NCBI GenBank assembly: GCA_033584155.1
Contig: CP138355.1
Location: forward strand, 1,054,001 to 1,118,000
From: Candidatus Electrothrix scaldis
GTDB taxonomy: Bacteria; Desulfobacterota; Desulfobulbia; Desulfobulbales; Desulfobulbaceae
Length of the DNA stretch: 64,000 nt
Direction of reading: 5' to 3'
The notes under the pieces are model-generated. The model did no database searches. It worked only from the letters and a program-made list of their open reading frames with translations, and was not told where the DNA came from. Positions 1-64,000 of this stretch are shown here, one piece after another. How positions within the stretch are numbered: position 1 is the first letter of the stretch; each line of letters begins with the position of its first letter. The translations under genes and the position numbers were made by a program.

Positions 1-504
1 TATATTGGTGCGGCCCGGGCCTCGGTTTTTCCCCGCATCTCGCTGACCGCATCTGCTGGGACGGCCAGCGATGATTTGGGGAGGCTGTTCGGTTCCGGGA
101 CTGGAATCTGGAGCTTTGTCCCGGAGCTTGAGATCCCCATTTTTGATAGTCGGATTTGGTCTGCTTTAAAGACCAGTAAGATAGATCAGAAGATTATGTT
201 GACTCAGTATGAGAAGGCTGTACAAACTGCCTTTAAAGAAGTCGCAGATGCCCTGGCTGTGCAGGGAACCATCAGCGAGCAGTTAGCGGCCCAGGAATCT
301 CTGGTGGAATCTGCTGAGGCCACCTATGAGCTTTCGGATAAGCGCTATACGATGGGCCTGGATAGCTATCTCAGCGTCCTGGATGCCCATCGCTCTCTCT
401 ATGCCCAGCAACAGGCCCTGATTTCTCTCCGTCTGGCTCGGCTCGCCAATCAAGTCACGCTCTATACTGTCCTCGGTGGTGGGCAGAAGAGCAAAAAGGA
501 TTGA
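1..504 (+). CDS. Outer-membrane efflux protein, TolC/OprM (NodT) family, 3' part
   Basis: The reading frame is already open at base 1 and ends with TGA at 502-504, so 167 residues of the C-terminal part are visible and the 5' end lies outside the window. Near the start the protein reads ARASVFPRISLTASAG followed by TASDDLGRLF, a signature of the second repeat of OprM/CusC-type channels. A long helical stretch (EKAVQTAFKEVADALA, then YELSDKRYTMGLDSYLSVLDA) matches the periplasmic coiled-coil barrel. Family role: trimeric outer-membrane channel of a tripartite RND or ABC export pump. The pump and adaptor genes should lie upstream of the window. A strong bidirectional terminator follows. The family call is firm; the substrate cannot be inferred. 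Confidence 0.9.
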   Translation, partial: YIGAARASVFPRISLTASAGTASDDLGRLFGSGTGIWSFVPELEIPIFDSRIWSALKTSKIDQKIMLTQYEKAVQTAFKEVADALAVQGTISEQLAAQESLVESAEATYELSDKRYTMGLDSYLSVLDAHRSLYAQQQALISLRLARLANQVTLYTVLGGGQKSKKD

Positions 505-525
505 GGGGTACTCCTCCTGCTCCTC

Positions 526-565
526 AGAGGGACCAGCATTTCAACCCCGCTGGTTCCTCTTTTTT
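526..565. terminator. Bidirectional rho-independent terminator
   Basis: The stem is AGAGG-G-ACCAGC (526-537) with GCTGGT-T-CCTCT (549-560), one internal mismatch and an 11-base loop. A T-run follows on the plus strand. It sits between the convergent efflux gene and TPR gene and can serve both. Confidence 0.85.
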
Positions 566-570
566 GAATG

Positions 571-1491
571 TTACTCTCCAGGAGCTTCCTGGGTGGGAAC
601 CTGTGCTCCAGAGATGTGATAGAGCTCCCAGTTTGTGGTTGAGGACACAAAGGCATCAGGGATGACCTTTTTAACGACGGTAAGCAGGGCACGGGCCTTG
701 GCATAACTGGAGTTACTTGCCAGTGTAATGACATACATACCGTTGTTCATGACATAGATTACTGGATTGTTCAGCTCCTGTTGCTTTTCTTTTGGGGCCG
801 TTTTCTGGATTTTTTCCGTTAAAGTACTGGCTAGTGTGTCAAGTTGTTTGATACTTTTGGTACTATGAATCACCACGGCAAAGATGCCGGGAAGGTCAGG
901 ATTCTGTTTTTCCTGGGTCTCAATGCGCGAATTAACTTTATCGATGTTTTTGACAGCTATCTGGCTGCCCAACTCCCGTGCCTTGGCAAATTCATCTAAG
1001 GCCTCTTCATAACGATCAGCAGACATTAAGGCAATGCCTTTGTTGTTATGAAGTTTCATCCTGCTCTCTTCGTTCAGACGTCTGTATATTTCCGGGGCTG
1101 TTGCCATCTTGAAATATTCCAGGGCCTGATCAAATTCTCCCATCTGAAGATGAACGTAGCCGATAGTGTTGTACAGCGAAGGATCAAGAAGCTGTCCACT
1201 GCTTGAACCGTTCTTCAGAGTCGCTCCGAGAATTTTTGCTGACTCCTGGTATTCCTTCATCTGGGCCAGAAGACGACCGTAGTCGTAGCCAATGGAAAAA
1301 CTGTTCGGATATTTTTTCAGCAGTTCGCTGTATTCCTGCTGGCTTTGTTCCAGGAGGTTGCGGTTCTTATAGGTTTCCGCTACGGCGAGCTGGGCTGCCG
1401 CTTCTGCCGGGACATCGTCCTGCACCGCATCCTGGGCCGCAGCTACCTGGACCAGCAGTAGAAGAGCGAAAAGTTGTATTAGTCGTTTCAT
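571..1491 (-). CDS. Secreted TPR protein with SPOR-like C-terminus
   Basis: 306 residues. An N-terminal signal peptide (MKRLIQLFALLLLVQVAAA) implies export. Residues about 30-190 form tetratricopeptide-like helical pairs (YKNRNLLEQSQQEYSELLKK; YNTIGYVHLQMGEFDQALEY; NNKGIALMSADRYEEALDEF), a protein-interaction scaffold. The last ~100 residues (FAVVIHSTKSIKQLDTLA ... GMYVITLASNSSYAKARALL) have the beta-alpha pattern and spacing of a SPOR-type domain, which in known proteins binds denuded peptidoglycan. That assignment is my inference from pattern. The start ATG overlaps the stop of the upstream gene (1488-1964) in an ATGA arrangement, indicating translational coupling. The precise function is unknown; an envelope or cell-wall role is likely. 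Confidence 0.75.
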   Translation of the reverse strand: MKRLIQLFALLLLVQVAAAQDAVQDDVPAEAAAQLAVAETYKNRNLLEQSQQEYSELLKKYPNSFSIGYDYGRLLAQMKEYQESAKILGATLKNGSSSGQLLDPSLYNTIGYVHLQMGEFDQALEYFKMATAPEIYRRLNEESRMKLHNNKGIALMSADRYEEALDEFAKARELGSQIAVKNIDKVNSRIETQEKQNPDLPGIFAVVIHSTKSIKQLDTLASTLTEKIQKTAPKEKQQELNNPVIYVMNNGMYVITLASNSSYAKARALLTVVKKVIPDAFVSSTTNWELYHISGAQVPTQEAPGE

Positions 1492-1964
1492 ATTCCTGCC
1501 TCCCCTGTCTCTGGCGCATCATGGAGAAGCGCCTGTGCCTGCTCTATTTTCAGAGCCTTGAGATAATTTTGCGTTCCTTCAGCATCTCTTTCCAGCTGAA
1601 ATATCTTTCTGTCCAGTTCCGTCAGATCGATAGAGACCTCGTTTCTGTTTTGCAGCTGCACATCTTCGCCGCTGAGATTTACCGGGGCGGCACTGACCCG
1701 TACCTCCATTTCCTTGCTGATCGCTTTCGGTGCAACATCAAATTTGACGTTGATCTTCGGGTCCAGCAGGTCCCAGGTCATGCCGACCAGGATAACGCCG
1801 AAAGACATGAGCATGAACAGTCTGATCTCGCGGCATCGGATCAGCAAGTTCTCCCCTTCAAAGTCTTTTGAGGCCATTACCTTCTGGAGCAGAAGATAGG
1901 AAAGAATCAGGATCGCGGTGGCGAATCCGAGAAACCCCAGTTTAACAAGCTCCACTATCATCAC
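1488..1964 (-). CDS. Small inner-membrane protein with periplasmic/cytoplasmic tail
   Basis: 158 residues with two hydrophobic segments, at about 5-27 (KLGFLGFATAILILSYLLL) and about 48-66 (LFMLMSFGVILVGMTW). A soluble tail rich in charged and helical residues ends in a coiled-coil-like stretch (LTELDRKIFQLERDAEG). It belongs to no family I recognise. It is the first gene of a two-gene unit with the TPR/SPOR-like protein, with a 4-base overlap, so the two probably act together at the envelope. ATG at 1962-1964 is preceded by AGGAGA, a good ribosome binding site. Confidence 0.7.
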   Translation of the reverse strand: MMIVELVKLGFLGFATAILILSYLLLQKVMASKDFEGENLLIRCREIRLFMLMSFGVILVGMTWDLLDPKINVKFDVAPKAISKEMEVRVSAAPVNLSGEDVQLQNRNEVSIDLTELDRKIFQLERDAEGTQNYLKALKIEQAQALLHDAPETGEAGI

Positions 1965-2016
1965 TCTTCTCCTTTGTTATGGTTGTCTACGATAATTTGC
2001 CTGCCTCTCTCGATTT

Positions 2017-2385
2017 CTACCCTGAAAAAAAGATACGGAGGCGTTTGCGAATTTCAAAGAGGAAATCCTCAAGGATCGTTGCAGTATCGTTGTCGCGGAT
2101 ACCACTGAACTCCATGAAGAGCACTTGGTAGCTGTTGCGCAGTGGGGTAGGGGCTTCACCGATGGCAAGCCCGGAAAAGAGTTGCTCGAATTGATCCTTG
2201 TGGCGGACATCGTAATAATGCCAGAGGGTGGAGAGAAAGAGGCTTTTACCGAAGCGGCGGGGGCGGAGCAGGATGTTGAATTTTCCCTCTTGTTCCAGGG
2301 CTGCTATATATGCGGTTTTGTCGATATAGAGGTAGCTTTCGGTGATAACATCTTTGAAATTGCTTAATCCGTAGGGGATCTTCAT
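2017..2385 (-). pseudogene. Truncated AAA-ATPase-like (PF09820-type) gene
   Basis: 122 residues that match only the N-terminus of the large AAA-ATPase-like/DUF1703 family. The opening MKIPYGLSNFKDV, YLYIDKTAYIAALEQ and the arginine-rich LLRPRRFGKSLFLSTL with a GKS nucleotide-binding core are all characteristic. Family members usually run to about 500-580 residues with a C-terminal PD-(D/E)XK nuclease domain. Here the frame stops with TAG at 2017-2019 and nothing family-like follows before the next gene. These genes are typically multicopy and horizontally spread, so this looks like a decayed copy. The remnant could still be expressed, since the start codon and frame are intact. Confidence 0.7.
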
Positions 2386-2542
2386 GGCGCTCTGGTGTGT
2401 TTTTGATCTGCCGGGTGGTTACAAGGGCACTTACAGCGCATGATGGAATGCGTAGGTTATAGAGTGGCGATATTTTTTTAATGCGGAGTCGGGATGAGCG
2501 TTCTTTCAAAGATTGATCTGCCATCGAATGGAGAGCAGATAT

Positions 2543-2564
2543 GCCCGGCATGGTACAGCCGGGC
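2543..2564 (-). terminator. Hairpin behind FN3 gene, weak terminator
   Basis: A perfect 7-bp stem (GCCCGGC at 2543-2549, GCCGGGC at 2558-2564) with an 8-base loop lies 9 bases downstream of the stop of the minus-strand FN3 gene. There is no T-run on the minus strand, so intrinsic termination is uncertain. Confidence 0.4.
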
Positions 2565-2572
2565 CTTTTCCG

Positions 2573-3178
2573 CTACAGCACCGCTGCCACAGTATTGCTC
2601 GGTTCACTCTCACCGGCCTTATTCACCGCGATGACCCGATATTCGTGCTCTTTGCCGCGCTCCTGATTATTCAGGATGATCTCGGTTTCCAGGGCCGTGC
2701 CGACCATCATCCATTCTCCTTCAGGCACTTCCCGCCGCTCCACCCGGTAAAAAGCCACCTTGCCGCCGTCCACTGGCTTCTTCCAGTCCAGAGTAATCTG
2801 GCCCGCCCCTTCTTTCGGGGCCTCCAACATCCTGGGCTGGCCCGGAGCCTGCAAGGGGGTCGGCTCCGCCCTGCCGCTCCAGCCGAGAGCGGCCAGTTTG
2901 GCGTCATTGCCGTGTACTGCGTCTTCGGCATAATTCAGAACGCTCTTTGCTGCGGAGATCATTTCGTTATTCCCGGCCTGCTTGGCCTCGGTGGCCTGCT
3001 GCGCAGCTGCCTGAGCCGCAACCTGTTCATCCTCCAGTGTGATGGAGTTATCCAGGAGGGTCTGGAGTTGCGCCGGAGTGAAAGGAGGGTTAGGAAAGTC
3101 GGGATTGTCTGTAAGCCCGGCGATAATCTTCTGTACCAACGTTCTGATGTCCGCTTCACGGGTGGGAAAACGTGCCAT
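2573..3178 (-). CDS. Fibronectin type III domain protein
   Basis: 201 residues, no signal peptide. The N-terminal ~100 residues are helical and Ala/Gln-rich (AAQAAAQQATEAKQAGN). Residues about 112-200 form one fibronectin type III fold: GQITLDWKKPVDGGKVAFYRVERRE, the conserved Trp and Tyr positions, and EYRVIAVNKAGESEPSNTV at the G-strand. FN3 modules are protein-protein interaction domains. The ATG is preceded by AGGAGGTTATT, a near-perfect ribosome binding site, suggesting strong translation. Standing alone, it may bind surface or filament proteins, but there is no direct evidence for a partner. Confidence 0.75.
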   Translation of the reverse strand: MARFPTREADIRTLVQKIIAGLTDNPDFPNPPFTPAQLQTLLDNSITLEDEQVAAQAAAQQATEAKQAGNNEMISAAKSVLNYAEDAVHGNDAKLAALGWSGRAEPTPLQAPGQPRMLEAPKEGAGQITLDWKKPVDGGKVAFYRVERREVPEGEWMMVGTALETEIILNNQERGKEHEYRVIAVNKAGESEPSNTVAAVL

Positions 3179-3254
3179 AATAACCTCCTGTGCTGTTTTA
3201 ATTGGTTTTTTTGCTGATTAAAACACTCCGTTCCTTCTTGCAATTACTCTGTTT

Positions 3255-3548
3255 TACCGTTCATACGCCTCATGCGAAGCTTCGAATGGCTCGTTTGATG
3301 CTTTAAATGCCTCTTATGAAGCATTGAATGCCTCATTTCATGCTTCAAACGTCACGTTTTAAACTTCATACGTCTTACACGAAGCTTAGAATGCCACGTT
3401 TGAAGTATCGAATGGCCCATTTGATGTTTAAAATGTCTCATTCGAAGCTTCATATGCGACGTTGTAAACTTCGAATGACCTTTATGAAGCGTCGAATGCC
3501 TCATTGCAACCTTCAAACGTCATGTTGCACCTTCCGTATTCCCTGGTG
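3255..3548. repeat. Degenerate 21-bp tandem repeat array (about 14 units)
   Basis: Units start at 3255, 3276, 3297, 3318, 3339, 3360, 3381, 3402, 3423, 3444, 3465, 3486, 3507 and 3528, each exactly 21 bases with no indels. The approximate consensus is GAAGCTTCGAATGCCTCAT plus two T. Units differ by several substitutions but keep their length. The first half (GAAGCTTC) is palindromic. Because 21 is a multiple of three, every frame reads as a seven-residue repeat (pattern KLxxRMP in one plus frame). No ribosome binding site or conserved protein family supports translation. It lies in the gap between the FN3 gene and the ELWxxDGT gene. Confidence 0.85.
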
Positions 3549-3764
3549 CGGATAGGCAACGGGGCATGTTTAACCGCTTTCGGAAAATTTCTACCTGCAT
3601 ACAGTAGTTTTTTCAGTTAGCTGAATGGAATTATGAACAAGTATCTTATGTTGCGTGAAATTTCAAGAGGAAATAGTTTGATTTTCTGTTTTTTCTTTTC
3701 TTGTGGGAAAGTCTGCAATGAAGATTCAGGGGGAGCGGTATTTGAACCTGCAACTCAGCGCTGT

Positions 3765-3798
3765 AACCCGCATGGTTGCGCGGTTTGATTTTTTTTTT
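3765..3798 (+). terminator. Orphan terminator-like hairpin
   Basis: AACC-CGC (3765-3771) pairs with GCG-C-GGTT (3778-3785) with one bulged base, followed by a run of ten T (3789-3798). No plus-strand gene is visible upstream, so it may end an unannotated small transcript or attenuate read-through toward the ELWxxDGT gene. The rest of 3549-3825 is AT-rich and I see no gene in it. Confidence 0.45.
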
Positions 3799-3825
3799 GT
3801 GTGATACCGATGTGGAGACTTTTTA

Positions 3826-3853
3826 TTGACTTCTTCAGCTTTGTATGTATATT
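3826..3853 (+). promoter_or_regulatory. Putative sigma70 promoter of the ELWxxDGT gene
   Basis: TTGACT at 3826-3831 and TATATT at 3848-3853 are separated by 16 bases, about 100 bases before the chosen start codon. It is a sequence match only. Confidence 0.45.
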
Positions 3854-3955
3854 GTTTTTTTGTAATATCTATTTTATATCGTTATTATTTTCTCTAGCTT
3901 GAAGATCGGTTACAGGCCGGTGAGAGGGAATGCAAAATTCAAATGGAGGGGAGTT

Positions 3956-6673
3956 ATGGAAAGCGAACGAATGTATTCCCGGCAGATTGCCTTAACCGCT
4001 GTCATGCTGCTGGCCCTGCTGCCGTTAAGTGCAGTAGCGGCAGAACCGTATCTGGTCAAGAATATCAGCAATCTGTCTACACAAGGCTCCGATCCGTCTC
4101 AAGGAGTTGCTCTGGGCAGTATCTACTATTTCACCACCTTTGACGGACCCAACGGCAGAGAGCTGTGGAAGAGCGACGGTACCGAGGCGGGAACCGTTAT
4201 GGTCAAAGACATTTACGCAGGTGCAGGCAGCTCGGACCCGGATAATCTGACGGCAGTTGACGGTCTGCTTTATTTCAGTGCCTTTGACGGACCCAACGGC
4301 AGAGAGCTGTGGAAGAGCGACGGTACCGAGGCGGGAACCGTCATGGTCAAAGACATTTACGCAGGTGCAGGCAGCTCGGACCCGGATAATCTGACGGCAG
4401 TTGACGGTCTGCTTTATTTCAGTGCCTTTGACGGACCCAACGGCAGAGAGCTGTGGAAGAGCGACGGTACCGAGGCGGGAACCGTTATGGTCAAAGACAT
4501 TTACGCAGGTGCAGGCAGCTCGGACCCGGATAATCTGACGGCAGTTGACGGTCTGCTTTATTTCAGTGCCTTTGACGGACCCAACGGCAGAGAGCTGTGG
4601 AAGAGCGACGGTACCGAGGCGGGAACCGTTATGGTCAAAGACATTTATGCGGGCGCAAACAGCTCGTCCCCCTACTCTCTGACCGCTATGAACGGCCTGC
4701 TCTGGTTCAGGGCATCTGGCGGAATTCACGGCAATGAGCTGTGGAAGAGCGACGGTACCGAGGCGGGAACCGTTATGGTCAAAGACATTTACGCAGGTGC
4801 AGGCAGCTCGGACCCGGATAATCTGACGGCAGTTGACGGTCTGCTTTATTTCAGTGCCTTTGACGGACCCAACGGCAGAGAGCTGTGGAAGAGCGACGGT
4901 ACCGAGGCGGGAACCGTTATGGTCAAAGACATTTATGCGGGCGCAAACAGCTCGTCCCCCTACTCTCTGACCGCTATGAACGGCCTGCTCTGGTTCAGGG
5001 CATCTGGCGGAATTCACGGCAATGAGCTGTGGAAGAGCGACGGCACAGAGGCGGGAACAGTCATGGTCAAAGATATTTATGCGGGATCAGGCGGCTCGTA
5101 CCCGGATAATTTGACGGCAGTGGACGGTCTGCTCTATTTCAAGGCCTATGTCGGATTCAACGACTATGAGCTGTGGAAGAGCGACGGTACCGAGGTGGGA
5201 ACAGTCATGGTTAAAGATATTTACGTAGGTTCAGATAGCTCGAACCCTTCCGCTCTAACCGCAGTGGACGGACTACTTTATTTCAGTGCCGATGATGGAA
5301 AAAACGGTAGAGAGCTGTGGAAGAGTGACGGTACCGAGGCGGGAACCGTCATACTTGGGGATATCAATACATGGGCAAGCAGCTCGTACCCGGAGAATCT
5401 GATCGCAGTGGACGGTCTGCTTTATTTCAGTGCCGATGACGGAACCAACGGCAGAGAACTGTGGAAGAGCGACGGTACCGAGGCGGGAACCGTCATGCTC
5501 AAAGACATTTACGCGGCAGGCAACTCAACCCCGTCCTACCTGACCGCTATGGACGGGCTACTCTATTTCGCTGCAGAGGACGAGACCAGCGGCAATGAGC
5601 TATGGAAGAGCGACGGTACAGAGGCGGGAACCGTCATGGTCAAAGACATTATCGCGGGCCCAAGCAGATCACAACCGTTCTATTTGACTGCTGTGGACGG
5701 GTTGCTCTATTTCAGTGCCAATGACGGACCCAACGGCAGAGAGCTGTGGAAGAGTGACGGTACAGAGGAGGGAACCGTCATGGTCAAAGACATTCGTGCG
5801 GGCTCAGGCAGCTCGTCTCCAGATAATTTGACCGCAGTGGACGGTCTGCTTTATTTCAGAGTCTACGACGGATCCAACGGCTATGAGCTGTGGAAGAGCG
5901 ACGGCACAGAGGCGGGAACCGTTATGCTTGGGGATATCAATAAATGGGCAAGCAGCTCGTATCCCCGCTATCTGACCGCAGTGGACGGGTTGCTCTATTT
6001 CGCTGCAGAGGACGAGACCAACGGCACTGAGCTATGGAAGAGCGACGGTACAGAGGGGGGAACTGTCATGGTCAAAGACATTCGTGCGGGCTCAAGCAGC
6101 TCGAATCTGGATTATTTTACCGCTATGGACGATCTGCTCTATTTCAATGCCTCTGACGGAATCAATGGCTATGAGCTGTGGAAGAGCGACGGCACAGAGG
6201 CGGGAACCGTCATGGTCAAAGACATTGACTTGGACTCAAGTAGCTCGTACCCCCGCTCTCTAACCGCTATGGACGGTCTGCTCTATTTCAATGCCTCTGA
6301 CGGAACCAACGGCAATGAGCTATGGAAGAGCGACGGTACAGAGGCGGGAACCATTATGATCAAAGATATTAACGTGGGCGCAGACGACTCGTCCCCGGAT
6401 AATCTGACCGCAGTGGACGGTCTGCTCTATTTCAGTGCTGACGATGGACCCAATGGCTATGAGTTGTGGAAGAGCGACGGCACAGAGGCGGGAACCGTCA
6501 TGGTCAAAGACATTTACGCGGCAGGTAGCTCGTCTCCCTATAATATGACCGTTGTGGATGGGGTGCTCTATTTCAGTGTCTATGACGGACCTCACGGCGA
6601 AGAGCTGTGGGCGTATGCACTAAAAAAAACGATGGGATGGCTGCCCGCCGTCTATTTGTTACTGATGCAGTAA
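3956..6673 (+). CDS. Secreted ELWxxDGT-repeat beta-propeller-like protein
   Basis: 905 residues from the ATG at 3956, chosen because GGAGGGG precedes it and a signal peptide follows directly (hydrophobic core ALTAVMLLALLPLSAVAA). An upstream in-frame TTG (3899) lacks these. The mature protein is a chain of ~48-residue units with the core ELWKSDGTEAGT followed by VMVKDI and LTAVDGLLYF. I count 17 ELWKSDGTE cores plus a final degenerate ELWAYALKK. This is the ELWxxDGT repeat known from secreted or surface proteins of environmental bacteria and predicted to fold as beta-propeller blades. The first seven units are almost identical in DNA as well as protein, showing recent internal expansion. The C-terminus (LPAVYLLLMQ) is hydrophobic. 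Function unknown; extracellular binding or structural role is inferred. Confidence 0.85.
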   Translation: MESERMYSRQIALTAVMLLALLPLSAVAAEPYLVKNISNLSTQGSDPSQGVALGSIYYFTTFDGPNGRELWKSDGTEAGTVMVKDIYAGAGSSDPDNLTAVDGLLYFSAFDGPNGRELWKSDGTEAGTVMVKDIYAGAGSSDPDNLTAVDGLLYFSAFDGPNGRELWKSDGTEAGTVMVKDIYAGAGSSDPDNLTAVDGLLYFSAFDGPNGRELWKSDGTEAGTVMVKDIYAGANSSSPYSLTAMNGLLWFRASGGIHGNELWKSDGTEAGTVMVKDIYAGAGSSDPDNLTAVDGLLYFSAFDGPNGRELWKSDGTEAGTVMVKDIYAGANSSSPYSLTAMNGLLWFRASGGIHGNELWKSDGTEAGTVMVKDIYAGSGGSYPDNLTAVDGLLYFKAYVGFNDYELWKSDGTEVGTVMVKDIYVGSDSSNPSALTAVDGLLYFSADDGKNGRELWKSDGTEAGTVILGDINTWASSSYPENLIAVDGLLYFSADDGTNGRELWKSDGTEAGTVMLKDIYAAGNSTPSYLTAMDGLLYFAAEDETSGNELWKSDGTEAGTVMVKDIIAGPSRSQPFYLTAVDGLLYFSANDGPNGRELWKSDGTEEGTVMVKDIRAGSGSSSPDNLTAVDGLLYFRVYDGSNGYELWKSDGTEAGTVMLGDINKWASSSYPRYLTAVDGLLYFAAEDETNGTELWKSDGTEGGTVMVKDIRAGSSSSNLDYFTAMDDLLYFNASDGINGYELWKSDGTEAGTVMVKDIDLDSSSSYPRSLTAMDGLLYFNASDGTNGNELWKSDGTEAGTIMIKDINVGADDSSPDNLTAVDGLLYFSADDGPNGYELWKSDGTEAGTVMVKDIYAAGSSSPYNMTVVDGVLYFSVYDGPHGEELWAYALKKTMGWLPAVYLLLMQ
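4140..5040. repeat. Near-identical 144-bp intragenic tandem repeats
   Basis: Units encoding the 48-residue ELWxxDGT blade are almost identical at DNA level from about 4140 to 5040. Units 1-4 differ at only one or two third-codon positions (for example gttatg/gtcatg). A two-unit block containing the variant YAGANSSSPY and RASGGIHGNE blade appears twice in a row, indicating a higher-order 288-bp duplication. Later units diverge progressively. This is a likely site of copy-number variation and assembly error. Confidence 0.9.
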
Positions 6674-6768
6674 TCACCATTACAGCAGGACGGGACAGTC
6701 GCATAAGTGAGGTTATGTGAAGTGAAAAAGGCCATAAGCTCATACTCATAATCTCAGCATCCTTCTGA

Positions 6769-6919
6769 GAGAAAACCATACGCATCGCCAACCCGATCTA
6801 TGAATATCTGATTGAGGCACAGAATGCCCTGGAAAACTTGACCGGGTGGGTGAAGGCGGTGCCCCTTTTTAAGCAGGAACCAGAAAAAAACTATTTCAAT
6901 CTCAATATAACGAACACAT
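6769..6919 (+). other. Possible short gene remnant in the 6674-6920 gap
   Basis: A frame open from 6769 reads IRIANPIYEYLIEAQNAL and continues to a stop at 6928-6930, overlapping the next gene's start. The IANPIY segment looks protein-like and resembles pieces of AAA-type ATPases, but there is no start codon, ribosome binding site or family-length match. The remainder of the 247-base gap shows nothing recognisable. Confidence 0.25.
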
Positions 6920-6920
6920 C

Positions 6921-7583
6921 ATGGCATTAAATCAGAAAAAATTACAAAAGAAAAAAGCAAAACAGGCCGCGAAGAGCAAGGCCCGCAAAACAGCACAGAA
7001 GCAAAAGGGCCTGATGGCCGCTGTTAATCGCAAGATGGCAATCCAGCAGGCCTTCAACGCCCCGGTCTTTGAGTGCTGGGAGGCAGAACAGCTCTTTGAC
7101 CTGGGAAGCAACGTGGGCATTGGCTCTGTCATGATCACCCGAAAAGCAAACAATGGCGATATCCTGGCAGGCGTTTTTCTCATTGATGTCTATTGCCTTG
7201 GCATTAAAGACTGCTTTGTCAGAGTATTTACCGAAGAAAACTACCCATCTTTCCTGGAAGAGGTCAACATGCAGCAGGGGAAGCTTAAAAAAATACATCC
7301 CACCTGCGCCAGAAAACTTATTGAGAAGGCAGGGGAATATGCCGCAGAACTGGGCTTTACCCCGCATAAGGATTACCGGGAGGCCAAAAGGATCTTTGGC
7401 GATATAGAGAGTGCTGCCTGTCCTCGTTCCTTTGAATTCGGCAAAAACGGCAAGCCGTTTTATTTTGCTGGCCCCTATGATAAACCGAAATTTATAAAGA
7501 ACGTGCTGGACAACCTGGAAAAGAACTGCGGACCGGATGGATATAATTACGTCGCGTACTCAGGCGACGACTTCTTTTTATAA
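6921..7583 (+). CDS. Conserved hypothetical protein with Lys-rich N-terminus
   Basis: 220 residues. The first ~30 are extremely basic (NQKKLQKKKAKQAAKSKARK), suggesting nucleic-acid or ribosome association or an unstructured tail. The remainder is a compact mixed alpha/beta domain: GSVMITRKANNGDILAGVFLIDVYCLGIKDCFVRVF, ARKLIEKAGEYAAELGFTPHKDYREAKRIFGDI and FEFGKNGKPFYFAGPYDKP. I recall uncharacterised proteins with this pattern but no assigned function. The ATG has no strong Shine-Dalgarno sequence. It is a monocistronic plus-strand gene ending at a shared terminator. Confidence 0.6.
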   Translation: MALNQKKLQKKKAKQAAKSKARKTAQKQKGLMAAVNRKMAIQQAFNAPVFECWEAEQLFDLGSNVGIGSVMITRKANNGDILAGVFLIDVYCLGIKDCFVRVFTEENYPSFLEEVNMQQGKLKKIHPTCARKLIEKAGEYAAELGFTPHKDYREAKRIFGDIESAACPRSFEFGKNGKPFYFAGPYDKPKFIKNVLDNLEKNCGPDGYNYVAYSGDDFFL

Positions 7584-7655
7584 CCGGGAGAACAGAGCTT
7601 GATGATGTTCCCAAACCGGAGTTTGGGAACAAGAGGATAGCCTGGAAAAATTAGG

Positions 7656-7682
7656 GTAGGGTGCGAACCTCTGTGTTCGCCC
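7656..7682. repeat. GTAGGGGC-type palindromic element, copy 1
   Basis: GTAGGGTGCGAACCTCTGTG followed by TTCGCCCT, a variant of the 26-bp palindromic family found also at 10365, 37918, 37953, 49670 and 54609. It folds as GGTGCGAAC/GTTCGCCC. Confidence 0.7.
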
Positions 7683-7686
7683 TGAC

Positions 7687-7720
7687 AAAACGGGATGCAC
7701 CTTGCGGCGCATCCCGTTTT
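7687..7720. terminator. Bidirectional terminator between 6921 gene and secDF
   Basis: A perfect 12-bp stem AAAACGGGATGC (7687-7698)/GCATCCCGTTTT (7709-7720) with a 10-base loop and T-rich sequence on both strands. It serves both convergent genes. Confidence 0.9.
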
Positions 7721-7738
7721 CTTTTGCGTGGCTTATGC

Positions 7739-10303
7739 TTATCGTTTCTTCAACGTCAACAGCGGGCTGGCAATGAATACCGAAGAATAGGTACCCACAA
7801 GCACACCGACCAGGAGGGCAAAAGAGAAATCATGGATTGCTGAACCGCCGAAAAAGAACAGGGCAACCAGAACCAAGGAGGTGGTCAGCGAGGTAACAAT
7901 GGAACGCCCCAGGGTGTCGTTGATACTGATATTGATCACGTCCTCAAAGGCCTTCTCGTGGAACTTCGCTATGTTTTCTCTGATCCGGTCAAAAACAACC
8001 ACCGAGTCGTTCAGAGAATAACCCGCCAAGGTGAGGAGGGCAGTCACTAGGAGCAGGTTGACCTCCACATCCATTATCCAGCAGATACCCAGCACTACCA
8101 AAACATCGTGGAAGGTAGCTGCTGCTGCTGCCAGGCCAAAGCTGAAGTCAAAGCGGATAGCCAGATAGAACAACACACCCAGCAGGGAGATGGCAATGGC
8201 TTCAATGGCCTTATTGCGCAGGACATCAGAGACTGATGAGCCAATCTCAGACTCACTCTCCAATACAAAAGTATTACCCTGCTGCTGAGCCAGAATTGCT
8301 GAGACCTCTTCGCCCAGATGACCAACTGTATCTTCGGTCTTTTTCACTTTCACGATCAGACGATTTTCGCTGGTCACCTGCTGGAGATCCACAGAACCAA
8401 GGTTCTTCGCATTCAGTGCCGAACGGATGGCGTTCAGCTCAAAGGGTTGTTCTGCCTTGTATTGCAGCAGCGAACCACCGGAGAAATCTACACCAAGATT
8501 AGCCTTGCCCAGCAGGATCTCAACAAAGGAGACCGCACCGAAGATAACCAGCAGCGCGGATATGGTAAAGGCAATCTTTTTTACTCCCATAAAATTGAAG
8601 TTGGGCTTTTTCACAAAACGGAGGAACTTCAACTCATGTAGTTTTTTCTTTCTGCTGAACAGCCATTCATAGGCCAGGCGGCTACAGAAGAGGACAGCAA
8701 AAAGGTTGAAAATAATACCAAAAAGCAGGGTGACGGCAAAACCCTTGATCGGGCCGGTACCAAAGAGGAACAGGACCGATGCGGTAATCAGGGTGGTCAC
8801 CTGAGAGTCAACAATAGAGGAGAAGGCCTTCTCAAAACCGGTATCAACCCCGGAACGGGCTGATTTACCTAGATTGAATTCCTCCCGCATACGTTCAAAG
8901 ATGAGAACATTGGCGTCCACTGCCATACCGATGGTGAGGATGATACCGGCGATACCTGGCAGGGTTAGCGTGGCGCCGAGCATAGCCAGCCCGGAAAAGA
9001 GAAAGAGGATGTTCAGGGCCAGGGACAGATCGGCAATCACACCGGAGAGGCGATAGTAGACCACCATAAAGAGGAGAACCATCAGAGCGCCGAACAGACC
9101 GGAGTTCAGACCTCGCTTGATGGAGTCTTTACCCAGGCTGGCGCCGACGGTCATGTTCTGGATGATCTCAACCGGGGCGGGCAGGGCACCTACCCGGAGC
9201 ACGATGGCCAGGTCGCTGGCCTCTGATTGGGTAAAGCTGCCTGAAATCTGGGCAGAACCACCAAGGATAGGCTCGGTGATATTCGGAGCAGAGCGAACTA
9301 CACCGTCCAGGACGATGGCCAACTGTCTGTTGACATTGTCCTTGGTGATTTCACCAAATTTATCGCTCCCATCGCTGGTCAGGCTCAGGCTGACCAGAGG
9401 ATCGTTAAAAGTGCCACCGTAACCCACCCGGGCGTCCTTGACCATATCACCGGTCATCAGAACCGGGCTTTCCAGCAGAATCGGTCTTTTGATATCCTTT
9501 TCGGTTTGCTCATCAATAACAACCTGGAAGGCGAGCTCGGTGCCCTTGGGCAGGCTGGTCTGAAGGGCCAGGTTCAGTTGCTTGAGTTGTTCTGCATTGC
9601 CGTCATCCTGCCATTGACCAGCAGCCTTGGCCTGATTAACCAGCTCCTGGAGATTGACATTATGCTGGGCCACGAGCTTGAACTCCAGCTGGGCAGTATC
9701 CTTGAGTAATTTTTTGGCCCGCTCATGGTCATCAATACCAGCCAGCTGGACCACAATCTCATCCTCACCCTGGCGAACAATCACCGGCTCACCTACACCG
9801 AATTGGTCAACGCGGTTTCTGATGATCTCCAGGGACTGATCCACCGCATTATTGCGGACAAAGTCGATTTTTTTCTGGGTCAGACGCAGAGTAATACGGG
9901 GAAAGGTGCCTTCCTCTGACTGCACATCAATGTCCAGATCAGGAAAGTCCTCTTTCATGGTTTCATTGACCTCTGACAGAACACCGGTGTTGGGCAGGGT
10001 GAAGGTAATCTGAGCAGGATCAGGTGAGTCCAGCTGCACCACAGAGATATTTTTCTTTTCCAGACCCTTTTTCAAATCCTGGGCAGCCAAGTGGAGGTTA
10101 TTGGTGACCGCCTTGTCCAGGTCCACCCGCAGCACCATATGGACGCCACCCTGAAGGTCCAGACCGAGTTTTAGGCCTTGCGGTGCTAGGTATTTTTTCC
10201 ACCATTCTGGCGAATCCTCATAAAAGGAGGGCACAATGGTCATGACGGAAAAGACGATAAGGGTAAAAAGCAGCCCGATCTTGAGTTTCAGGTTGGTATT
10301 CAT
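7739..10303 (-). CDS. secDF: Fused protein translocase subunit SecDF
   Basis: 854 residues, matching SecD (about 1-530) joined to SecF (about 560-854). SecD hallmarks are GLKLGLDLQGGVHMVL at 43-58 following the first membrane segment, the periplasmic P1 domain (IRNRVDQFGVGEP, IVVQLAG) and the transmembrane block with GMAVDANVLIFERMREE. SecF hallmarks are LGVDFSGGSLLQY, LGVLFYLAIRFDF and YSLNDSVVVFDRIREN. SecDF uses the proton-motive force to pull exported proteins out of SecYEG. Most bacteria encode separate genes behind yajC; here the two are fused and no yajC lies upstream. The ATG has only a weak ribosome binding site. Monocistronic, ending at the terminator at 7687-7720. Confidence 0.97.
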   Translation of the reverse strand: MNTNLKLKIGLLFTLIVFSVMTIVPSFYEDSPEWWKKYLAPQGLKLGLDLQGGVHMVLRVDLDKAVTNNLHLAAQDLKKGLEKKNISVVQLDSPDPAQITFTLPNTGVLSEVNETMKEDFPDLDIDVQSEEGTFPRITLRLTQKKIDFVRNNAVDQSLEIIRNRVDQFGVGEPVIVRQGEDEIVVQLAGIDDHERAKKLLKDTAQLEFKLVAQHNVNLQELVNQAKAAGQWQDDGNAEQLKQLNLALQTSLPKGTELAFQVVIDEQTEKDIKRPILLESPVLMTGDMVKDARVGYGGTFNDPLVSLSLTSDGSDKFGEITKDNVNRQLAIVLDGVVRSAPNITEPILGGSAQISGSFTQSEASDLAIVLRVGALPAPVEIIQNMTVGASLGKDSIKRGLNSGLFGALMVLLFMVVYYRLSGVIADLSLALNILFLFSGLAMLGATLTLPGIAGIILTIGMAVDANVLIFERMREEFNLGKSARSGVDTGFEKAFSSIVDSQVTTLITASVLFLFGTGPIKGFAVTLLFGIIFNLFAVLFCSRLAYEWLFSRKKKLHELKFLRFVKKPNFNFMGVKKIAFTISALLVIFGAVSFVEILLGKANLGVDFSGGSLLQYKAEQPFELNAIRSALNAKNLGSVDLQQVTSENRLIVKVKKTEDTVGHLGEEVSAILAQQQGNTFVLESESEIGSSVSDVLRNKAIEAIAISLLGVLFYLAIRFDFSFGLAAAAATFHDVLVVLGICWIMDVEVNLLLVTALLTLAGYSLNDSVVVFDRIRENIAKFHEKAFEDVINISINDTLGRSIVTSLTTSLVLVALFFFGGSAIHDFSFALLVGVLVGTYSSVFIASPLLTLKKR

Positions 10304-10364
10304 GGATGTTTTCCCAGGTAAACGTAAATATTTAACGTGGATGAACGAATTTATTTAGTCGACT

Positions 10365-10390
10365 GTAGGGGCGAACCCCTGTGTTCGCCC
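10365..10390. repeat. GTAGGGGC-type palindromic element, copy 2
   Basis: GTAGGGGCGAACCCCTGTGT followed by TCGCCC; arms GGGCGAAC and GTTCGCCC. It lies in the secDF-larB gap (10304-10542), where I see nothing else. Confidence 0.8.
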
Positions 10391-10542
10391 TTTCACTAGT
10401 GGTCAGGCGCAGAGGCCTGCTCTATATAGCGTCACTAGATGCCAGGTGACAAGAAAATATTCAGGAATATACGTCAGGGAGGGATATCTTGCAACGTCGG
10501 GGATACATTTTTTTCTTTGTTTCTCCGTCTCCAGCAGAAAAA

Positions 10543-11358
10543 TCACCCCTCAGAAGAGGGACAAGACCCGCAGACGTCCTTATTGGATTCCGTTTGGAGG
10601 TGGATTTGTTTCCTATTGATGGCTGCCGCCATGCAGGCTGCACCGAAGCCGTTATCGATATTGACCACGGCCATTCCGGCGGCACAGCTGTTCAGCATGC
10701 CAAGCAGGGCGGAAAAACCACCAGTCCCGGTCCCGTAACCGATGGAGCTGGGCACCGCGACCACGGGCGCTGGGGTCATGCCCGCCACCACTGAGGGCAG
10801 GGCTCCCTCCATGCCTGCCACGACGATCAGGACCGAGGCCTGCTGAATCTGTTCCGCATGAGAAAGGATACGGTGGATGCCTGCAACTCCGGCATCATAC
10901 AGGGTGTCAACGGAGTGACCGAAATACTCAAGGCAGAGCCGTGCTTCCTCGGCTACCGGTAGATCAGAAGTTCCCGCAGTGACCACCATGATGGTCCCTC
11001 TGCCGCTACCTGCCGGAATATATGCCTCATTACCAGTCAATAAACGGGCGTGCTCGTGATATCGTAGCCCCTCCACCTGGGCACAGACCTGTTCTGCCTT
11101 GTCCGGGCTGATGCGGGTGGTCAGGACCACGATGGGGCGCTTGAGCATGGCCTGTAGAATCTCCACCAGCTGCTCTACGCTCTTGCTTTCACCAAAAACA
11201 GCCTCAGGGATACCGGTGCGGAGCACACGGTGGTGGTCTAATCTTGCAGAGTCCAGGATTTCTACAGGGGGTAAACGTATTTTTTTCAGGGCCTGTTCAG
11301 GGTTTATCCTTCCGTTTTTTACTTGTTGCAGTAAAGTGAAAAGTTCATGTTCATTCAT
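10543..11358 (-). CDS. larB: Nickel pincer cofactor biosynthesis protein LarB
   Basis: 271 residues from ATG 11358. Longer in-frame starts up to 11433 lack family similarity, whereas MNEHELFTLLQQVKNGRI matches the family's usual opening. LarB is homologous to the AIR carboxylase PurE; it carboxylates and hydrolyses nicotinic acid adenine dinucleotide in the first step of nickel-pincer cofactor synthesis for lactate racemase-type enzymes. Visible features are the PurE-like core VVTAGTSDLPVAEEA, GIHRILSH, VVAGMEGALPSVVAGM and VPSSIGYGTGTGGFSALLGM, then the Cys-containing MLNSCAAGMAVVNIDNGFGA typical of LarB. larC and larE are not in the window. The C-terminal ~20 residues extend slightly past the family core. 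Confidence 0.92.
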   Translation of the reverse strand: MNEHELFTLLQQVKNGRINPEQALKKIRLPPVEILDSARLDHHRVLRTGIPEAVFGESKSVEQLVEILQAMLKRPIVVLTTRISPDKAEQVCAQVEGLRYHEHARLLTGNEAYIPAGSGRGTIMVVTAGTSDLPVAEEARLCLEYFGHSVDTLYDAGVAGIHRILSHAEQIQQASVLIVVAGMEGALPSVVAGMTPAPVVAVPSSIGYGTGTGGFSALLGMLNSCAAGMAVVNIDNGFGAACMAAAINRKQIHLQTESNKDVCGSCPSSEG

Positions 11359-11493
11359 GGCGGTATAATGCATGGAGAGGCGAAATAATCGAAAATATTC
11401 CAATGTCCATAAGGAGATTATCCTTGTGTTCACAAGAGGTATGCGTGTAAATTATATAAGTATAATCATTAATCAATCTTTGACCGCTTTGCC

Positions 11494-14400
11494 ATGAAAA
11501 TATTCAGTGAAAAAAATATCGGTAAACTGATTATCCTCAACTCAAGTTTAGTTGCTTTGCTGATGTGGTTGGGAATAGTGGCGCATACTGTTTGGGATTC
11601 TAAGATTAATCTCAAGATGGAACTCCTCCAGATGGAGGAAGATTATATAAGAAATAAGAAAATCAGCGTGCGCGAGTCTGTGCTCGATTTTATCCATAGC
11701 ATGGATATGCGGCATAAGAACACCAATACTGTGCTGCGACAGACCCTGCGGGATCAGGTGGAGCAAGTCCATTCCATTGCGACCCATCTGTACCGGCAGA
11801 ATGCCGCTACGATGAACAAGGATACCCTGGAACAATTGATTATAGAGGCAATACGTCCCATCACCTTTAATAAAGGACGCAATTATTTCTTTATTCGCTC
11901 CATGTCCGGTATCACCAAACTTTGGCCTCCTGATCCGGCCCAGGAAGGGAAGAGTATTTATAATAATAGCAATGAAAACAGACTGCGAGTTTTTAACAGT
12001 ATGTTTGCCACAGTCCGTAATCACAGCGGTGGCTTTAATGAGTATCTCTGGCCTAAACCCGGTGAGGATCCGAATAAGCTTTTTCAAAAAATAGCCTATC
12101 TTGAATATTTTGAACCCTTTGACTGGTATATGGGGGCAGGGGATTACCTGATTGAGGTTGAGCAGGATGTCCAGCAGCATGTCACCAATATTATCAGGCA
12201 GCATGCCCGCCGGACAGATAATGAATATATGTTCATTCTGGACCTGCGCAGTATGAAGGGAGGGGAAAAATTTGCCACTATGTTGGTGAACCCCAATACA
12301 CCTGACCCAATCAATGAGCTTTTGGGTGATGAGTACCAGGATATCGAGGGGGAAAAATTTCGGGAGAAATTCCTCAACGGGTTGAAAGAGCACGGTGAAG
12401 TCTTTGTAAAATACCGAGATAACAAGCCGGGTACCAATGAGGTTCGGCCTAAAATGTCCTATTTTAAATTGTATCCCAAATGGAGCTGGATCATTGCCCG
12501 TGGCTTTTATTATGATGATCTGCTTGAACAGATTGATCGATATAAGGAACAGCATGAGAAACTTTTTTACGAAAAAATAAAGATTTCTATCGCTATCTTA
12601 TGCTTTATTCTCCTTGGCGCCCTTTGTCTGTCTCTCCTTTTTTCTCATAAGGTACGTACCCTTTTCCTTTCCTATCGCCAGCGTCTGGAAAAATCCAATC
12701 GGGAGCTTACCAAGGCTATGGATAAGGCTCATGCTGCCACCTTGGCCAAATCAGAATTCCTGGCCAATATGAGTCATGAGATCAGAACCCCGATGAATGG
12801 GATTATCAATCTCTCTGAATTGGCCCTTGAAACGGAGCTGACTGATAAGCAGTCTGATTATTTGCGGAAGATACTTTTTTCTTCTAAAAACCTCTTGGAG
12901 ATTATCAACGATATACTTGATTTTTCCAAGATTGAGGCCGGGATGCTCGCCATCGAAAAGATCTATTTTCATCTCCCCGGCCTGTTTGATAAGCTTATGC
13001 TGATGTTTACCGAACAGAGCCAGCGGAAGAAGTTACAGCTCACCCTGGATTTGGCCCCGGACCTGCCGGAGCATGTTATCGGTGATCCCATGCGGCTGTA
13101 TCAGGTCCTGTCCAATCTGATTGGTAATGCCATTAAATTCACGGAAGAAGGCGAGGTTATCGTGGAGGCCGCAGTCTTGCAAAGAAAATTGGAGCGGGCA
13201 GTTATTCAATTCACGGTCAAGGATACCGGTATAGGCATCCCGGAAGAAAAAATAGCCCTGCTTTTTGAATCCTTTACCCAGGCAGATAACTCGACAGCAA
13301 GGAAATATGGTGGCACCGGTCTGGGTCTGACCATCTGTAAACGACTTGTCTCTCTGATGGGGGGCAAGTTGTCGGTTGTGAGTGAGGTGGGCCAAGGGAG
13401 CACGTTTACCTTCTCTCTGAGTGTGGCCTTGAATGGTCTGGAAAAAGAAAATGATGAGGCTGGCAGCACCAGTGAGATCGCTGCGGCCATGACCGCCATC
13501 CGCTACGCCCGTATTCTGTTGGTTGAGGATAATGTTATCAATCAGCAGGTGGCCCAGGAAATTCTTGCTAAGGCAAATTTACATGTGGAAACGGTGAGTA
13601 ATGGGAGCGAGGCTGTTGATGCCGTGGCTGCCCGAGAGTTTGATGCCGTGCTTATGGATATTCAGATGCCGATCATGGATGGCTATGAAGCAACCCGAAG
13701 GATTCGTCAAGAATTGGGAAAAATAGATCTTCCTATCCTGGCCATGACCGCCCATGCTGTGAGTGAAGAGCGAGATAAATGTTTTCGGATCGGTATGAAT
13801 GACCATATTGCTAAACCGATTAATCGAAGTAACCTCTTTCTCGCACTCTGTAACTGGATTGGCGACAAGCAGGAGAGGCAGAGGAAAAGACAGGTACAAC
13901 AAATTGTTCCACAACCTACTCAAAAGGTTGGGCAGCAGGTTGCTGGGCAGATGCCAGTGGGGCTGGCCGCCTCCGCTGGCCCTTTGGAGCAGCTTCTTGC
14001 CGAGGCAGAGGCTGGTGAGGCCCCGGCAGGTGCTGATTTTGCCAAGGGCATTCAGCGGGTTGAAGGAAATAGAAAGCTGTACCTGAAGTTACTCAAAAGT
14101 TTTTGTCGGGAGCAAGAGAGCGCATTGGAAAAAATACCTGCCCTTCTTCAAGCAGAGGACAGGCAGAAACTCCGGCATCTTGCCCATACTCTGAAGGGGG
14201 TTGCTGGCAATATTGGCATGTTTGCCGTGCAGGGCGTAGCAGCCTCTGCTGAACAAAAGGCAAGTGAAGGGCCAGCTAATGAGTTACAGGAGGCTTTTCA
14301 GGTGCTTGAACGTGAATTGGATAAGATCGTCACCTATCTTGCTCCTCGTATAGAAGAGCAGGAGAAGCAGAGGCAAACAGCAGAGTCGCAGGAGCCTGCC

Positions 14401-14622
14401 AGTGAGCAGGATAAGCATAAGGCCTTGCTGTTCCTCCGGCGCTTGGCTGTGCTGTTGGAGCAATCTGATTTTTCTTCCCTGCAGTTTTTAGAAGGTAATC
14501 AGGATGTGGTCAGGGCCTTAGTGGACGAGAGCTCTCTGACTCAGCTGACAGGGTATATTGAAGGGTTTCATTTTAAAAATGCCCTGGGGCTGATTCATGA
14601 GATTATTGATGGAAAGGATTGA
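11494..14622 (+). CDS. Membrane hybrid sensor histidine kinase (Cache-HisKA-HATPase-REC-HPt)
   Basis: 1042 residues. A transmembrane segment lies at about 10-32, then a periplasmic tandem Cache sensor (FFIRSMSGITKLWPPDP ... WYMGAGDYLIEVE; YMFILDLRSMKGGEKF ... WSWIIARGFYYDD), and a second membrane segment at about 363-385. The cytoplasmic part holds HisKA with phospho-acceptor His428 in SHEIRTPMNG, HATPase_c (NAIKFTEEGE, DTGIGIPEE, GGTGLGLTI), a receiver with Asp722 in LMDIQMP, and an HPt domain with His898 in LAHTLKGVAGNIG. The full phosphorelay His-Asp-His is therefore intact. Cache domains of this type usually bind small organic acids or amino acids; the ligand is unknown. No response regulator with an output domain is adjacent. 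The next gene, convergent, is a stand-alone HPt related to this protein's tail. Confidence 0.95.
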   Translation: MKIFSEKNIGKLIILNSSLVALLMWLGIVAHTVWDSKINLKMELLQMEEDYIRNKKISVRESVLDFIHSMDMRHKNTNTVLRQTLRDQVEQVHSIATHLYRQNAATMNKDTLEQLIIEAIRPITFNKGRNYFFIRSMSGITKLWPPDPAQEGKSIYNNSNENRLRVFNSMFATVRNHSGGFNEYLWPKPGEDPNKLFQKIAYLEYFEPFDWYMGAGDYLIEVEQDVQQHVTNIIRQHARRTDNEYMFILDLRSMKGGEKFATMLVNPNTPDPINELLGDEYQDIEGEKFREKFLNGLKEHGEVFVKYRDNKPGTNEVRPKMSYFKLYPKWSWIIARGFYYDDLLEQIDRYKEQHEKLFYEKIKISIAILCFILLGALCLSLLFSHKVRTLFLSYRQRLEKSNRELTKAMDKAHAATLAKSEFLANMSHEIRTPMNGIINLSELALETELTDKQSDYLRKILFSSKNLLEIINDILDFSKIEAGMLAIEKIYFHLPGLFDKLMLMFTEQSQRKKLQLTLDLAPDLPEHVIGDPMRLYQVLSNLIGNAIKFTEEGEVIVEAAVLQRKLERAVIQFTVKDTGIGIPEEKIALLFESFTQADNSTARKYGGTGLGLTICKRLVSLMGGKLSVVSEVGQGSTFTFSLSVALNGLEKENDEAGSTSEIAAAMTAIRYARILLVEDNVINQQVAQEILAKANLHVETVSNGSEAVDAVAAREFDAVLMDIQMPIMDGYEATRRIRQELGKIDLPILAMTAHAVSEERDKCFRIGMNDHIAKPINRSNLFLALCNWIGDKQERQRKRQVQQIVPQPTQKVGQQVAGQMPVGLAASAGPLEQLLAEAEAGEAPAGADFAKGIQRVEGNRKLYLKLLKSFCREQESALEKIPALLQAEDRQKLRHLAHTLKGVAGNIGMFAVQGVAASAEQKASEGPANELQEAFQVLERELDKIVTYLAPRIEEQEKQRQTAESQEPASEQDKHKALLFLRRLAVLLEQSDFSSLQFLEGNQDVVRALVDESSLTQLTGYIEGFHFKNALGLIHEIIDGKD

Positions 14623-14657
14623 ATTCGAGAGGAGTAGAGAGGGGAGGAAGGTGGATG

Positions 14658-15281
14658 TTACAGGGGACGGTTGCGTAGGTTGAGCCGGAGCATTGCCAGC
14701 TTTTCAGCAGTTTCTTTGTACTTAAAATGGGTTATATGAGTAGCCCAGGCGTTCACCTCTTCAGCAAGCTCTGTTGCTGTGACAGCCTGTTGCAGGGCTG
14801 CGTAGCCTTCCAAGGCTTGAAAATCGCCGGATTGAAGATAGGCGTCAAGTTTGTCCAGAAGCGGTAACAGTGTCTCAATATCTACATTCTTCCTTTCGGC
14901 TGGGGGCGATACCGGGATTTGCGGGTCTTGGTCCTGGAGTAGGGCCTCTATTGATTGGAGGACGGTGTTGAGTGTAGAAGAAAAGTTCTGGAGGGCCTGT
15001 TCCGTTTTTCCCTGGCTGATAGCCGCCTCCAAAGCGGCAGAAGCGAGGTACAGCTCAGTTGCTCCGATACTCCCTGAAACACCTTTGGTGGAATGCGCTA
15101 AGAGCCGGGCCTTTTCGTCGTCCTGAGATGTCAGCCTCTCAGCTATTTTTTCCGCTAAATCATGATTGCATTCAGCAAATTTTTTCAGCAGTTTGATGTA
15201 CAGGTCCTGGTTCCCCTCAAGCTGTTGTATTCCAGCTTGAATATTCAGGCAGGGGAGGCTGCGTGGTAATTTTTCAGACAT
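14658..15281 (-). CDS. Stand-alone HPt phosphotransfer protein
   Basis: 207 residues. An HPt domain occupies about 13-110: IQQLEGNQDLYIKLLKKF and LLAHSTKGVSGSIG with His63 as the expected phospho-acceptor. The C-terminal ~70 residues (LLPLLDKLDAYLQSGDFQAL and following) form a second helical segment. Both halves match, in the same order, the tail of the neighbouring hybrid kinase (IQRVEGNRKLYLKLLKSF, LAHTLKGVAGNIG, then FLRRLAVLLEQSDFSSLQFL), so this protein looks like a detached paralogue of that tail. It would relay phosphate between receivers or act as a phosphate sink. The genes are convergent with a 35-base gap and so are not co-transcribed. Confidence 0.88.
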   Translation of the reverse strand: MSEKLPRSLPCLNIQAGIQQLEGNQDLYIKLLKKFAECNHDLAEKIAERLTSQDDEKARLLAHSTKGVSGSIGATELYLASAALEAAISQGKTEQALQNFSSTLNTVLQSIEALLQDQDPQIPVSPPAERKNVDIETLLPLLDKLDAYLQSGDFQALEGYAALQQAVTATELAEEVNAWATHITHFKYKETAEKLAMLRLNLRNRPL

Positions 15282-15410
15282 ACCTCTTTTTCGTGCTATC
15301 TTGGATTCCTAAAAAAAATGTGTGCTGGAAGAATGCATCCGGCGATAGAAAAAATGCGATGCCGAGGTGCCGAAGTATTTGAAAACTTTGAAGTGAAGGA
15401 GGACCTAGCA

Positions 15411-15508
15411 TGGCGGAAGTGCATGGGAATCGAACCCACCTGCCGAGCTATTCACCCGGCACACCGGATTTGAAGTCCGGGAGGGCCACCAGTGCCCTTT
15501 CCACTTCC
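15411..15508 (-). tRNA. selC: tRNA-Sec (anticodon UCA), CCA encoded
   Basis: Read on the minus strand: acceptor arm GGAAGTG pairing with CACTTCC at the 3' end, discriminator G and an encoded CCA (15411-15413). The anticodon loop CTTCAAA carries UCA between the arms CCGGA and TCCGG. A long variable arm (GTGCCGGG ... CTCGGCA) follows, and the T-loop GTTCGATTC is canonical. The extended acceptor and large variable arm are diagnostic of selenocysteine tRNA. It implies SelA, SelB and SelD plus selenoproteins elsewhere in the genome; none is apparent here. Confidence 0.95.
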
Positions 15509-15541
15509 AATCGTAGATCTACAAAAGAGAATACAGTACTC

Positions 15542-15570
15542 TATATAATAACTATTGACCTGAAAAACAA
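15542..15570 (-). promoter_or_regulatory. Putative promoter of tRNA-Sec
   Basis: On the minus strand, TTGTTT (15570-15565) is separated by 17 bases from TATATA (15547-15542), placing a start about 27-30 bases before the tRNA 5' end. Confidence 0.45.
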
Positions 15571-15708
15571 CTTATTATTATAATAATCGCATTTCTCTGG
15601 ATGCTGGAAACTCGGCGTATTTACCTGACGAGATAACTTTTTGTACGGTTACTTTTCCGGGCTTTCTTATCACTTATCAACCACCGAATATATAAGCACT
15701 GTTTCCCC

Positions 15709-16125
15709 ATGCAATGTAAGCAATTAATTCGTCTTTCTAAGGACTGGTATACACATGTCAAGCAGGAGACTATGGCTCCGGCCCGTATGATGCAATTTGT
15801 TGATCAGCATATTAAAGACTGCGCAATATGTCAGTTTGACCCCGACCTGCCGCAAGAGGTCGAGAAAATCAGAGAGCACGTTCTGCCCGAGTCCAAACTC
15901 CCCAGAGCCTTTCGTGCGCCTAATAAGTCCCTTACCCCGGAAATTTCTCCTTCTTTGGATGATGAGAATGATTTGGATTCCGAAGACGAAGATTTGGACT
16001 CTGATGATGATCTCGATTCCGATGATTCGGATGATTCGGATGATTCGGATGATTCGGATGATTCGGATGATTCGGATGATTCCGATAACGAAGAGGATAT
16101 AGATGATGAAGACGATTTTCTTTGA
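15709..16125 (+). CDS. Small protein with Cys-containing N-terminus and Asp/Ser-repeat tail
   Basis: 138 residues in two parts. Residues 1-70 are an ordered-looking domain with Cys3, and Cys38 and Cys41 in DCAIC (MQCKQLIRLSKDWYTHVKQE, FVDQHIKDCAICQFDPDLP), possibly a metal site. Residues 84-138 are almost purely acidic: DLDSEDEDLDSDDDLDS, then seven DDS units, ending EEDIDDEDDFL. The acidic part is encoded by a 9-bp DNA repeat and can vary in length. I do not recognise the family. The gene is alone, between the tRNA-Sec promoter region and the helicase gene. The acidic tail could bind cations or basic proteins, but that is speculation. Confidence 0.65.
   Translation: MQCKQLIRLSKDWYTHVKQETMAPARMMQFVDQHIKDCAICQFDPDLPQEVEKIREHVLPESKLPRAFRAPNKSLTPEISPSLDDENDLDSEDEDLDSDDDLDSDDSDDSDDSDDSDDSDDSDDSDNEEDIDDEDDFL
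16021..16083. repeat. 9-bp tandem repeat GATGATTCG, 7 copies
   Basis: Seven consecutive 9-base units (the last with TCC), identical apart from the final base, lie in frame inside the acidic-protein gene and encode Asp-Asp-Ser. Because units are multiples of three, slippage would change length without frameshift. Confidence 0.9.
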
Positions 16126-16198
16126 TTTATCTTCTTCTGTACGTTTTTTTGTTTGATGTACCCTTATTCCAAGGAAACACCGTAGCTCTTGGTTTTGC

Positions 16199-18358
16199 AT
16201 GCACCTGACTGAGGAGCAGGAGGCTATCATCCGGCATGGCGATGGTCATGCCAGGGTGAGCGCTGTGGCTGGCTCTGGCAAGACAACGGCCATGATAGGT
16301 CGGGTGAGACATCTCCTGCAGCAGGGTATTGCCCCGGAAAAGATCTTGGTCCTGATGTTTAATCGCTCTGCCAGGGAAGTCTTTGCAGAGCGACTGCATC
16401 GATCGCTCCAGGGGAGTGGTCTGCGGCCCCCGGCAGTTCGTACTTTTCATGCTCTCGGGCTCCGCTTGGTGGAGAGCTTTACAGCTAAGCAGCATCTTCC
16501 TCGGTATCGGTTGGTTACGGAAGAGTTCCAGTTGGAGCGCTTGGCCAGAGAGGCCATGAAAAAACATGCGGCCAAGGTAGATGGAGAGGAGAGCTGGGCC
16601 TCCAAAGAAGGGATTGAGGGTTTTCTTCTCTTCCTTGATAGGGTGAAGTCCGACATTGCTCCTCCCCAAGAGGTCTTTGCGGCTTGTGAGCTGGGGGAGC
16701 AGTTCTCACACTATATCGGGGCCTATAAGGTCTTTGAGTCTCTCCGTCGTGCTGCCCGGATTCGATTTTATCAGGACCTGATCCATGAACCGGTTTTGGC
16801 TATGCAGCAACAGGAGGCCTTGGCTGACTGGGTTGCTAACCATGTGGGGCATATACTGGTCGATGAATACCAGGATATTAATGAGGTACAGCAACAGCTC
16901 CTGGTTCATATTGCCGGGCAACGTGCCCAGGTCATGGTTGTAGGCGATGTGGATCAGTGCATCTACGCATGGCGAGGGGCCAAACCAGATTATATTGTCT
17001 CTCGTTTTGCCCATGATTTTTCCCGACCTTCCACCTACACCCTCAGCTATAGTTTTCGCTATGGCCATCGTCTTGCCCTAGCAGCGAATCATCTCATCGC
17101 CAATAACAGACTCCGAGACCGTAAACTCTGTCTGGCTTGGCCTGCTAATCCCGATACCCGCATTTTTTGTCTTCCTGAGGGCAAAGTGCATCCTGTGGTC
17201 AGTGCATTGCTGGGCTGGCAAAAGGAGAACCGACGCCTTGACGAGGCTGTTATTTTGGTTCGGATTTACGCCCAGTCCGTGCCTGTTGAGTTGTCCTTAT
17301 TGGAGCATAATATTCCATATCGCCTCATGGGGTCTGATACAGTGTTTACCTGTCCCGAGGTCAGAGCTCTGCTCGGCTATCTCCGGCTTTGTCAGGGGAC
17401 TTTGCAGGAATCAGAGGGGGAGGGAACTGGCTTTGCCACTGTCCTGGCCATGCTTATGACGCCTCATCTTTGGCTGAAGAAAGAGCAGCTCCACGCCTTG
17501 GCCCAGAAGATTATGCATAAGCCAGGAACAGCTGATACCTTGATTGAGAACTATGCTGACGAGGCCAGTTCTCCCTATCTGTCCTCCAGAATATTGGACC
17601 TGGCCAAGACCTGGCGAAGGATCAGAAAAATGTCCCCTACGATACGCGCTTCGACCGTATTACATACCCTGATTGAGGATACAGGGCTGTATGAGCATTT
17701 CTTGTACGCCTTCCGCCCTGCGCTTGCTGAAAATAAGATCAAGACCTGCCAGGCCTTTGTCCGTTTTGCTCAAAAGACAGAGAAGAGCGTGGAGAAGTTT
17801 TTGCAGGAAATTGAGGAGCTCGCAGTAAAAGGAGCGGGAAAGAGCCTTGGCGGCCAACATGAGGGGATTCTTATCACCTCCATTCATCGTGCTAAGGGCT
17901 TGGAGTGGCCTTTAGTCATCCTGCCTGGGCTGGAAGAGGGGATTGTGCCCTTTTGTCAGGATAAGGAAGGTAAGGCTGAACAGGAGGCAGGGGATATTGA
18001 GGACGAACGGCGCCTCTTTTACGTGGGCATGACCCGTGCAAAGGAGCAGCTTTGTCTGACCTATCCTCAGGACTCTCGTTTAGAGCGGCGGAAAAAGGCC
18101 GGTGATAGCCGCAGCCCGGTCAGTACGGAAAAAGGTGCCTACCCAGCGAGTTGTTTTCTTTATGAGGCTAATCTTGATTTTTCAGAAAGCCTGGGAGGCG
18201 CTATCTTGGCGCCTGATGCTCAAAAGGAAGCGGTGGAAGGAGCTGATCTTACTCTTGGCAAGCTTTACCTGAAAGAAGTGCAGAGTGGAGTTCGTCTGAA
18301 GAAGAAAAAAAGGAGCGGGCAGGGCGTGAAGATACGGAAGAGGAGGAAGGAAAAATAA
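16199..18358 (+). CDS. UvrD/Rep-family SF1 DNA helicase
   Basis: 719 residues. The motifs run in order: Q-motif LTEEQEAII at the N-terminus; Walker A AVAGSGKTT at 22-30; motif Ia (NRSAREVFAERL); motif II VDEYQDINEVQQ; motif III GDVDQCIYAWRGAKPDYI; motif IV (SYSFRYGHRLALAAN); motif V TSIHRAKGLEWPLVILPGLEEG; motif VI FYVGMTRAKEQL. This is a 3'-5' superfamily 1A helicase acting in DNA repair or replication-fork restart. The C-terminal ~60 residues are Lys/Arg-rich (LKKKKRSGQGVKIRKRRKEK) and probably bind DNA. Compared with UvrD the 2B region is short, closer to small UvrD-like paralogues, so I give no symbol. No strong ribosome binding site is visible at the ATG. Convergent with the atp operon. 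Confidence 0.93.
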   Translation: MHLTEEQEAIIRHGDGHARVSAVAGSGKTTAMIGRVRHLLQQGIAPEKILVLMFNRSAREVFAERLHRSLQGSGLRPPAVRTFHALGLRLVESFTAKQHLPRYRLVTEEFQLERLAREAMKKHAAKVDGEESWASKEGIEGFLLFLDRVKSDIAPPQEVFAACELGEQFSHYIGAYKVFESLRRAARIRFYQDLIHEPVLAMQQQEALADWVANHVGHILVDEYQDINEVQQQLLVHIAGQRAQVMVVGDVDQCIYAWRGAKPDYIVSRFAHDFSRPSTYTLSYSFRYGHRLALAANHLIANNRLRDRKLCLAWPANPDTRIFCLPEGKVHPVVSALLGWQKENRRLDEAVILVRIYAQSVPVELSLLEHNIPYRLMGSDTVFTCPEVRALLGYLRLCQGTLQESEGEGTGFATVLAMLMTPHLWLKKEQLHALAQKIMHKPGTADTLIENYADEASSPYLSSRILDLAKTWRRIRKMSPTIRASTVLHTLIEDTGLYEHFLYAFRPALAENKIKTCQAFVRFAQKTEKSVEKFLQEIEELAVKGAGKSLGGQHEGILITSIHRAKGLEWPLVILPGLEEGIVPFCQDKEGKAEQEAGDIEDERRLFYVGMTRAKEQLCLTYPQDSRLERRKKAGDSRSPVSTEKGAYPASCFLYEANLDFSESLGGAILAPDAQKEAVEGADLTLGKLYLKEVQSGVRLKKKKRSGQGVKIRKRRKEK

Positions 18359-18388
18359 AAAAGGCCATAGCAAAACGCTACAGCCTTT
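18359..18388 (-). terminator. Terminator of the hemL-atp operon
   Basis: On the minus strand AAAGGC-tg-TAGC pairs with GCTA-tg-GCCTTT around a 5-base loop, followed by TTTATTTTT. It lies about 75 bases beyond atpE and overlaps the end of the helicase gene. Confidence 0.75.
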
Positions 18389-18395
18389 CAACGCG

Positions 18396-18429
18396 GTGTA
18401 ACAAGTTGTTAAAAAAATACTTGTTACAC
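18396..18429. repeat. 10-bp inverted repeat downstream of atpE
   Basis: GTGTAACAAG (18396-18405) and CTTGTTACAC (18420-18429) are perfect inverted copies separated by 14 A/T-rich bases. It could be a processing hairpin or a protein-binding site. Confidence 0.6.
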
Positions 18430-18462
18430 GATCCTGTTGCTTGATGAGTCTATTGCAGGCTC

Positions 18463-18708
18463 TTACAGCATATCTTTGAACGGATTGGCAAAGAGCAGGA
18501 TAAAGGCGATAACCAGACCGTAAATAGCGATAGACTCAATCAGAGCCATGCCGAGGATCATGGTGGTGGTAATCGGTCCTTTGGATTCCGGGTTGCGAGC
18601 GATACCTGCACAGGCACTTCCAACACCTTGTCCCATGCCAATACCGGCGCCTAAGCCGGTCAGGCCGATTGCTAGAGCCGCTGCTAAACATACTATTGCG
18701 ATATTCAT
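18463..18708 (-). CDS. atpE: F0F1 ATP synthase subunit c
   Basis: 81 residues, a two-helix hairpin. Helix 1 contains the Gly-rich packing motif [13 protein letters not shown], the polar loop is ARNPESKG, and helix 2 carries the ion-binding carboxylate Glu58 in [11 protein letters not shown]. The residues that mark sodium-binding rotors (a Gln in helix 1 and the ES-T set in helix 2) are only partly present: the helix-1 position is Met and the Thr position is Ile. Proton coupling is therefore more likely; this is inference. It is the last gene of the F0 unit, 85 bases after atpB. No subunit b, delta or F1 genes follow, so the ATP synthase genes are split between loci. Confidence 0.96.
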
Positions 18709-18793
18709 TGTTACAAACCTCCAAATAGTTAAAAGATGAGTTGGCCTTCTTCTTTATATCGTATGAGTTTCTTAGTTCTTTTTCCAGTTTTAT

Positions 18794-19522
18794 TTAATGG
18801 GCGTGTTCCATTGCTCCAACGCAATAGATGACAGAGAGGAGAACAAAAACAACCGCCTGAATCAGGGAGACAAGCACACCCAAGGCGAGGATAGGCAGAG
18901 GGGCAAAGAGAAAACCAGCCAGCATGAACAGCACGGCGAGCAGTATCTCTTTTGCCAGAATATTGCCGAAAAGACGCATGGAAAGCGAAACAAGACGGGC
19001 AAAGTTGCCGATCAGCTCCAGAATAACCATGAAAGGAGCCATCCATATAACCGGCCCGGTGAAATGTTTATAGTAGTTCCAACCATGATAGCGAAAACCC
19101 AGAACATGATGCATTATCCAGACGATAATGGTCATGGCCAGAGTGATATTCAAGCTGGAGGTCGGTGACATGAAGCCGGGCATTAGACCGATCATGTTGG
19201 CGAGCACTGTGTAAAGAAAAAAGGTTGCCAGGATAGGAAAGAGCATTTTGGCTTTTTCCCTGCCCATATGCTCGGAAAAAAAGTCCAGCATACCGCCGAC
19301 GAGGGCTTCCCAAAAATTTTGTCCTGTGCCGGGAACCAATTCGAGTTTACCCAAGGTGAGCTTAGGTACAACAAAAAGAAAGGCCATGACCAGCCAGCTA
19401 TAGGTCAGGTACGGCTCGCATATTTTTTCCAGAAAGGTTGCCCCTATAGGGCCATGCGGTACTGGTAGACCTATCCAGTCCAGAATAACCGAGATAAATA
19501 GTATTGGATGCTCCATACCCAA
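18794..19522 (-). CDS. atpB: F0F1 ATP synthase subunit a
   Basis: 242 residues, hydrophobic, with about five to six membrane helices. The functional helix carries LVSLSMRLFGNILAKEILLAVLF, with the essential Arg that faces the c-ring carboxylate. The N-terminus (MEHPILFISVILDWIGL) and the AHxxPxG-like loop fit the family. Subunit a forms the two ion half-channels of the F0 motor. It is 6 bases downstream of atpI and shares its transcript. Confidence 0.96.
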   Translation of the reverse strand: MGMEHPILFISVILDWIGLPVPHGPIGATFLEKICEPYLTYSWLVMAFLFVVPKLTLGKLELVPGTGQNFWEALVGGMLDFFSEHMGREKAKMLFPILATFFLYTVLANMIGLMPGFMSPTSSLNITLAMTIIVWIMHHVLGFRYHGWNYYKHFTGPVIWMAPFMVILELIGNFARLVSLSMRLFGNILAKEILLAVLFMLAGFLFAPLPILALGVLVSLIQAVVFVLLSVIYCVGAMEHAH

Positions 19523-19528
19523 ACTCCC

Positions 19529-19972
19529 TTACAAATTTTTCTGAAATATCATTAGACTTCGCACGAGGCCAACAATAATTACGCTTAACATAACGGTGGA
19601 TAACCCGATAATCAGTCCAATTGCATTTATGCTGAACTTTGAGCAAATCAGAAGCAGCAAAAAGCCGAGGATAAAGAGGCGGGTGACGAATTTTATTGTA
19701 AAACCGACCGTAAATGACTTACCGCTGATTTGTCCGTCAGAGCCTAATACTTCGGCATGCTGAATAAAACGTATAGTATTCCGTTTTTGCCAGAAAAAAC
19801 TGCTGCTGACCAAGATCCCCCCTATCAAAACAGATTGGGCAAAGGGCCAGCCGTAACGAATCCAGCTTTCTCCGGTGAGCAGAACGACCAGGATCAAGTT
19901 GCAACGCTCAACCGAACGCAAGAGGCTGATTTCGTCTTCGTTGCCAGTCTTGCTCTTCTTTGCGTCACTCAT
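19529..19972 (-). CDS. atpI: ATP synthase subunit I (AtpI family)
   Basis: 147 residues with a charged N-terminus (MSDAKKSKTGNEDEI) and four hydrophobic segments (VERCNLILVVLLTG, FAQSVLIGGILVSSSFFW, FVTRLFILGFLLLLI, IGLIIGLSTVMLSVIIVGL). This matches the ATP-synt_I family, which helps assemble the c-ring and may move magnesium. It lies directly between atpZ and atpB, overlapping the atpZ stop by 8 bases. Similarity is low, as usual for this family; position supports the call strongly. Confidence 0.85.
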   Translation of the reverse strand: MSDAKKSKTGNEDEISLLRSVERCNLILVVLLTGESWIRYGWPFAQSVLIGGILVSSSFFWQKRNTIRFIQHAEVLGSDGQISGKSFTVGFTIKFVTRLFILGFLLLLICSKFSINAIGLIIGLSTVMLSVIIVGLVRSLMIFQKNL

Positions 19973-20261
19973 CAGATATCTTTTTACTTAGGTCCCAGAG
20001 GTGCTTAAAGCCAGCAGTTATTCCGAATCCAAGAAAGATAAAGCTGAACCACGGCGTGGTTCTTCCAGCAAAGAGCTTATTATCAAGCCACCAGCCGATG
20101 CCGAAGCCGACAAAGATGGAGGTGGCAAAGGTTGCCCCTATCTGACTGTATCGAGCCAGATCTGCTAATATTCTACCTTCCTCCTTGGCCATTTGTTCCG
20201 CTCCTGCATCGGATGCCCTTTTAAATTGCTCAGAAATAGCACGCAACAGCTGCGAGCGCAA
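19965..20261 (-). CDS. atpZ: AtpZ, F0F1-associated small membrane protein
   Basis: 98 residues. The soluble N-terminus is followed by IGATFATSIFVGFGIGWWLD and WFSFIFLGFGITAGFKHLW, the two-helix signature of ATPase_gene1/AtpZ. With AtpI it is thought to form a magnesium/calcium-transporting partner of the synthase. It overlaps atpI by 8 bases and starts 14 bases after hemL, so it belongs to the same operon. Confidence 0.88.
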   Translation of the reverse strand: MRSQLLRAISEQFKRASDAGAEQMAKEEGRILADLARYSQIGATFATSIFVGFGIGWWLDNKLFAGRTTPWFSFIFLGFGITAGFKHLWDLSKKISDE

Positions 20262-20275
20262 TGTTTTTTTATATC

Positions 20276-21562
20276 TCAGATTAATCTTGTCAGAGATTCT
20301 TTGATCGCTGTCAGGGCCGTATCTAAATGCTCTGGAGTATGGGCGGCAGAGATGAACAGGGCTTCAAATTGGGAAGGAGCCAGCCAGACGCCGCTGGCTA
20401 ACATTTGGCGGAAATGCTGTCCATAATATTCTGTGTTGGATTTCATGGCAGAATCAAAATCTGTTACCGGTGCATCGGTGAAAAAGCAGGTCATCATGGA
20501 GCCGATCCGGTTCAGAACTGTCGGGACCGGAGCATTTGCACCGATCTCTGCCAGGCGCTCGGCAAAGCGGTCGCTTTTTTCTTCAAGCTCCTGATAGAAT
20601 CCCGGCTTGCGCACAGTCTTGAGCATGGCCAGGCCAGCAGCCATAGCCAGCGGATTACCAGACAGGGTGCCAGCCTGATAGACAGGTCCATCTGGGGCGA
20701 TTTGGTCCATGATTTCCTTCTTGCCGCCGTAAGCGCCGACTGGCAGGCCGCCGCCGATAATTTTTCCCAAGCAGGTCAGGTCCGGTATGATGCCGAAACG
20801 CTCTTGAGCACCACCCAGGGCGAGACGAAAACCGGTGATAACCTCGTCAAAGATGAGGACGATCCCCAGTTCCGCAGTCAGCTCCCGCAGTTTTTGCAAA
20901 AAGGCCATTTCCGGGACAATGACCCCCATATTGCCAGCAACTGGCTCAATGATCACGCAGGCGATATCCAGAGTATTATCCCGGAGGGTTTTTTCCAGTA
21001 CCTCTATATTATTATAGGGGATAGACAGGGTGTTCTTGACGATATCGTCCGGTACGCCGGGGCTGCCTGGGATGCCCAAGGTGGCAACTCCAGAACCGGC
21101 CTTGACCAGAAAGGAATCTGCATGGCCGTGGTAGCAGCCGTCAAATTTAATTACCATGTTGCGACCGGTATAACCACGGGCCAGCCGGATTGCACTCATG
21201 GTGGCTTCGGTGCCGGAGCTAACAAAGCGTACCTTTTCTATGGAGGGTACAGAGTCACAGACCAGTTCCGCCATTTCCACCTCAGAGGCGGTGGGGGCGC
21301 CAAAGCTGGTACCGTAGGGCAGGGCCTCCTGAAGTGCCTTGACCACCTCAGGATGACCGTGTCCCAGAATCATGGGGCCCCAGGATCCAACAAAATCGAT
21401 GAATTCATTGCCGTCTGCATCAATAACGGTACCGCCTTGGGCCTTGGCAACAAAGAGGGGATCGCAGCCCACGGATTTACAGGCACGGACCGGGGAATTC
21501 ACGCCACCGGGGATGACTTGGCAGGCTTTCTGGAAAAGTGCAGCGGAGTTTGTCGTATTCAT
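20276..21562 (-). CDS. hemL: Glutamate-1-semialdehyde 2,1-aminomutase
   Basis: 428 residues, the normal family length. A class III PLP aminotransferase fold that converts glutamate-1-semialdehyde to 5-aminolevulinate in the C5 tetrapyrrole pathway. Key features: INGGVNSP-like opening (VIPGGVNSPVRACKSVG), SSGTEATMSAIRLARG, the PLP contact FDEVITGFRLALGG, and the Schiff-base Lys267 in CLGKIIGGGLPVGAYGG. It is the first gene of the operon leading into atpZIBE with a 14-base gap, linking haem precursor supply and ATP synthase membrane-sector expression. Confidence 0.97.
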   Translation of the reverse strand: MNTTNSAALFQKACQVIPGGVNSPVRACKSVGCDPLFVAKAQGGTVIDADGNEFIDFVGSWGPMILGHGHPEVVKALQEALPYGTSFGAPTASEVEMAELVCDSVPSIEKVRFVSSGTEATMSAIRLARGYTGRNMVIKFDGCYHGHADSFLVKAGSGVATLGIPGSPGVPDDIVKNTLSIPYNNIEVLEKTLRDNTLDIACVIIEPVAGNMGVIVPEMAFLQKLRELTAELGIVLIFDEVITGFRLALGGAQERFGIIPDLTCLGKIIGGGLPVGAYGGKKEIMDQIAPDGPVYQAGTLSGNPLAMAAGLAMLKTVRKPGFYQELEEKSDRFAERLAEIGANAPVPTVLNRIGSMMTCFFTDAPVTDFDSAMKSNTEYYGQHFRQMLASGVWLAPSQFEALFISAAHTPEHLDTALTAIKESLTRLI

Positions 21563-21918
21563 AGGTGCTTATGCAGTTGATGCAGTGGTTAAGGGTTATA
21601 ATAAAGTGTCTTTGATAAGAGGCCGTGTATATGCCGAATATATTTTTTGCATAGAATAAACGTAAGCTGCTGTCGCGTCAAGGGAGTGCCGCAAAGGAGT
21701 GGCAAAGGAGTAGCAAAGGAGTGTTGGTGAGGGATGGAAACAGGTGACAAAATTTTCATCTTTCCTTCCCCTTCTTCGTCATTTTGCAGGGATATAAGGC
21801 AAGGAAGAAGGGGAACTGTTCTTCTTGTCAATCTTGCCAAGAAAGACTCTGCGGCTAATCTCTCTCCCTGGGTTGGTCACTGGTAGTGGAAGAAAGGGGA
21901 CTGTGTGAGGAAAATGCT
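21563..21918. other. Intergenic region with a short 11-bp triplicate
   Basis: The divergent gap between hemL and the DUF1566 gene. It contains three consecutive 11-base units (GCAAAGGAGTG, GCAAAGGAGTA, GCAAAGGAGTG) at 21691-21723. Nothing else is recognisable; both promoters must lie here. Confidence 0.6.
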
Positions 21919-23376
21919 ATGAAAAAGGTACAGGTTCTTGTCTTTATTATGAATGTGTTGCTCTGCTCTTTTGTCCTTCCTGCCTTGGGAGAAGCAAGGC
22001 CGGGGCCTCAGAATGGCCCGCCACCAGAGGCCTATACGGCCTGTGAGGGCAAGAAACGTGGAGATACTGCTGAGTTTACCAGCCCCTTTGGTCATGTCAT
22101 CACTGGAACCTGCGTGGCAGAACGGCGACGGCTCTTTCTGCGTCCCGACTCTCCGCCTGATCGCAGAGGGGAAGCAAGACAGGATGTAAGGCGAGGCTCA
22201 AGGCGGGATGAGAGGCAAGGTCAGGGACAGGTTGTAGTAACACCCTCACCACAGGGGAAACCGGGGAAATATCCGGTGGTGGATACCGGTGTGAAGACCT
22301 TCTACGGTAATCGGTCTATTATTTCTGCTCCAAAACGTGGACAACGCTTTTACGGCCAGGATGCTCGGTACAAGGGTAGGCAGCCTGCGTACAGAGATAA
22401 CAGAGACGGCACCGTGACCGATGAGGTGACCGGATTGATGTGGGAGAAAGATATGGGAAAAAAGATGACCTGGGCACAAGGGATGGTCAAAGCCCGAAAA
22501 TCTACACTTGCTGGTTATACAGATTGGCGAGTGCCCACTATCAAAGAGCTCTACTCTCTTATTCTTTTTACTGGCAGGCACGGGGGAAGGAGAGGGGAGG
22601 ATACGGTGCCCTATATCAATACCAGGTACTTCAAGCAACCCCTGGGGAATCGGAGTGCCGGAGAACGGATTATTGATGCCCAGACCTGGTCGGCTACCCG
22701 GTACACTGGAAGAGGTATGGGGGGAGGGGCGTCCATCTTTGGCGTTAATTTTATTGATGGTCGTATTAAGGCCTATCCAGAACGACATCCGCGCTCAGGA
22801 GAGGAAAAAAAACTCTATGTCCGGTTAGTGCGAGGGAACAAGGAGTACGGCAAAAACCTCTTTCAGGATAACGGAGACGGCACGATATCTGATTTAGCCA
22901 CGGGCCTGATGTGGCAGCAGACTGATGACGGTAAGGCGCGGGACTGGGAAGATTCTCTTTCTTATGCTGAGGGACTGAGGCTGGCTGGTTATACGGACTG
23001 GCGCTTACCCAATGCCAAGGAGTTGCAGAGTATCGTGGACTATAATCGTTCTCCGGTAGCAACCTCTTCTCCAGCTATTGATCCTCTGTTTCAGACCTCC
23101 CGGATCAGTGCTCCAGACGGACAGCTACAATATCCCTATTTTTGGACCAGTACCAATCATCAGGGTGGAAGGCGTTATTATGAACACGCAGTGTACATCG
23201 CCTTTGGCAGGGCCTTAGGGGATATGCACGGCGGGATAATAGACGTACACGGGGCAGGTGCGCAACGCAGTGATCCCAAGACAGGTGCCCCAGATGATTA
23301 TCCGAGCTATTTTGGACCGCAGGGCGATATGCGGGTGGTGTTTAACTATGTCCGTTGTGTGCGGAATATACAATGA
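21919..23376 (+). CDS. Secreted protein with two DUF1566 domains
   Basis: 485 residues from ATG 21919. The upstream in-frame GTG (21886) would bury the signal peptide MKKVQVLVFIMNVLLCSFVL, and GAGGAAAA precedes the ATG. A linker rich in Arg/Pro/Gly is followed by two copies of the DUF1566 (Lcl C-terminal) module: DNRDGTVTDEVTGLMWEKD with GYTDWRVPTIKELYSL, and DNGDGTISDLATGLMWQQ with GYTDWRLPNAKELQSIVDY. Each module carries the typical DGTVxDxxTGLxW and TDWRLPxxxEL motifs, and the end (VVFNYVRCVRN) closes the C-type-lectin-like fold. These are exported proteins of unknown function, probably surface ligand binders. Confidence 0.88.
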   Translation: MKKVQVLVFIMNVLLCSFVLPALGEARPGPQNGPPPEAYTACEGKKRGDTAEFTSPFGHVITGTCVAERRRLFLRPDSPPDRRGEARQDVRRGSRRDERQGQGQVVVTPSPQGKPGKYPVVDTGVKTFYGNRSIISAPKRGQRFYGQDARYKGRQPAYRDNRDGTVTDEVTGLMWEKDMGKKMTWAQGMVKARKSTLAGYTDWRVPTIKELYSLILFTGRHGGRRGEDTVPYINTRYFKQPLGNRSAGERIIDAQTWSATRYTGRGMGGGASIFGVNFIDGRIKAYPERHPRSGEEKKLYVRLVRGNKEYGKNLFQDNGDGTISDLATGLMWQQTDDGKARDWEDSLSYAEGLRLAGYTDWRLPNAKELQSIVDYNRSPVATSSPAIDPLFQTSRISAPDGQLQYPYFWTSTNHQGGRRYYEHAVYIAFGRALGDMHGGIIDVHGAGAQRSDPKTGAPDDYPSYFGPQGDMRVVFNYVRCVRNIQ

Positions 23377-23623
23377 AGGAGTGGTCTTGTTAACCTTTGC
23401 TTGGGTTATGAGATGAGGTTAAAATATTTTAATATTTTTTGTTGAGCAGGATAAAAAATGATACTTTTTTTGTGTCCTCGTGTTTAATTGATTGCTTTTA
23501 AAAGGGAAAAGCAGTAGATCTTAGAAGCGGGAGGAGATAAGTAGATTGACAGACAGGATGAATGACATTTATCAATAACCTTTTGGGGTTATCTGATGGT
23601 CGGTGATCGGGAGGAAGCATGCC

Positions 23624-24154
23624 GTGAAGGATAAAGACCTATTCGTTAGAACGCAGTACCTCGGCATGTATGTCAGGGTACTTCCGGTGAGCTTGTTTTT
23701 CGGGATCATCGCGTGGGTCGTTTATGGTTGGTGGGCCTTCTGTCTTGCCATGATTGTTGGGCTTCTTTTCCCGCTGCCTGCTATGTACGCCACGGGGCGA
23801 ATTGCTGATTTGTTTCTCTTTTGTTACAGCGGGGGAAGTGGTCAGAGTACCCTCAAGGATGAGCTTGCTGGTGATGTGGAAAAGATCAGAATCCTGAGAA
23901 GGGAGCGTCATTTTGAGGAGGCATTTGAGTTGGCCGAAGTGCTTCTTACCAAAGATCCAAAGCATGCGGAGGTTTTGTTCCTCAAGGCCCAGCTTCTTTA
24001 TGAGCCCTTTGCGCAATACAGTTCAGCCTCGGCCTGTCTGAATAAAATCCTTGCGATGTCTCCTCCTCCCAGAGACGAGTTAGTGCAATGGGCAACCACC
24101 CTGCGCGAGGAAATTCAGGAGCGTATCCGGGAGCGGGCCTCATTCAATGGCTGA
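23624..24154 (+). CDS. Membrane protein with TPR-like cytoplasmic domain
   Basis: 176 residues from GTG 23624, chosen because GGGAGGAAG lies nine bases upstream. Two close hydrophobic segments (VRVLPVSLFFGIIAWVVYGWW, FCLAMIVGLLFPLPAMYA) anchor the N-terminus. The C-terminal ~100 residues resemble two TPR units (RHFEEAFELAEVLLTKDPKHAEVLFLK is the clearest stretch). Role unknown; probably a membrane-tethered scaffold. It ends five bases before the convergent pnkp stop. The 23377-23623 gap holds an imperfect TTAACCT/AGGTTAA inverted repeat and nothing else clear. Confidence 0.65.
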   Translation: MKDKDLFVRTQYLGMYVRVLPVSLFFGIIAWVVYGWWAFCLAMIVGLLFPLPAMYATGRIADLFLFCYSGGSGQSTLKDELAGDVEKIRILRRERHFEEAFELAEVLLTKDPKHAEVLFLKAQLLYEPFAQYSSASACLNKILAMSPPPRDELVQWATTLREEIQERIRERASFNG

Positions 24155-24159
24155 GGAGA

Positions 24160-26730
24160 CTACAGCCTCGGATCAACTGCTTCGCTCTCCAGAGCTAGGA
24201 CGCCGAATACACTTTCATGGATCCGTCGCAAGGGCTCTTTTTTCATAAGGCGTTCAAGCCCCTCAATGCCAAGAGCAAATTCCCGTAAGGCCAGAGAACG
24301 TTTTCTCGACAGTCCTCTTTTTTTCAAGCGAGAAAGGTTTGCTGGGTGATCGTATTCAGGACCGTAGATGATGCGCAGGTATTCACGCCCTCTGCACTTA
24401 ACTGCGGGCTGTACCAAGCCTTGTTTGCCGTAGGAGATAAAATCATAGGGTTTGACTACCATTCCTTCACCACCCCTTTCTGTGAGGTCTAACCACCAAG
24501 CAATGGCCTGTTGTACACAGCGTTCATCTTGGGTCTCGATAACCTGATACGGAGTGATCCGCAATAGTTGCTCGTCCGCTTGGCAGAGTTCTTTAATATT
24601 CTCCATATGCCAAGTATGGTCTTTATCGACATGTACAGAGCCTTCAGTGGCGAGAATATGAAAAGGAGCCAGTTTGTAATCCTCAATCGAAGTAACATCC
24701 CAGCAATATTGTCTATACGCTGCTCTGTATTTTTCAATAGAGGCCTGTTTGCTATGAAATTTGTCGTAAAGGAGTTGGGCCCCGTCAAGATTTCGGGCAG
24801 CAGCTTTTTTCAGAATGTTTTCAACATCGGACAAGGCATGTGAGGCTGCCGTTCCCACAGATGCATATTGCTCTTTGAGCAAGGCCTGTGCCTTGGCAGA
24901 CCACGGCATGAGCTCCGTGTCCAGGCAAACCCATTCTGTCTGATGTTTTTTCCAGAAGCCTGAAGTGTCACATGCTTGGACAATACGGCGGAGGAATGCC
25001 TGCTCCATCTCAGGATTAGTGAAAAAGTTCCGCCCTGTTCGTGTATAGCAAACCCCAATTCTTCCATTTGTCACGCCGAAATGTTTTTGTGCCGCAGCGT
25101 TATCTCGGCAGAGTATCAGGACTGCCCGTGAGCCCATATGTTTTTCTTCGCACACGACCCGTTCAATCCCCTGATTTCGATAGTACCCGAGAGCTTCTTC
25201 TGGGTGCTCCAGGAACTGGGGTAGGTTGCTGGTTTCGCAAGGGGACATAGTCGGTGGCAGATAAATAAGCCATTTGGGATTGACTGCAAAGCGACTCATC
25301 ACCTCCAGAGCGGCAATGGAATTTTCCTCCTGTAACGTGATGTTATTTCGTAATCGAGTTTGGACAATGCGTTTACCGATTACGTCGTCAATATCGAGAA
25401 GGTCGTCGTATTCCTGTTGCTGGCTTAACTCCGTCTGGTTTTGGTGCAGAGGACGAATTGGTTCGCAATAAGTTTTCTTCGCCGGAACAGAGATCAGGTC
25501 TGCTTCGGGGTAGCGCAAGGCCGTCAGGCTTCCCCCGAAGACACAGCCTGTATCGATATCAATGGTTCTGTTAAGCCACTCAGGAGTCGGTATTGGTGTG
25601 TGTCCGTACACGACCTTGGCCTTACCCCGGTATTCAGCTGCCCAGTTATATCGAACCGGTAGACCAAATTCATCAGTCTCTCCTGTGGTCTCCCCATACT
25701 GGCAGAAAGAGCGCACGGCCGCTGATCCCCGTCCTTGCATCTCCTCTTTCAGCCCTGCATGGGCAACAACCAATTTCCCTCCATCAAAGACATAATGGCT
25801 GACCAAACTGTACAGAAATTCTTTGACCCGCGCACTAAATTCAGGCGATTCCTGGCTCAGCTGTTCAAGGGTTTCCTCAAGGCCGTATCTGACTTTTACG
25901 TTTTTGCCACTGAGTTTTTTCTGAAGTTTCATATCATGGTTGCCTGGAACGCAAAAGGCCGTTCCAGCCGCAACCATGTTCATCACCAGTTTGAGAACAG
26001 CAGGAGAATTAGGGCCTCGGTCAACTAAATCTCCAAGGAAGACGATCTTACGTTCTCCAGGACAATTCACTCGGATACCGAAGTTGCGACCGTCATCAGC
26101 AACGGGGTGTATGGTATAGCCCAAGTTGTGGAGCAAGTCGATAAGCTCATCGTAGCATCCGTGGATATCTCCGATCAGGTCGAAGGGGCCCGTAATATCT
26201 TGCTTGTTGCTGTAGAGCTTTTCTCTGGCAATTCCTGTGATACGCTCTATTTCTTCTTCTGACCTCAGGACATAGATTTTTCTGAACCCTTCCCGTTTCA
26301 GACCTTTGAGAGAGCGTTTGAGCTGATTCTGCTGTTGGCGGATAACGTGGCTGCCAAAATTGCGGTCTGGTCGGATGGTATTTCGTGCTTCACATACTTT
26401 TTTCGGTAGGTCAAGGACAATGGCTGTGGGAAGAGTATGGTATTTTCTGGCCAGCTGAATAAGACTTTTCCGGGCAGTCATCTGGACGTTGGTGGCATCC
26501 ACTACTGTCAACAGTCCGTTCTTAAGTCTTTTTTCTATGATATAATGGACAAGATCAAAGGCATCTGTAGTCGCTTCCTGGCTATTTTCATCGTTAGAGA
26601 CAATCCCTCGGCAATTATCCGAAGAAACAACCTCATAAGGTGAGAAATGTTTTAGGGCAAAGCTGCTCTTGCCTGACCCGGAGGCACCAATAAGCAGAAC
26701 TAAGGAGAGTTCTGGTATGTTAATTTCCAT
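24160..26730 (-). CDS. pnkp: Polynucleotide kinase-phosphatase-ligase (bacterial Pnkp)
   Basis: 856 residues, the full family length, in three modules. The N-terminal 5'-OH kinase has Walker A GASGSGKSS at 15-23 and the lid PDRNFGSHVIRQQ. The central metallophosphoesterase is a 2',3'-phosphatase with GDIHG at 187-191, GDLVDRG at 233-239, GNHD at 263-266 and GHTP near 376. The C-terminal adenylyltransferase/ligase module has nucleophile Lys530 in EEKHMGSRA. With Hen1 it repairs RNAs cut by ribotoxins: it heals ends, and Hen1 methylates the 3' ribose before sealing so the joint resists recleavage. Its start overlaps the end of hen1 by 11 bases, so they are translationally coupled. All catalytic motifs I can check are intact. 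Confidence 0.95.
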   Translation of the reverse strand: MEINIPELSLVLLIGASGSGKSSFALKHFSPYEVVSSDNCRGIVSNDENSQEATTDAFDLVHYIIEKRLKNGLLTVVDATNVQMTARKSLIQLARKYHTLPTAIVLDLPKKVCEARNTIRPDRNFGSHVIRQQQNQLKRSLKGLKREGFRKIYVLRSEEEIERITGIAREKLYSNKQDITGPFDLIGDIHGCYDELIDLLHNLGYTIHPVADDGRNFGIRVNCPGERKIVFLGDLVDRGPNSPAVLKLVMNMVAAGTAFCVPGNHDMKLQKKLSGKNVKVRYGLEETLEQLSQESPEFSARVKEFLYSLVSHYVFDGGKLVVAHAGLKEEMQGRGSAAVRSFCQYGETTGETDEFGLPVRYNWAAEYRGKAKVVYGHTPIPTPEWLNRTIDIDTGCVFGGSLTALRYPEADLISVPAKKTYCEPIRPLHQNQTELSQQQEYDDLLDIDDVIGKRIVQTRLRNNITLQEENSIAALEVMSRFAVNPKWLIYLPPTMSPCETSNLPQFLEHPEEALGYYRNQGIERVVCEEKHMGSRAVLILCRDNAAAQKHFGVTNGRIGVCYTRTGRNFFTNPEMEQAFLRRIVQACDTSGFWKKHQTEWVCLDTELMPWSAKAQALLKEQYASVGTAASHALSDVENILKKAAARNLDGAQLLYDKFHSKQASIEKYRAAYRQYCWDVTSIEDYKLAPFHILATEGSVHVDKDHTWHMENIKELCQADEQLLRITPYQVIETQDERCVQQAIAWWLDLTERGGEGMVVKPYDFISYGKQGLVQPAVKCRGREYLRIIYGPEYDHPANLSRLKKRGLSRKRSLALREFALGIEGLERLMKKEPLRRIHESVFGVLALESEAVDPRL

Positions 26731-28111
26731 GTGTAAAGATCCCCATCTGCGTTGGTCCTCCTATTTTCTCGTCAATTTCTCCGATCTGTCGAAATTCCAC
26801 CGTATAGTTATACCGCTTGGCGGTTTTTTGTGCCCATGTCTCAAACTCCTGTCGGGTCCATTCAAAACGGTGGTCAGGGTGGCGTAAGGTTCCCGGTTCC
26901 ATCCCTTCAAAAAGGACATTATATTCTCTGTTTGGTGTGGTCAAGAGGACCGTTTGCGGAGTAGCGCAGGCAAAGACGACACGTTCAAAATCCTGAAGCC
27001 TGTTTGCATCCAGGTGCTCTATAACCTCCATAACCACAGCTGCATCGTAACTGGCAAATCGCTTGTCTCGATAGAGAAGTGAGCCCTGGAAGATCTCAAG
27101 GCGCTCCTGTTGTTTTGGGGCCATTTGGTCCCAATGTAGGCGTTCTTTCGCCTTGCATAATGTTGTATAGGAGATATCTGTGCCGGTGATCTTGACGAAT
27201 TGTTTCTCTTTGAGTAAAGCACGGATCAGCTTTCCCTCTCCGCAGCCGAGGTCCAATACTGTTTTCGCTTCTGTTTTTTTGAGTTCTTCCAGAACAGTGC
27301 GGATTCTTTTTTGATTGAGGGTATCTTGGCGTTCCTTTTCCTCCGTTGTTATTTCCTGTTCCTGCTCTTCTTCTTCTTCAGTAAGACGTTTCAGGGCCTG
27401 TCGGGAGAGAGAACCGAGGTTAATGAGATAGCGCCTGGTTATTTGTTCTTTTTCGGGATGCGCTGCCAGCCACCCTTGGCCTTTGGCCAGCAGCTTATCA
27501 ATTTCATCCTGATTGACAAAATAATGTTTGTCATTGTCTAAGGCCGGAATAAGGACATAGAGGTGGGAAAGCAGTTCATGCAGCGTAATGGTATGAAAGA
27601 GATCAAGGGTGAAGTAGCGACTCTTGCCCCATTCGGTAAATTGATCATCTAAAATATGTTGCTTTAGTTCGACGCGGTATCCCAAGGGCTCAAACATTTT
27701 TTTAATGAGGAGGGCACCTCCTCGCGGTGCAGGAAGTACGGAGAGCCTGACATGAAACGGCATGGGTTGGTCAACCAGTTCCGGTTTTGCCGAACACCTG
27801 CCGTTCATAGCCGTTGAAAAGGCCTTGGATAGAGCAACACTCAAAAAAGAGGAGGCCACATAAGGGCGGTCGTTAACGTACTGCCCAAGAGAAAAACCTT
27901 TTCCTGCGAGATTTCTTGCTCCTCGCACTAACTCAATCGGATCAACATCCAGGAGCAGGGCAGCTGTTGTTTTCTCTTCTGAAGCCTCAGGGTAGAAAAT
28001 ATGCGCCTTGCCTATGGCTAGGTCAACAGCTTGGACTTTATCTGGATGCTTATGCAGAAGAAAACCGAGATCTGTTGCCGGAGTATGCGTGGTTGTTATT
28101 GTGAGGAGCAT
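26720..28111 (-). CDS. hen1: Hen1 3'-terminal RNA ribose 2'-O-methyltransferase
   Basis: 463 residues. The N-terminal half (MLLTITTTHTPATDLGFLLHK, AHIFYPEAS, LDVDPIELVRGARN) is the bacterial Hen1 ligase-activating domain. The C-terminal half is an AdoMet methyltransferase with LDLGCGEGKLIRALL (SAM loop), ITGTDIS (ribose-binding Asp) and the metal-ligand segment VVMEVIEHLD. The enzyme methylates the 2'-OH of a damaged RNA 3' end during Pnkp/Hen1 repair. It starts 4 bases after the PiT transporter stop, so it is embedded in that operon, and overlaps pnkp by 11 bases. Highly confident family call. Confidence 0.95.
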   Translation of the reverse strand: MLLTITTTHTPATDLGFLLHKHPDKVQAVDLAIGKAHIFYPEASEEKTTAALLLDVDPIELVRGARNLAGKGFSLGQYVNDRPYVASSFLSVALSKAFSTAMNGRCSAKPELVDQPMPFHVRLSVLPAPRGGALLIKKMFEPLGYRVELKQHILDDQFTEWGKSRYFTLDLFHTITLHELLSHLYVLIPALDNDKHYFVNQDEIDKLLAKGQGWLAAHPEKEQITRRYLINLGSLSRQALKRLTEEEEEQEQEITTEEKERQDTLNQKRIRTVLEELKKTEAKTVLDLGCGEGKLIRALLKEKQFVKITGTDISYTTLCKAKERLHWDQMAPKQQERLEIFQGSLLYRDKRFASYDAAVVMEVIEHLDANRLQDFERVVFACATPQTVLLTTPNREYNVLFEGMEPGTLRHPDHRFEWTRQEFETWAQKTAKRYNYTVEFRQIGEIDEKIGGPTQMGIFTHGN

Positions 28112-28115
28112 GTGA

Positions 28116-29381
28116 TTAACCGAATATCCCTTTGAGGATGAAGAAAAAGATCATCGCCAGAATCGCTCCTACAGGTAGGGTCACCAGCCAGGAGATGATG
28201 ATGTTCAGTACCACCCGCAGGTCCAGTGCCCCTATGCCACGGGCCAGTCCAACACCAAGTACTGAACCAACCAGGATATGGGTAGTGGAAACAGGCAGGC
28301 CGGTCCGGGAGGCCAGCACTACGGTGGAGGCAGCAGCCAACTCAGCACAGAAACCACGGGAAGGGGTGAGCTCAGTGATCTTGGTGCCCACGGTGAGCAT
28401 AACCCGATAGCCCAGGGTGACCAGGCCAGCCACGATACCGCCGCCACCAAGGAGGAGGATCCAGAGTGGCATTTCGGATTTTTGCATGACCTCACCACCG
28501 GAAGAGACAATACTGACCACGGCAGCCAGTGGTCCTATACCGTTGGCCACATCATTGGAACCGTGGGCAAAGGCCATTGAGCAAGCGGTAAAGAGCATCA
28601 TAGGCGTGAAGACTTTTTCCACGCTGGCAAAATGGAAATCCCGGTCTGCTGCCGGATCTTCTGCTACCTTACGCACCAGGGACCAACCAAGCAGGGCCGT
28701 GAGGATACCGATGACCACGGCTGCGGCAAAGCTTTGGCCAGCAGTCAAGTTGACGTGGAGATGCTTCAATCCTTTAAACAGGGTTACGAGGGAGATGATA
28801 AAGCCTACAAGAAAGATGTAGACTGGGGCATATTTTTTGGCATTCTTTAGCGGATTTTCTGTGTCGAAAATGAGCTTGCGGGTACTCATGACCAGGATAA
28901 AGGAGATGGTCCCGCCCACTGCCGGAGAGATGACCCAGCTGGCAATGATTGTCCCGATCTTTGACCAGTTGACAGCATCAGGTCCGATACCAACCAGGGC
29001 AAAGCCTACTAAGGCTCCTACGATGGAGTGGGTGGTGGAAACCGGCCATCCCTTTGCTGAGGCAACCATGAGCCAAATCGCGGCAGCCAACAGGGCTGCC
29101 AGCATGCCGTAGACCAGGATCTCCGGTTTGTCCACGATACTGCTCGGGTCAATAATCCCCTTGCGGATGGTCTTGGTGACATTCCCTCCAGCCAAAACCG
29201 CACCGGCAAATTCAAAGATAATGGCAATGCCGATTGCCTGTTTGACCGTGACTGCTCCAGCCCCCACTGAGGTTCCCATAGCATTGGCCAGGTCATTGGC
29301 CCCGACCCCCCAGGTCATATACAGGCCGAAGATCATCGCCAGGATGATCAAAATTGTTCCGTAGGCCGCTATTATTTCCAT
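28116..29381 (-). CDS. pit: Inorganic phosphate transporter, PiT family
   Basis: 421 residues from ATG 29381, preceded by AAAGGAGCAGTAAA. The longer frame to 29432 has no such site. About ten to twelve membrane helices carry the duplicated PiT signature: GANDLANAMGTSVGAGAVTV in the N-terminal half and AHGSNDVANGIGPLAAVV in the C-terminal half. A repeated PVSTTHxxVG motif (WPVSTTHSIVGALVG and LPVSTTHILVGSVLG) is also present. It takes up phosphate driven by proton or sodium symport. The DUF47 partner lies just upstream and hen1 follows after 4 bases. Confidence 0.95.
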   Translation of the reverse strand: MEIIAAYGTILIILAMIFGLYMTWGVGANDLANAMGTSVGAGAVTVKQAIGIAIIFEFAGAVLAGGNVTKTIRKGIIDPSSIVDKPEILVYGMLAALLAAAIWLMVASAKGWPVSTTHSIVGALVGFALVGIGPDAVNWSKIGTIIASWVISPAVGGTISFILVMSTRKLIFDTENPLKNAKKYAPVYIFLVGFIISLVTLFKGLKHLHVNLTAGQSFAAAVVIGILTALLGWSLVRKVAEDPAADRDFHFASVEKVFTPMMLFTACSMAFAHGSNDVANGIGPLAAVVSIVSSGGEVMQKSEMPLWILLLGGGGIVAGLVTLGYRVMLTVGTKITELTPSRGFCAELAAASTVVLASRTGLPVSTTHILVGSVLGVGLARGIGALDLRVVLNIIISWLVTLPVGAILAMIFFFILKGIFG

Positions 29382-29481
29382 TTTACTGCTCCTTTCTGTA
29401 TCTGTGTTCTGTCTTTTCTTTGTGTCTGCCAAGCCTTGGGACCCGGTCCTGAGCTTGGAGGGATGCTACTGTCTTGTGGTT

Positions 29482-30168
29482 TTATTTTGACAGGAACAAC
29501 AGTAAACGATCTGACATGTTCTCAGCCATATCTGACATGTTGCCAAGTAAATCTATAACCTTATACCAAAATATAACTGAGACTGGGGAAAGGTTGTCTT
29601 CCACCTCAAAGAGGCTACGGCGGATCCTGTGCAGGTTTTGATCAATCTCATGCTCACTCTTTCGTAGGTTGTCGATCATGCTGATAACTTTATCATGTTC
29701 CCTGCCTGCAAAGCCAACTTCAACCAACTCATCCAACTCTTCAATGATTGATTTGGCCTCAGCGCAGATACCTAAGGTATTCGTGAGCAGGACGTTGAGC
29801 TGATCTTTGATGGCTTCTGGTACCTCCATGTCGCGGCTGATCAGGATTTGACTAATCTCTTCTGTGTTATCAGCCAGGGAGTCCTGATCATGCAGGAGCT
29901 TGAGCAGATCCCGGCGATCAACCGGGAGAAACAATGTTTTCGGCATGTTAAGACGAAAGGTGCTTTTCTGCTTGTCTGCTGCGGTCTCCAGTTCGTTGAT
30001 CTGTTGAGCGATTTTTTGGACGCCCGCATAATCCTTTGCCTGTAGAGCCGTGAACAGCGGTTCTAACAAAGATACACAGCTGAACACCGTCCGCATATGT
30101 TCCTGAATCGGCTTAAACGGTGATTTGTGCAGGAGCCCGGATAAGGGGCTGATCGATTTCAATGCCAT
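29482..30168 (-). CDS. DUF47 (TIGR00153) PhoU-like partner of PiT
   Basis: 228 residues, all-helical. It opens with SPLSGLLHKSPFKPIQEHM, then VDRRDLLKLLHDQDSLADNTEEIS, a typical metal-cluster helix of PhoU-like folds, and ends NMSDMAENMSDRLLLFLSK. DUF47 proteins are almost always encoded next to PiT transporters and are thought to regulate them. The 100-base gap to pit shows no terminator, so co-transcription is likely. ATG follows a weak AAGGAG-like stretch. Confidence 0.9.
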   Translation of the reverse strand: MALKSISPLSGLLHKSPFKPIQEHMRTVFSCVSLLEPLFTALQAKDYAGVQKIAQQINELETAADKQKSTFRLNMPKTLFLPVDRRDLLKLLHDQDSLADNTEEISQILISRDMEVPEAIKDQLNVLLTNTLGICAEAKSIIEELDELVEVGFAGREHDKVISMIDNLRKSEHEIDQNLHRIRRSLFEVEDNLSPVSVIFWYKVIDLLGNMSDMAENMSDRLLLFLSK

Positions 30169-30231
30169 GTAATTTATCTCCTTAAAAAGGTTGCTTTGTA
30201 TTCTACAATTCCTGTCTCTTCAAGAGATATT

Positions 30232-32325
30232 TTATCTCTCATCGGTGTCGTCAATTTTTCCTATAAGCTTTATTAGGGGTTCAGATGGGTAACTGATCGG
30301 GATCATTTTGCTGTTGACCTCGATAAACAGACTCGGGCCATCTGCATGACCGCTAAAAATAATATGATGTCCTTTGATGTCTGCAACATTTCGCCAAACG
30401 CCCCCAGATGGATCTATAGGGGTATGGCCGACAATAAAAGGAGTGTGTTTACTCAGCCCCATGTGTTTTCGGAATTGCTTGACATCGCCCTTGGAGTATC
30501 CAGCCAGATAATGGGGACGTTTCAAACGGCTATTGATGAGGTCATTCTGTATCTTGGGATGATTATGGATATTGATCAGTTTTGTTCGGGTAACTTTTTT
30601 TCCGCTCGGGCCAGCATGACAGGCGATAAAAGAATCAGAACAGACGACATAGGCAAGCAGGTCGTAAAAACGCTCCATTTCTTCCACATATTCCTGCCCT
30701 CGCAGCTCCAGGAGGCGTCGGCGCATTAATATGCCCTGGGAGATACCTGCTTTGCTGATACTTTCTGAAAACGAGTCATGGTTTCCCTTGAGATAAAAGA
30801 AATTCTTGGGGAAATGCTGCTTGAAATGTAAGATCAGATCCATCATCAGGATGGATGTATCCATATCTTCCATCTCACCGTCTACCTCAGAATGGACTGC
30901 ATCGCCGAGTATGATGACAGCGGCCGTATCTGTTTCCAGTCCTGCCAGGAATCTGTTTTCCGTGATAATCTTGAGAAAATTATCTACCTGGGCATGCAGG
31001 TCGCCAATAATGATCGGGAGGAGGGTTTTGGGGAATTCTATCAAGCCACCGGGTTGTCCTTGGTTATTCTCCGGTCGGTAGGCCTCTTGCTCCAGGATGG
31101 TGTTGACCTCCCTAATGAGAGCAAGGGCCTGGTCTGGAGGTAAGGGGGTGATGTCTCCACCGTAGATGCGCCGTACAGTTCGCAGGGCCTGGTACCGGCG
31201 CTCTGTAACCCGATCAATCCGTTCGCTATCCTGTACCAGGATGATTTCTACTGAGCGCTTTTCCGTCAGGGGCGTGATGATGATGTCGCCTTTGCTGTTG
31301 CTGAGCGTCAGATGGCGTTCAGCAACGTCCTGCTCAAAATGAAAGATGTTTTGGTACTCCTCATTGGCACGGCCCACCATGACGGTGTCGCCCGGACAGA
31401 GCCTGGTGAAACCACAGAGCTGCATGCCATAGGTCCTCGGGTCGGTGACCAACCAGTTTCGACGGAGATATTTCCGCCGTACCCCTAAGGGTAATTCTGG
31501 GTAGAAGCGTAGGATGCGCTCACCAAGCTTGAGCTCAAAGGGATTGCCATCAAAGGAGACCCGACTTTCTTTGCTGATCTTTTGCCACTGATCAGTGATG
31601 GTCAACCAATTGCTGGGATCTCGGCGCAGGATGAGCCATTTCCAGCCATCCAGGGTGGTCAGGCTCGGCCGGGGACCGGAGGTGGCTGTGGCCCAGGCCG
31701 GAATCCCAGGCTCGCCTTCTTCCACAATGCACAGGGGTGGTTGCTCCAGGGCTTCACGAATATAGACCTGCATTCTTACCCTGTGCAGGTAGAGCACGAC
31801 TTCCTGATACACAGCCACCTGTCGCTTGATCATATCAAGGGTCATGACCTCATCCACCGGGAAATAGCCTTCTGCCTTACGTCCCAGGCGTTGTTGATAA
31901 ATGACATCCGGTTTGGGGAGGAGGAATTCAAAGATATAGCGCTGTCGCCAGTTGCTTTGCAAAAAACGATGTCCTTCGGGTGGAAGCTGAATCCGTTCCA
32001 GTTGCAGGGGGAGTGGTTTTTCTGCTGCGAGCCAATCCGGGTCAAATACGGTCAGGGCCTGGGGAAAGCCCTCAAAGGGGAGACCGAGATGCACTTCACG
32101 GGGGCGGTAGATAAGGGTTTTGTCTTTCCACCAGCCCTTACGGGTCAGGTCGATATATCCCTCATTGGGCCACCCATGAATTGTGTTGATATAGTAGGTC
32201 TTTCCAGACCCTGGTGGGCCGGTAACCAGCAGCTGGACAAAGGTCAGGCCGATGGGAAGATCCACCCCACGAATATTTTGCAGGGTGTTGATTGGTACCA
32301 ACTTTTTTCTAAACGGATCCGCCAT
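30232..32325 (-). CDS. P-loop / FHA-like / metallophosphoesterase fusion protein
   Basis: 697 residues. Residues 34-43 give a Walker A motif VTGPPGSGKT followed by a compact P-loop domain. A ~150-residue segment rich in Trp and aromatic residues comes next. Residues about 310-355 resemble an FHA core: GDTVMVGR at 312-319, then AERHLTLS at 335-342 and GDIIITPL, the GR...SxxH-like arrangement although Glu-Arg-His replaces Ser-x-x-His. Residues about 437-690 are a calcineurin-type phosphoesterase with GDLHA (Asp442, His444), LGDAVHSE, KGNHDSF, CHAGP and GHTPID, all metal ligands present. The P-loop plus phosphatase plus FHA set recalls eukaryotic PNKP, though the order differs and kinase activity is not shown. 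It heads the minus-strand run that contains DUF47, pit, hen1 and pnkp, with a 63-base gap. Confidence 0.75.
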   Translation of the reverse strand: MADPFRKKLVPINTLQNIRGVDLPIGLTFVQLLVTGPPGSGKTYYINTIHGWPNEGYIDLTRKGWWKDKTLIYRPREVHLGLPFEGFPQALTVFDPDWLAAEKPLPLQLERIQLPPEGHRFLQSNWRQRYIFEFLLPKPDVIYQQRLGRKAEGYFPVDEVMTLDMIKRQVAVYQEVVLYLHRVRMQVYIREALEQPPLCIVEEGEPGIPAWATATSGPRPSLTTLDGWKWLILRRDPSNWLTITDQWQKISKESRVSFDGNPFELKLGERILRFYPELPLGVRRKYLRRNWLVTDPRTYGMQLCGFTRLCPGDTVMVGRANEEYQNIFHFEQDVAERHLTLSNSKGDIIITPLTEKRSVEIILVQDSERIDRVTERRYQALRTVRRIYGGDITPLPPDQALALIREVNTILEQEAYRPENNQGQPGGLIEFPKTLLPIIIGDLHAQVDNFLKIITENRFLAGLETDTAAVIILGDAVHSEVDGEMEDMDTSILMMDLILHFKQHFPKNFFYLKGNHDSFSESISKAGISQGILMRRRLLELRGQEYVEEMERFYDLLAYVVCSDSFIACHAGPSGKKVTRTKLINIHNHPKIQNDLINSRLKRPHYLAGYSKGDVKQFRKHMGLSKHTPFIVGHTPIDPSGGVWRNVADIKGHHIIFSGHADGPSLFIEVNSKMIPISYPSEPLIKLIGKIDDTDER

Positions 32326-32449
32326 AATTTTCTAACAAAGCAATGTAACAGACCATCATATGGCTGTTTGTAGCAATCAACTGTATTAGAAGGAAAGAAA
32401 TAATGCAATGAGAGTTATGGGGAAATGCGCAAGAAAGGGGAGGGGAGGC

Positions 32450-34162
32450 TTAAAAGGAGATGTTCCAGATGGTAGCGGCCTTGCCTGCCATCCAGTTTTG
32501 TCGGGAGGCAATACTTGCAGGTGTCCATTCTTCATAACGTCTGCTGATTCCCTGGGTTATGGCAAACTCGCTTGCCGAGTACACAGCTTTTTTCTCCTGA
32601 AAAGGGGCATTGCCCAAATCACGATTGGCGGCTACGGTCAAGAGGGTCATATTACCCAGCTGATAGACGCCGTTCTCGTGCTGGCGGTCATCAAAGGTTT
32701 CCCAGCCCTGTTCCGGGGGATGTTCGGGCAGGATGTGCTCAATAGTATAGGTAGCGTCATCCAGGGCATAGCTTGTGTTGGAGCAGCAGCGTTCCAGCTC
32801 GAACAGGATATAGCGGACAACCTTTCGGTTCCGACTATTGCTTGTGCGTAAGGATTTGTCTGCAAAGGCGGGTTTGAAGACCTTGTCAAGCGGATAGATG
32901 GGATGAAGCTCCGTTATTACAGCTCGGGCAGAGAAGAGGCTTCCCTCACTGAGCTGAATGGCAATGGCATTATACGTCCGTTCAAGTTCATTGCCCGGCA
33001 TTCCGCAGATCACATTGTAACGGAAGGAGAGCATGGTCACGGCCCGCAGGGTCTGCTTGAAGCTGTTGCGTTCTGTATCTCCGAAACGATCAAAAGCAGC
33101 CAGGAGCAGGGACAGCGGCTGGCGGACATTGAACATCTGGAGCTGTTGCAGCCAGTTTCGTTCATCCCGTTCCCAGGAGGTATCCAGGGGATTTCTCAGG
33201 GCTGCGTAGATTCGGGCATGACGGTCCAGATCTCGGATCAGGGCGAATGCCTGTCCCCGGTCAGACACGGCCTGACGAATGGTTTTGAACAGGTGGGTCT
33301 TACGAACCAGCTTATGACCGCTGTTCCAGAAGACACGCAGAAATTCAGGGAAATTATTACTACCGAGCAGGTCGATAATGGTCTCCCAGCGCTCTTCCAG
33401 GGTCTTCAACTCAGAGGAGTGGGCTCCCTCCTTGCTGATCACGGAAAAGAGATAATTTTTCAGGAGATCTGTGGCAGATAGGCGCACTCCACGGGCGTTG
33501 AGGGTCTCAAAGACCTTAAAGGCATTGAGTTCGTCGGTCACCGTGATGACCGTAAAGAAGAGGCGGTCTACGGTTTGGTCAACAAAGCCTGCAATCCCCT
33601 CACCATGTGCCTCAAGGTCTGCTTTCACTCGTGCCTTGAACCAGAGAAAGGCCTTGCGCAGGAGATGTTCTGATGCATTCAGGCCCCGTTGGGGGAGTTG
33701 TTCGAGCGGAACAAGATAATCCTGATAGAAGCGGTCGTTATGCCGGTTCAGGGTGAGCTTGGATTTTGCTGTCAGGGTGACCGGGTCCAGGTAGCCGATA
33801 TAAGAATTCCGCAGCTGCTCTGCCCGTTTATCGTTGATGGCTTCTGTCTTGGCAAGATCATGGAGCAGGGAGATGGCTGCCAGCAGGATGATACTGATGG
33901 TGGTGATGCGTTGCTGGCCGTCAATGATGTCAAAGCGTTTGCTGTCCGAGGATTGCAGGACCAGATAGCCCATGTAATGGCTGGGTTCCTCATCGGTCGT
34001 GTGCAGGGCGAGGAGATCCTGCCAGAGATCATCCCATTCGTCCGCAGACCAGGAGTAATCGCGCTGAAAGGCCGGTACCCTGTAGAGCAGGCCGTTGCCC
34101 ATGAGTTGGCGGAAGGTGTTATTGGCGGTGTTGAAGTTCATGGGTACGAGGTCGTCTACCAA
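32450..34162 (-). CDS. DUF262/DUF1524 GmrSD-like nuclease
   Basis: Up to 570 residues (TTG 34162; ATG 34141 is an equally likely start and gives 563). The N-terminal DUF262 domain shows VPAFQRDYSW, WDDLWQDL and the nucleotide-site motif IDGQQR (residues 80-85), with LSATDLLKNYLF near its end. The C-terminal DUF1524 domain carries an HNH-type core IEHILPEHPP and GNMTLL with a downstream Asn-Arg-Asp. This is the fused GmrSD architecture, a type IV restriction enzyme that cuts modified (for example glucosylated) DNA in phage defence. It sits 9 bases downstream of the ABC-three-component ATPase gene, so it is probably part of the same operon. Target specificity is unknown. Confidence 0.88.
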   Translation of the reverse strand: MVDDLVPMNFNTANNTFRQLMGNGLLYRVPAFQRDYSWSADEWDDLWQDLLALHTTDEEPSHYMGYLVLQSSDSKRFDIIDGQQRITTISIILLAAISLLHDLAKTEAINDKRAEQLRNSYIGYLDPVTLTAKSKLTLNRHNDRFYQDYLVPLEQLPQRGLNASEHLLRKAFLWFKARVKADLEAHGEGIAGFVDQTVDRLFFTVITVTDELNAFKVFETLNARGVRLSATDLLKNYLFSVISKEGAHSSELKTLEERWETIIDLLGSNNFPEFLRVFWNSGHKLVRKTHLFKTIRQAVSDRGQAFALIRDLDRHARIYAALRNPLDTSWERDERNWLQQLQMFNVRQPLSLLLAAFDRFGDTERNSFKQTLRAVTMLSFRYNVICGMPGNELERTYNAIAIQLSEGSLFSARAVITELHPIYPLDKVFKPAFADKSLRTSNSRNRKVVRYILFELERCCSNTSYALDDATYTIEHILPEHPPEQGWETFDDRQHENGVYQLGNMTLLTVAANRDLGNAPFQEKKAVYSASEFAITQGISRRYEEWTPASIASRQNWMAGKAATIWNISF

Positions 34163-34171
34163 TTCGACGAA

Positions 34172-35968
34172 TTACCAGCTCGCCATTTTAAAGAGCCGAC
34201 CTTGTTCGTTTTCATCGTGTAGGGTCAGGATAATTTCCTGTTCGCCAAATACTTCTTTGTTTCTGTCGGATTTAGGCGGGAGATCTGAGTCAATCAGGGT
34301 AATAATGACCTGTATACCAAGATCGGAATATCGACGAATAACGTTGAGCAGGTTTTCCTTTTTACGGTCATCAAGGGACTCAAACACACCATCATGAAAC
34401 ACAAAATGCGGGAATTTTTTGTCAAGGTAGGCACGTAATACTGCAAGATCAAAGGCGGTACATAACAATTTTTTGTATGTGGTTCCTGAATCTGCACTGG
34501 TTGCGTTGCCGGATTCATCAAGGATTTCATCTTTAAACTCTAAATGTCCTTCACGATTAAGAGCTACATTCAAAAGAGCCTTTCGATCAATAACTTCTTC
34601 AATAATTTCGTTGAAAAACAGTCGAATTGAAGAAAATAAGCATGTTGGGTCGGCGTTCTGCTGCTCTACATCAAGTTCAATATCACTTTGTAAATGCTCA
34701 AGTTTCTCTTTTAACTTCCGTAAACTGGTGCGCAATTCCTGTAGGCGACGCAAAGAGTCTCGTTGACGCTCCAGAGAGGACAAATCGGCTTTGAGCGTTA
34801 TGAGTTCATTTGAGAATTTTTTGTATTTGTTAAATACATTGGTTTCATTTAAAAAAGAAAGTGTTTCTGACCGCTGCTTGCCCAACGTATCTAACTCGGC
34901 ATTGACCTCTTTCAATCTGTCTTCAATCTCTCCCAGCTCCTCTTGAAGGTAGGCACAGCGTTCATCTGTTATGGCGCGGTTGAATGTAATTAGTTGCTGA
35001 AAATCTTTTTTTATCTGTCCGGTAAAGAGAATACCCGCCTCTTTAAACAGACGTTCTGCATCATCTGGATGAAACAGTATCTGCTCTTCATCTAACGAAT
35101 CTTTTATTTTTTTTTGGTTTTTTTGCAATGAGTAGCGCTCAACATTAAGCGTCGCAATACGTTTGTCAATCCTGTCCACTAACTTTTCGGTATGCTCTTT
35201 GTCTTGAGAGCGAAAATCGAATGCATCAAGGAATGCCTGCTTTTTTTCCAGTTCTTTCTGCTTGAGCAGAATAATCCCTTCAATTTTACTGATATCTTCA
35301 AGTGACCCACCGAACTCATTCTGGATAATCTGTTCTTGCTTCTTTTTATCGTCTATCTGTTTTTCTTTTTCGTAATAAGAGGTAATCTGGTCAGCATTAA
35401 ATCCTGTAATATGGGAAAGAAAAGGTTTCCAATCGGCATGTTTTCCCATAAATTTACGTAATTGAAATACGTCGCGATAGTCGTCTTGTGATCGTAGTTG
35501 ATACCCTATGCCTTTACGAAAAGTCCACGGTTTCAGTGAACGCAAATCAAGAAGGGCATCCAGAATACTCAGTGACCTTTCAAACGGTACATCATGATGG
35601 TCCCAGGTGTCCTCTGCTAAGTCTACAAAGTTTTGTTGAGCAAATTCATGTTTTTTGAAACTAATCTTAGTGGCATTTTGTACACCCCTACGAATCGTAA
35701 TATACGAACCATCAAGGAGTTCCAGCTCAAGAAAAAAGATGAATTCTCGAAACAGGTCAAGGTGCTTGAAGAGGAAAAACTTGGGGTTTTTCTTCGCAAG
35801 GAGGAGAAAATTAAGCAAATGCCCAAGAGTGGTTTTGCCAAGGTTATGGGTGTCTTTTTTTTTGTTCTCAGGAAGACGTATTTCTGCAAGAACAACATTA
35901 AGTCCAGATTCAAATATGATGTCCTGAAAACATTCTGGCTTGTTGGAATAAAGTTTAGACAGCTTCAT
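34172..35968 (-). CDS. ABC-three-component system ATPase, DUF2326
   Basis: 598 residues. An SMC/RecN-like ABC ATPase: a degenerate Walker A (THNLGKTT at 40-47) after the AEIRLPENKK loop, a long coiled coil at about 210-450 (LLKQKELEKKQAFLDAF, LEELGE-type heptads, SLERQRDSLRRLQELRT) and a C-terminal ATPase lobe with FVFHDGVFESLDDRKKENLL as Walker B/D-loop. The C-terminal ~150 residues match DUF2326. In ABC-3C conflict systems this ATPase is the sensor/switch that releases the effector. The start overlaps the middle-component gene by 14 bases. Confidence 0.85.
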   Translation of the reverse strand: MKLSKLYSNKPECFQDIIFESGLNVVLAEIRLPENKKKDTHNLGKTTLGHLLNFLLLAKKNPKFFLFKHLDLFREFIFFLELELLDGSYITIRRGVQNATKISFKKHEFAQQNFVDLAEDTWDHHDVPFERSLSILDALLDLRSLKPWTFRKGIGYQLRSQDDYRDVFQLRKFMGKHADWKPFLSHITGFNADQITSYYEKEKQIDDKKKQEQIIQNEFGGSLEDISKIEGIILLKQKELEKKQAFLDAFDFRSQDKEHTEKLVDRIDKRIATLNVERYSLQKNQKKIKDSLDEEQILFHPDDAERLFKEAGILFTGQIKKDFQQLITFNRAITDERCAYLQEELGEIEDRLKEVNAELDTLGKQRSETLSFLNETNVFNKYKKFSNELITLKADLSSLERQRDSLRRLQELRTSLRKLKEKLEHLQSDIELDVEQQNADPTCLFSSIRLFFNEIIEEVIDRKALLNVALNREGHLEFKDEILDESGNATSADSGTTYKKLLCTAFDLAVLRAYLDKKFPHFVFHDGVFESLDDRKKENLLNVIRRYSDLGIQVIITLIDSDLPPKSDRNKEVFGEQEIILTLHDENEQGRLFKMASW

Positions 35969-36206
35969 CGGGTCCTGTATATTCTACAGCATCAGTTTTT
36001 GGTCGATATTCAACTAACCCTAATAGATAAAGAAAGCTTAATGCGGGTAGGAACAAGACATCACCGCCAACAGTTTTCTCTTTGATCTTCCTGCGTAGTT
36101 TACCATATTCTTCTATTCGATATTTCTTGAGATAATCCAGTAGTAACAAAGAGACGTTAATCACTGTTCTGTCTGGATGAGAATGTTTAGTCGGTCTCAG
36201 CATCAC
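35955..36206 (-). CDS. ABC-three-component middle component (MC6-like)
   Basis: 83 residues: TVINVSLLLLDYLKKYRIEE, then LFLPALSFLYLLGLVEYRPKTD. A short winged-helix-like protein whose LSFLYLLGLVEY segment is typical of the middle components found between an effector gene and a DUF2326-type ATPase gene. It overlaps the upstream nuclease gene by 20 bases and the downstream ATPase gene by 14, giving a tightly coupled three-gene cassette. The subtype number is my best recollection. Confidence 0.8.
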   Translation of the reverse strand: MMLRPTKHSHPDRTVINVSLLLLDYLKKYRIEEYGKLRRKIKEKTVGGDVLFLPALSFLYLLGLVEYRPKTDAVEYTGPDEAV

Positions 36207-37146
36207 CTAACTCTCCAATATCACAGCTCCAATACATATAAAACAACATGATGCGAGTTAATCGTTTATGGCCTCTCAGGATTGGATCTCGATGAAAAAG
36301 TAGATCAACGAGATATTCCAGTACCTCGTCAAATGCTTGGTAGTCTTTACGCTTTGTTATAATTTTTAATTGGAATTCCTCCACAACTGACTCGTACATA
36401 CGCAGTAGATCCAGATTTTCAGGAGCAGCCAAGAACGTACGAATTATTGGAGTTTCTTTCAGGTATCTTTTACGTTGAGCTTTAGCATATTCAACACTCA
36501 TTTGGTTTATTTTATTCTTCTCTTCATAGCTTATTCGTTGAATCGGTGGATCGTCAATGATATTTGGCAGTGTATTCTTTTGTCGGGCAAGTGCCTGGAT
36601 AATATCAGATAGATCATCCGGGCTTACGATTAACGGTGAATCAACAGGATCAAGATCCGCAAGTCTTGGCACATCCGGAAAGGTCTTGAGCCAGTTTTCA
36701 AGCTGCTCCAGTCCGCATAAGTAAATAGATTCTTGCTTGATATTACATTGTGTCGAGATGTATTCTCTTATTTCGCTTTCTGCATTTCCCGCCAAGCGTC
36801 TGTTAGAAAACAGCATATAATGATCAAGTTGCTTGTTTAAGCGGAGTTTCTTTATGCGGGGGATTTCTTTTGCAAGAACAGAGGTCATGCTCTTGACGCT
36901 GTAGAAGTCAGGCTCAGAAAAGTTACGGTTGTAACCGTTTGTATGCTTAGCCTGAATAATAGTGGTTCCACTCCAAGGAGCTGTTCGGCTTGGATGCAGT
37001 TCTGCCGTTCCGACAAATTTAGCATCTCGACCGCCATCAGGTCCTTTGGCAAATCCCTGCACAGAGATACCAAGTAAACGTTGACATAAAAATACGATTA
37101 ACTGCTCAAATTGTTCGTCGCTGAGATCTTCGTATGCGTATTTCAT
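36187..37146 (-). CDS. ABC-three-component effector with Mrr-like nuclease domain
   Basis: 319 residues. The N-terminal ~90 residues are a PD-(D/E)XK restriction-endonuclease-like (Mrr-type) domain: LSDEQFEQLIVFLCQRLLGI, then GPDGGRDAKF with Asp37 and Asp41, then TTIIQAKHTN with the Q-x-K pair Gln65/Lys67. These are the expected catalytic residues and all are present. The remaining ~200 residues are a helical C-terminal domain (SIYLCGLEQLENWLKTF, PPIQRISYEEKNKINQM) of the kind that couples effectors to the middle component and ATPase. It is the first gene of the cassette. Predicted action: DNA cleavage during phage or plasmid invasion. Confidence 0.85.
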   Translation of the reverse strand: MKYAYEDLSDEQFEQLIVFLCQRLLGISVQGFAKGPDGGRDAKFVGTAELHPSRTAPWSGTTIIQAKHTNGYNRNFSEPDFYSVKSMTSVLAKEIPRIKKLRLNKQLDHYMLFSNRRLAGNAESEIREYISTQCNIKQESIYLCGLEQLENWLKTFPDVPRLADLDPVDSPLIVSPDDLSDIIQALARQKNTLPNIIDDPPIQRISYEEKNKINQMSVEYAKAQRKRYLKETPIIRTFLAAPENLDLLRMYESVVEEFQLKIITKRKDYQAFDEVLEYLVDLLFHRDPILRGHKRLTRIMLFYMYWSCDIGELGDAETD

Positions 37147-37248
37147 GGTAGCAATCTATCCTATGAGTTCACTACTGTAAAGTCTGCAAAAACAAAGGGG
37201 TCATAAATATCGACGTGGTTATTTATATGAAGTTGGCAGGCTGATTTG

Positions 37249-37869
37249 TTAGCAGAATTCCGGCAACTGCAATATCTCCATAAAGGTATCCACATGATAC
37301 GCCGCCTCAAGCTGCGGATTATTAAAGGCGATCAGCTTCATTCCCACCGACGCGCAATGATCGCGATCCACTGTGGAATCCCCGATAAAGATGGCTTCAT
37401 CCACTGACAGGCCGAAATGCTTCAGGATGATGTGCAGGGCATCCGGGGCAGGTTTGGGCCGGGGCGAGTTGGAGGCGGTCATGACGATCTCAAAGCTGTC
37501 CCGCAGACCAAAGATATCCAGGATCATGTCCATAGTATTGGTCCGGTTGGTGGAAATAGCCCGGTGGTATTTCGGGGTGATGGTCTGGAGGAATTCCTTG
37601 AGATCAGGCGCGATGATCATGTGTTTGAGGAACGAACTGTAGTCAAGCTGTTGGCGGTATTGATCGACCTTATCCATATCAATATGGGCATGATTGCGGA
37701 AGATATGGCTTATGGAATCAAAGACATTATGGATGTGGACATAGCCGAGCTCCTCCTCATTCATGGGCGGGCAGGCAAAGGCCTCCAGCATATGATTATA
37801 GTAGGCCCGATTCGCCTCGCGGGACTCGAACATGACACCGTCGCAATCAAAAATAACCAGTTTCAACAT
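37249..37869 (-). CDS. HAD-family hydrolase (phosphoglycolate phosphatase-like)
   Basis: 206 residues from ATG 37869, where AGGAAAT precedes the codon and MLKLVIFDCDGVMFESR starts the fold. The longer frame to 37962 reads through a palindromic repeat. HAD motif I is FDCDGV, motif II ISTNRTN, motif III includes RPKPAPDAL and motif IV FIGDSTVDRDHC. A cap domain lies between motifs I and II. These enzymes dephosphorylate small phosphoesters; the substrate cannot be named. It is third in a minus-strand series with the HD and cysteine-cluster genes. Confidence 0.9.
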   Translation of the reverse strand: MLKLVIFDCDGVMFESREANRAYYNHMLEAFACPPMNEEELGYVHIHNVFDSISHIFRNHAHIDMDKVDQYRQQLDYSSFLKHMIIAPDLKEFLQTITPKYHRAISTNRTNTMDMILDIFGLRDSFEIVMTASNSPRPKPAPDALHIILKHFGLSVDEAIFIGDSTVDRDHCASVGMKLIAFNNPQLEAAYHVDTFMEILQLPEFC

Positions 37870-37917
37870 GGGGTATTTCCTGATGGTTGTTTGAAAAAAG
37901 AGGGACAGGAGAATTAC

Positions 37918-37978
37918 GTAGGGGCAGGCCCCTGTGCCTGCCCGGAATGAAAGGGCAAACACAGGGATTTGCCCCTAC
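37918..37978. repeat. Two inverted GTAGGGGC palindromic elements, copies 3 and 4
   Basis: GTAGGGGCAGGCCCCTGTGC plus CTGCCC (37918-37943), and an inverted second copy ending GCCCCTAC (37953-37978), 9 bases apart. The minus-strand stop codon TAG of the HD gene (37975-37977) is supplied by the GTAGGGGC end of the second copy. Confidence 0.85.
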
Positions 37979-38676
37979 TCTGAGCCGTAAATTTCGCGAT
38001 GCAGCTCACTGAAAAAGGATTCCATAAAGACGTGCCGTCGCTCGGCGATCTGCCGTCCCAGAGGCGTGAGCATCTGCTCTCGAACCTTGGACATCTTGAC
38101 CTGAAACTCGCGGTAGGCCGTATCTTCGGTGGAATAGGTTTCGGTATCTGCCGGATCAATTTCTGCATTATGGAGCCGTGCCCCGATCTGGCCAGCAAAG
38201 AGAAAGGCCCTGCCAATGCCGATGGCACCGATGGAGTCCAGCTTGTCCGCATCAAAGAGGATCTTGGCCTCAATGGTCTCTGGCGCGGCATTATTGCGGA
38301 AGCGATGGGCACGGATGCAATGGCAGATTGCTGCCCGGTCTGCTTCTGTATATCCGAGTTCCTGAAGGATCGGCTCTGCCATTTCCGCTCCCAGCTCAGC
38401 ATGACAGACCTTACCCTTGCTGCTACTTTCCTGCTTGCGCCCGATATCATGGAGCAGGGCCGCCGGGGCGATAATATCCAGGCGGGCACCCATCTTTTCG
38501 CCGATACTCATGGCTGTGTGCAGGACCCGCTCGCTGTGGTCCGGGCCGTGAGAACCGCCTTCCTCCAGGCAGTATTGGGCGCTTATCCTGTGCAGGGTCT
38601 CCAGTAATTCCGCTGCAATAGTTGGAATAGCTGGTTCTCCGGCAGCATCCCGGCTTTCTTTTTCCTTACTCGCCAA
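37975..38676 (-). CDS. HD-domain phosphohydrolase
   Basis: 233 residues. Metal-binding HD-superfamily motifs: His47 in GPDHSERVLHTA, the central His76-Asp77 in AALLHDIGRK, and the later CHCIRAHRFR and LFDADKLDSIGAIGI. This matches the small uncharacterised HD proteins (YedJ/predicted hydrolase type) that act on nucleotides or other phosphoesters. The start overlaps the cysteine-cluster gene by 11 bases, so the two are coupled. The stop codon is formed by an inserted palindromic element; the ancestral C-terminus may have been slightly different. Confidence 0.9.
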   Translation of the reverse strand: MASKEKESRDAAGEPAIPTIAAELLETLHRISAQYCLEEGGSHGPDHSERVLHTAMSIGEKMGARLDIIAPAALLHDIGRKQESSSKGKVCHAELGAEMAEPILQELGYTEADRAAICHCIRAHRFRNNAAPETIEAKILFDADKLDSIGAIGIGRAFLFAGQIGARLHNAEIDPADTETYSTEDTAYREFQVKMSKVREQMLTPLGRQIAERRHVFMESFFSELHREIYGSE

Positions 38677-39403
38677 AGTATTCCTGGATCAGCCAACGGA
38701 TGGCGATGAGTAGCAGAACATTATCGCTGGTCTCCATAGTCTGCTGTTCCATAGGTGACAAGGTCTTGTTCATCTTGATATAGCCGTTCTTGAGCTCCTG
38801 GCGGAAGGTGTCCAGGTTATAGAGGGCCATGATGTACTGCTCAGCCTGCTCTTTGGTTGGACGAAATCCTGCTCTAATTTTGGGATGCTGGAGAAGTTCC
38901 GTCATTTTATCGTTATAGCGGTTGTACTCTTCCAGGCCTTGATCCTTGAAATACTCAGCAGCAGAGAATTGCTTGTCCGTCTCAAAGCCGCGACAGTGAG
39001 GTTCTTTGAGCAGAACAAATTGTTCCTGAATAGAGCCGTCCTGCTTGCAGGAAACGCCGCGTCCTATGGGGTAGGCACGGCAGGCCGCAGGGCGGTCTTC
39101 ATAAACGCGGCAGCCGAAGTCTTTGACAAAGACACAGCTGGCCTTGCCGTCATCAACCATTGTCAGGTAGCAGGTCGGAAAGAGCATGCCTTCTTCCCAC
39201 TCAATGATAACAAACTGCTCCAGAAACATACCGGAATGGCGATGGAGCTTATTTTTCAGACGCAAGACATCATAGGGAGTCAGGATTAGGTCCAGTTGGT
39301 GGCAGCACTCGTTGAAGCAGGGGACCTCAGGATGGCAGGAAAAACAGAATTTTTTCTTTTCGTCCAAGGCGCTGCAATGTTGGGGAAGATTATGATCGTT
39401 CAT
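38666..39403 (-). CDS. YkgJ/CxxCxxCC-type cysteine cluster protein
   Basis: 245 residues. The N-terminal half carries FCFSCHPEVPCFNECCHQLD, then CVFVKDFGCRVYEDRPAACRAYPIG, the eight-cysteine zinc- or iron-binding pattern of PF03692. ILTPYDVLRLKNKL is typical between the two clusters. The C-terminal ~120 residues are helical. The family is linked to metal-dependent oxidation or modification reactions but has no settled function. First gene of a three-gene minus-strand set with the HD and HAD genes. Confidence 0.88.
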   Translation of the reverse strand: MNDHNLPQHCSALDEKKKFCFSCHPEVPCFNECCHQLDLILTPYDVLRLKNKLHRHSGMFLEQFVIIEWEEGMLFPTCYLTMVDDGKASCVFVKDFGCRVYEDRPAACRAYPIGRGVSCKQDGSIQEQFVLLKEPHCRGFETDKQFSAAEYFKDQGLEEYNRYNDKMTELLQHPKIRAGFRPTKEQAEQYIMALYNLDTFRQELKNGYIKMNKTLSPMEQQTMETSDNVLLLIAIRWLIQEYFGE

Positions 39404-39438
39404 GTTTTTGGAATGGATATTTGCTTGGAGCGGGTAGC

Positions 39439-39482
39439 TAAAAAAATATTCGCCGTACCAGTCATGATGACCGGCACGGCGT
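39439..39482 (-). terminator. Terminator of bamA
   Basis: On the minus strand a long stem (CGCCGT...ACGGCG outer arms with an inner GTCAT/ATGAC pair and a few mismatches, 39451-39482) is followed by ATATTTTTTTAG. It lies about 50 bases after bamA and before the start of the cysteine-cluster gene. Confidence 0.75.
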
Positions 39483-39529
39483 ATAGAGTGTTCTTGCGGG
39501 TGTTCTTGCGAATTAAAGATGGGTTGCGT

Positions 39530-42226
39530 TTAGAAACTGCCGCCCATTGCGAAGTCCCATTGGGCATCCTCGTCGCCTTCCTGGGAATCCAGATTATACC
39601 CCCAGATCAGACGAAGCGGTCCCATAGGAGAGAGCCAGTTGATACCTAGTCCTGTTGATTTCTTGATATTGCCGAAATCCCAGTCATCATCCATATCATA
39701 GACATTACCGAAATCAAGAAAGGCAACGCCGCGAACACCAGCATCGGAGAGAAGTGGAAAGAATATTTCGAAGTTAGAAAACCACATTTTGTCACCACCA
39801 TATTTTTCATCGTTGGTCGGATCAATGGGGCTCACTGATGAGGACTTAAAACCACGAATGGAGTTCATGCCGCCCAGGTAGAAGTTGTCATAGACCGGCA
39901 GCTTGCCGTCTTCGTTCTCAAAGGCCTGGCCAGCAGCGAGCTTGGTATGGAAGACCAGATCCAGGGGCATGGGAAAGAACCAGCTGGTATAGGCCTCCAG
40001 CTTGGTGTATGCAGCCTCTCCACCCAAGGGGCCACCGGCATATTTGATGCTCAGGCTATGCTTGGAACCGGAATTGGCATTGAAGCGTCGGTCCCTGGTG
40101 TCACGGACAAAGGAGAGACGAACCGCACTGGTGATATTGATTTTAGCGGATTCGAGGATGTAATCTGAGGCGTCCTCGGAAATATCGCTCAATTCAGTAT
40201 CTGTCCAGGTGTAGCCATAGTAAATCCGCCATTTCTCAACGAGATGGTGGCCGAAGCGCAGCCCGCCACCGGTTGCGCCCTTGGTGTAGTCGGTGTACTC
40301 CCGTTCCCAGTTAAAGGCATCAATACCAGCGGAAACATTAGAGTCAAAGAGCCGGGGATCGGTGTAAGAGAGATTGAACTTATTGCTCACCGCGCTGAGG
40401 TTCGCGGCAAAGGACAGGCGGGTACCGAGACCGAGGAAGTTATCCTCGGAGATTTCACCCATAAACATGAGCTTGTCCGATGAGGAGTAACCAGCACCAA
40501 CGCTGAACTGGCCTGTGGGTTTTTCCTTGACCGCGACCATGACGTCCATCTGGTCGTTATTCATGGTCTCCTGGGGAATAACACTGACATCCTCAAAATA
40601 TCCCAGCCGTTGCAGGCGATTGGTGGAGGTGCGGATGGCCTTGGAGTCATAGACACCGCCTTCTTTCACAGCCAGATCACGACGAATGACGTTATCTCGG
40701 GTGCGGGTATTTCCCTGTATCTTCACCCGGTTAAATTTTACTAACTCCCCTTTGTCGATCTGAAAGTTGATGTTTACTCGTTTTCCTGTTGCTGATTTAT
40801 CGATTTTGGGGCGGACATTGGCAAAGGCATAGCCGTGTTCTGCGTAGAGGTCGGTGAGTTTCGTGACATCGTCACGCAAGATTTTTTTGTTGAGGAATCT
40901 TTGTTTGCGGATCTGTAAGAGGTTGATCATCTTGTCCTTGTCTTCAACCAGATCGCCTTCGACCTTCACCGTGCCCACCTGATACCGGGGACCTTCCTGG
41001 ACAGTAAAAGTAAGGTAGAGATCTTCTCCTGCTTCCTCAACCTCTGGTTCGCCAACTTTAGCCTCAATAAAACCTTGGTTATTATAAAAGGCAGCAAGTC
41101 GGGCTGCATCTTGCTCCAGGACATCCTGTTTCAGGGTACCAGACTCGGTCAACCAGGAGGAATACCATTTCCAGGTTGAGGTCTGAATCTCATCCTGCAG
41201 CTCTTCATCGGTAAAGGCTTCATTGCCGACAAAGCGAATGCCGGAGATGGACATCTTGTCCCCCTCATTGATGATAAACTGGACATCAACAGAGTTCTCA
41301 CTAGGATGCTCCAGGGCAAATTTACTCCGGGCTGCGTAATAGCCCTTGCTTCTGTAGAGCCCATTAATTCGTTTCACCGCATCATTGAGTTTTGCCGGAT
41401 TAAGTATATTATTGGTCTTGATATTGGCTGCATCCCGCACGTCTTCTTCCTGGACCTTGTCGAGCCCAGTAAAGGAAACCGATTTGATCAGCGGTTTTTC
41501 CTCTACCCGAAAGATGACTTCCTTGCCTTCTCCACTGTCATTGACCTCAATCTCTACATTATCGAAATAGCCCATAGAAAAGACCTGCTTCAGGTCCTTG
41601 CGCAGGTTGTCCGGGCTATAGGTGTCACCAGGTTTAGTGGAGATTTTGCGGCGAATCGCGCCGGAGTCGATCCGTTTATTTCCTTCTGGGATGATTTTAG
41701 CAATGATGAAATTACGATTAGTATAGCTGAGGATATCCACCAAGGTGTCGTTGAGCACAGAGTGGATCTCGGAGAGTGAGTTGCCTTCCCGAAAGGAGGA
41801 ATGGGGTGTTTCCGGTTTCAGAAGATCAATGACCTGCATATCCACAGAGATATGCTCACCAAGCATGGTCAGACTGCCCACGGCAACGTAATCAAGCCCG
41901 GCATTTCCTGCCACCCGGGACAGGACGGCGGCAGAGGGTGGCCAAGGGCCGTTATAATCGACCTGCTCTGTTGCTTCGAGGCGGGAAAGCATGAGCAAGC
42001 CTTTGTCCCGTAGGGCACCCTCAAGGGCAAGGTCCACTCGTTGTCCCACAGATGCGCTGTTTGCAGCGTTGATTTTCAGAGGAAGGAATACCGTGTTTTG
42101 CTCAAGGGCAGAGGCCGTGTTGGCGAGAGCAAAAAGGATGAGCGATAAGAAGGTCGCGACAAAAGGTGAAACAAGATGTGACTGGAGCCGCTTCACCGTG
42201 CTTTGAGCTTGAGATGGATGATGCAT
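39530..42226 (-). CDS. bamA: Outer membrane protein assembly factor BamA with extra N-terminal domain
   Basis: 898 residues from ATG 42226, preceded by AGGAACG, with signal peptide core VATFLSLILFALANTASA. BamA folds beta-barrel proteins into the outer membrane. After the signal peptide comes an extra ~150-residue domain (VFLPLKINAANSASVGQRVD ... VAVGSLTMLGEHISVDMQVI) resembling the N-terminal domains of TolB-like lipoproteins. Five POTRA units follow, from NFIIAKIIPEGNKRIDSGA to about 520, then the 16-strand barrel with the conserved loop NSIRGFKSSSV-type motif GGMNSIRGFKSS. The last residue is Phe, the C-terminal beta-signal (FAMGGSF). skp and lpx genes do not follow; plsC lies upstream. 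Confidence 0.97.
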   Translation of the reverse strand: MHHPSQAQSTVKRLQSHLVSPFVATFLSLILFALANTASALEQNTVFLPLKINAANSASVGQRVDLALEGALRDKGLLMLSRLEATEQVDYNGPWPPSAAVLSRVAGNAGLDYVAVGSLTMLGEHISVDMQVIDLLKPETPHSSFREGNSLSEIHSVLNDTLVDILSYTNRNFIIAKIIPEGNKRIDSGAIRRKISTKPGDTYSPDNLRKDLKQVFSMGYFDNVEIEVNDSGEGKEVIFRVEEKPLIKSVSFTGLDKVQEEDVRDAANIKTNNILNPAKLNDAVKRINGLYRSKGYYAARSKFALEHPSENSVDVQFIINEGDKMSISGIRFVGNEAFTDEELQDEIQTSTWKWYSSWLTESGTLKQDVLEQDAARLAAFYNNQGFIEAKVGEPEVEEAGEDLYLTFTVQEGPRYQVGTVKVEGDLVEDKDKMINLLQIRKQRFLNKKILRDDVTKLTDLYAEHGYAFANVRPKIDKSATGKRVNINFQIDKGELVKFNRVKIQGNTRTRDNVIRRDLAVKEGGVYDSKAIRTSTNRLQRLGYFEDVSVIPQETMNNDQMDVMVAVKEKPTGQFSVGAGYSSSDKLMFMGEISEDNFLGLGTRLSFAANLSAVSNKFNLSYTDPRLFDSNVSAGIDAFNWEREYTDYTKGATGGGLRFGHHLVEKWRIYYGYTWTDTELSDISEDASDYILESAKINITSAVRLSFVRDTRDRRFNANSGSKHSLSIKYAGGPLGGEAAYTKLEAYTSWFFPMPLDLVFHTKLAAGQAFENEDGKLPVYDNFYLGGMNSIRGFKSSSVSPIDPTNDEKYGGDKMWFSNFEIFFPLLSDAGVRGVAFLDFGNVYDMDDDWDFGNIKKSTGLGINWLSPMGPLRLIWGYNLDSQEGDEDAQWDFAMGGSF

Positions 42227-42442
42227 AGGACGTTCCTGTGTATCTGAAAATATTATGCTGAAAAAATTTCCAATCCTCAATCCGTGGACAGAGGCGGAAT
42301 GTAAAATGAGGATTTATCTCTTCTGCATCTCGCAAGGAAAATCGCGAAACAGGAGAGAAAAAGGTCCAAGAAAAATGTCATTATGCCATGATCCTTTTTT
42401 TTTGCAAAGAAATTGTCGATGCAAAGTACCTCGCTTGGCTAC

Positions 42443-43213
42443 CTAACCTTGGGCAGGAACAGGATCTTGTTCTGCTTCCGGTAGGGGAAGATGACATTCG
42501 TCCAGCAACTCGGCCACCTTTTGGTGCAGGAGTTCAGCCAGCATCTGTTTATCCTTGGCCTTAAAGTCCTTGGTTGCTATGGGCGTGCCGATCCTCAGGA
42601 CGACCTCCCCTCCCCGTGACAGCAGTTTACCCTTGGGAAGGGCCTGGTGGGTGCCGTTAAATCCCACAGGAACAACATCCACACCAGCCTTAAGAGCCAA
42701 CATGATCGCCCCGGTTTTGAAGGGCTGGAGGTGACCATCTACACTGCGGGTTCCTTCGGGGAAGAGAATAACCGAGGCCCCGCCAGCAATGCGTTTGGCA
42801 GCATCGTTCAGGCTTTTCACTGCCGCTCTGCCCCGGGAGCGATCAATGGAAATATAATCCACTGCCCGCATACCAGAACCGAAAATTGGAATAGCAAAAA
42901 GTTCTTTCTTGGCAATCCAGCGATAATCATGGTCGATATAACCGGAAAAGGTCATGATATCTGCCATGCTGGCATGGTTACCGACAAAGATATAGGGTTT
43001 TGCCGGATCAAGGTTTCCTTTTCCTTCAACCCGGACGCTGATATTGGCAATGCGCGTGAGGAGTTTTCCCCAGGTTCTGGGGAAAATCTGGGCCTTGGCT
43101 TTTGATTTACGGAACCAGTGGACATCAACGATGGCACTGAGGCAGACCGCAGCTGTCAGAGGCGGGATGGTAAGGTAGGCAAAAATGGCCCGAAAAAATT
43201 GAATGATAGACAT
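42443..43213 (-). CDS. plsC: 1-acyl-sn-glycerol-3-phosphate acyltransferase
   Basis: 256 residues. The catalytic NHxxxxD motif is GNHASMADIMTF with His80 and Asp85. The glycerol-phosphate site is LFPEGTRSVDG, and further blocks are MRAVDYISIDRSRGR and VVPVGFNGTH. It transfers an acyl chain to lysophosphatidate, giving phosphatidate for phospholipid synthesis at the inner membrane. An N-terminal hydrophobic segment (FFRAIFAYLTIPPLTAAVCL) anchors it. Monocistronic or co-transcribed with bamA, 216 bases downstream on the same strand; that gap shows nothing recognisable. Confidence 0.95.
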   Translation of the reverse strand: MSIIQFFRAIFAYLTIPPLTAAVCLSAIVDVHWFRKSKAKAQIFPRTWGKLLTRIANISVRVEGKGNLDPAKPYIFVGNHASMADIMTFSGYIDHDYRWIAKKELFAIPIFGSGMRAVDYISIDRSRGRAAVKSLNDAAKRIAGGASVILFPEGTRSVDGHLQPFKTGAIMLALKAGVDVVPVGFNGTHQALPKGKLLSRGGEVVLRIGTPIATKDFKAKDKQMLAELLHQKVAELLDECHLPLPEAEQDPVPAQG

Positions 43214-43273
43214 AGCAGGTTGTGTAAAATGAGTCGGTGATTTTTCGAAGCACCGCTTAACATTTATGTTTTA

Positions 43274-43308
43274 CTGTCCGCCCCCCCCCTCAAGGGGGGG
43301 GCGGACAG
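43274..43308. repeat. Perfect 15-bp G/C hairpin (C8/G8)
   Basis: CTGTCCG plus eight C (43274-43288) is the exact complement of eight G plus CGGACAG (43294-43308), with a 5-base loop CTCAA. It lies between telA and plsC, 16 bases beyond the telA stop on the minus strand. There is no T-run on either side, so it is not a classical terminator, but the stem is exceptionally stable and homopolymeric. Confidence 0.9.
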
Positions 43309-43324
43309 CATATTTATGAGAGAA

Positions 43325-44467
43325 TTATGAGAGAACTGATTCGTTGGCCGCTTTCAGGGCCTCTTTGAGTTTTTCTTCTGCTTGGGCAAGCTTCTGGATC
43401 CCCTCGGCTCGCTTTTGCTTGTTTTGCGTATCCATTTGAATGCCCTGATCAATAGTTTGCACCAGTTTGTCAGTCATTTTTTGCAGGGTTTCAATCTTAA
43501 CAAAACCTTCACCCTGGGCTTTTTTTACTGTGGTCTGGGTCTGACCCAGCATATCAGCTGTGGACATCATCAGATTATTGGTCATATCTCTGGTCTCGTT
43601 CACCATAGCCATAGCCCTTTTTTGATCGAACAGGGAAATAGCGATAACCAGTTGTTTCTTCCATTCCGGAATCATCATCAGAATGGATTCCTGAATCATT
43701 TCCACAATGGCCTTGGAGCCTTCCTGAGCAACCCGGATAGTGGGGCCGGAGGTAATGGCTGATGCACGGGCCAGTTTCAGGTTATACAGGCGGCGATCCA
43801 GGGATTGAATGGTATCACCAAAATCTTTGAGAGACTGAAGCTCCTTGGCATCAACAGTATTTTGGCCAGCAAGGGCCTGCCGCTGCTGCTCGAATTGTTG
43901 CTCCATTTCGACCAGCTTCAATTCACCAGCAGCAATGGTTATTTCCAGCGCATCAAAATACTCTTCATTGCGTTCATGTAAGGTGTCCAGTCGGTTGAGA
44001 TGTTCTATCTGGTTGGTTCGTTCAGCTTCAAGCTTTTCCGTGATATCATCAATCTGGAGCTTGAGCACTTCGTAGCGGCGGATAAAAGCACGGGCTTCAT
44101 CAACTTTTGCCGCAAGCCAGCTGCCTATGATCGGAATATTGGCTGCAATGTTACTTAATTTTCCCCCTGTACTGGTGGGTAGGCTACGGACATCAAGATC
44201 AAGAATTTTTCCTTTCAGATTAGCCATGAGCATGCCTACAGGGCCTGCGTCAGCGGATCGGATATTGGTCAGAACCGAGTCTGTAAAATCCACCAACCCT
44301 TTCTGATCGCTCGCCCCAAAGGCTAAAACAGACTGGGTTCTGCTAAAGTCCAGCTCTGTAGCCTTGGCCTTGGCCTTTTTCAGTCTGTCTGGCGATTTTT
44401 CAGCAAGTTTTGCATACAGTACATCGTTTTTCTGATCTGATAAGACCAAAACCGGTAAATTGTCCAT
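43325..44467 (-). CDS. telA: TelA family toxic-anion-resistance-like protein
   Basis: 380 residues from ATG 44467, preceded by GGAGAG. A long helical protein of the TelA/KlaA family (PF05816): LPTSTGGKLSNIAANIPIIGSWLAAKVDEA, split here around residues 105-135, then extended coiled coils (EKLEAERTNQIEHLNRLDTL) and the characteristic QESILMMIPEWKKQLVIAI and NNLMMSTADMLGQ segments. Named for tellurite resistance on plasmids, its chromosomal role is in envelope stress or membrane organisation and remains unclear. It forms a two-gene unit with the upstream XpaC-like gene, its usual partner. Confidence 0.92.
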   Translation of the reverse strand: MDNLPVLVLSDQKNDVLYAKLAEKSPDRLKKAKAKATELDFSRTQSVLAFGASDQKGLVDFTDSVLTNIRSADAGPVGMLMANLKGKILDLDVRSLPTSTGGKLSNIAANIPIIGSWLAAKVDEARAFIRRYEVLKLQIDDITEKLEAERTNQIEHLNRLDTLHERNEEYFDALEITIAAGELKLVEMEQQFEQQRQALAGQNTVDAKELQSLKDFGDTIQSLDRRLYNLKLARASAITSGPTIRVAQEGSKAIVEMIQESILMMIPEWKKQLVIAISLFDQKRAMAMVNETRDMTNNLMMSTADMLGQTQTTVKKAQGEGFVKIETLQKMTDKLVQTIDQGIQMDTQNKQKRAEGIQKLAQAEEKLKEALKAANESVLS

Positions 44468-44563
44468 TTTTCGTCTCTCCTGCATCGTTAAGAAACTATG
44501 ATTGACAGGGGTATGTCTGTTTGGAAGCTGAGGGGGATTATAACATAGTCTGTCATAACATAT

Positions 44564-45232
44564 TTAGTCAAAATCAAGTAAATTATCCAAAGTCTTTGCG
44601 TTGGTACTTAAGTCTATTGCGTCGTTTTCCAATAGGCGATGGTGGAGTTGCTCAAATTTGGTCACAGACTTGGTTACAGCTTTTTCTGTATCTTGGATTG
44701 CACGCACGGTTTGAGGTGATTGACTTCTCTGGTTGGTCAACTCGATGTAACTGTTCAGTATTTCATGAAGGCGTTGTAAGCGGTCGGGCAGGGCACGGGC
44801 CAGCAGGACATCCTGAGGGTCTTTTTCAAAGTTGATCAATAATTCATCACCTAGTCGACAGAGGGACAGCACAGTGCTTCGGAAGGGCAGATTATTAATC
44901 AATTCTGCATCATTTCGCAGAAGGGCAAGGCCGTTCGTGCAAGCTGTAAGAAAGGTTGTGAAGGTATCCTGAGAAAGTCCTTCCGGGAGATGAACAGATA
45001 CTTTTTTCGATGATAGGAGACGGAATGATAGGAGGCGGCATAAATGGCGAATTCCGAAATAGCTGGCCAGAGAAAAAATCAAAGCAAACCAGAAGTCGTT
45101 TTCACCCGGTAATATAATCCAGAGTAGGGTGAAAATAAACGCTGCGCTTAGGCCAGATGTTATTTCTCGTATAACTGAGCATATACAGCCAAGAGCTTTT
45201 GACTTCTTTGTCGGAATTCGTATAGTGCTCAA
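44564..45232 (-). CDS. XpaC-like membrane protein, TelA partner
   Basis: 222 residues. Two hydrophobic segments (ITSGLSAAFIFTLLWIILPG, FWFALIFSLASYFGI) precede a helical cytoplasmic part (LPDRLQRLHEILNSYIELTN; ALLRNDAELINNLPF). Layout and position directly upstream of telA fit the XpaC family (5-bromo-4-chloroindolyl phosphate hydrolysis protein). Direct motif support is modest and context is the main evidence. The 96-base gap to telA shows no terminator. The 45233-45438 region upstream has no recognisable gene and should contain the promoter. Confidence 0.7.
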   Translation of the reverse strand: MSTIRIPTKKSKALGCICSVIREITSGLSAAFIFTLLWIILPGENDFWFALIFSLASYFGIRHLCRLLSFRLLSSKKVSVHLPEGLSQDTFTTFLTACTNGLALLRNDAELINNLPFRSTVLSLCRLGDELLINFEKDPQDVLLARALPDRLQRLHEILNSYIELTNQRSQSPQTVRAIQDTEKAVTKSVTKFEQLHHRLLENDAIDLSTNAKTLDNLLDFD

Positions 45233-45486
45233 TGCTTAAACGTTTTAAACGTTCCTGATAGTTTTGTGTGGGAGGCAGATTGCTCCTGCTATGGTTCGTT
45301 GTGCTCACATCTCCCCCGAGGAAAAGAGCTTTACTGAACGGCTTTATTTTCTTTCTTCGGGAGTGGTTGATGGAAGTGAAGAAACAATAAAAAAGAGATT
45401 GGCTCTGGTCCCGAATAGTAGGGGATGCTATATTATAAGAAGTATATATTGATACTTTTGGATGTCAAGCACTTCGTCGACTTGTT

Positions 45487-45696
45487 TTGTTAGGAAAATT
45501 AGCGTTTGCAGAGACTGATGAAATGCTCACCTGGTTTGTGGCAGGAGAAGATTCGAAATTTTACCTTGCTTTACGCGGTGAATCGTATTTTCGTCTTGAT
45601 TTTTTTGAGTCCGATGTGTTTCTATTGTTAATAGAATTCATTGATTATTTATCTGATACCATCAGAATAACTGTAGGCAGGGATTATGCGCTGTAG
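45487..45696 (+). CDS. Small hypothetical protein, start uncertain
   Basis: The frame is open from 45439 to the stop at 45694-45696 and reads protein-like (DTFGCQALRRLVLLGKLAFA, then FRLDFFESDVFLLLIEFIDY). The only start candidates are TTG at 45487 and ATG at 45523, neither with a clear ribosome binding site. The end overlaps the next gene's start by 11 bases, which favours a real upstream partner. Not recognised; it could be a decayed N-terminus. Confidence 0.4.
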   Translation: MLGKLAFAETDEMLTWFVAGEDSKFYLALRGESYFRLDFFESDVFLLLIEFIDYLSDTIRITVGRDYAL

Positions 45697-46627
45697 TAAA
45701 TGTGATTACATCACCTTTGATCAACTGGATATATGCCCGAAATGTAAAAAGGATATCTCAAAATTTTCCAGAGCGTTGTTAGGTGTTACATATAAGACTC
45801 AGGTCCCTGACTTCTTGCAGTTGGAAAATGATGAGTCAGAACCGGATGAAGATGAAGTTGATGCGGGGATGGACTCTTATGAGGATGAAGGCACAGGGTC
45901 CGTATTTGACGACGATATCGGGTTGGATGGAGATGATGAGGAAGTAGATTTTGTCGTTGATGATGAAGAGGATGAGGATTCAGACGGGGAGATTGATTTT
46001 GACCTGTCCGGTGATGACGACTCTGCTGAGGAAGATAATACTGGTATAGATTTGGCAATGGATGATGCCGGTGATGATTCCAATGATGATGTCGATGGGG
46101 GTCTTGATCTGGGGCTTGACAGCGATGACGATGAAGGCGGCATAGATTTCTCCCTGGATGATGATGACGGTGATGATGGTCTTGACCTGTCGCTTGATAG
46201 CGATGATGACGATAGTCTTAATCTCTCCCTGGATGGTGACGACGATGATGGGCTGGATCTCTCGCTTGATGGAGGCGATGATGATGACGGCCTTGACCTT
46301 GCTCTGGAGACAGAGAGTAGTAGCAAGAAAAATCCTGCCGACTCACTTGACTTAAGCGGGCTGGATATCTCAGACCTTTCTTCAGATGATGGGTTGGGTG
46401 GCTTGACGCTTGAAAGTAACAGCGGCTCAGCAGGGCTGGATGATGAGATCTCCGGTTTGGATATGGGAGGGCTGGGTCTTGAGAGCTCTTCTTCAGATTC
46501 TGGGGCCGGTTCCAGTGGTGGAGACACAGATAAAGATAAAAAATCTGCTAAGACGGGAACAGCATTGGATGAATTTGATATTGATCTGGGTGATCTTGGT
46601 GACTTAGGCGATTTGGGCGATCTTTGA
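45686..46627 (+). CDS. Zinc-ribbon protein with very acidic repetitive body
   Basis: 313 residues. The N-terminus carries two CxxC pairs (Cys3/Cys6 in CSKCDY, Cys17/Cys20 in CPKCKKD), a zinc ribbon. Residues about 50-210 are dominated by Asp, with repeated GLDLSLD and DDD blocks (GLDLSLDGDDDDGLDLSLDG is typical). A Ser/Gly-rich stretch follows, and the end is four GDL repeats. Hydrophobic residues alternate regularly (G-L-D-L-S-L), so amphipathic or beta-roll-like calcium-binding structure is possible. Family unknown. A second Asp-rich protein with cysteines at its N-terminus lies at 15709-16125. It ends 74 bases before tRNA-Phe. Confidence 0.75.
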   Translation: MRCSKCDYITFDQLDICPKCKKDISKFSRALLGVTYKTQVPDFLQLENDESEPDEDEVDAGMDSYEDEGTGSVFDDDIGLDGDDEEVDFVVDDEEDEDSDGEIDFDLSGDDDSAEEDNTGIDLAMDDAGDDSNDDVDGGLDLGLDSDDDEGGIDFSLDDDDGDDGLDLSLDSDDDDSLNLSLDGDDDDGLDLSLDGGDDDDGLDLALETESSSKKNPADSLDLSGLDISDLSSDDGLGGLTLESNSGSAGLDDEISGLDMGGLGLESSSSDSGAGSSGGDTDKDKKSAKTGTALDEFDIDLGDLGDLGDLGDL

Positions 46628-46649
46628 GTTAATAGAGTGAAAAAAAATA

Positions 46650-46679
46650 TTGACAGGCCAGTCTGAATTATGATATAAA
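46650..46679 (+). promoter_or_regulatory. Sigma70 promoter of tRNA-Phe
   Basis: TTGACA at 46650-46655 and TATAAA at 46674-46679, 18 bases apart, with a TG just before the -10. The start is predicted around 46686, 15 bases before the tRNA. Confidence 0.75.
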
Positions 46680-46700
46680 TCTCCCCACTCAACATTGAGT

Positions 46701-46776
<76 letters not shown>

Positions 46777-46785
46777 TGCATATTC

Positions 46786-46821
46786 AAGCGGTTATAGGTT
46801 CTGCCTGTAACCGCTTTTTTT
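46786..46821 (+). terminator. Rho-independent terminator of tRNA-Phe
   Basis: AAGCGGTTA (46786-46794) pairs perfectly with TAACCGCTT (46808-46816), followed by a T-run to 46821. Confidence 0.92.
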
Positions 46822-47156
46822 ATGTCTTCTTGTTTTTTCGTTATTCTGACATTTTTTTGTTGGAGGTGACATTTTCTGTCCACGGTTCTTGCGTCTGGCT
46901 CTCTTAAACATCCTTGTGGACGCTCTTTTATCTCATAATCTCTAGGGAGAATATGCGCTCAGGCATGTTGTCTTCTTTTTTTATGTGGATCATTTTCCTT
47001 GTTGAGGAAGGGGATAACAGCAATTTGTGAAGCGCTCGTGCGGGTATGTCATAGGCCATTGGTATATTTCTTGCAGATATTTGCGCTAGGTTAGAAAAAA
47101 TGGTACTCAGAAGAGCATAAGAGGAGTTCAGCGTTGTCGAGAGGAGGATGGGCGCG
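46822..47156. other. Intergenic, no recognisable feature
   Basis: 335 bases between tRNA-Phe and the PilZ gene. I see no gene on either strand with a ribosome binding site or family match. GAGGAGG at 47141-47147 is the ribosome binding site of the PilZ gene. Confidence 0.5.
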
Positions 47157-47594
47157 ATGGAAAATGCTATGGATAGACGGCGGTTCACCCGAATAGACAT
47201 ATTGCTTGATGTGCATCTTGATTTTGGAACACGAAAATATAGACACTTTGCCAATAATCTCAGTCTGAGTGGGTTGTATGTGAAAGGCTTTTATGAACAG
47301 AAAGCGGGAGATGCCTGTATTATCGAGCTGAAGCAGGCCAACTACGGGCAGATTGGGACCATACGGGCCCTTGCCTCCGCAGTCAGGGTTGATGAGACAG
47401 GGATGGCACTGAAGTTTATTTCGATGAAGATCGATAGCTTTTTACTGCTGCAAACGACCTTTTCCTCCTTTGCTGAGGACCCGGCACTTCTGGGAGGCGA
47501 GTCGCTAGAAGATATCTCCTTTACCCAGGAAGACGGGCTTATCATGTACGAGAATGCACTTCCTTTGGGGAGACACTCCTTCCCAATAGCCTGA
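47157..47594 (+). CDS. PilZ-domain protein
   Basis: 145 residues from ATG 47157, nine bases after GAGGAGG. The ATG at 47148 abuts that site and is unlikely. The PilZ c-di-GMP motif appears as RRRFTRI (RxxxR) near the N-terminus and as NLSLSGLYVKG in place of (D/N)xSxxG about 25 residues on. The remainder (IELKQANYGQIGTIRAL, ALKFISMKIDSFLLLQTTF) completes the beta-barrel and C-terminal helix. It probably binds cyclic di-GMP and modulates motility or exopolysaccharide functions. Its 3' end overlaps a minus-strand remnant (47505-47720). Confidence 0.88.
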   Translation: MENAMDRRRFTRIDILLDVHLDFGTRKYRHFANNLSLSGLYVKGFYEQKAGDACIIELKQANYGQIGTIRALASAVRVDETGMALKFISMKIDSFLLLQTTFSSFAEDPALLGGESLEDISFTQEDGLIMYENALPLGRHSFPIA

Positions 47595-47720
47595 ATTGTG
47601 GGGCTCAGCAGCCGCAAGCCCCGCAACAATCCATCCGCAGAGTCCACAGATATGCCCGGTCCATTCCCGGTGCTGCTCCGGGGCCATTGCACACCCGGCA
47701 TGTTTGAGGATACCAAACAT
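47505..47720 (-). pseudogene. Truncated DUF5685-like gene
   Basis: 71 residues. The first ~30 (MFGILKHAGCAM, then HREWTGHICGLCGWIV) match the conserved opening of the DUF5685 family, whose MFG start and HLCGLC cysteine motif are distinctive and whose members usually run to 250-300 residues. After CGLCGWIV the frame continues without family character and stops inside the PilZ gene. Its ATG overlaps the stop of the YdjM-like gene (ATGA), so the original gene was probably translationally coupled to it and lost its 3' part through a deletion that brought in the PilZ gene. Confidence 0.5.
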
Positions 47721-48286
47721 CAGGGCCTGCCGAATCTCTTATGGAGGGTGGCGACAAAGCCCTTGTCCACCTTGGTCGAGATCATCTCCAGCGGTGAGTA
47801 GCCGGATTTCCAGGCCAGATAGAAGCTTGTGCCCATAACTACCAGCGTGACCAGCAGGTTCTGCCAGGAATTGAGCAGCCATTGCCCCTCCCAGATCCAT
47901 TGCCAGGCATTAGAAAAGGGCAGGAGGTAGGGGATGGGCCATTGATAGCCATCCGGGCCCCGTGAGCCGAGCAGATCACCAAGCAGGTGCAGGTGAAAGC
48001 TGATCCCGACCAGGAAGGCGGTGAGTACCCGGCGACGGCGGGCTATGAAGAAGGCTGCCACCATGACCAGTGCGGCAAAGCCGATATTATGGCCCAGTAC
48101 GTGGTGGTAGCTGCTCCAGAGGACCAGCTGTTCTGTGCTTCTTCCGGCGAGAAAATCACCAACTATCACCAAGCCATCCGCATCCGGGATAATCCCGGCA
48201 ACAGCAATCAAGGCGCGTTCGCGCCGTTCAACCTGGGCTGCATTGGCAGTCAGCCAGCCGATAAGAAAATGGGTCACAGGGCTCAT
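47720..48286 (-). CDS. YdjM/DUF457-type membrane metal-dependent hydrolase
   Basis: 188 residues. Family motifs: THFLIGWLTANA at the N-terminus, GIIPDADGLVIV, SSYHHVLGHNIGFA and HLHLLGDLLGSRGPDGY with conserved histidines and aspartates for metal binding. About four membrane helices. YdjM-like proteins are inner-membrane hydrolases of unknown substrate. It was apparently coupled to the DUF5685-like gene now broken. Confidence 0.88.
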   Translation of the reverse strand: MSPVTHFLIGWLTANAAQVERRERALIAVAGIIPDADGLVIVGDFLAGRSTEQLVLWSSYHHVLGHNIGFAALVMVAAFFIARRRRVLTAFLVGISFHLHLLGDLLGSRGPDGYQWPIPYLLPFSNAWQWIWEGQWLLNSWQNLLVTLVVMGTSFYLAWKSGYSPLEMISTKVDKGFVATLHKRFGRP

Positions 48287-48519
48287 GGGGATACTCCTTG
48301 CCGTCTCATGGTAAGGGATTGATTGTCAAATCATATAAGTATTGACCGCGCTCCGCTCTTGTGTTTAATTTTGCTTTCGCGTTCCTATCCAGTTGTATAC
48401 GCACTATTGTACCCGGAAATGCACCTGCTGTGGAGGGGGAATGATGGCCCGCCCTTGTGCAGGTTTATGGACATATACGGCGGGTGCCTGCTCTTATACC
48501 CGAAACTCACGATGGTAAG

Positions 48520-49506
48520 ATGATATATAACAAACGCAATGCCCTTGTTCTTCTTGTTTCTCTCCTCCTCTCGGCCTGCTCTGTCTTACCGCCGGTGCAG
48601 CCTCCGAAGACGAAGCTCGTCCTCTATACCCTTCAGGATGAAGAAACCCTCCTCAGCCGCTATGCTCCTGTGTTCGCCATTGAGGATGCCCAGGAGAGCT
48701 ATAACCGGATCGGCACGCCCAGCGCCAAGCTTGGGCCGGGGAAAGAGGAGATCATTTATGTGGATCCAAAGACTCCTACGGTCTATGCCAGGGAGGATCA
48801 GTTCGTGACCAGGAAAGGGCATTACACCAACCTGATCTACCGCATCCATTTTGAGGAGGTGCCAGGTGGTTTCGCTCCCTACTACCTGGGCGCGGGCAAG
48901 AACGTGGGGCTGCTCTTCATCATCACCCTGAATAACGAGAACGAGCCGGTGCTCTACACCTCGGTCCATACCTGCGGCTGTTATCTGGCCTTTGTCCCGA
49001 CCTCGTACACACCGGCGGATGTCCTGCCCAAGGGCTGGAAGAAAGAACGGCAGGATGTCTATTCCGAAAGCCTGCCTGGCCTGCTTGATCACCGAAGTGA
49101 CGCCCCTGAGCAGGACAAGGTGGTGTTCGTCATTCGGGGCGGTAACCATCGGGTCAAGGATATCTGGCTGGCAGATGGTGGCTTCCTGCCTGACTACAAG
49201 AAGGTGACAGCAGATCTCCAGCCCTTTGGTGCCCTGGAGATGCTCCCGTTGGGGGACCTCTGGGCGACCTCCTTCTACGAGACCACCGGACCCAGGAAGG
49301 GCTATGTGAAGGGGAGTTATAAGTCGCGGGAGCGGCTGTACATGAGCTGGTGGGCCTTTGATTGGCAGATAGGGGAGGACAAGAAGCTGGGCAGGAATAC
49401 GTTTGATGGGGTGACCTTCTACACCAGCCTGAAGCCCTGGGCCAGGGAGGCCTCGGACATGCGGGACTTCGTGACCTTTGCGGAGTATTGGGGGTGGGAG
49501 TTCTGA
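48520..49506 (+). CDS. Hypothetical lipoprotein
   Basis: 328 residues from ATG 48520, selected because it places a lipoprotein signal (NALVLLVSLLLSAC, lipobox LLSAC) at the N-terminus; the frame extends upstream to 48457 without support. The mature protein is beta-rich: DQFVTRKGHYTNLIYRIHFE, LLFIITLNNENEPVLYTSVH, TCGCYLAFVPTSY and VVFVIRGGNHRVKDIWLADG, ending in RDFVTFAEYWGWEF. Not recognised. Anchored to the outer or inner membrane by its acylated Cys. The 48287-48519 gap upstream holds no other visible feature. Confidence 0.7.
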   Translation: MIYNKRNALVLLVSLLLSACSVLPPVQPPKTKLVLYTLQDEETLLSRYAPVFAIEDAQESYNRIGTPSAKLGPGKEEIIYVDPKTPTVYAREDQFVTRKGHYTNLIYRIHFEEVPGGFAPYYLGAGKNVGLLFIITLNNENEPVLYTSVHTCGCYLAFVPTSYTPADVLPKGWKKERQDVYSESLPGLLDHRSDAPEQDKVVFVIRGGNHRVKDIWLADGGFLPDYKKVTADLQPFGALEMLPLGDLWATSFYETTGPRKGYVKGSYKSRERLYMSWWAFDWQIGEDKKLGRNTFDGVTFYTSLKPWAREASDMRDFVTFAEYWGWEF

Positions 49507-49523
49507 ACAGGCTGCTACGATAG

Positions 49524-49638
49524 GAGTCAGCATGCTGGTACCTGGGGAGTCAGCATGCTGGTACCCGGCGAGTCAGCATGCTGGTACCTGGCGAGTCAGC
49601 ATGCTGGTACCTGGCGAGTCACCATGCTGGTACCGGGA
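49524..49638. repeat. 23-bp tandem repeat, 5 copies, palindromic core
   Basis: Five direct units of exactly 23 bases start at 49524, 49547, 49570, 49593 and 49616 with the consensus GAGTCAGCATGCTGGTACCT plus GGC. Units 2-4 differ by one or two bases; unit 5 has CACC for CAGC. Each unit contains a perfect 10-bp palindrome CAGCATGCTG and a GGTACC palindrome. There is no spacer between units, so it is not a CRISPR array. It lies between the lipoprotein gene and the 3' end of the STAND gene. Confidence 0.92.
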
Positions 49639-49669
49639 AATGGAGGGACACCACCCGGCGCGTTCCAGA

Positions 49670-49694
49670 GGGGCGACCGGCCAATCGCCCCTAC
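49670..49694. repeat. GTAGGGGC-type palindromic element, copy 5 (variant)
   Basis: GGGGCGACCGGCCAATCGCC followed by CCTAC; inverted arms GGGGCGA/TCGCCCC with a different centre from the other copies. On the minus strand the TAG of its GTAGGGGC end is the stop codon of the STAND gene (49691-49693). Confidence 0.8.
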
Positions 49695-51643
49695 ATTTGC
49701 TGCTTGGCCCGCAGCCGCTTCAGTCCATCGCGCCATCCATCTAATTCAGGATGCCCGATCTGCTCTGCAAGCTCTACGGCCAGGGCAATGTATTCCTCGG
49801 CCTGGGCAAGGTCGCCCATATCTTCAGAGGTGCGGCCGATGTTCCAGCAGGACACGGCTTCTCCGGCCCGGTCGCCCTGCTCGCGTCGGATCGCCAGGGC
49901 TTGTTGATGATACTCCATTGCCTTGTCCGGCTTACCCTGGGTATAATAGATCATGGCGATGTTGTTCAGGGTGGCGCCTTCCCCGATTGTATTCCCGACC
50001 TCCTGCCGGATAGGCAGGCACTGCTCATAATGCCATAAAGCTTCATCGTACTTTTTCTGTCCCCAATAAAGGGTGCCGATATTATTCAGAGTCGCGCCTT
50101 CCCCCTCCCGGTCGCCGACCTCCTGCCGGATGCTCAGGCTCTGCTGATAGGTCTCCAGGGCCTGCTCATACCTGCCCTGTTGCTGGTAGATGTTCGCCAT
50201 GTTCGTCAAGGTCACGCCTTCGTCCTTGCGCTCACCCAGCTCGCGCCAGATGGGCAGGCTTTCCTCAAACCAGGCAAGGGCCTGATCCTTGTCCCCGAGG
50301 TTATCGCAGGTGTAGCCAAGGCTGTTCAGGCACCACGCCTCACCTCGGCGATCTTCAGCCTGTCGGGCCGCAGTCAGGCACATCTCTACAGCAGTCAGCT
50401 TCTCTGTCCACCAGCCCTGCCGATCAAGGTAGATGTACGTTGCCCAGACCAACCCTTTCACCTCCTGCCACAGCTCCCCATCCAAACAAGCCTTTATGAG
50501 CCGCAGGCAATGCGCCCGTTCATCATCCAGCCGGGCATACCCCGCTACACCGGCAGCACTCTGTTCCTCGCACCAGGCAATATAATAGGCAGCCAGCCGC
50601 TCCAGGGCCGCTTTGCTCAGGGCCAGGTGCTTGCGAGCGTAGGTATGGACCAGGGCGTGGCTTATCTTCCAACGTTTGCCCTGCCTTTCCAGGAGGCCGA
50701 AATTAACCAGCAGCCCAAGGGCCTTGCCTGCCCGGCGTTTATTGCCGTCAAGGAGCGCAGCCATTGGCTCACGGGCCAGCGAGTGAAAGGCCAGGCAGCC
50801 TCCAGCACCCAATACAAGCCGAGCATCGTCGCTCATCCTGGTCATGCTGCGCTCCAGGAGCAAGGCTGCGTTCTCGTTCTGATGCTTGCCGCTGCCCAGC
50901 TCCTCAAATGGCGCCTCCTCCAGCCATTCCAGATATTCTGCCGCATCTCCGACTGTACTGTGCAGATACTGCCCGGCAATGCGCAGGGCCAGGGGCCAGC
51001 CGTCCAGCAGCTTGCAGATGCCCTGCACGGTCGTGGCATCCGCGTCCGTGTTGCTGTGCAGCCGGAAGACCTGCTCTGCGGGTTGCTCCTTCAGCGGACT
51101 GACCGGCACCAGCGTGCCACGCGCATCCAGCCGATCCCTGGTGGTGATCAGCACCCCGCAACCACCGCAGGAGCGGAACACGGCAGTCAGGTCATCGGCC
51201 TCCTCGGCCCCGTCCAGGATGATCAGCGCGCGCTTGTTGCTCAGCAGGCGGAAAGCCGCTGCCGGGCCGGTCTCCGGGGGATCATCCGTATAGCTGTAGA
51301 CCAGGTGATCAAAGGCCGGGTCAACAGCCGCTTGACCATAGAAGGAGTAGAAGATAATGCCGTCCGGAAAGGAGGCAGGGGGCTTGTCCTCAGGGGCCAG
51401 CTTCCAGGCGGCCTCAACAGCCAGGGCCGTCTTACCCATGCCGCCGGGACCGCACAGGGTGACGGCCTTACCCGGCTGGAGCATGGGCAGCAGATCCTCA
51501 AGCATGTCATCCCGGCCTTTAAAGTGCTCGGCCCGTGGCGGCCGCTGGAGCGGGATGCCCTGGGCAGTGCGGGCGTAGTTATGGAAATGGATACCACCCT
51601 CTACATGGGCATGGTTACCATCTATGCCGGTTTGTTGGTTCAT
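49691..51643 (-). CDS. STAND NTPase: short N-terminal motif, NB-ARC, TPR repeats (NLR-like)
   Basis: 650 residues. Residues 1-22 are a short Gly/Asn/His-rich segment whose core GNHAHVEGGIHFHN (9-22) is shared with the C-terminus of the upstream gene product. The NB-ARC ATPase follows: Walker A GPGGMGKTA at 65-73, Walker B ALIILDGAEEADD near 138-150, VLITTRDRLDARG as sensor 1 and DGWPLALRIAG as the GxP motif. A winged-helix region (LLVNFGLLERQGKRWKISHA) follows. Residues about 430-635 hold at least five TPRs with EGATLNNIG signatures. This is the NLR architecture: C-terminal repeats sense, NB-ARC oligomerises, the N-terminus signals. GAGGGAAGG precedes the ATG. The stop codon comes from a palindromic element. 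The effector gene lies 53 bases upstream. Confidence 0.9.
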   Translation of the reverse strand: MNQQTGIDGNHAHVEGGIHFHNYARTAQGIPLQRPPRAEHFKGRDDMLEDLLPMLQPGKAVTLCGPGGMGKTALAVEAAWKLAPEDKPPASFPDGIIFYSFYGQAAVDPAFDHLVYSYTDDPPETGPAAAFRLLSNKRALIILDGAEEADDLTAVFRSCGGCGVLITTRDRLDARGTLVPVSPLKEQPAEQVFRLHSNTDADATTVQGICKLLDGWPLALRIAGQYLHSTVGDAAEYLEWLEEAPFEELGSGKHQNENAALLLERSMTRMSDDARLVLGAGGCLAFHSLAREPMAALLDGNKRRAGKALGLLVNFGLLERQGKRWKISHALVHTYARKHLALSKAALERLAAYYIAWCEEQSAAGVAGYARLDDERAHCLRLIKACLDGELWQEVKGLVWATYIYLDRQGWWTEKLTAVEMCLTAARQAEDRRGEAWCLNSLGYTCDNLGDKDQALAWFEESLPIWRELGERKDEGVTLTNMANIYQQQGRYEQALETYQQSLSIRQEVGDREGEGATLNNIGTLYWGQKKYDEALWHYEQCLPIRQEVGNTIGEGATLNNIAMIYYTQGKPDKAMEYHQQALAIRREQGDRAGEAVSCWNIGRTSEDMGDLAQAEEYIALAVELAEQIGHPELDGWRDGLKRLRAKQQM

Positions 51644-51696
51644 AGCCTTCCCTCGTAAGGATACGGCGCGCTGTGTCCCTACAGCTCTCTGTTTGC

Positions 51697-52026
51697 TTAT
51701 TTGTTGTTGAAATGAATGCCGCCCTTTACCTTGGCATTGTCACCCTGCACACCGATCTGCGCATCACGCACGTTCTCCTGCTTAGCAATAGCCCCGTCGC
51801 CCTGGGCTATATTCTGGTCACCAGTCCCGCTGTGCGTAAAGGTATTACTGACCGGTGGAGCAGAATCTTTACCAAACAGCGGGGCAAACAGCTTGGTGAT
51901 GAGAAAGTACAGGGCCGCAAGCCCGGTCAGTCCGGCACCGCTCCAGGTCACCTCGGGGTGATCCCACAACCATTGCCCTGTGTCCGCAATCCATTGCCCA
52001 ATCTGCCCAAGTAGTTCCAGTTTCAT
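51697..52026 (-). CDS. Small membrane protein with C-terminal motif shared with the STAND NTPase
   Basis: 109 residues from ATG 52026, where AAGGGGGG provides a ribosome binding site; the frame extends to 52149 without support. Residues 1-28 are amphipathic (LELLGQIGQWIADTGQWLW). Residues about 29-48 form a membrane helix (WSGAGLTGLAALYFLITKLF). Residues 60-108 are a Gly/Asn/Gln-rich beta-type tail, SGTGDQNIAQGDGAIAKQ then IGVQGDNAKVKGGIHFNN, with loose internal repeats like a beta-solenoid. The last 14 residues (95-108) match residues 9-22 of the downstream STAND protein at 9 of 14 positions. This suggests an effector that inserts into the membrane when its tail is templated by the STAND oligomer. 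Family not recognised; function inferred. Confidence 0.7.
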   Translation of the reverse strand: MKLELLGQIGQWIADTGQWLWDHPEVTWSGAGLTGLAALYFLITKLFAPLFGKDSAPPVSNTFTHSGTGDQNIAQGDGAIAKQENVRDAQIGVQGDNAKVKGGIHFNNK

Positions 52027-52352
52027 CAATCCCCCCTTGCGTTGTTCCGGTCGCCGTCCTTGCTCTTGAATCGGTTGTTCATAGTATCCCCTATGTGTAC
52101 GGGCACGGTGCAGCTGCCCCTCCGCAGAATGATTCATCATTATCCCCATGAGATACCCTATTGCGCCGGAAAGGGCAAGGAGGAAGCAGGCGGCTCAGGT
52201 GCTGCAACCGGCCTGTTATGGGTTGCGGCAAGTGCTTGTTGACAGAACGAATTCATTCCTGTTACTAATAGCTGTGAAGCTCTTACTCCCTGAACCCTGT
52301 CTGCTGAGAGGGCAAGCCATCCTGCTTATCCTCACAGTACTACGGTGACGCA
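52027..52352. other. Divergent control region with putative promoter for the USP-permease pair
   Basis: 326 bases between the minus-strand STAND pair and the plus-strand USP gene. TTGACA at 52239-52244 and TACTAA at 52263-52268 (18 bases apart) form a plausible plus-strand sigma70 promoter. I see no gene here; the minus-strand frame to 52149 is an upstream extension without start support. Confidence 0.45.
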
Positions 52353-53204
52353 ATGACCCAAATCGATCAATTTGAAAGTGTCTTCCGGGCAGCGGCCCAC
52401 GATACCTTTGCCTACGAGGCCGTGGCCTTTCCTCGTGTGCTCTTTGTCACAGATGCGGACACCGCCCGGAGCCAGTCCTTTATCCGGCACACCCTGGACT
52501 ATGCAGCCAATCTCAGCACGGCAAAGGTCGAGCTGGTGCATGGTGAGGAGTTCCGTACCACCGAAGAGTTGCTGGGCAAGGTGGATGCCCAGCAGCCGGA
52601 CCTGATCTGCACCTATCGGAATCTGCACAGCAGGGCCTGGCAATACCGGCACAGCCTGGGAGAGCACCTGGATGTGCTGCTCCAGCGAACCGCTGCGCCG
52701 GTCCTGGTCATGCCGCACCCGGAAGCCGGCTTTGCCAATGCCGATGTCCTCCGGGAGATCAAGATTGTCATGGCCATGACGGATCAGCTGGCAAATAACC
52801 ATGCGTTGGTCAACCATGCAGTCAGTTTCGCGGCAACATACGGAGAGCTCTACCTGACCCATATCGAGGACAAGGCCGTCTTTGAGCGCTACATCAATGC
52901 CATCTCCAAGATTCCGTCCATTGATACCGATGATGCGCGCAAGCGGATAGCGGAGCAGCTGCTCCAGGACCCCATTCATTACACCAGCTCCTGCCAGGAA
53001 GTCCTGGAGGCGCAGGGGCTGTCCCTCAAGGTTCGTCCTCTGGTGAGCTTCGGGCATCACCTGACCGAATACCGGCAGGCCGTGGAGTCGCACGCGGTCA
53101 ACCTGCTGGTCATGAATACCAAGGATAATGAGCAGCTGGCCATGCATGGGCTGGCCTATCCCCTGGCGGTTGAACTCCGCCAACTTCCTCTGCTGATGCT
53201 GTAA
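52353..53204 (+). CDS. Universal stress protein family protein (tandem)
   Basis: 283 residues in two USP-like halves: VAFPRVLFVTDADTARSQSF, LSTAKVELVHGEEF and APVLVMPHPE in the first, and IKIVMAMTDQLANNHALVNH, YGELYLTHIED and VNLLVMNTKDNEQLAMHGL in the second. The ATP-binding Gly loop near each end is only partly conserved. USP domains often regulate a partner transporter. Here the permease gene starts 2 bases after the stop, so the pair is one translational unit and the USP probably controls the transporter. Confidence 0.85.
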   Translation: MTQIDQFESVFRAAAHDTFAYEAVAFPRVLFVTDADTARSQSFIRHTLDYAANLSTAKVELVHGEEFRTTEELLGKVDAQQPDLICTYRNLHSRAWQYRHSLGEHLDVLLQRTAAPVLVMPHPEAGFANADVLREIKIVMAMTDQLANNHALVNHAVSFAATYGELYLTHIEDKAVFERYINAISKIPSIDTDDARKRIAEQLLQDPIHYTSSCQEVLEAQGLSLKVRPLVSFGHHLTEYRQAVESHAVNLLVMNTKDNEQLAMHGLAYPLAVELRQLPLLML

Positions 53205-53206
53205 TC

Positions 53207-54583
53207 ATGGAACATGTCCTTACCCATGCCTCCCATGGCACGACGCTCTTCTTTACCGGTGTACTCGTCCTGCTGATAGCCTCTCTGGCCCTGGAAGAAA
53301 AGATCCATGCCAAGAAGTCCCTGATCGTTGGCCTCTTTGCTGCGGCCCTCCTCTTTCTGGACGGGGCACTGGGCCTGCTGCCCTTCGGCCCCATCACCCT
53401 GCCCGATGGGCATACGATGAACATGCCGGTGTATATAGAGTCCATTGACTGGGGCGTGATCGCCATCATTATCGGCTCCAGTATCTTTGTCGATGTGACC
53501 TCGCGCTCCGGCCTCTTTACCTGGATTGCTATCAAGCTCACCAAGCTCTCCTGCGGTGATCCCCTCAAGCTGCTCTGGTACTACGGCCTGATGACCGTGG
53601 TGTTCTCCGCCGTGCTCAACAACGTGACCGCCATGATCATTGTCGGTTCCCTGTCCGCCGTCTCCCTGAAACGGCTCCAGCGGGAAGAGCAGTTGCTGGG
53701 CTTTCTCCTGATTGAGGGCCTGCTCACCAATATCGGCGGTCTGCTCACCCTGATCAGCTCGGTGCCCAATATCATTATCGGCACTACCGCCGGTATCAGC
53801 TTTATGACCTTTTTCCTCAAGGCCAGTCCCTACGTGCTCGTGGCCACCTGTGCCACCATCTGGCTGGGTGCCCGTCTCTTCAGGATCAGGAAGCTGAGCG
53901 ATGCCGAGGAGATCGCCGCTGCCAAGCAGCATGTTGCCGGGTTCGATGAGAACGACGGCATTGAGAGCCGAGGTTTCTTCTGGTTCGGTGCGATTATGCT
54001 GGTCGCGTTTATCCTGGTTATCGCCACCACTTCTGTTCTGCCGGTGGTCAGCAGCCTGGGCATGGGCTACGTGGCCCTGACCTTTGCCCTGATTATGCTG
54101 ATCCGCTTCAAGCATGAGGTGGAGCAATTCTATAAGGCGGTGGACTGGGACCTGATCGGCTTTTTCATGGCCCTGTTCGTGGTGATCCACATGCTGGAAT
54201 ACGCAGGGGTGCTGGAGCTGATAGGGCAGGGGATCACCCGGATCATCGGTGAGGAAGAAAGCCGTTTCGGGGTCGGGGCGCTGCTCTTCTCTTCTGCGGC
54301 CTTCAGCAGTGTGACGGATAATATCCCGCTGGCCGCCATGCTCGGCAAGATCCTCGCTGCCCAGGGAACCGCAGCTGACTCACCGCTCTGGTGGTCGGTG
54401 ATCTTCGGGGCCAACCTGGGCGGCAACCTGACGCCCATCGGCAGTGCCTCAACCCTGGTTGCGGTCACCATTATTCATAAGCATGGGCTCAAGCTGTCCT
54501 TTGGCGGCTTTGTCCGCAAGGCCTTGCCCTTTGCGGCTCTGCATATCGCCCTTGCTACGGTCTATGTGCTGGTGTTTTTTTAA
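53207..54583 (+). CDS. Anion/dicarboxylate or arsenite-type permease (ArsB/CitM, SLC13-like)
   Basis: 458 residues, about 11 membrane helices. Two inverted halves carry family motifs: VFSAVLNNVTAMIIVG with GLLTLISSVPNIIIG in the first, and SSVTDNIPLAAMLGKIL with GANLGGNLTPIGSASTLVAV in the second. This is the Citrate_transporter/ArsB/NhaD superfamily; the substrate may be an anion, dicarboxylate or sodium/proton, and sequence alone does not decide. It follows the USP gene at once. Confidence 0.88.
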   Translation: MEHVLTHASHGTTLFFTGVLVLLIASLALEEKIHAKKSLIVGLFAAALLFLDGALGLLPFGPITLPDGHTMNMPVYIESIDWGVIAIIIGSSIFVDVTSRSGLFTWIAIKLTKLSCGDPLKLLWYYGLMTVVFSAVLNNVTAMIIVGSLSAVSLKRLQREEQLLGFLLIEGLLTNIGGLLTLISSVPNIIIGTTAGISFMTFFLKASPYVLVATCATIWLGARLFRIRKLSDAEEIAAAKQHVAGFDENDGIESRGFFWFGAIMLVAFILVIATTSVLPVVSSLGMGYVALTFALIMLIRFKHEVEQFYKAVDWDLIGFFMALFVVIHMLEYAGVLELIGQGITRIIGEEESRFGVGALLFSSAAFSSVTDNIPLAAMLGKILAAQGTAADSPLWWSVIFGANLGGNLTPIGSASTLVAVTIIHKHGLKLSFGGFVRKALPFAALHIALATVYVLVFF

Positions 54584-54608
54584 GCCGAAACAAGAACAGA
54601 AACCTGCC

Positions 54609-54634
54609 GGGCAGGCACAGGGGCCTGCCCCTAC
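54609..54634. repeat. GTAGGGGC-type palindromic element, copy 6
   Basis: GGGCAGGCACAGGGGCCTGC plus CCCTAC, an exact inverted copy of the 37918-37943 element. It lies 25 bases after the permease gene and could also act as a transcript-end hairpin. Confidence 0.85.
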
Positions 54635-54663
54635 CAAGATGTTATTACGTAGAATCAACACAA

Positions 54664-55590
54664 ATGAACAGTAAACTCCTTCAAAGCATCCTTGGCAAGA
54701 AACAGGCCCTTGATCGCAAGCGCCCGCTTCCTTCGGCTGTTCTCAGGAAACTCGAAGAGGAGTTTGCTCTCGCATGGACCTATAACTCAAACGCGATAGA
54801 GGGAAATACACTCACCCTCCAGGAAACAGAAATAGTCCTCAACAGCGGGGTGACCATTGGCGGCAAAACCGTTAACGAGCATTTTGAGGTTATCAATCAC
54901 AAGAACGGTATCGACTTTGTCAAATCCTTGGTCGCTAAGAAAGAAGCTCTGACCGAGGACACGGTCAAACAACTGCACGCACTCATCCTGCAATCCATTG
55001 ACGACACAGAGGCGGGTGATTATCGACGACAAAATGTCCGCATCCTCGGTGCCCGGCATATTCCCCCGCAGTCCCTGAAAGTTCCTCGCCTGATGAGTGA
55101 ATTCATTGCCTGGTTTCATGAAAATGAATACATCCTCTCGCCACCGGAACTTGCCGCAGAGATTCACTACAGGCTGGTCATGATTCATCCTTTCATTGAC
55201 GGCAATGGACGAGTTGCCCGGCTGTTGATGAATCTTATCCTGATGAAACACGGGTATCCTCCAGCCATCATCCTCAAGGTCGATAGAAAGAGGTATTATC
55301 GGGTCTTAAACGAAGCTAATCTCGGTTCGCCCGAACCCTATGAAGACTTTATCGGCAGAGCAATAGAACGGTCCTTGATGCTTTATCTCAGCACTATTGA
55401 ACCGGACCAGAAAGAAGACAGGATGTTCATCTCTCTGAAGGAAGCGGCTGAACACTGCGATTACTCTCCAGAATACCTGTCTCTGCTCGCCAGAAAAGGA
55501 AGGATCGCAGCCGTAAAGATGGATAATAAAACATGGATGACCACGAGAGAGGCAATAGAAGAATATGTGCAACGCATGAAACGAGATTGA
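54664..55590 (+). CDS. Class II Fic protein with C-terminal helix-turn-helix
   Basis: 308 residues. The Fic active site HPFIDGNGR is at 175-183 with catalytic His175, complete. The inhibitory helix motif S-x-x-x-E-G is at 42-47 (SNAIEG), N-terminal to the Fic core, which makes it class II and self-inhibited. The Fic domain transfers AMP to target hydroxyls or removes it. The C-terminal ~50 residues ([34 protein letters not shown]) resemble an excisionase/MerR-type DNA-binding helix-turn-helix. Widespread stand-alone Fic proteins of this layout have unknown targets. No antitoxin gene is adjacent. Confidence 0.93.
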
Positions 55591-55681
55591 TATTTCCTGG
55601 AAACAATCTTCTTCAGAACCTGGACGAATGCAATCCTGGAAAGTATTTTCAGAAACAGATAATTTTGGCAAAGCCCGATTT

Positions 55682-55951
55682 ATGAGTCAAGAACAACCTA
55701 ATGAACCTAATGAACAACCCAATGACCCTTTACACGGCGTGACTTTAAAGGACATCGTTAACTTCCTTGTTGATTGCTACGGCTGGGAAAAACTGGGAGA
55801 CTGGACAAGGATACGATGTTTTGTTAATAATCCCACTGTGAACTCCAGCCTTAAATTCCTCCGAAAAACACCTTGGGCAAGGACAAAGGTAGAAAATCTC
55901 TACCTTGTCACGAAAAGAAATCAACAAAATAAGCTGAAAAGGGGAGGGTGA
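55682..55951 (+). CDS. VF530-family DNA-binding protein
   Basis: 89 residues from ATG 55682; the frame runs up to 55628 but the conserved domain begins within this version. Following an Asn/Pro-rich leader, [20 protein letters not shown], then [21 protein letters not shown] and [12 protein letters not shown] are the VF530 (DUF2132) signature, a small fold reported to bind DNA. It ends 1 base before the thioredoxin-fold gene and probably shares its operon. Confidence 0.9.
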
Positions 55952-55952
55952 C

Positions 55953-56438
55953 ATGGACGCAGCAACTCAACGATTCATCCGCATCGGCACGGCCAGTATC
56001 GGACTCATCGGCCTGGACATCGCCCTGAATACCATCGCCCGGAAAGAGGTGAACGAAACCGAGGCTGTGGATTTCCTCTTTAGCGAGATCAGCCGCCAGA
56101 ACTATATTCCACCCGGTAATACTGAGAAATACAAAGAGGCCCTTCTGAAGGCCTATCGTAAGCATTGCAATATTTCCACCGAGGAGGAAGGCTTAGTTAT
56201 CCGTATTTTCGGAACCGGCTGTGTCACGTGTAACAGCCTCCAGATTCTGGTGATCGAAATCCTTGATCGTCTGAAACTAGCCGCAGATATCGAGCAAATT
56301 CATGATCCCGACGAGATCGGTCGGGCAGGAGTCACCATGACACCGGCCCTGATGATCAACGGAACCCTTAAAAGCACTGGCCTCATGCCCACCCCGGCCC
56401 AGGTCGAACAATGGATACAGGGAGCAAATAATGTCTGA
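55953..56438 (+). CDS. Thioredoxin-fold protein with N-terminal helical domain
   Basis: 161 residues. The N-terminal ~85 residues are helical (FIRIGTASIGLIGLDIALN; KYKEALLKAYRKHCNIS). The C-terminal part is a thioredoxin-3-type redox domain with VIRIFGTGCVTCNSLQILV, a CxxC site (Cys-Val-Thr-Cys), and MTPALMINGTLKSTG containing the cis-Pro. Such proteins are often encoded near permeases or metalloid genes and handle thiol-disulfide exchange. The end overlaps the MscS gene by 8 bases. Confidence 0.88.
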   Translation: MDAATQRFIRIGTASIGLIGLDIALNTIARKEVNETEAVDFLFSEISRQNYIPPGNTEKYKEALLKAYRKHCNISTEEEGLVIRIFGTGCVTCNSLQILVIEILDRLKLAADIEQIHDPDEIGRAGVTMTPALMINGTLKSTGLMPTPAQVEQWIQGANNV

Positions 56439-57705
56439 TCAACCGAATCTTCTCATTGCCTGGCTTGAGCAAGCAGGTCTTTCCCATAGCCTTGCGGTCC
56501 CCCTGACCTATGCCCTGATCACCTTTGCGGTTTTTCTTACCGCTCTGCTGGCAACATGGTTTGTTCGCCGCACCTTGGTCAGCTCGCTGATTAAATTCAT
56601 TCATAATAATCGACTCACCTGGGACGATGCCTTAACGGATTATCATTTTTTCACCCGGCTGTCCTGGTTTGTCCCGGTCCTTATTTTCTATGTTGCCCAG
56701 GACCTCCTTCTTCCCCCGGATTCGCAATGGCTGGAGATGGTTCCCCGTCTCATTTTCTGTGGTTTTATCCTGGCTGGAGTTCGGGTTATCAGCGCGTTAC
56801 TCAAAGCCACAAACAGCATCTACCGCTCCCGGCACGTCCAAACCGGTAAAACCATCCGAGGGTATATCGATGCCATCAGGATAGTTGTCTATCTTTTAGG
56901 GGCTATCTTTATGGTGAGCTCTCTTACCGGTCGTTCGCCCTGGGGACTGCTTTCCGTCATGGGTGGTTTAACAGCTCTGACCATGCTCATCTTTCGCGAC
57001 ACGATTCTTGGTTTTATCGGGGCAATTCAGCTCACGACTAATGATATGATTCGGGTTGGGGACTGGATTGAGATGGAGTCACACGGCGCGGATGGCGATG
57101 TGATTGAGGTTTCTATTCACTCGGTCCGGGTACGGAATTGGAATAAGACCATCACCACCATTCCCACCTATGCCCTGATTGCCAATCCTTTTAAGAACTG
57201 GCGCGGCATGAAAGAGTCAGGAGGGCGACGGATCAAACGGGCCCTGCATCTTGACATGACCTCAATCCGCTTTTTGAGCGAGGAAGAATTGGATAAGTTG
57301 GAGGAGATTCGTATCCTGCGGGACTATCTCCACACCAAGAGAGAGGAAATAAAGAAATACAACACGGCGCGTGGTGCAGAGGCGAGCGAGACAATCAATG
57401 GGCGTTGCCAGACCAACGTGGGGCTCTTCCGGGCCTATATTCAGGCTTGGCTCCGAGAAAACCCAAAGGTCCATAAGAAGATGACTTTCTTAGTCCGCCA
57501 GCTGACTCCAGGGGCCAACGGCTTGCCTATGGAGATCTATGTTTTTAGTAATGATCAGGTTTGGGCCAATTACGAGGCCCTTCAGGCAGATATCTTTGAT
57601 CACCTGATCGCTATCCTGCCCTATTTTCACCTCCGCGTTTTTCAGGAGCCTTCTGGGTACGATTTTAGAATGCTCACGCATATCCCACAAAAAATAGCGG
57701 AGTAA
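56431..57705 (+). CDS. MscS-family mechanosensitive ion channel
   Basis: 424 residues. Three or more N-terminal membrane helices (LTYALITFAVFLTALLATWFV, LSWFVPVLIFYVAQDLLL), then the pore helix and beta domain: SLTGRSPWGLLSVMGGLTAL, DTILGFIGAIQLTTNDMIRVGDWIE and TITTIPTYALIANPFKNW. The layout fits the YbdG-like branch, with a long C-terminal cytoplasmic domain. The channel releases solutes on hypo-osmotic shock. Start overlaps the thioredoxin-fold gene by 8 bases; two hairpins with a T-tail follow. Confidence 0.93.
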   Translation: MSDQPNLLIAWLEQAGLSHSLAVPLTYALITFAVFLTALLATWFVRRTLVSSLIKFIHNNRLTWDDALTDYHFFTRLSWFVPVLIFYVAQDLLLPPDSQWLEMVPRLIFCGFILAGVRVISALLKATNSIYRSRHVQTGKTIRGYIDAIRIVVYLLGAIFMVSSLTGRSPWGLLSVMGGLTALTMLIFRDTILGFIGAIQLTTNDMIRVGDWIEMESHGADGDVIEVSIHSVRVRNWNKTITTIPTYALIANPFKNWRGMKESGGRRIKRALHLDMTSIRFLSEEELDKLEEIRILRDYLHTKREEIKKYNTARGAEASETINGRCQTNVGLFRAYIQAWLRENPKVHKKMTFLVRQLTPGANGLPMEIYVFSNDQVWANYEALQADIFDHLIAILPYFHLRVFQEPSGYDFRMLTHIPQKIAE

Positions 57706-57715
57706 GAGGTACGGT

Positions 57716-57773
57716 GCGGTGCAGCATCATTGCGCAGGCACCGCGCTTCTGTTGCGCTTTCGCAGCGCTTTTT
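57716..57773 (+). terminator. Double-hairpin terminator of the VF530-MscS operon
   Basis: First stem GCGGTGC (57716-57722)/GCACCGC (57738-57744). Second stem GTTGCG (57751-57756)/CGCAGC (57761-57766) with a 4-base loop and a T-tail to 57773. Confidence 0.75.
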
Positions 57774-57999
57774 ACACTTCCTGCACCATATAGCTGCACT
57801 CGGCAATAATATCCTCACGGTCATGAGGACAGTCTTCCGGTTGTACATTGGGGCATTCTGCATCATACCACCTCTTGCCCGCCAGTGTCATAGCCTCATC
57901 CTTAGATGCAGCTTCCACTGTGTATCTCTGCTGCTCCATCTTGCAGGTGCAGGTCTCGGCTCGTTTTCCTGGTGTAACTTTTACCGTGTATTTTGGCAT
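57772..57999 (-). CDS. Small Cys-rich protein
   Basis: 75 residues. It opens MPKYTVKVTPGKRAETCTCK, then YTVEAASKDEAMTLAGKRWYD, and ends with cysteines (AECPNVQPEDCPHDRED; IIAECSY), six in all, so a metal site or disulfides are possible. AAGGAGACCC precedes the ATG, a good ribosome binding site. The middle resembles beta-alpha folds that act on aromatic or signalling peptides, but I name no family. Its stop overlaps the T-tail of the convergent operon's terminator. Confidence 0.65.
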   Translation of the reverse strand: MPKYTVKVTPGKRAETCTCKMEQQRYTVEAASKDEAMTLAGKRWYDAECPNVQPEDCPHDREDIIAECSYMVQEV

Positions 58000-58303
58000 A
58001 ATAAGGGTCTCCTTGCTTGTATTTCTACTCTAGAGAACAAGAATCGCTTTGTAGCGGATTCGAAAAAAATGATCATAATAAGAAATGGTTCAACATAACA
58101 CGCTCTTTAAGAAAGAAAAGCAAAAAAGGGCATGAAGGTACAGAGATATACTGTCTGTATGATCGGGCGATATATATGGTAGGTGCGGAAAAACCGGAGA
58201 AAATATTTGCTTTCGTGAGTTGATTCGCTATCCTTATCTTAGGATAGATCTTGCTATCGTACCTTCCTGATTTCTCTCTGGCCCTGAATAGCCTGGAAAT
58301 ACT
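58000..58303. other. Intergenic region with a short inverted repeat
   Basis: 304 bases before the PEP-utilising enzyme. TATCCT/AGGATA near 58230-58247 is a small inverted repeat that could be an operator or terminator. Nothing else is recognisable. Confidence 0.4.
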
Positions 58304-60979
58304 ATGAACAAGTCCTACACCCGTATTTTTTCTTCTTTGAGGAAAGAGGATATCGCTGAGGTTGGCGGGAAAGGGGCCAATCTGGGTGAACTCACCGACG
58401 CAGGCTTTCCTGTCCCTCCTGGGTTTGTTATCACTGCCCAGGCCTATAAGGATTTTTTCACTGCGCTTGGCCTGAAAAACGAGCTGGAGCAATTATCCAA
58501 AGCCCAAGGAGATAAACTGGAACAGTATTGTGCCCCCATCCGTGAGGCCATTACCTCGACCCCGCTTCCCCTCCTTCCTGCCCAAGCCATTCTTGCTGCC
58601 TATGAACAGCTTCTGGAGGAAAGGGGAGCTGAGCTTCTCTGTGCTGTGCGCAGTTCCGCAACCACTGAGGATCTTCAGGATGCCAGTTTTGCCGGGCAAC
58701 ACGGGACCTATTACTATGTTGATCGGACAAATCTACAGCGTATGATCCGCCTTTGTTGGGCCTCGCTGTGGAATGCCGAGGCGGTGAGCTATCGCCTTGC
58801 CCGGGGCATCGAACATACTGAGGCACAGATGGCGGTGGTGGTGCAGGAGATGATCCGGGCTGATGTGGCAGGAATTACCTTTACGGTTAATCCTGTCTCC
58901 GGGGCTGAGGAGATCGTGACCGAGTCCTCCTGGGGTATGGGGGCTGCTATTGTGGACGGGCGGGTAACGCCGGATCGCTACATTCTGGACCGCAACACCC
59001 TGCAACTGCGTGAGCGTCGGATTGCCTGTAAGCGCTTTATGGTTTCCTCCTCCTTGCAGGCCGGTGCAACATCCCGCCTGGAGGAAATTCCCCAGACAAG
59101 GCAGCAGGAGGAAACCCTACCACCGGAGTTGCTCTGTCTCGTCGCAAATTGGGCAGTCCGGGCAGAAGAGCATTTCGCTTCTCCACAGGATCTGGAATGG
59201 GCCATAGCTGATGGCAGATTTTATCTGCTTCAGTCTCGTCCCATTACCGCGATGGGGGGCAAGAAACGTCCGAAAGACCCTGCGGGGCAGTATGTTCTGT
59301 TTAAACCCTATGCCGAGAATATGACAGATGCCCTGACGCCTATGATGATGTCTTTGTTCTCTCGGGGAGTGCATCCTTTCATCTGTTTTCTTGAGGGGCG
59401 GGCCTATTTGGATCTTAAATTTCTCCTGCCGCTTCTCCCGTTCAGCCTTTCTGGACAGGATGTGGCAGCTCTCTTCTATGATCTTCGTCTTGACTCGAAG
59501 CTCACATTAGCCCATCTTTCCTGGAAAAAGCTCCTTTATTATCTTCCAGGGCTGTTTGTGGGTTATTTGTCGTGGGGTGTTTTTTTAGCTCGCTCTCGGA
59601 ATGTGCCGGATGATTTTATGGAGCATTTTCGAGATGTTTGTAAAAAGATAGAAAGCGCACCAAGTTATGGGCCAGAGGAAACCCTGCGGCGTCTCTGGAT
59701 CATATCGGGTCTCTTGGATCCTCTGGGGACCTACCCTCTCATGGTGAATGTTGCGGCCGCCAGCGGTGCATTACTTCCTCCTCTCTTGACAGCACTTTTG
59801 CAACGATGGTGGCCTGATGCACCTGCTGATGCTATACCTCTTCTTTGCTCTGGTCAGCAGGGGGTGCTTTCCGCTGAAATGGGCCGGGAAATAAAAGTTC
59901 TTGCCAAAGAAGCAGCTCGTTTTCCTGCGGTGAAGAATATTTTCCTCCAATCTGCAATAGACGAGGTGCTGACTGACCTCAACCACTGCCCGGAGGCTGA
60001 GTGTTTCCTTCAGCTTTTTAATGCCTTCTTAGCAAAACATGGTCACAGGGCCGTTCGGGAATTGGAACTGCAATCTCCACGCTGGGAGGAAAATCCGGGC
60101 CAGCTGATCACTATGATCCGTAATTACCTGCTGGCAGAGACAAGGCCAGGGGGAGCGGGAAAAAAACAGGAAGGACAGCATGACGTAAAACGCGAAGTTA
60201 AACGAGCGGAACTTATGACGCAGGTCCGGGAAAAGCTTGCTTTGCTTCCTCTGGAACGTTTTTTTCAACCTCGCCAACGTTTTTTCAATGTCCTTGTTAC
60301 CCGAGCCCGATACCTGATCAAGCTCAGGGAGAATTCTCGTTTTTATCATATTATGGGCCTATATTTTGTCCGCAAAAAACTGCTCAGTCTTGAGAACGAG
60401 TTTATTGCTCAAGGCTCTTTGAAATGCAAAGATGATATCTTTTTTCTTCATCTTGATGAGGTTCGGCGCATGCAGCAAGGTGAGTTGCACTGGGCTGATG
60501 TTGAGCAACGCCTTCGACGTCGCCGCCTTGAACATACCCGTTTCTCTCGGAAGAAATTGCGAAAAACTGTGGGGATACAATTGCCGGAATCGTCTTGCAG
60601 TCCTGGCTTTTCTCGTGGAGGAAATATGGTTCTGCAAGGACAATCTGCCTCTCCGGGCGCCTGTGAGGGAATTGCCCGAGTCATCCTGGATCCAGGTGTT
60701 AACGGGGAACTACAGCCCGGAGAGATCCTGGTGGCCCCGTATACAGATCCGGCCTGGACGCCGCTTTTTCTGACCGCAGGCGCAGCTGTGGTGGAAGTGG
60801 GGAGTTACCTCTCCCACGCTGGCACCGTGGCCAGGGAATATGGTCTACCCTGTGTGGTGGATGTTGCAGAATGCACCAAGCGCATTCAAAGTGGTGATCG
60901 ACTTTATGTTGACGGCGATCAAGGAATCGTGCAAATTCTTGGAGAGCAGCAGGCAGGAAAAACCAACAGCACAAGTTGA
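58304..60979 (+). CDS. PEP-utilising phosphotransferase-like enzyme, Rph type
   Basis: 891 residues. The N-terminal ATP/PPDK-like domain covers 1-320: VGGKGANLGELTDAGFPVPPG, CAVRSSATTEDLQDASFAGQ, SWGMGAAIVDGRVTPD and LQSRPITAMG. A ~450-residue central helical domain has no PEP synthase or PPDK counterpart. The C-terminal swivelling phospho-His domain carries SPGACEGIARVI and SYLSHAGTVAREYGLPCVVDV with His838 and ends at once afterwards. The TIM-barrel PEP-binding domain of PEP synthase is absent. This three-part plan (ATP domain, substrate domain, His domain) is that of rifampin phosphotransferase and related enzymes, so a small-molecule kinase is more likely than PEP synthase. The substrate is unknown. 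A small membrane-protein gene follows after 27 bases. Confidence 0.88.
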   Translation: MNKSYTRIFSSLRKEDIAEVGGKGANLGELTDAGFPVPPGFVITAQAYKDFFTALGLKNELEQLSKAQGDKLEQYCAPIREAITSTPLPLLPAQAILAAYEQLLEERGAELLCAVRSSATTEDLQDASFAGQHGTYYYVDRTNLQRMIRLCWASLWNAEAVSYRLARGIEHTEAQMAVVVQEMIRADVAGITFTVNPVSGAEEIVTESSWGMGAAIVDGRVTPDRYILDRNTLQLRERRIACKRFMVSSSLQAGATSRLEEIPQTRQQEETLPPELLCLVANWAVRAEEHFASPQDLEWAIADGRFYLLQSRPITAMGGKKRPKDPAGQYVLFKPYAENMTDALTPMMMSLFSRGVHPFICFLEGRAYLDLKFLLPLLPFSLSGQDVAALFYDLRLDSKLTLAHLSWKKLLYYLPGLFVGYLSWGVFLARSRNVPDDFMEHFRDVCKKIESAPSYGPEETLRRLWIISGLLDPLGTYPLMVNVAAASGALLPPLLTALLQRWWPDAPADAIPLLCSGQQGVLSAEMGREIKVLAKEAARFPAVKNIFLQSAIDEVLTDLNHCPEAECFLQLFNAFLAKHGHRAVRELELQSPRWEENPGQLITMIRNYLLAETRPGGAGKKQEGQHDVKREVKRAELMTQVREKLALLPLERFFQPRQRFFNVLVTRARYLIKLRENSRFYHIMGLYFVRKKLLSLENEFIAQGSLKCKDDIFFLHLDEVRRMQQGELHWADVEQRLRRRRLEHTRFSRKKLRKTVGIQLPESSCSPGFSRGGNMVLQGQSASPGACEGIARVILDPGVNGELQPGEILVAPYTDPAWTPLFLTAGAAVVEVGSYLSHAGTVAREYGLPCVVDVAECTKRIQSGDRLYVDGDQGIVQILGEQQAGKTNSTS

Positions 60980-61006
60980 AGTGCCGCAAGGAATGGAGAA
61001 AACAAG

Positions 61007-61336
61007 ATGTTGCTTATAGGAAAAATTATCGTCTTTCTCGTGGGGATGGGGCTCGCTGTTCAGGTCGTGGCTGCTTTCTACAGCATTATTGATCTCTGGT
61101 ACAGTATCCGTACTGAGTATCCGAGGGTCCTGCGGGGGATTCTGTTTTGGTGTGGTCTCAGCGGCTTTATCGCTTTTTTGCTGGGAGGCCAGCTCCGCCC
61201 TGCCTTTCTTTGGGGGATGCTTTTTTACCTGCCTTTCTATCTTGTTCAGTTTTATCTCTTTCAGGGAATTATTCGATACCGCTATAGGAAGGGAGGAGAG
61301 ATAATACCTGATGATCTCCAGGACGACTCTTATTAA
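61007..61336 (+). CDS. Small membrane protein behind the Rph-like enzyme
   Basis: 109 residues with three hydrophobic segments (IGKIIVFLVGMGLAVQVVAA, VLRGILFWCGLSGFIAFLLG, LWGMLFYLPFYLVQFYLFQ) and a charged C-terminus. Not recognised. AATGGAGAAAAC supplies a weak ribosome binding site. Same strand and 27 bases after the Rph-like gene, so probably co-transcribed. Confidence 0.65.
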   Translation: MLLIGKIIVFLVGMGLAVQVVAAFYSIIDLWYSIRTEYPRVLRGILFWCGLSGFIAFLLGGQLRPAFLWGMLFYLPFYLVQFYLFQGIIRYRYRKGGEIIPDDLQDDSY

Positions 61337-61368
61337 CTGGGCCGTCGAGTCTTGAGCTGCGCCTGGAG

Positions 61369-62373
61369 TTATTCTTCTTTGCAGATCTCTGGATACAGCT
61401 TTGCCGCACAGTCCGGGCAAATGCCGTGACTGAACTCGGCTTCAGAATGTTTCCGTATATAGGATTCAATCTGATTCCAATATCCTTTGTCGTCGCGGAT
61501 TTTTTTGCAGGAGGCGCAGATGGGCAGGAAGCCACTGAGGACTTTTACCTGGGAGACTGCTTCCTGTAATTTCTCTGTTCGCTGCTCAACCAGCTCTTCC
61601 AGTTCTTCCTTGTATTGGTTGAGCTCCTTTTCAGCAGCCAGCCGTTTTTTCATTTCATCAAGAGAATTCATAACGATATACAGGGAAAGCAAGAGGGTGA
61701 TCGTTATAATCACAACAGAGATGCAGAGCAAGCCCTTGGTCAGATGGCCGATTTCCTCGTTGATTTCCTCGTAGTAGACACCAGTACCGATAACCCAGCC
61801 CCAGGGCTTGAAGAGCTTGACGTAGGAGAGCTTGGGGATAATGCGTACAGGTGTTTTTTTCCATTTCCAGTAATATTGAACATATCCTCCGTCCTCTTCC
61901 TGAGCCAGGGCAACAAATTCTTTAAACAGATACCGGCCTTCTGAATCGGTGTAACTGGACATATCCTTGCCCTCCAAGTGCTTCAGGCGAGGATGCATGA
62001 CCATGGTGGGGTGGGTATCGTTGATCCAGAAATATCCTCTTCCGGCAGAGCCATAGCGAATTTCCCGTATTTGGTCAACTGCCAGTTTTTGTCCGACCTC
62101 TCGGGAAAGCTCGCCAGATGCGATCATTTGCTCATAGTGATGTAACATGCTGAGAACGGTTTGGACTTCAGCAGAAATGAGGGCTTTTTTTTGGGAGAGA
62201 AGGTTGCTTTTAAAGACGGGCAGGGCAATGGCAAAGAGGGTGACCACGAAAAGAAGGATGGTCAGAGCAGAGGGCAGAGCAATGCGGGCGACCTCTTTTT
62301 TGTAGAGCCGCCCTGTTTCATTTATCATGACGCGCTCACGTATTTTTTCTACTACCTCTATTTTTTGGGGCAC
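61369..62373 (-). CDS. Membrane Cache-domain sensor with Cys-rich C-terminal tail
   Basis: 334 residues from GTG 62373 (GGAGGAGG lies 11 bases before); ATG 62328 is an alternative. Membrane segments at about 30-52 and 222-245 flank a single Cache domain (YFWINDTHPTMVMHPRLKHL, KEFVALAQEEDGGYVQYYW, WGWVIGTGVYYEEI). A coiled coil follows (LEELVEQRTEKLQEAV), then a compact domain PICASCKKIRDDKGYWNQIE with HGICPDC, four cysteines in two CxxC pairs, seen at the end of several sensor and response-regulator proteins in related bacteria. No kinase or methyl-accepting domain is present, so the output is unclear. Confidence 0.8.
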   Translation of the reverse strand: MPQKIEVVEKIRERVMINETGRLYKKEVARIALPSALTILLFVVTLFAIALPVFKSNLLSQKKALISAEVQTVLSMLHHYEQMIASGELSREVGQKLAVDQIREIRYGSAGRGYFWINDTHPTMVMHPRLKHLEGKDMSSYTDSEGRYLFKEFVALAQEEDGGYVQYYWKWKKTPVRIIPKLSYVKLFKPWGWVIGTGVYYEEINEEIGHLTKGLLCISVVIITITLLLSLYIVMNSLDEMKKRLAAEKELNQYKEELEELVEQRTEKLQEAVSQVKVLSGFLPICASCKKIRDDKGYWNQIESYIRKHSEAEFSHGICPDCAAKLYPEICKEE

Positions 62374-62465
62374 TGTCTTTCTTACCTCCTCCAGTTTTGC
62401 TTACTGGTTGAAGGGAAATCCTCAGAGAGCATAGGATGTTGGGGTAAAAAGAGGATGTAGGTCTC

Positions 62466-63503
62466 TCAGCCTTTATTTGCTTTCAGGATACAGGCAAGCT
62501 CACATGCTGCTGCATAGGCGTTAATCTCCTCTTGGAGGAATTGTACATAAGGACAGTCGCTTACCGCAAGGAGAGAATTTCGAATCATATATTTTCTGTC
62601 CTGCTCCAGGGGCTCAAGAATATAACTGAAGATCTGTGGACGGCGGCAAACCTGCGGGCGTTTGCTGTATACCGTGCAGCGGCCATTCTCCTCCAGGGCG
62701 GGGCAGGAGGAGTCTTGAGGCAGGATCATGCTCCAGCCATTGCGCCAATGGATAAGTTCCGGGGAGGAGCATTGATAAAAGGGGCGTCCCTCTACCAGGA
62801 GCGGTGTGTTGTCAGCCTTTGCATCAAGGGCCCGTCTGTTTCGGCTTTCCGGTGTGTCATGGCAGGGGAGGGGAAAAAGTTCGGTTTCCGTACTCTGTAA
62901 AGGGATTTCAAAGAACTCCTGTTGCATTGCCTTGTCCGGTCCGATGCAGCAAAGTCGACAATGACAGGGCGCGCAGAGCAAAGAATTGATCTCTTCCAGT
63001 TCCATTTCCAGGATGCGCTGATTAATCAAGGCAGTGGCGGCAGTTACTTTATCTACGGTTTGGCCGGATTCATCCACTACTTTTCCAGCCACTCCAGCGA
63101 GCTCTTTCGCTTGTTGCTCTGTGCCGAGTGTTTCCAGAAGCTGTAACTGGTCAAGATAAGGATGGAGTAAATTTTCCGGCTCAGGGTAGACAGTGTAGGC
63201 GGTCTCAACCGGTTCTGTCATGGCCGAAATAATTTCTTCGACCTTTGTTCCGGGGCCGCTGAGTTGGTACATAAACTGCACCATAGAGACCAGTGGCAAT
63301 GCTGGCTGTTTCAGCAAAGCCATGCCGTCCTGGAGATCTTCTTTTTTCACCTTTTTGTGCTCCTGTTTTTCTGCATAAATCTGAAATTCCTCCTCAACGT
63401 ACACAAAATTCAAATCTAAAACAAGCAGGAGCGATATTTTTCCATGCACCTGAAATTGCCTTTCTCCTTTACAGCAGGCAAGAAAATTATTAGTTATCTG
63501 CAT
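62466..63503 (-). CDS. YkgJ-type cysteine cluster protein, long form
   Basis: 345 residues. The C-terminal half holds the clusters: CAPCHCRLCCIGPDKAM, then CPALEENGRCTVYSKRPQVCRRPQ and a final SDCPYVQF. The N-terminal ~170 residues are helical and acidic (VEEIISAMTEPVETAY; MELEEINSLL). It belongs with PF03692-type proteins, like 38666-39403, but with a different N-terminus. A 54-base divergent gap separates it from def. Metal ligand set looks complete. Confidence 0.8.
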   Translation of the reverse strand: MQITNNFLACCKGERQFQVHGKISLLLVLDLNFVYVEEEFQIYAEKQEHKKVKKEDLQDGMALLKQPALPLVSMVQFMYQLSGPGTKVEEIISAMTEPVETAYTVYPEPENLLHPYLDQLQLLETLGTEQQAKELAGVAGKVVDESGQTVDKVTAATALINQRILEMELEEINSLLCAPCHCRLCCIGPDKAMQQEFFEIPLQSTETELFPLPCHDTPESRNRRALDAKADNTPLLVEGRPFYQCSSPELIHWRNGWSMILPQDSSCPALEENGRCTVYSKRPQVCRRPQIFSYILEPLEQDRKYMIRNSLLAVSDCPYVQFLQEEINAYAAACELACILKANKG

Positions 63504-63557
63504 ACGGAAACAAAAGACACAGTTACCCGATATAATCTTCCAAGTTTACTTCCGATA

Positions 63558-64000
63558 ATGGCTATCAGAGAAATAGTAACCTATCCTGCTCCGGTTCTCC
63601 GGGAAAAAGCAGTAAAAATAGAAACATTTGATGAGGCACTTCGCGAGCTGGCTGATGATATGGTTGAAACCATGTATGCGGCCCAAGGTGTCGGACTAGC
63701 TGCAAACCAGATCGGTATTGCTGAACAAATCGTGGTCGTTGATACCTCAACTCAGGAAGACGAACGAAAACACATCGTTCTTATTAATCCGGTTATCTCT
63801 GAAGGTGAGGGAAATGTCCCTGATCTGGAAGGCTGCCTGAGCGTTGTGGAGTATAGTGCTAAGGTGGACCGCTTCAGGAAGATCAGGGTGACGGCCCAGG
63901 ATCTGGGCGGGAAAGATTTCGACTTCATTGCGGAAGATCGTTTTGCCCGTATCATTCAGCATGAGGTGGATCATCTGCTCGGTACGTTATTCATTGATCG
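63558..64000 (+). CDS. def: Peptide deformylase, 5' part
   Basis: The first 147 residues of a gene that runs off the window. All three active-site motifs are present: GVGLAANQIG (residues 45-54), EGCLSV with the metal-ligand Cys, and QHEVDHLLG (HExxH-type). The enzyme removes the formyl group from nascent proteins, using Fe or Zn. The N-terminal AIREIVTYPAPVLREKA is typical. The ATG at 63558 has only a weak ribosome binding site. fmt or gidB commonly follows def, but the window ends. Confidence 0.95.
   Translation, partial: MAIREIVTYPAPVLREKAVKIETFDEALRELADDMVETMYAAQGVGLAANQIGIAEQIVVVDTSTQEDERKHIVLINPVISEGEGNVPDLEGCLSVVEYSAKVDRFRKIRVTAQDLGGKDFDFIAEDRFARIIQHEVDHLLGTLFID

Follow-up and report, generated by a model that had tools for sequence, protein, structure and literature searches.

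Tandem 23-bp dyad arrays linked to HU-like genes in cable bacteria, and a probable remote copy beside a STAND gene of Candidatus Electrothrix scaldis

The window analysed in this study is a stretch of 64,000 nucleotides of the Candidatus Electrothrix scaldis genome (contig CP138355.1, positions 1,054,001 to 1,118,000). In this window, a tandem array is located between two convergent genes, a 349-aa gene and a STAND gene, and the locus is composed of the following features.

48457 to 49506, + strand: gene of 349 aa, convergent with the STAND gene; it stops 17 bp ahead of the array.
49523 to 49637, + strand: array of five head-to-tail 23-bp units (unit starts 49523, 49546, 49569, 49592 and 49615), each a 20-bp imperfect dyad of GGAGTCAGCATGCTGGTACC type plus 3 bp; found by repeat scan and covariance-model match, with six units at the ortholog in the sister species.
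49638 to 49700, no strand: flank from the array to the stop of the STAND gene; a near-identical copy lies at the paralogous 2.186-Mb locus.
49691 to 51643, - strand: STAND gene of 650 aa with NB-ARC/NACHT and TPR repeats; the 3' end is on the array side, about 55 bp off, with the stop at 49691.
51697 to 52149, - strand: small gene of 150 aa directly upstream of the STAND gene on the same strand, an operon partner by position only.

The 349-aa product gave no Pfam match at E ≤ 0.01, and its N-terminus is lipoprotein-like. Since the gene end, the flank and the array are all common to the window and the 2.186-Mb locus, the three probably moved as one. A motif resembling G(E/D)QNxxQGxxxIGKQ stands at the N-terminus of the product of the small gene at 51697-52149 and recurs at the STAND N-termini in L142, L195 and L200, so that it is carried by some STAND proteins or by the partner. 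Elsewhere in the window there are a tandem repeat of 144 bp at 4126-6610 (17.3 copies, 79% matches), which may be coding because 144 is a multiple of three, a run of eight GATTCGGAT copies at 16015-16086 (96% matches), and a selenocysteine tRNA on the - strand at 15415-15508 (Rfam RF01852, 75 bits).

The first-pass annotation had described an array of spacer-free units at 49524-49638. The tandem 23-bp array is confirmed at this place (TRF: 49524-49634, period 23, 4.8 copies, 95% matches, score 201), and its unit is better described as the 20-bp imperfect dyad followed by a 3-bp spacer. Every unit had also been said to carry GGTACC and the self-complementary CAGCATGCTG. GGTACC is found in all five units, whereas the inner decamer CAGCATGCTG is exact in four (0.12 expected; none of 100 shuffles reached four) and is replaced in the fifth by CACCATGCTG. 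A profile scan added a very degenerate sixth unit at 49500-49519, which overlaps the end of the neighbouring gene. The + strand is free of stops across the array, hence the spurious ORFs that cross it; a reading of the 23-bp array as a coding repeat was set aside. RNA folding of the array was slightly better than that of shuffles (z of -1.8 and -2.2; 6 of 200 shuffles folded as well on each strand). In the five sources searched, no match at the Rfam gathering score was found at the arrays. The window array is real, and it is neither a product of chance nor an ordinary repeat.

The first-pass annotation had proposed that the unit be searched for elsewhere in the genome and its copy number compared among relatives. 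The unit turned out not to be single, since 18 sites within two mismatches of its 19-mer occur at six loci of the window genome (G000, one contig of 5,089,909 bases), nor is the copy number invariant, as the five units in the window correspond to six in the sister species G005. Eight arrays were found in G000, namely the six loci with the window type and two, 584k and 4964k, that were added by the covariance model R2. The exact unit is also present in the relative G034, and the exact 19-mer was found in at least one stretch of the genome_contigs collection and in none of the viral contigs. Two covariance models had been built, R1 from 37 two-unit windows and R2 from 36 three-unit windows. At E ≤ 0.01, R2 matched 12 of the 257 genomes of the order. 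Ten of these are among the 13 genomes of the genera g1 (8 genomes) and g10 (5 genomes), which we infer to be the two genera of cable bacteria, with best E values of 1e-5 to 1e-15; the other two, among the remaining 244 genomes, were weak (E 0.004-0.007). No R2 array match was obtained in the cable bacteria G004, G006 and G007. In the published description of the closed 5.09-Mbp genome of Ca. Electrothrix scaldis, repeats longer than 250 bp are counted (PMC10926707), and the 23-bp arrays would escape that count.

Fixed-motif scans overlooked diverged arrays. A strand-symmetric unit profile did better: applied to 65 sequences (815,672 bases), most of them chosen for already containing model matches, it gave 70 chains against none in Markov shuffles of the same sequences, and these merged into 65 arrays. 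It was followed by a chain search free of any fixed sequence and by a lag test. Among 60 arrays for which both neighbours are known, 41 are flanked by genes on the same strand, 13 by a convergent pair and 6 by a divergent pair. The unit sequence varies between arrays and the arms compensate for each other: in the wider set A2, covariation was 0.321 against 0.164 in shuffles (0 of 500) and fell to 0.07-0.10 when the structure was slid. A structure across the spacer also covaried (0.272 against 0.161), at a lower level than that within the unit. In the narrower set A1 (37 two-unit windows, mostly from G000 and G005) covariation was no better than in shuffles. At L138:6415-6529, an array with a different palindrome and a period of mostly 24 bp comes after a 23-bp array.

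Short intergenic palindromes that are clustered and occur in many copies recall REP/BIME-like mobile elements spread by a RAYT (Y1) transposase, and a Y1_Tnp match was indeed found in 12 of the 13 cable-bacteria genomes. The numbers per genome disagree, however. G007 has 15 Y1 matches and no R2 match, G100 (69% complete) has no Y1 match and 19 R2 matches, and G016 and G034 have one weak Y1 match each yet 47 and 41 R2 matches. The constant GTAG/CGTC tag, as defined in PMC3733652, is absent by eye from the listed units; in addition, the unit sequence is gene-specific and the units keep a head-to-tail 23-bp register. An origin of the arrays as REP/BIME-like elements is scarcely credible.

Seven arrays precede genes whose product, some 360 aa long, matches HU-DNA_bdg and DUF4469; the distance from these upstream arrays to the homology start is about 100-130 bp. 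The profile of this HU-like family matched 12 of the 257 genomes of the order, all of them in g1 or g10, and in a sample of 395 genomes of the phylum the single match was G000 itself. With one member as query, phage and plasmid records gave no HU-like match at E ≤ 1e-5. First-look candidate counts of 23-46 HU-like genes per array-bearing genome were replaced by a scored search, in which the matches, fragments included, numbered 21 in G000, 25 in G005, 7 in G004 and 2 in G007, with one weak match in G006; those covering at least about 290 model positions numbered 14 in G000 and 10 in G005. The HU-poor genomes G007 and G006 are also without an R2 array match, and in G004, which has none either, one HU-like gene has an array of another type. 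Pfam families matched among 55 members at E ≤ 1e-3 were HU-DNA_bdg (PF14848) in 34, DUF4469 (PF14734) in 27, HU-HIG (PF18291) in 4 and Bac_DNA_binding in 1, and HU_rel matched 9 of the 55 at E ≤ 0.01. The two members with displayed Pfam scores had 20.7 and 27.1 bits, under the curated cut-off of 30. The best solved structure for the family was PDB 4fmr (E = 4.6e-5), and chains named HU or DNA-binding protein appeared only at E of 0.13-0.42; a seven-row profile searched against PDB retrieved no HU structure. A single-sequence AlphaFold model had a pLDDT of 32.

Split or partial HU-like genes are found at 951600-952663 and 3920301-3920602 of G000:C1 and at 1288554-1290892, 1799176-1799595, 1981873-1982734 and 4776373-4776983 of G005:C1. 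Several of them keep the upstream array. So many split or partial copies suggest fast turnover of the HU-like genes.

Most of the HU-like genes tested are associated with an array. The chain search relied on dyad symmetry, spacing of 22-24 bp and likeness of adjacent units. It was applied to the 55 of 56 HU-like genes with enough upstream sequence (mainly the best-scoring ones, with at most eight scored per genome), and an upstream array that outscored 99% of 550 Markov shuffles was found in 50 of them, or in 43 of 48 when the seven genes behind the search profile were left out. The five genes for which no upstream array was found are those in L154, L210 and L247, together with a single gene in L273 and another in L294. 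The distance from the end of the last unit to the homology start was 98-135 bp in 40 of the 50 array-bearing genes. Among 20 further genes, pseudogenes and fragments of G000 and G005, 19 were above the same chain-score cut. A test blind to dyads compared self-matches at lags 15-40. Lag 23 came out strongest for 45 of the 52 upstream regions, and lag 24 for two; in the controls, lag 23 came out strongest for none of the 51 downstream regions and, in two sets of 55 gene stretches, for 0 and 3.

These arrays, which we call home arrays, are private to their genes. A fixed unit profile, once retrained, detected arrays upstream of only 5 out of 42 HU-like genes. The units are quite different from gene to gene and nevertheless retain the dyad: when every register was left free, in real and shuffled units alike, 30 of the 49 arrays had a majority 23-mer with at least 7 of the 10 pairs, compared with 7.5% of column shuffles, and the mean was 6.69 pairs against 5.30 in shuffles. 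An earlier count (Watson-Crick fraction 0.48-0.77 at pairs 2-9 against 0.26-0.38 in shuffles) was inflated because the register had been picked by dyad score, and the free-register excess is smaller.

The home arrays are also in phase with a promoter. A sigma-70-like promoter with at least 10 of 12 bases was found in the last 130 bp before 28 of 54 HU-like genes, against 1.3% of shuffles. A score of at least 9 was obtained in 49 of the 50 array-bearing genes. In 47 of the 52 regions that reached this score, the -10 box ended 56-68 bp ahead of the homology start. From the last unit to the start of the -35 box the distance is mostly 15-17 bp, or that distance plus 23 or 46 bp. Its phase after the last unit was 14-17 (mod 23) in 39 of 49 (R = 0.77, 0 of 20000 uniform draws), and in 21 of 27 after thinning to one gene per 70%-identity cluster (R = 0.71, 0 of 20000). 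Among 55 arrays without an HU-like gene, a set divided by hand from those with one, a score of at least 9 was found in 12 (4.5 expected) and of at least 10 in 6 (0.4 expected, 0.7%). Beside the window array no promoter was found, the best candidate having 7 of 12 bases. A fixed place and register relative to a promoter, as in an operator array, is therefore a property of the home arrays and not of the window array.

The same register bears on the reading of the arrays as transcribed tandem RNA hairpins that stabilise or end mRNAs. Compensating changes in the arms and the slightly better folding of the window array would agree with hairpins. However, the home arrays precede the -35 box, so that transcription from the promoter found would leave them out, most arrays lie between genes on the same strand, and the covariation of set A1 did not exceed that of shuffles. 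We regard a role as RNA hairpins as very unlikely.

Unit and N-terminal domain of the HU-like protein diverge together. Among 50 genes, identity over residues 1-115 correlated with unit similarity (r = 0.54, 0 of 2000 permutations), also in pairs less than 65% identical (r = 0.39, 0 of 2000). For residues beyond 130, r was 0.28 over all pairs (0 of 2000) and -0.006 in distant pairs (1074 of 2000). When stretches were slid along the protein (61 genes, distant pairs), r lay between 0.22 and 0.33 as far as residue 130 and between -0.03 and 0.10 further on, with a weak leftover signal at residues 181-250 (3-7 of 300 permutations). The peak was at residues 31-70, not next to the array. This step fits recognition of the array by the N-terminal domain. 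A step would likewise arise if array and N-terminal domain were exchanged as a single module, and such shuffling could mimic co-divergence because the two adjoin in the DNA.

It is probable, on comparison of these genes and their upstream regions, that the arrays are recognition-site arrays of paralogous HU-like proteins. An array of mostly 4-7 dyads would be placed just upstream of the sigma-70-like promoter of an HU-like gene, with the -35 box in fixed register, and the N-terminal HU-like domain would read the private sequence of its own array, resulting in autoregulation. Arrays of some types are also found far from such genes, in intergenic positions that often adjoin STAND-TPR, TIR, Abi_alpha, Roco and restriction genes, and the window array would be such a remote copy. 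Units would be gained, lost and exchanged between arrays through ordinary repeat recombination. The arrays, their confinement in this order to cable bacteria, the link with HU-like genes, the promoter phase and the co-divergence with the N-terminal domain are observations; binding, autoregulation and any effect on the STAND gene are what we infer. Comparison gives good support to the view that the unit arose as a site recognised by HU-like proteins, and an effect on the STAND gene would be hypothetical. The suggestion of the first-pass annotation that such arrays can be protein-binding sites is borne out to this extent by the promoter-phased private arrays that co-diverge with the HU-like N-terminal domain; the window array itself has neither a promoter nor an HU-like gene adjoining it.

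The likely source of the window type is the 2.708-Mb array. Likeness to this array was 0.95 for the window array and 0.90-0.95 for the window, 463k, 475k, 1422k(a) and 2186k arrays, whereas likeness to the 15 remaining home arrays detected in G000 was at most 0.59 for the window array and at most 0.60 for the five arrays of its type. The 4964k array has no clear home array (0.73 and 0.70). The 2.708-Mb array is followed by an HU-like remnant with about the first 16 and the last 37 residues in different frames, and a similar remnant is present in G005; in G034 and G101, a full-length HU-like homologue follows a related array. Neither an HU-like gene nor a remnant was detected within 2.5 kb of the window array. 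The window array thus seems to be a remote copy of a type whose protein has apparently been lost from the home locus by internal deletion, and a related paralogue may still bind it. Placed between two convergent genes and with no promoter beside it, it would be either a distal binding site for such a paralogue or a relic. Its present function may be nil, as no promoter adjoins it, no HU-like gene or remnant is within 2.5 kb, and the 2.708-Mb gene is broken.

Genes of immune type are frequent beside the arrays. Among 105 immediate neighbours (at most 400 bp from an array), TPR_12 was matched in 17, NB-ARC in 10 and TIR_2 in 5, with orthologs counted more than once. Among 105 second or third neighbours (a sample of 203), TPR_12 was matched in 2, and NB-ARC and TIR_2 were absent among the 25 families listed, of which the lowest count was 2. 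PADLOC matches occurred in both sets. Further neighbours include Abi_alpha, LRR-Roc-COR and MmeI-type restriction genes, and housekeeping genes of gatB-like and carA/carB-like sequence. Beside the gatB-like gene (L187, L191, L199 and L217), the place next to an array is taken in some cases by a TIR-beta-helix gene and in others by an Abi_alpha gene; the two kinds have a short C-terminal tail in common (...RRGNKE in L191, L199 and L217) and are otherwise unrelated.

Between G000 and G005, unit numbers at orthologous arrays are 5 and 6 at the window, 5 and 6 at 463k, 4 and 7 at 2708k (plus one more degenerate unit in each), and 3 and 2 units of the window type at 2186k. Such variation between sister species, together with the near-identity of units inside an array, would be expected of neutral minisatellites that arise by slippage at random places. 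Linkage to HU-like genes, promoter phase and a dyad retained across differing units argue against this origin, which is unlikely for the arrays as a whole; the present state of the window copy may be that of a neutral minisatellite.

Recombination at the arrays has left traces. Synteny between 2186k of G000 and 3078k of G005 (97.9%) breaks off within unit 2 of the array, and beyond the break a STAND gene is found in G000 and another unit type with an ankyrin-rich gene in G005. Compared with its G005 ortholog, the STAND gene of the window is 94% identical over the first 100 bp from the array, 68-88% per 100 bp up to about 1 kb, and 93-100% thereafter. The 68-88% stretch includes patches matching the 2186k paralogue, so that the array-side part of about 1 kb is a mosaic; the TPR repeats of the gene alone could be the cause of this, without the array. 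At 1422k of G000, an LRR-Roc-COR gene and an array are both missing from the syntenic site of G005, and related LRR genes with an adjoining array occur in two g10 genomes, G026 and G034. The 1422k array combines two unit types. In the array at L062:6169-6372 the types combined are CAGCATGCTG and CACTATAGTG, and each resembles a different HU-gene array of the same genome. In the stretches compared, no alignment was obtained for the 475k array at its site in G005, nor for the 584k and 4412k arrays at their ortholog sites.

These observations, with the alternation of TIR and Abi_alpha genes described above, would suit arrays that are recombination junctions, crossover sites at which whole genes (STAND, LRR, TIR) are swapped. 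On the other hand, DNA homology on both flanks was found in 18 array pairs between different genomes, in some of them partial (many other pairs had homology on one side, largely through STAND paralogy). Repeats recombine in any case, and junctions would leave the HU-gene linkage, the promoter phase and the co-divergence with the N-terminal domain unexplained. We consider this a possible but doubtful account of the arrays. Turnover by recombination has single-case support, and the first-pass idea of a recombination hotspot that turns over the neighbouring immune-type gene gains something from the 2.186-Mb breakpoint and the STAND mosaic; one breakpoint does not make a hotspot, and the TPR repeats offer another source of the mosaic.

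Returning to recognition by HU-like proteins, a bolder form of this explanation may be imagined, in which a dozen or more paralogues per genome constitute an HU-based address system, each reading a barcode-like array of phased dyads. Stray arrays by STAND, TIR, Abi_alpha and restriction genes would then let immune genes be silenced, switched or exchanged as groups, and the window array would mark the STAND gene in this manner. We present this as speculation and think it rather improbable. If a lineage-restricted HU-like family does stand behind private, promoter-phased 23-bp dyad arrays, many natural protein-DNA pairs would be available that show how the HU fold reads sequence. Through the stray arrays by immune-type genes of a multicellular bacterium, a connection of chromatin-like proteins with defence genes becomes open to test; PMC7159879 notes that STAND NTPases are common in multicellular bacteria. 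In the portions of the open-access literature covered, and among the matches listed, there was no description of such pairs of HU-like protein and array, no mention of DUF4469, and none joining cable bacteria with HU family DNA-binding. That most of the tested HU-like genes are preceded by an array of their own suggests that cable bacteria possess an undescribed set of protein-and-site pairs.

Several known systems resemble the arrays in part. CRISPR arrays are likewise direct repeats that are partly palindromic, but the spacers here are of 3 bp instead of unique spacers of at least 20 bases, and there is no variable spacer sequence. REP/BIME elements share imperfect short palindromes that are clustered and intergenic, whereas the present arrays have no constant tag, do not track Y1 numbers and are phased to promoters. 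Autoregulators with tandem operators or iterons have direct repeats by the promoter of their own gene, and the home arrays similarly place direct repeats of a dyad next to the promoter of the adjoining gene; they differ in that a whole family of paralogues is involved, with diverging arrays of mostly 4-7 dyads at 23 bp and with stray arrays beside unrelated genes. Textbooks treat the proteins of the HU family as non-specific nucleoid proteins, and IHF demonstrates that the HU fold can be sequence-specific. Binding of DNA by HU without sequence specificity is also stated in PMC5683647. Matches to the HU-DNA_bdg, DUF4469 and HU-HIG profiles suggest that the putative partner protein of the arrays is related to this superfamily, from which it would differ in that G000 has a dozen or so near-full-length paralogues, most of them with a private tandem array.
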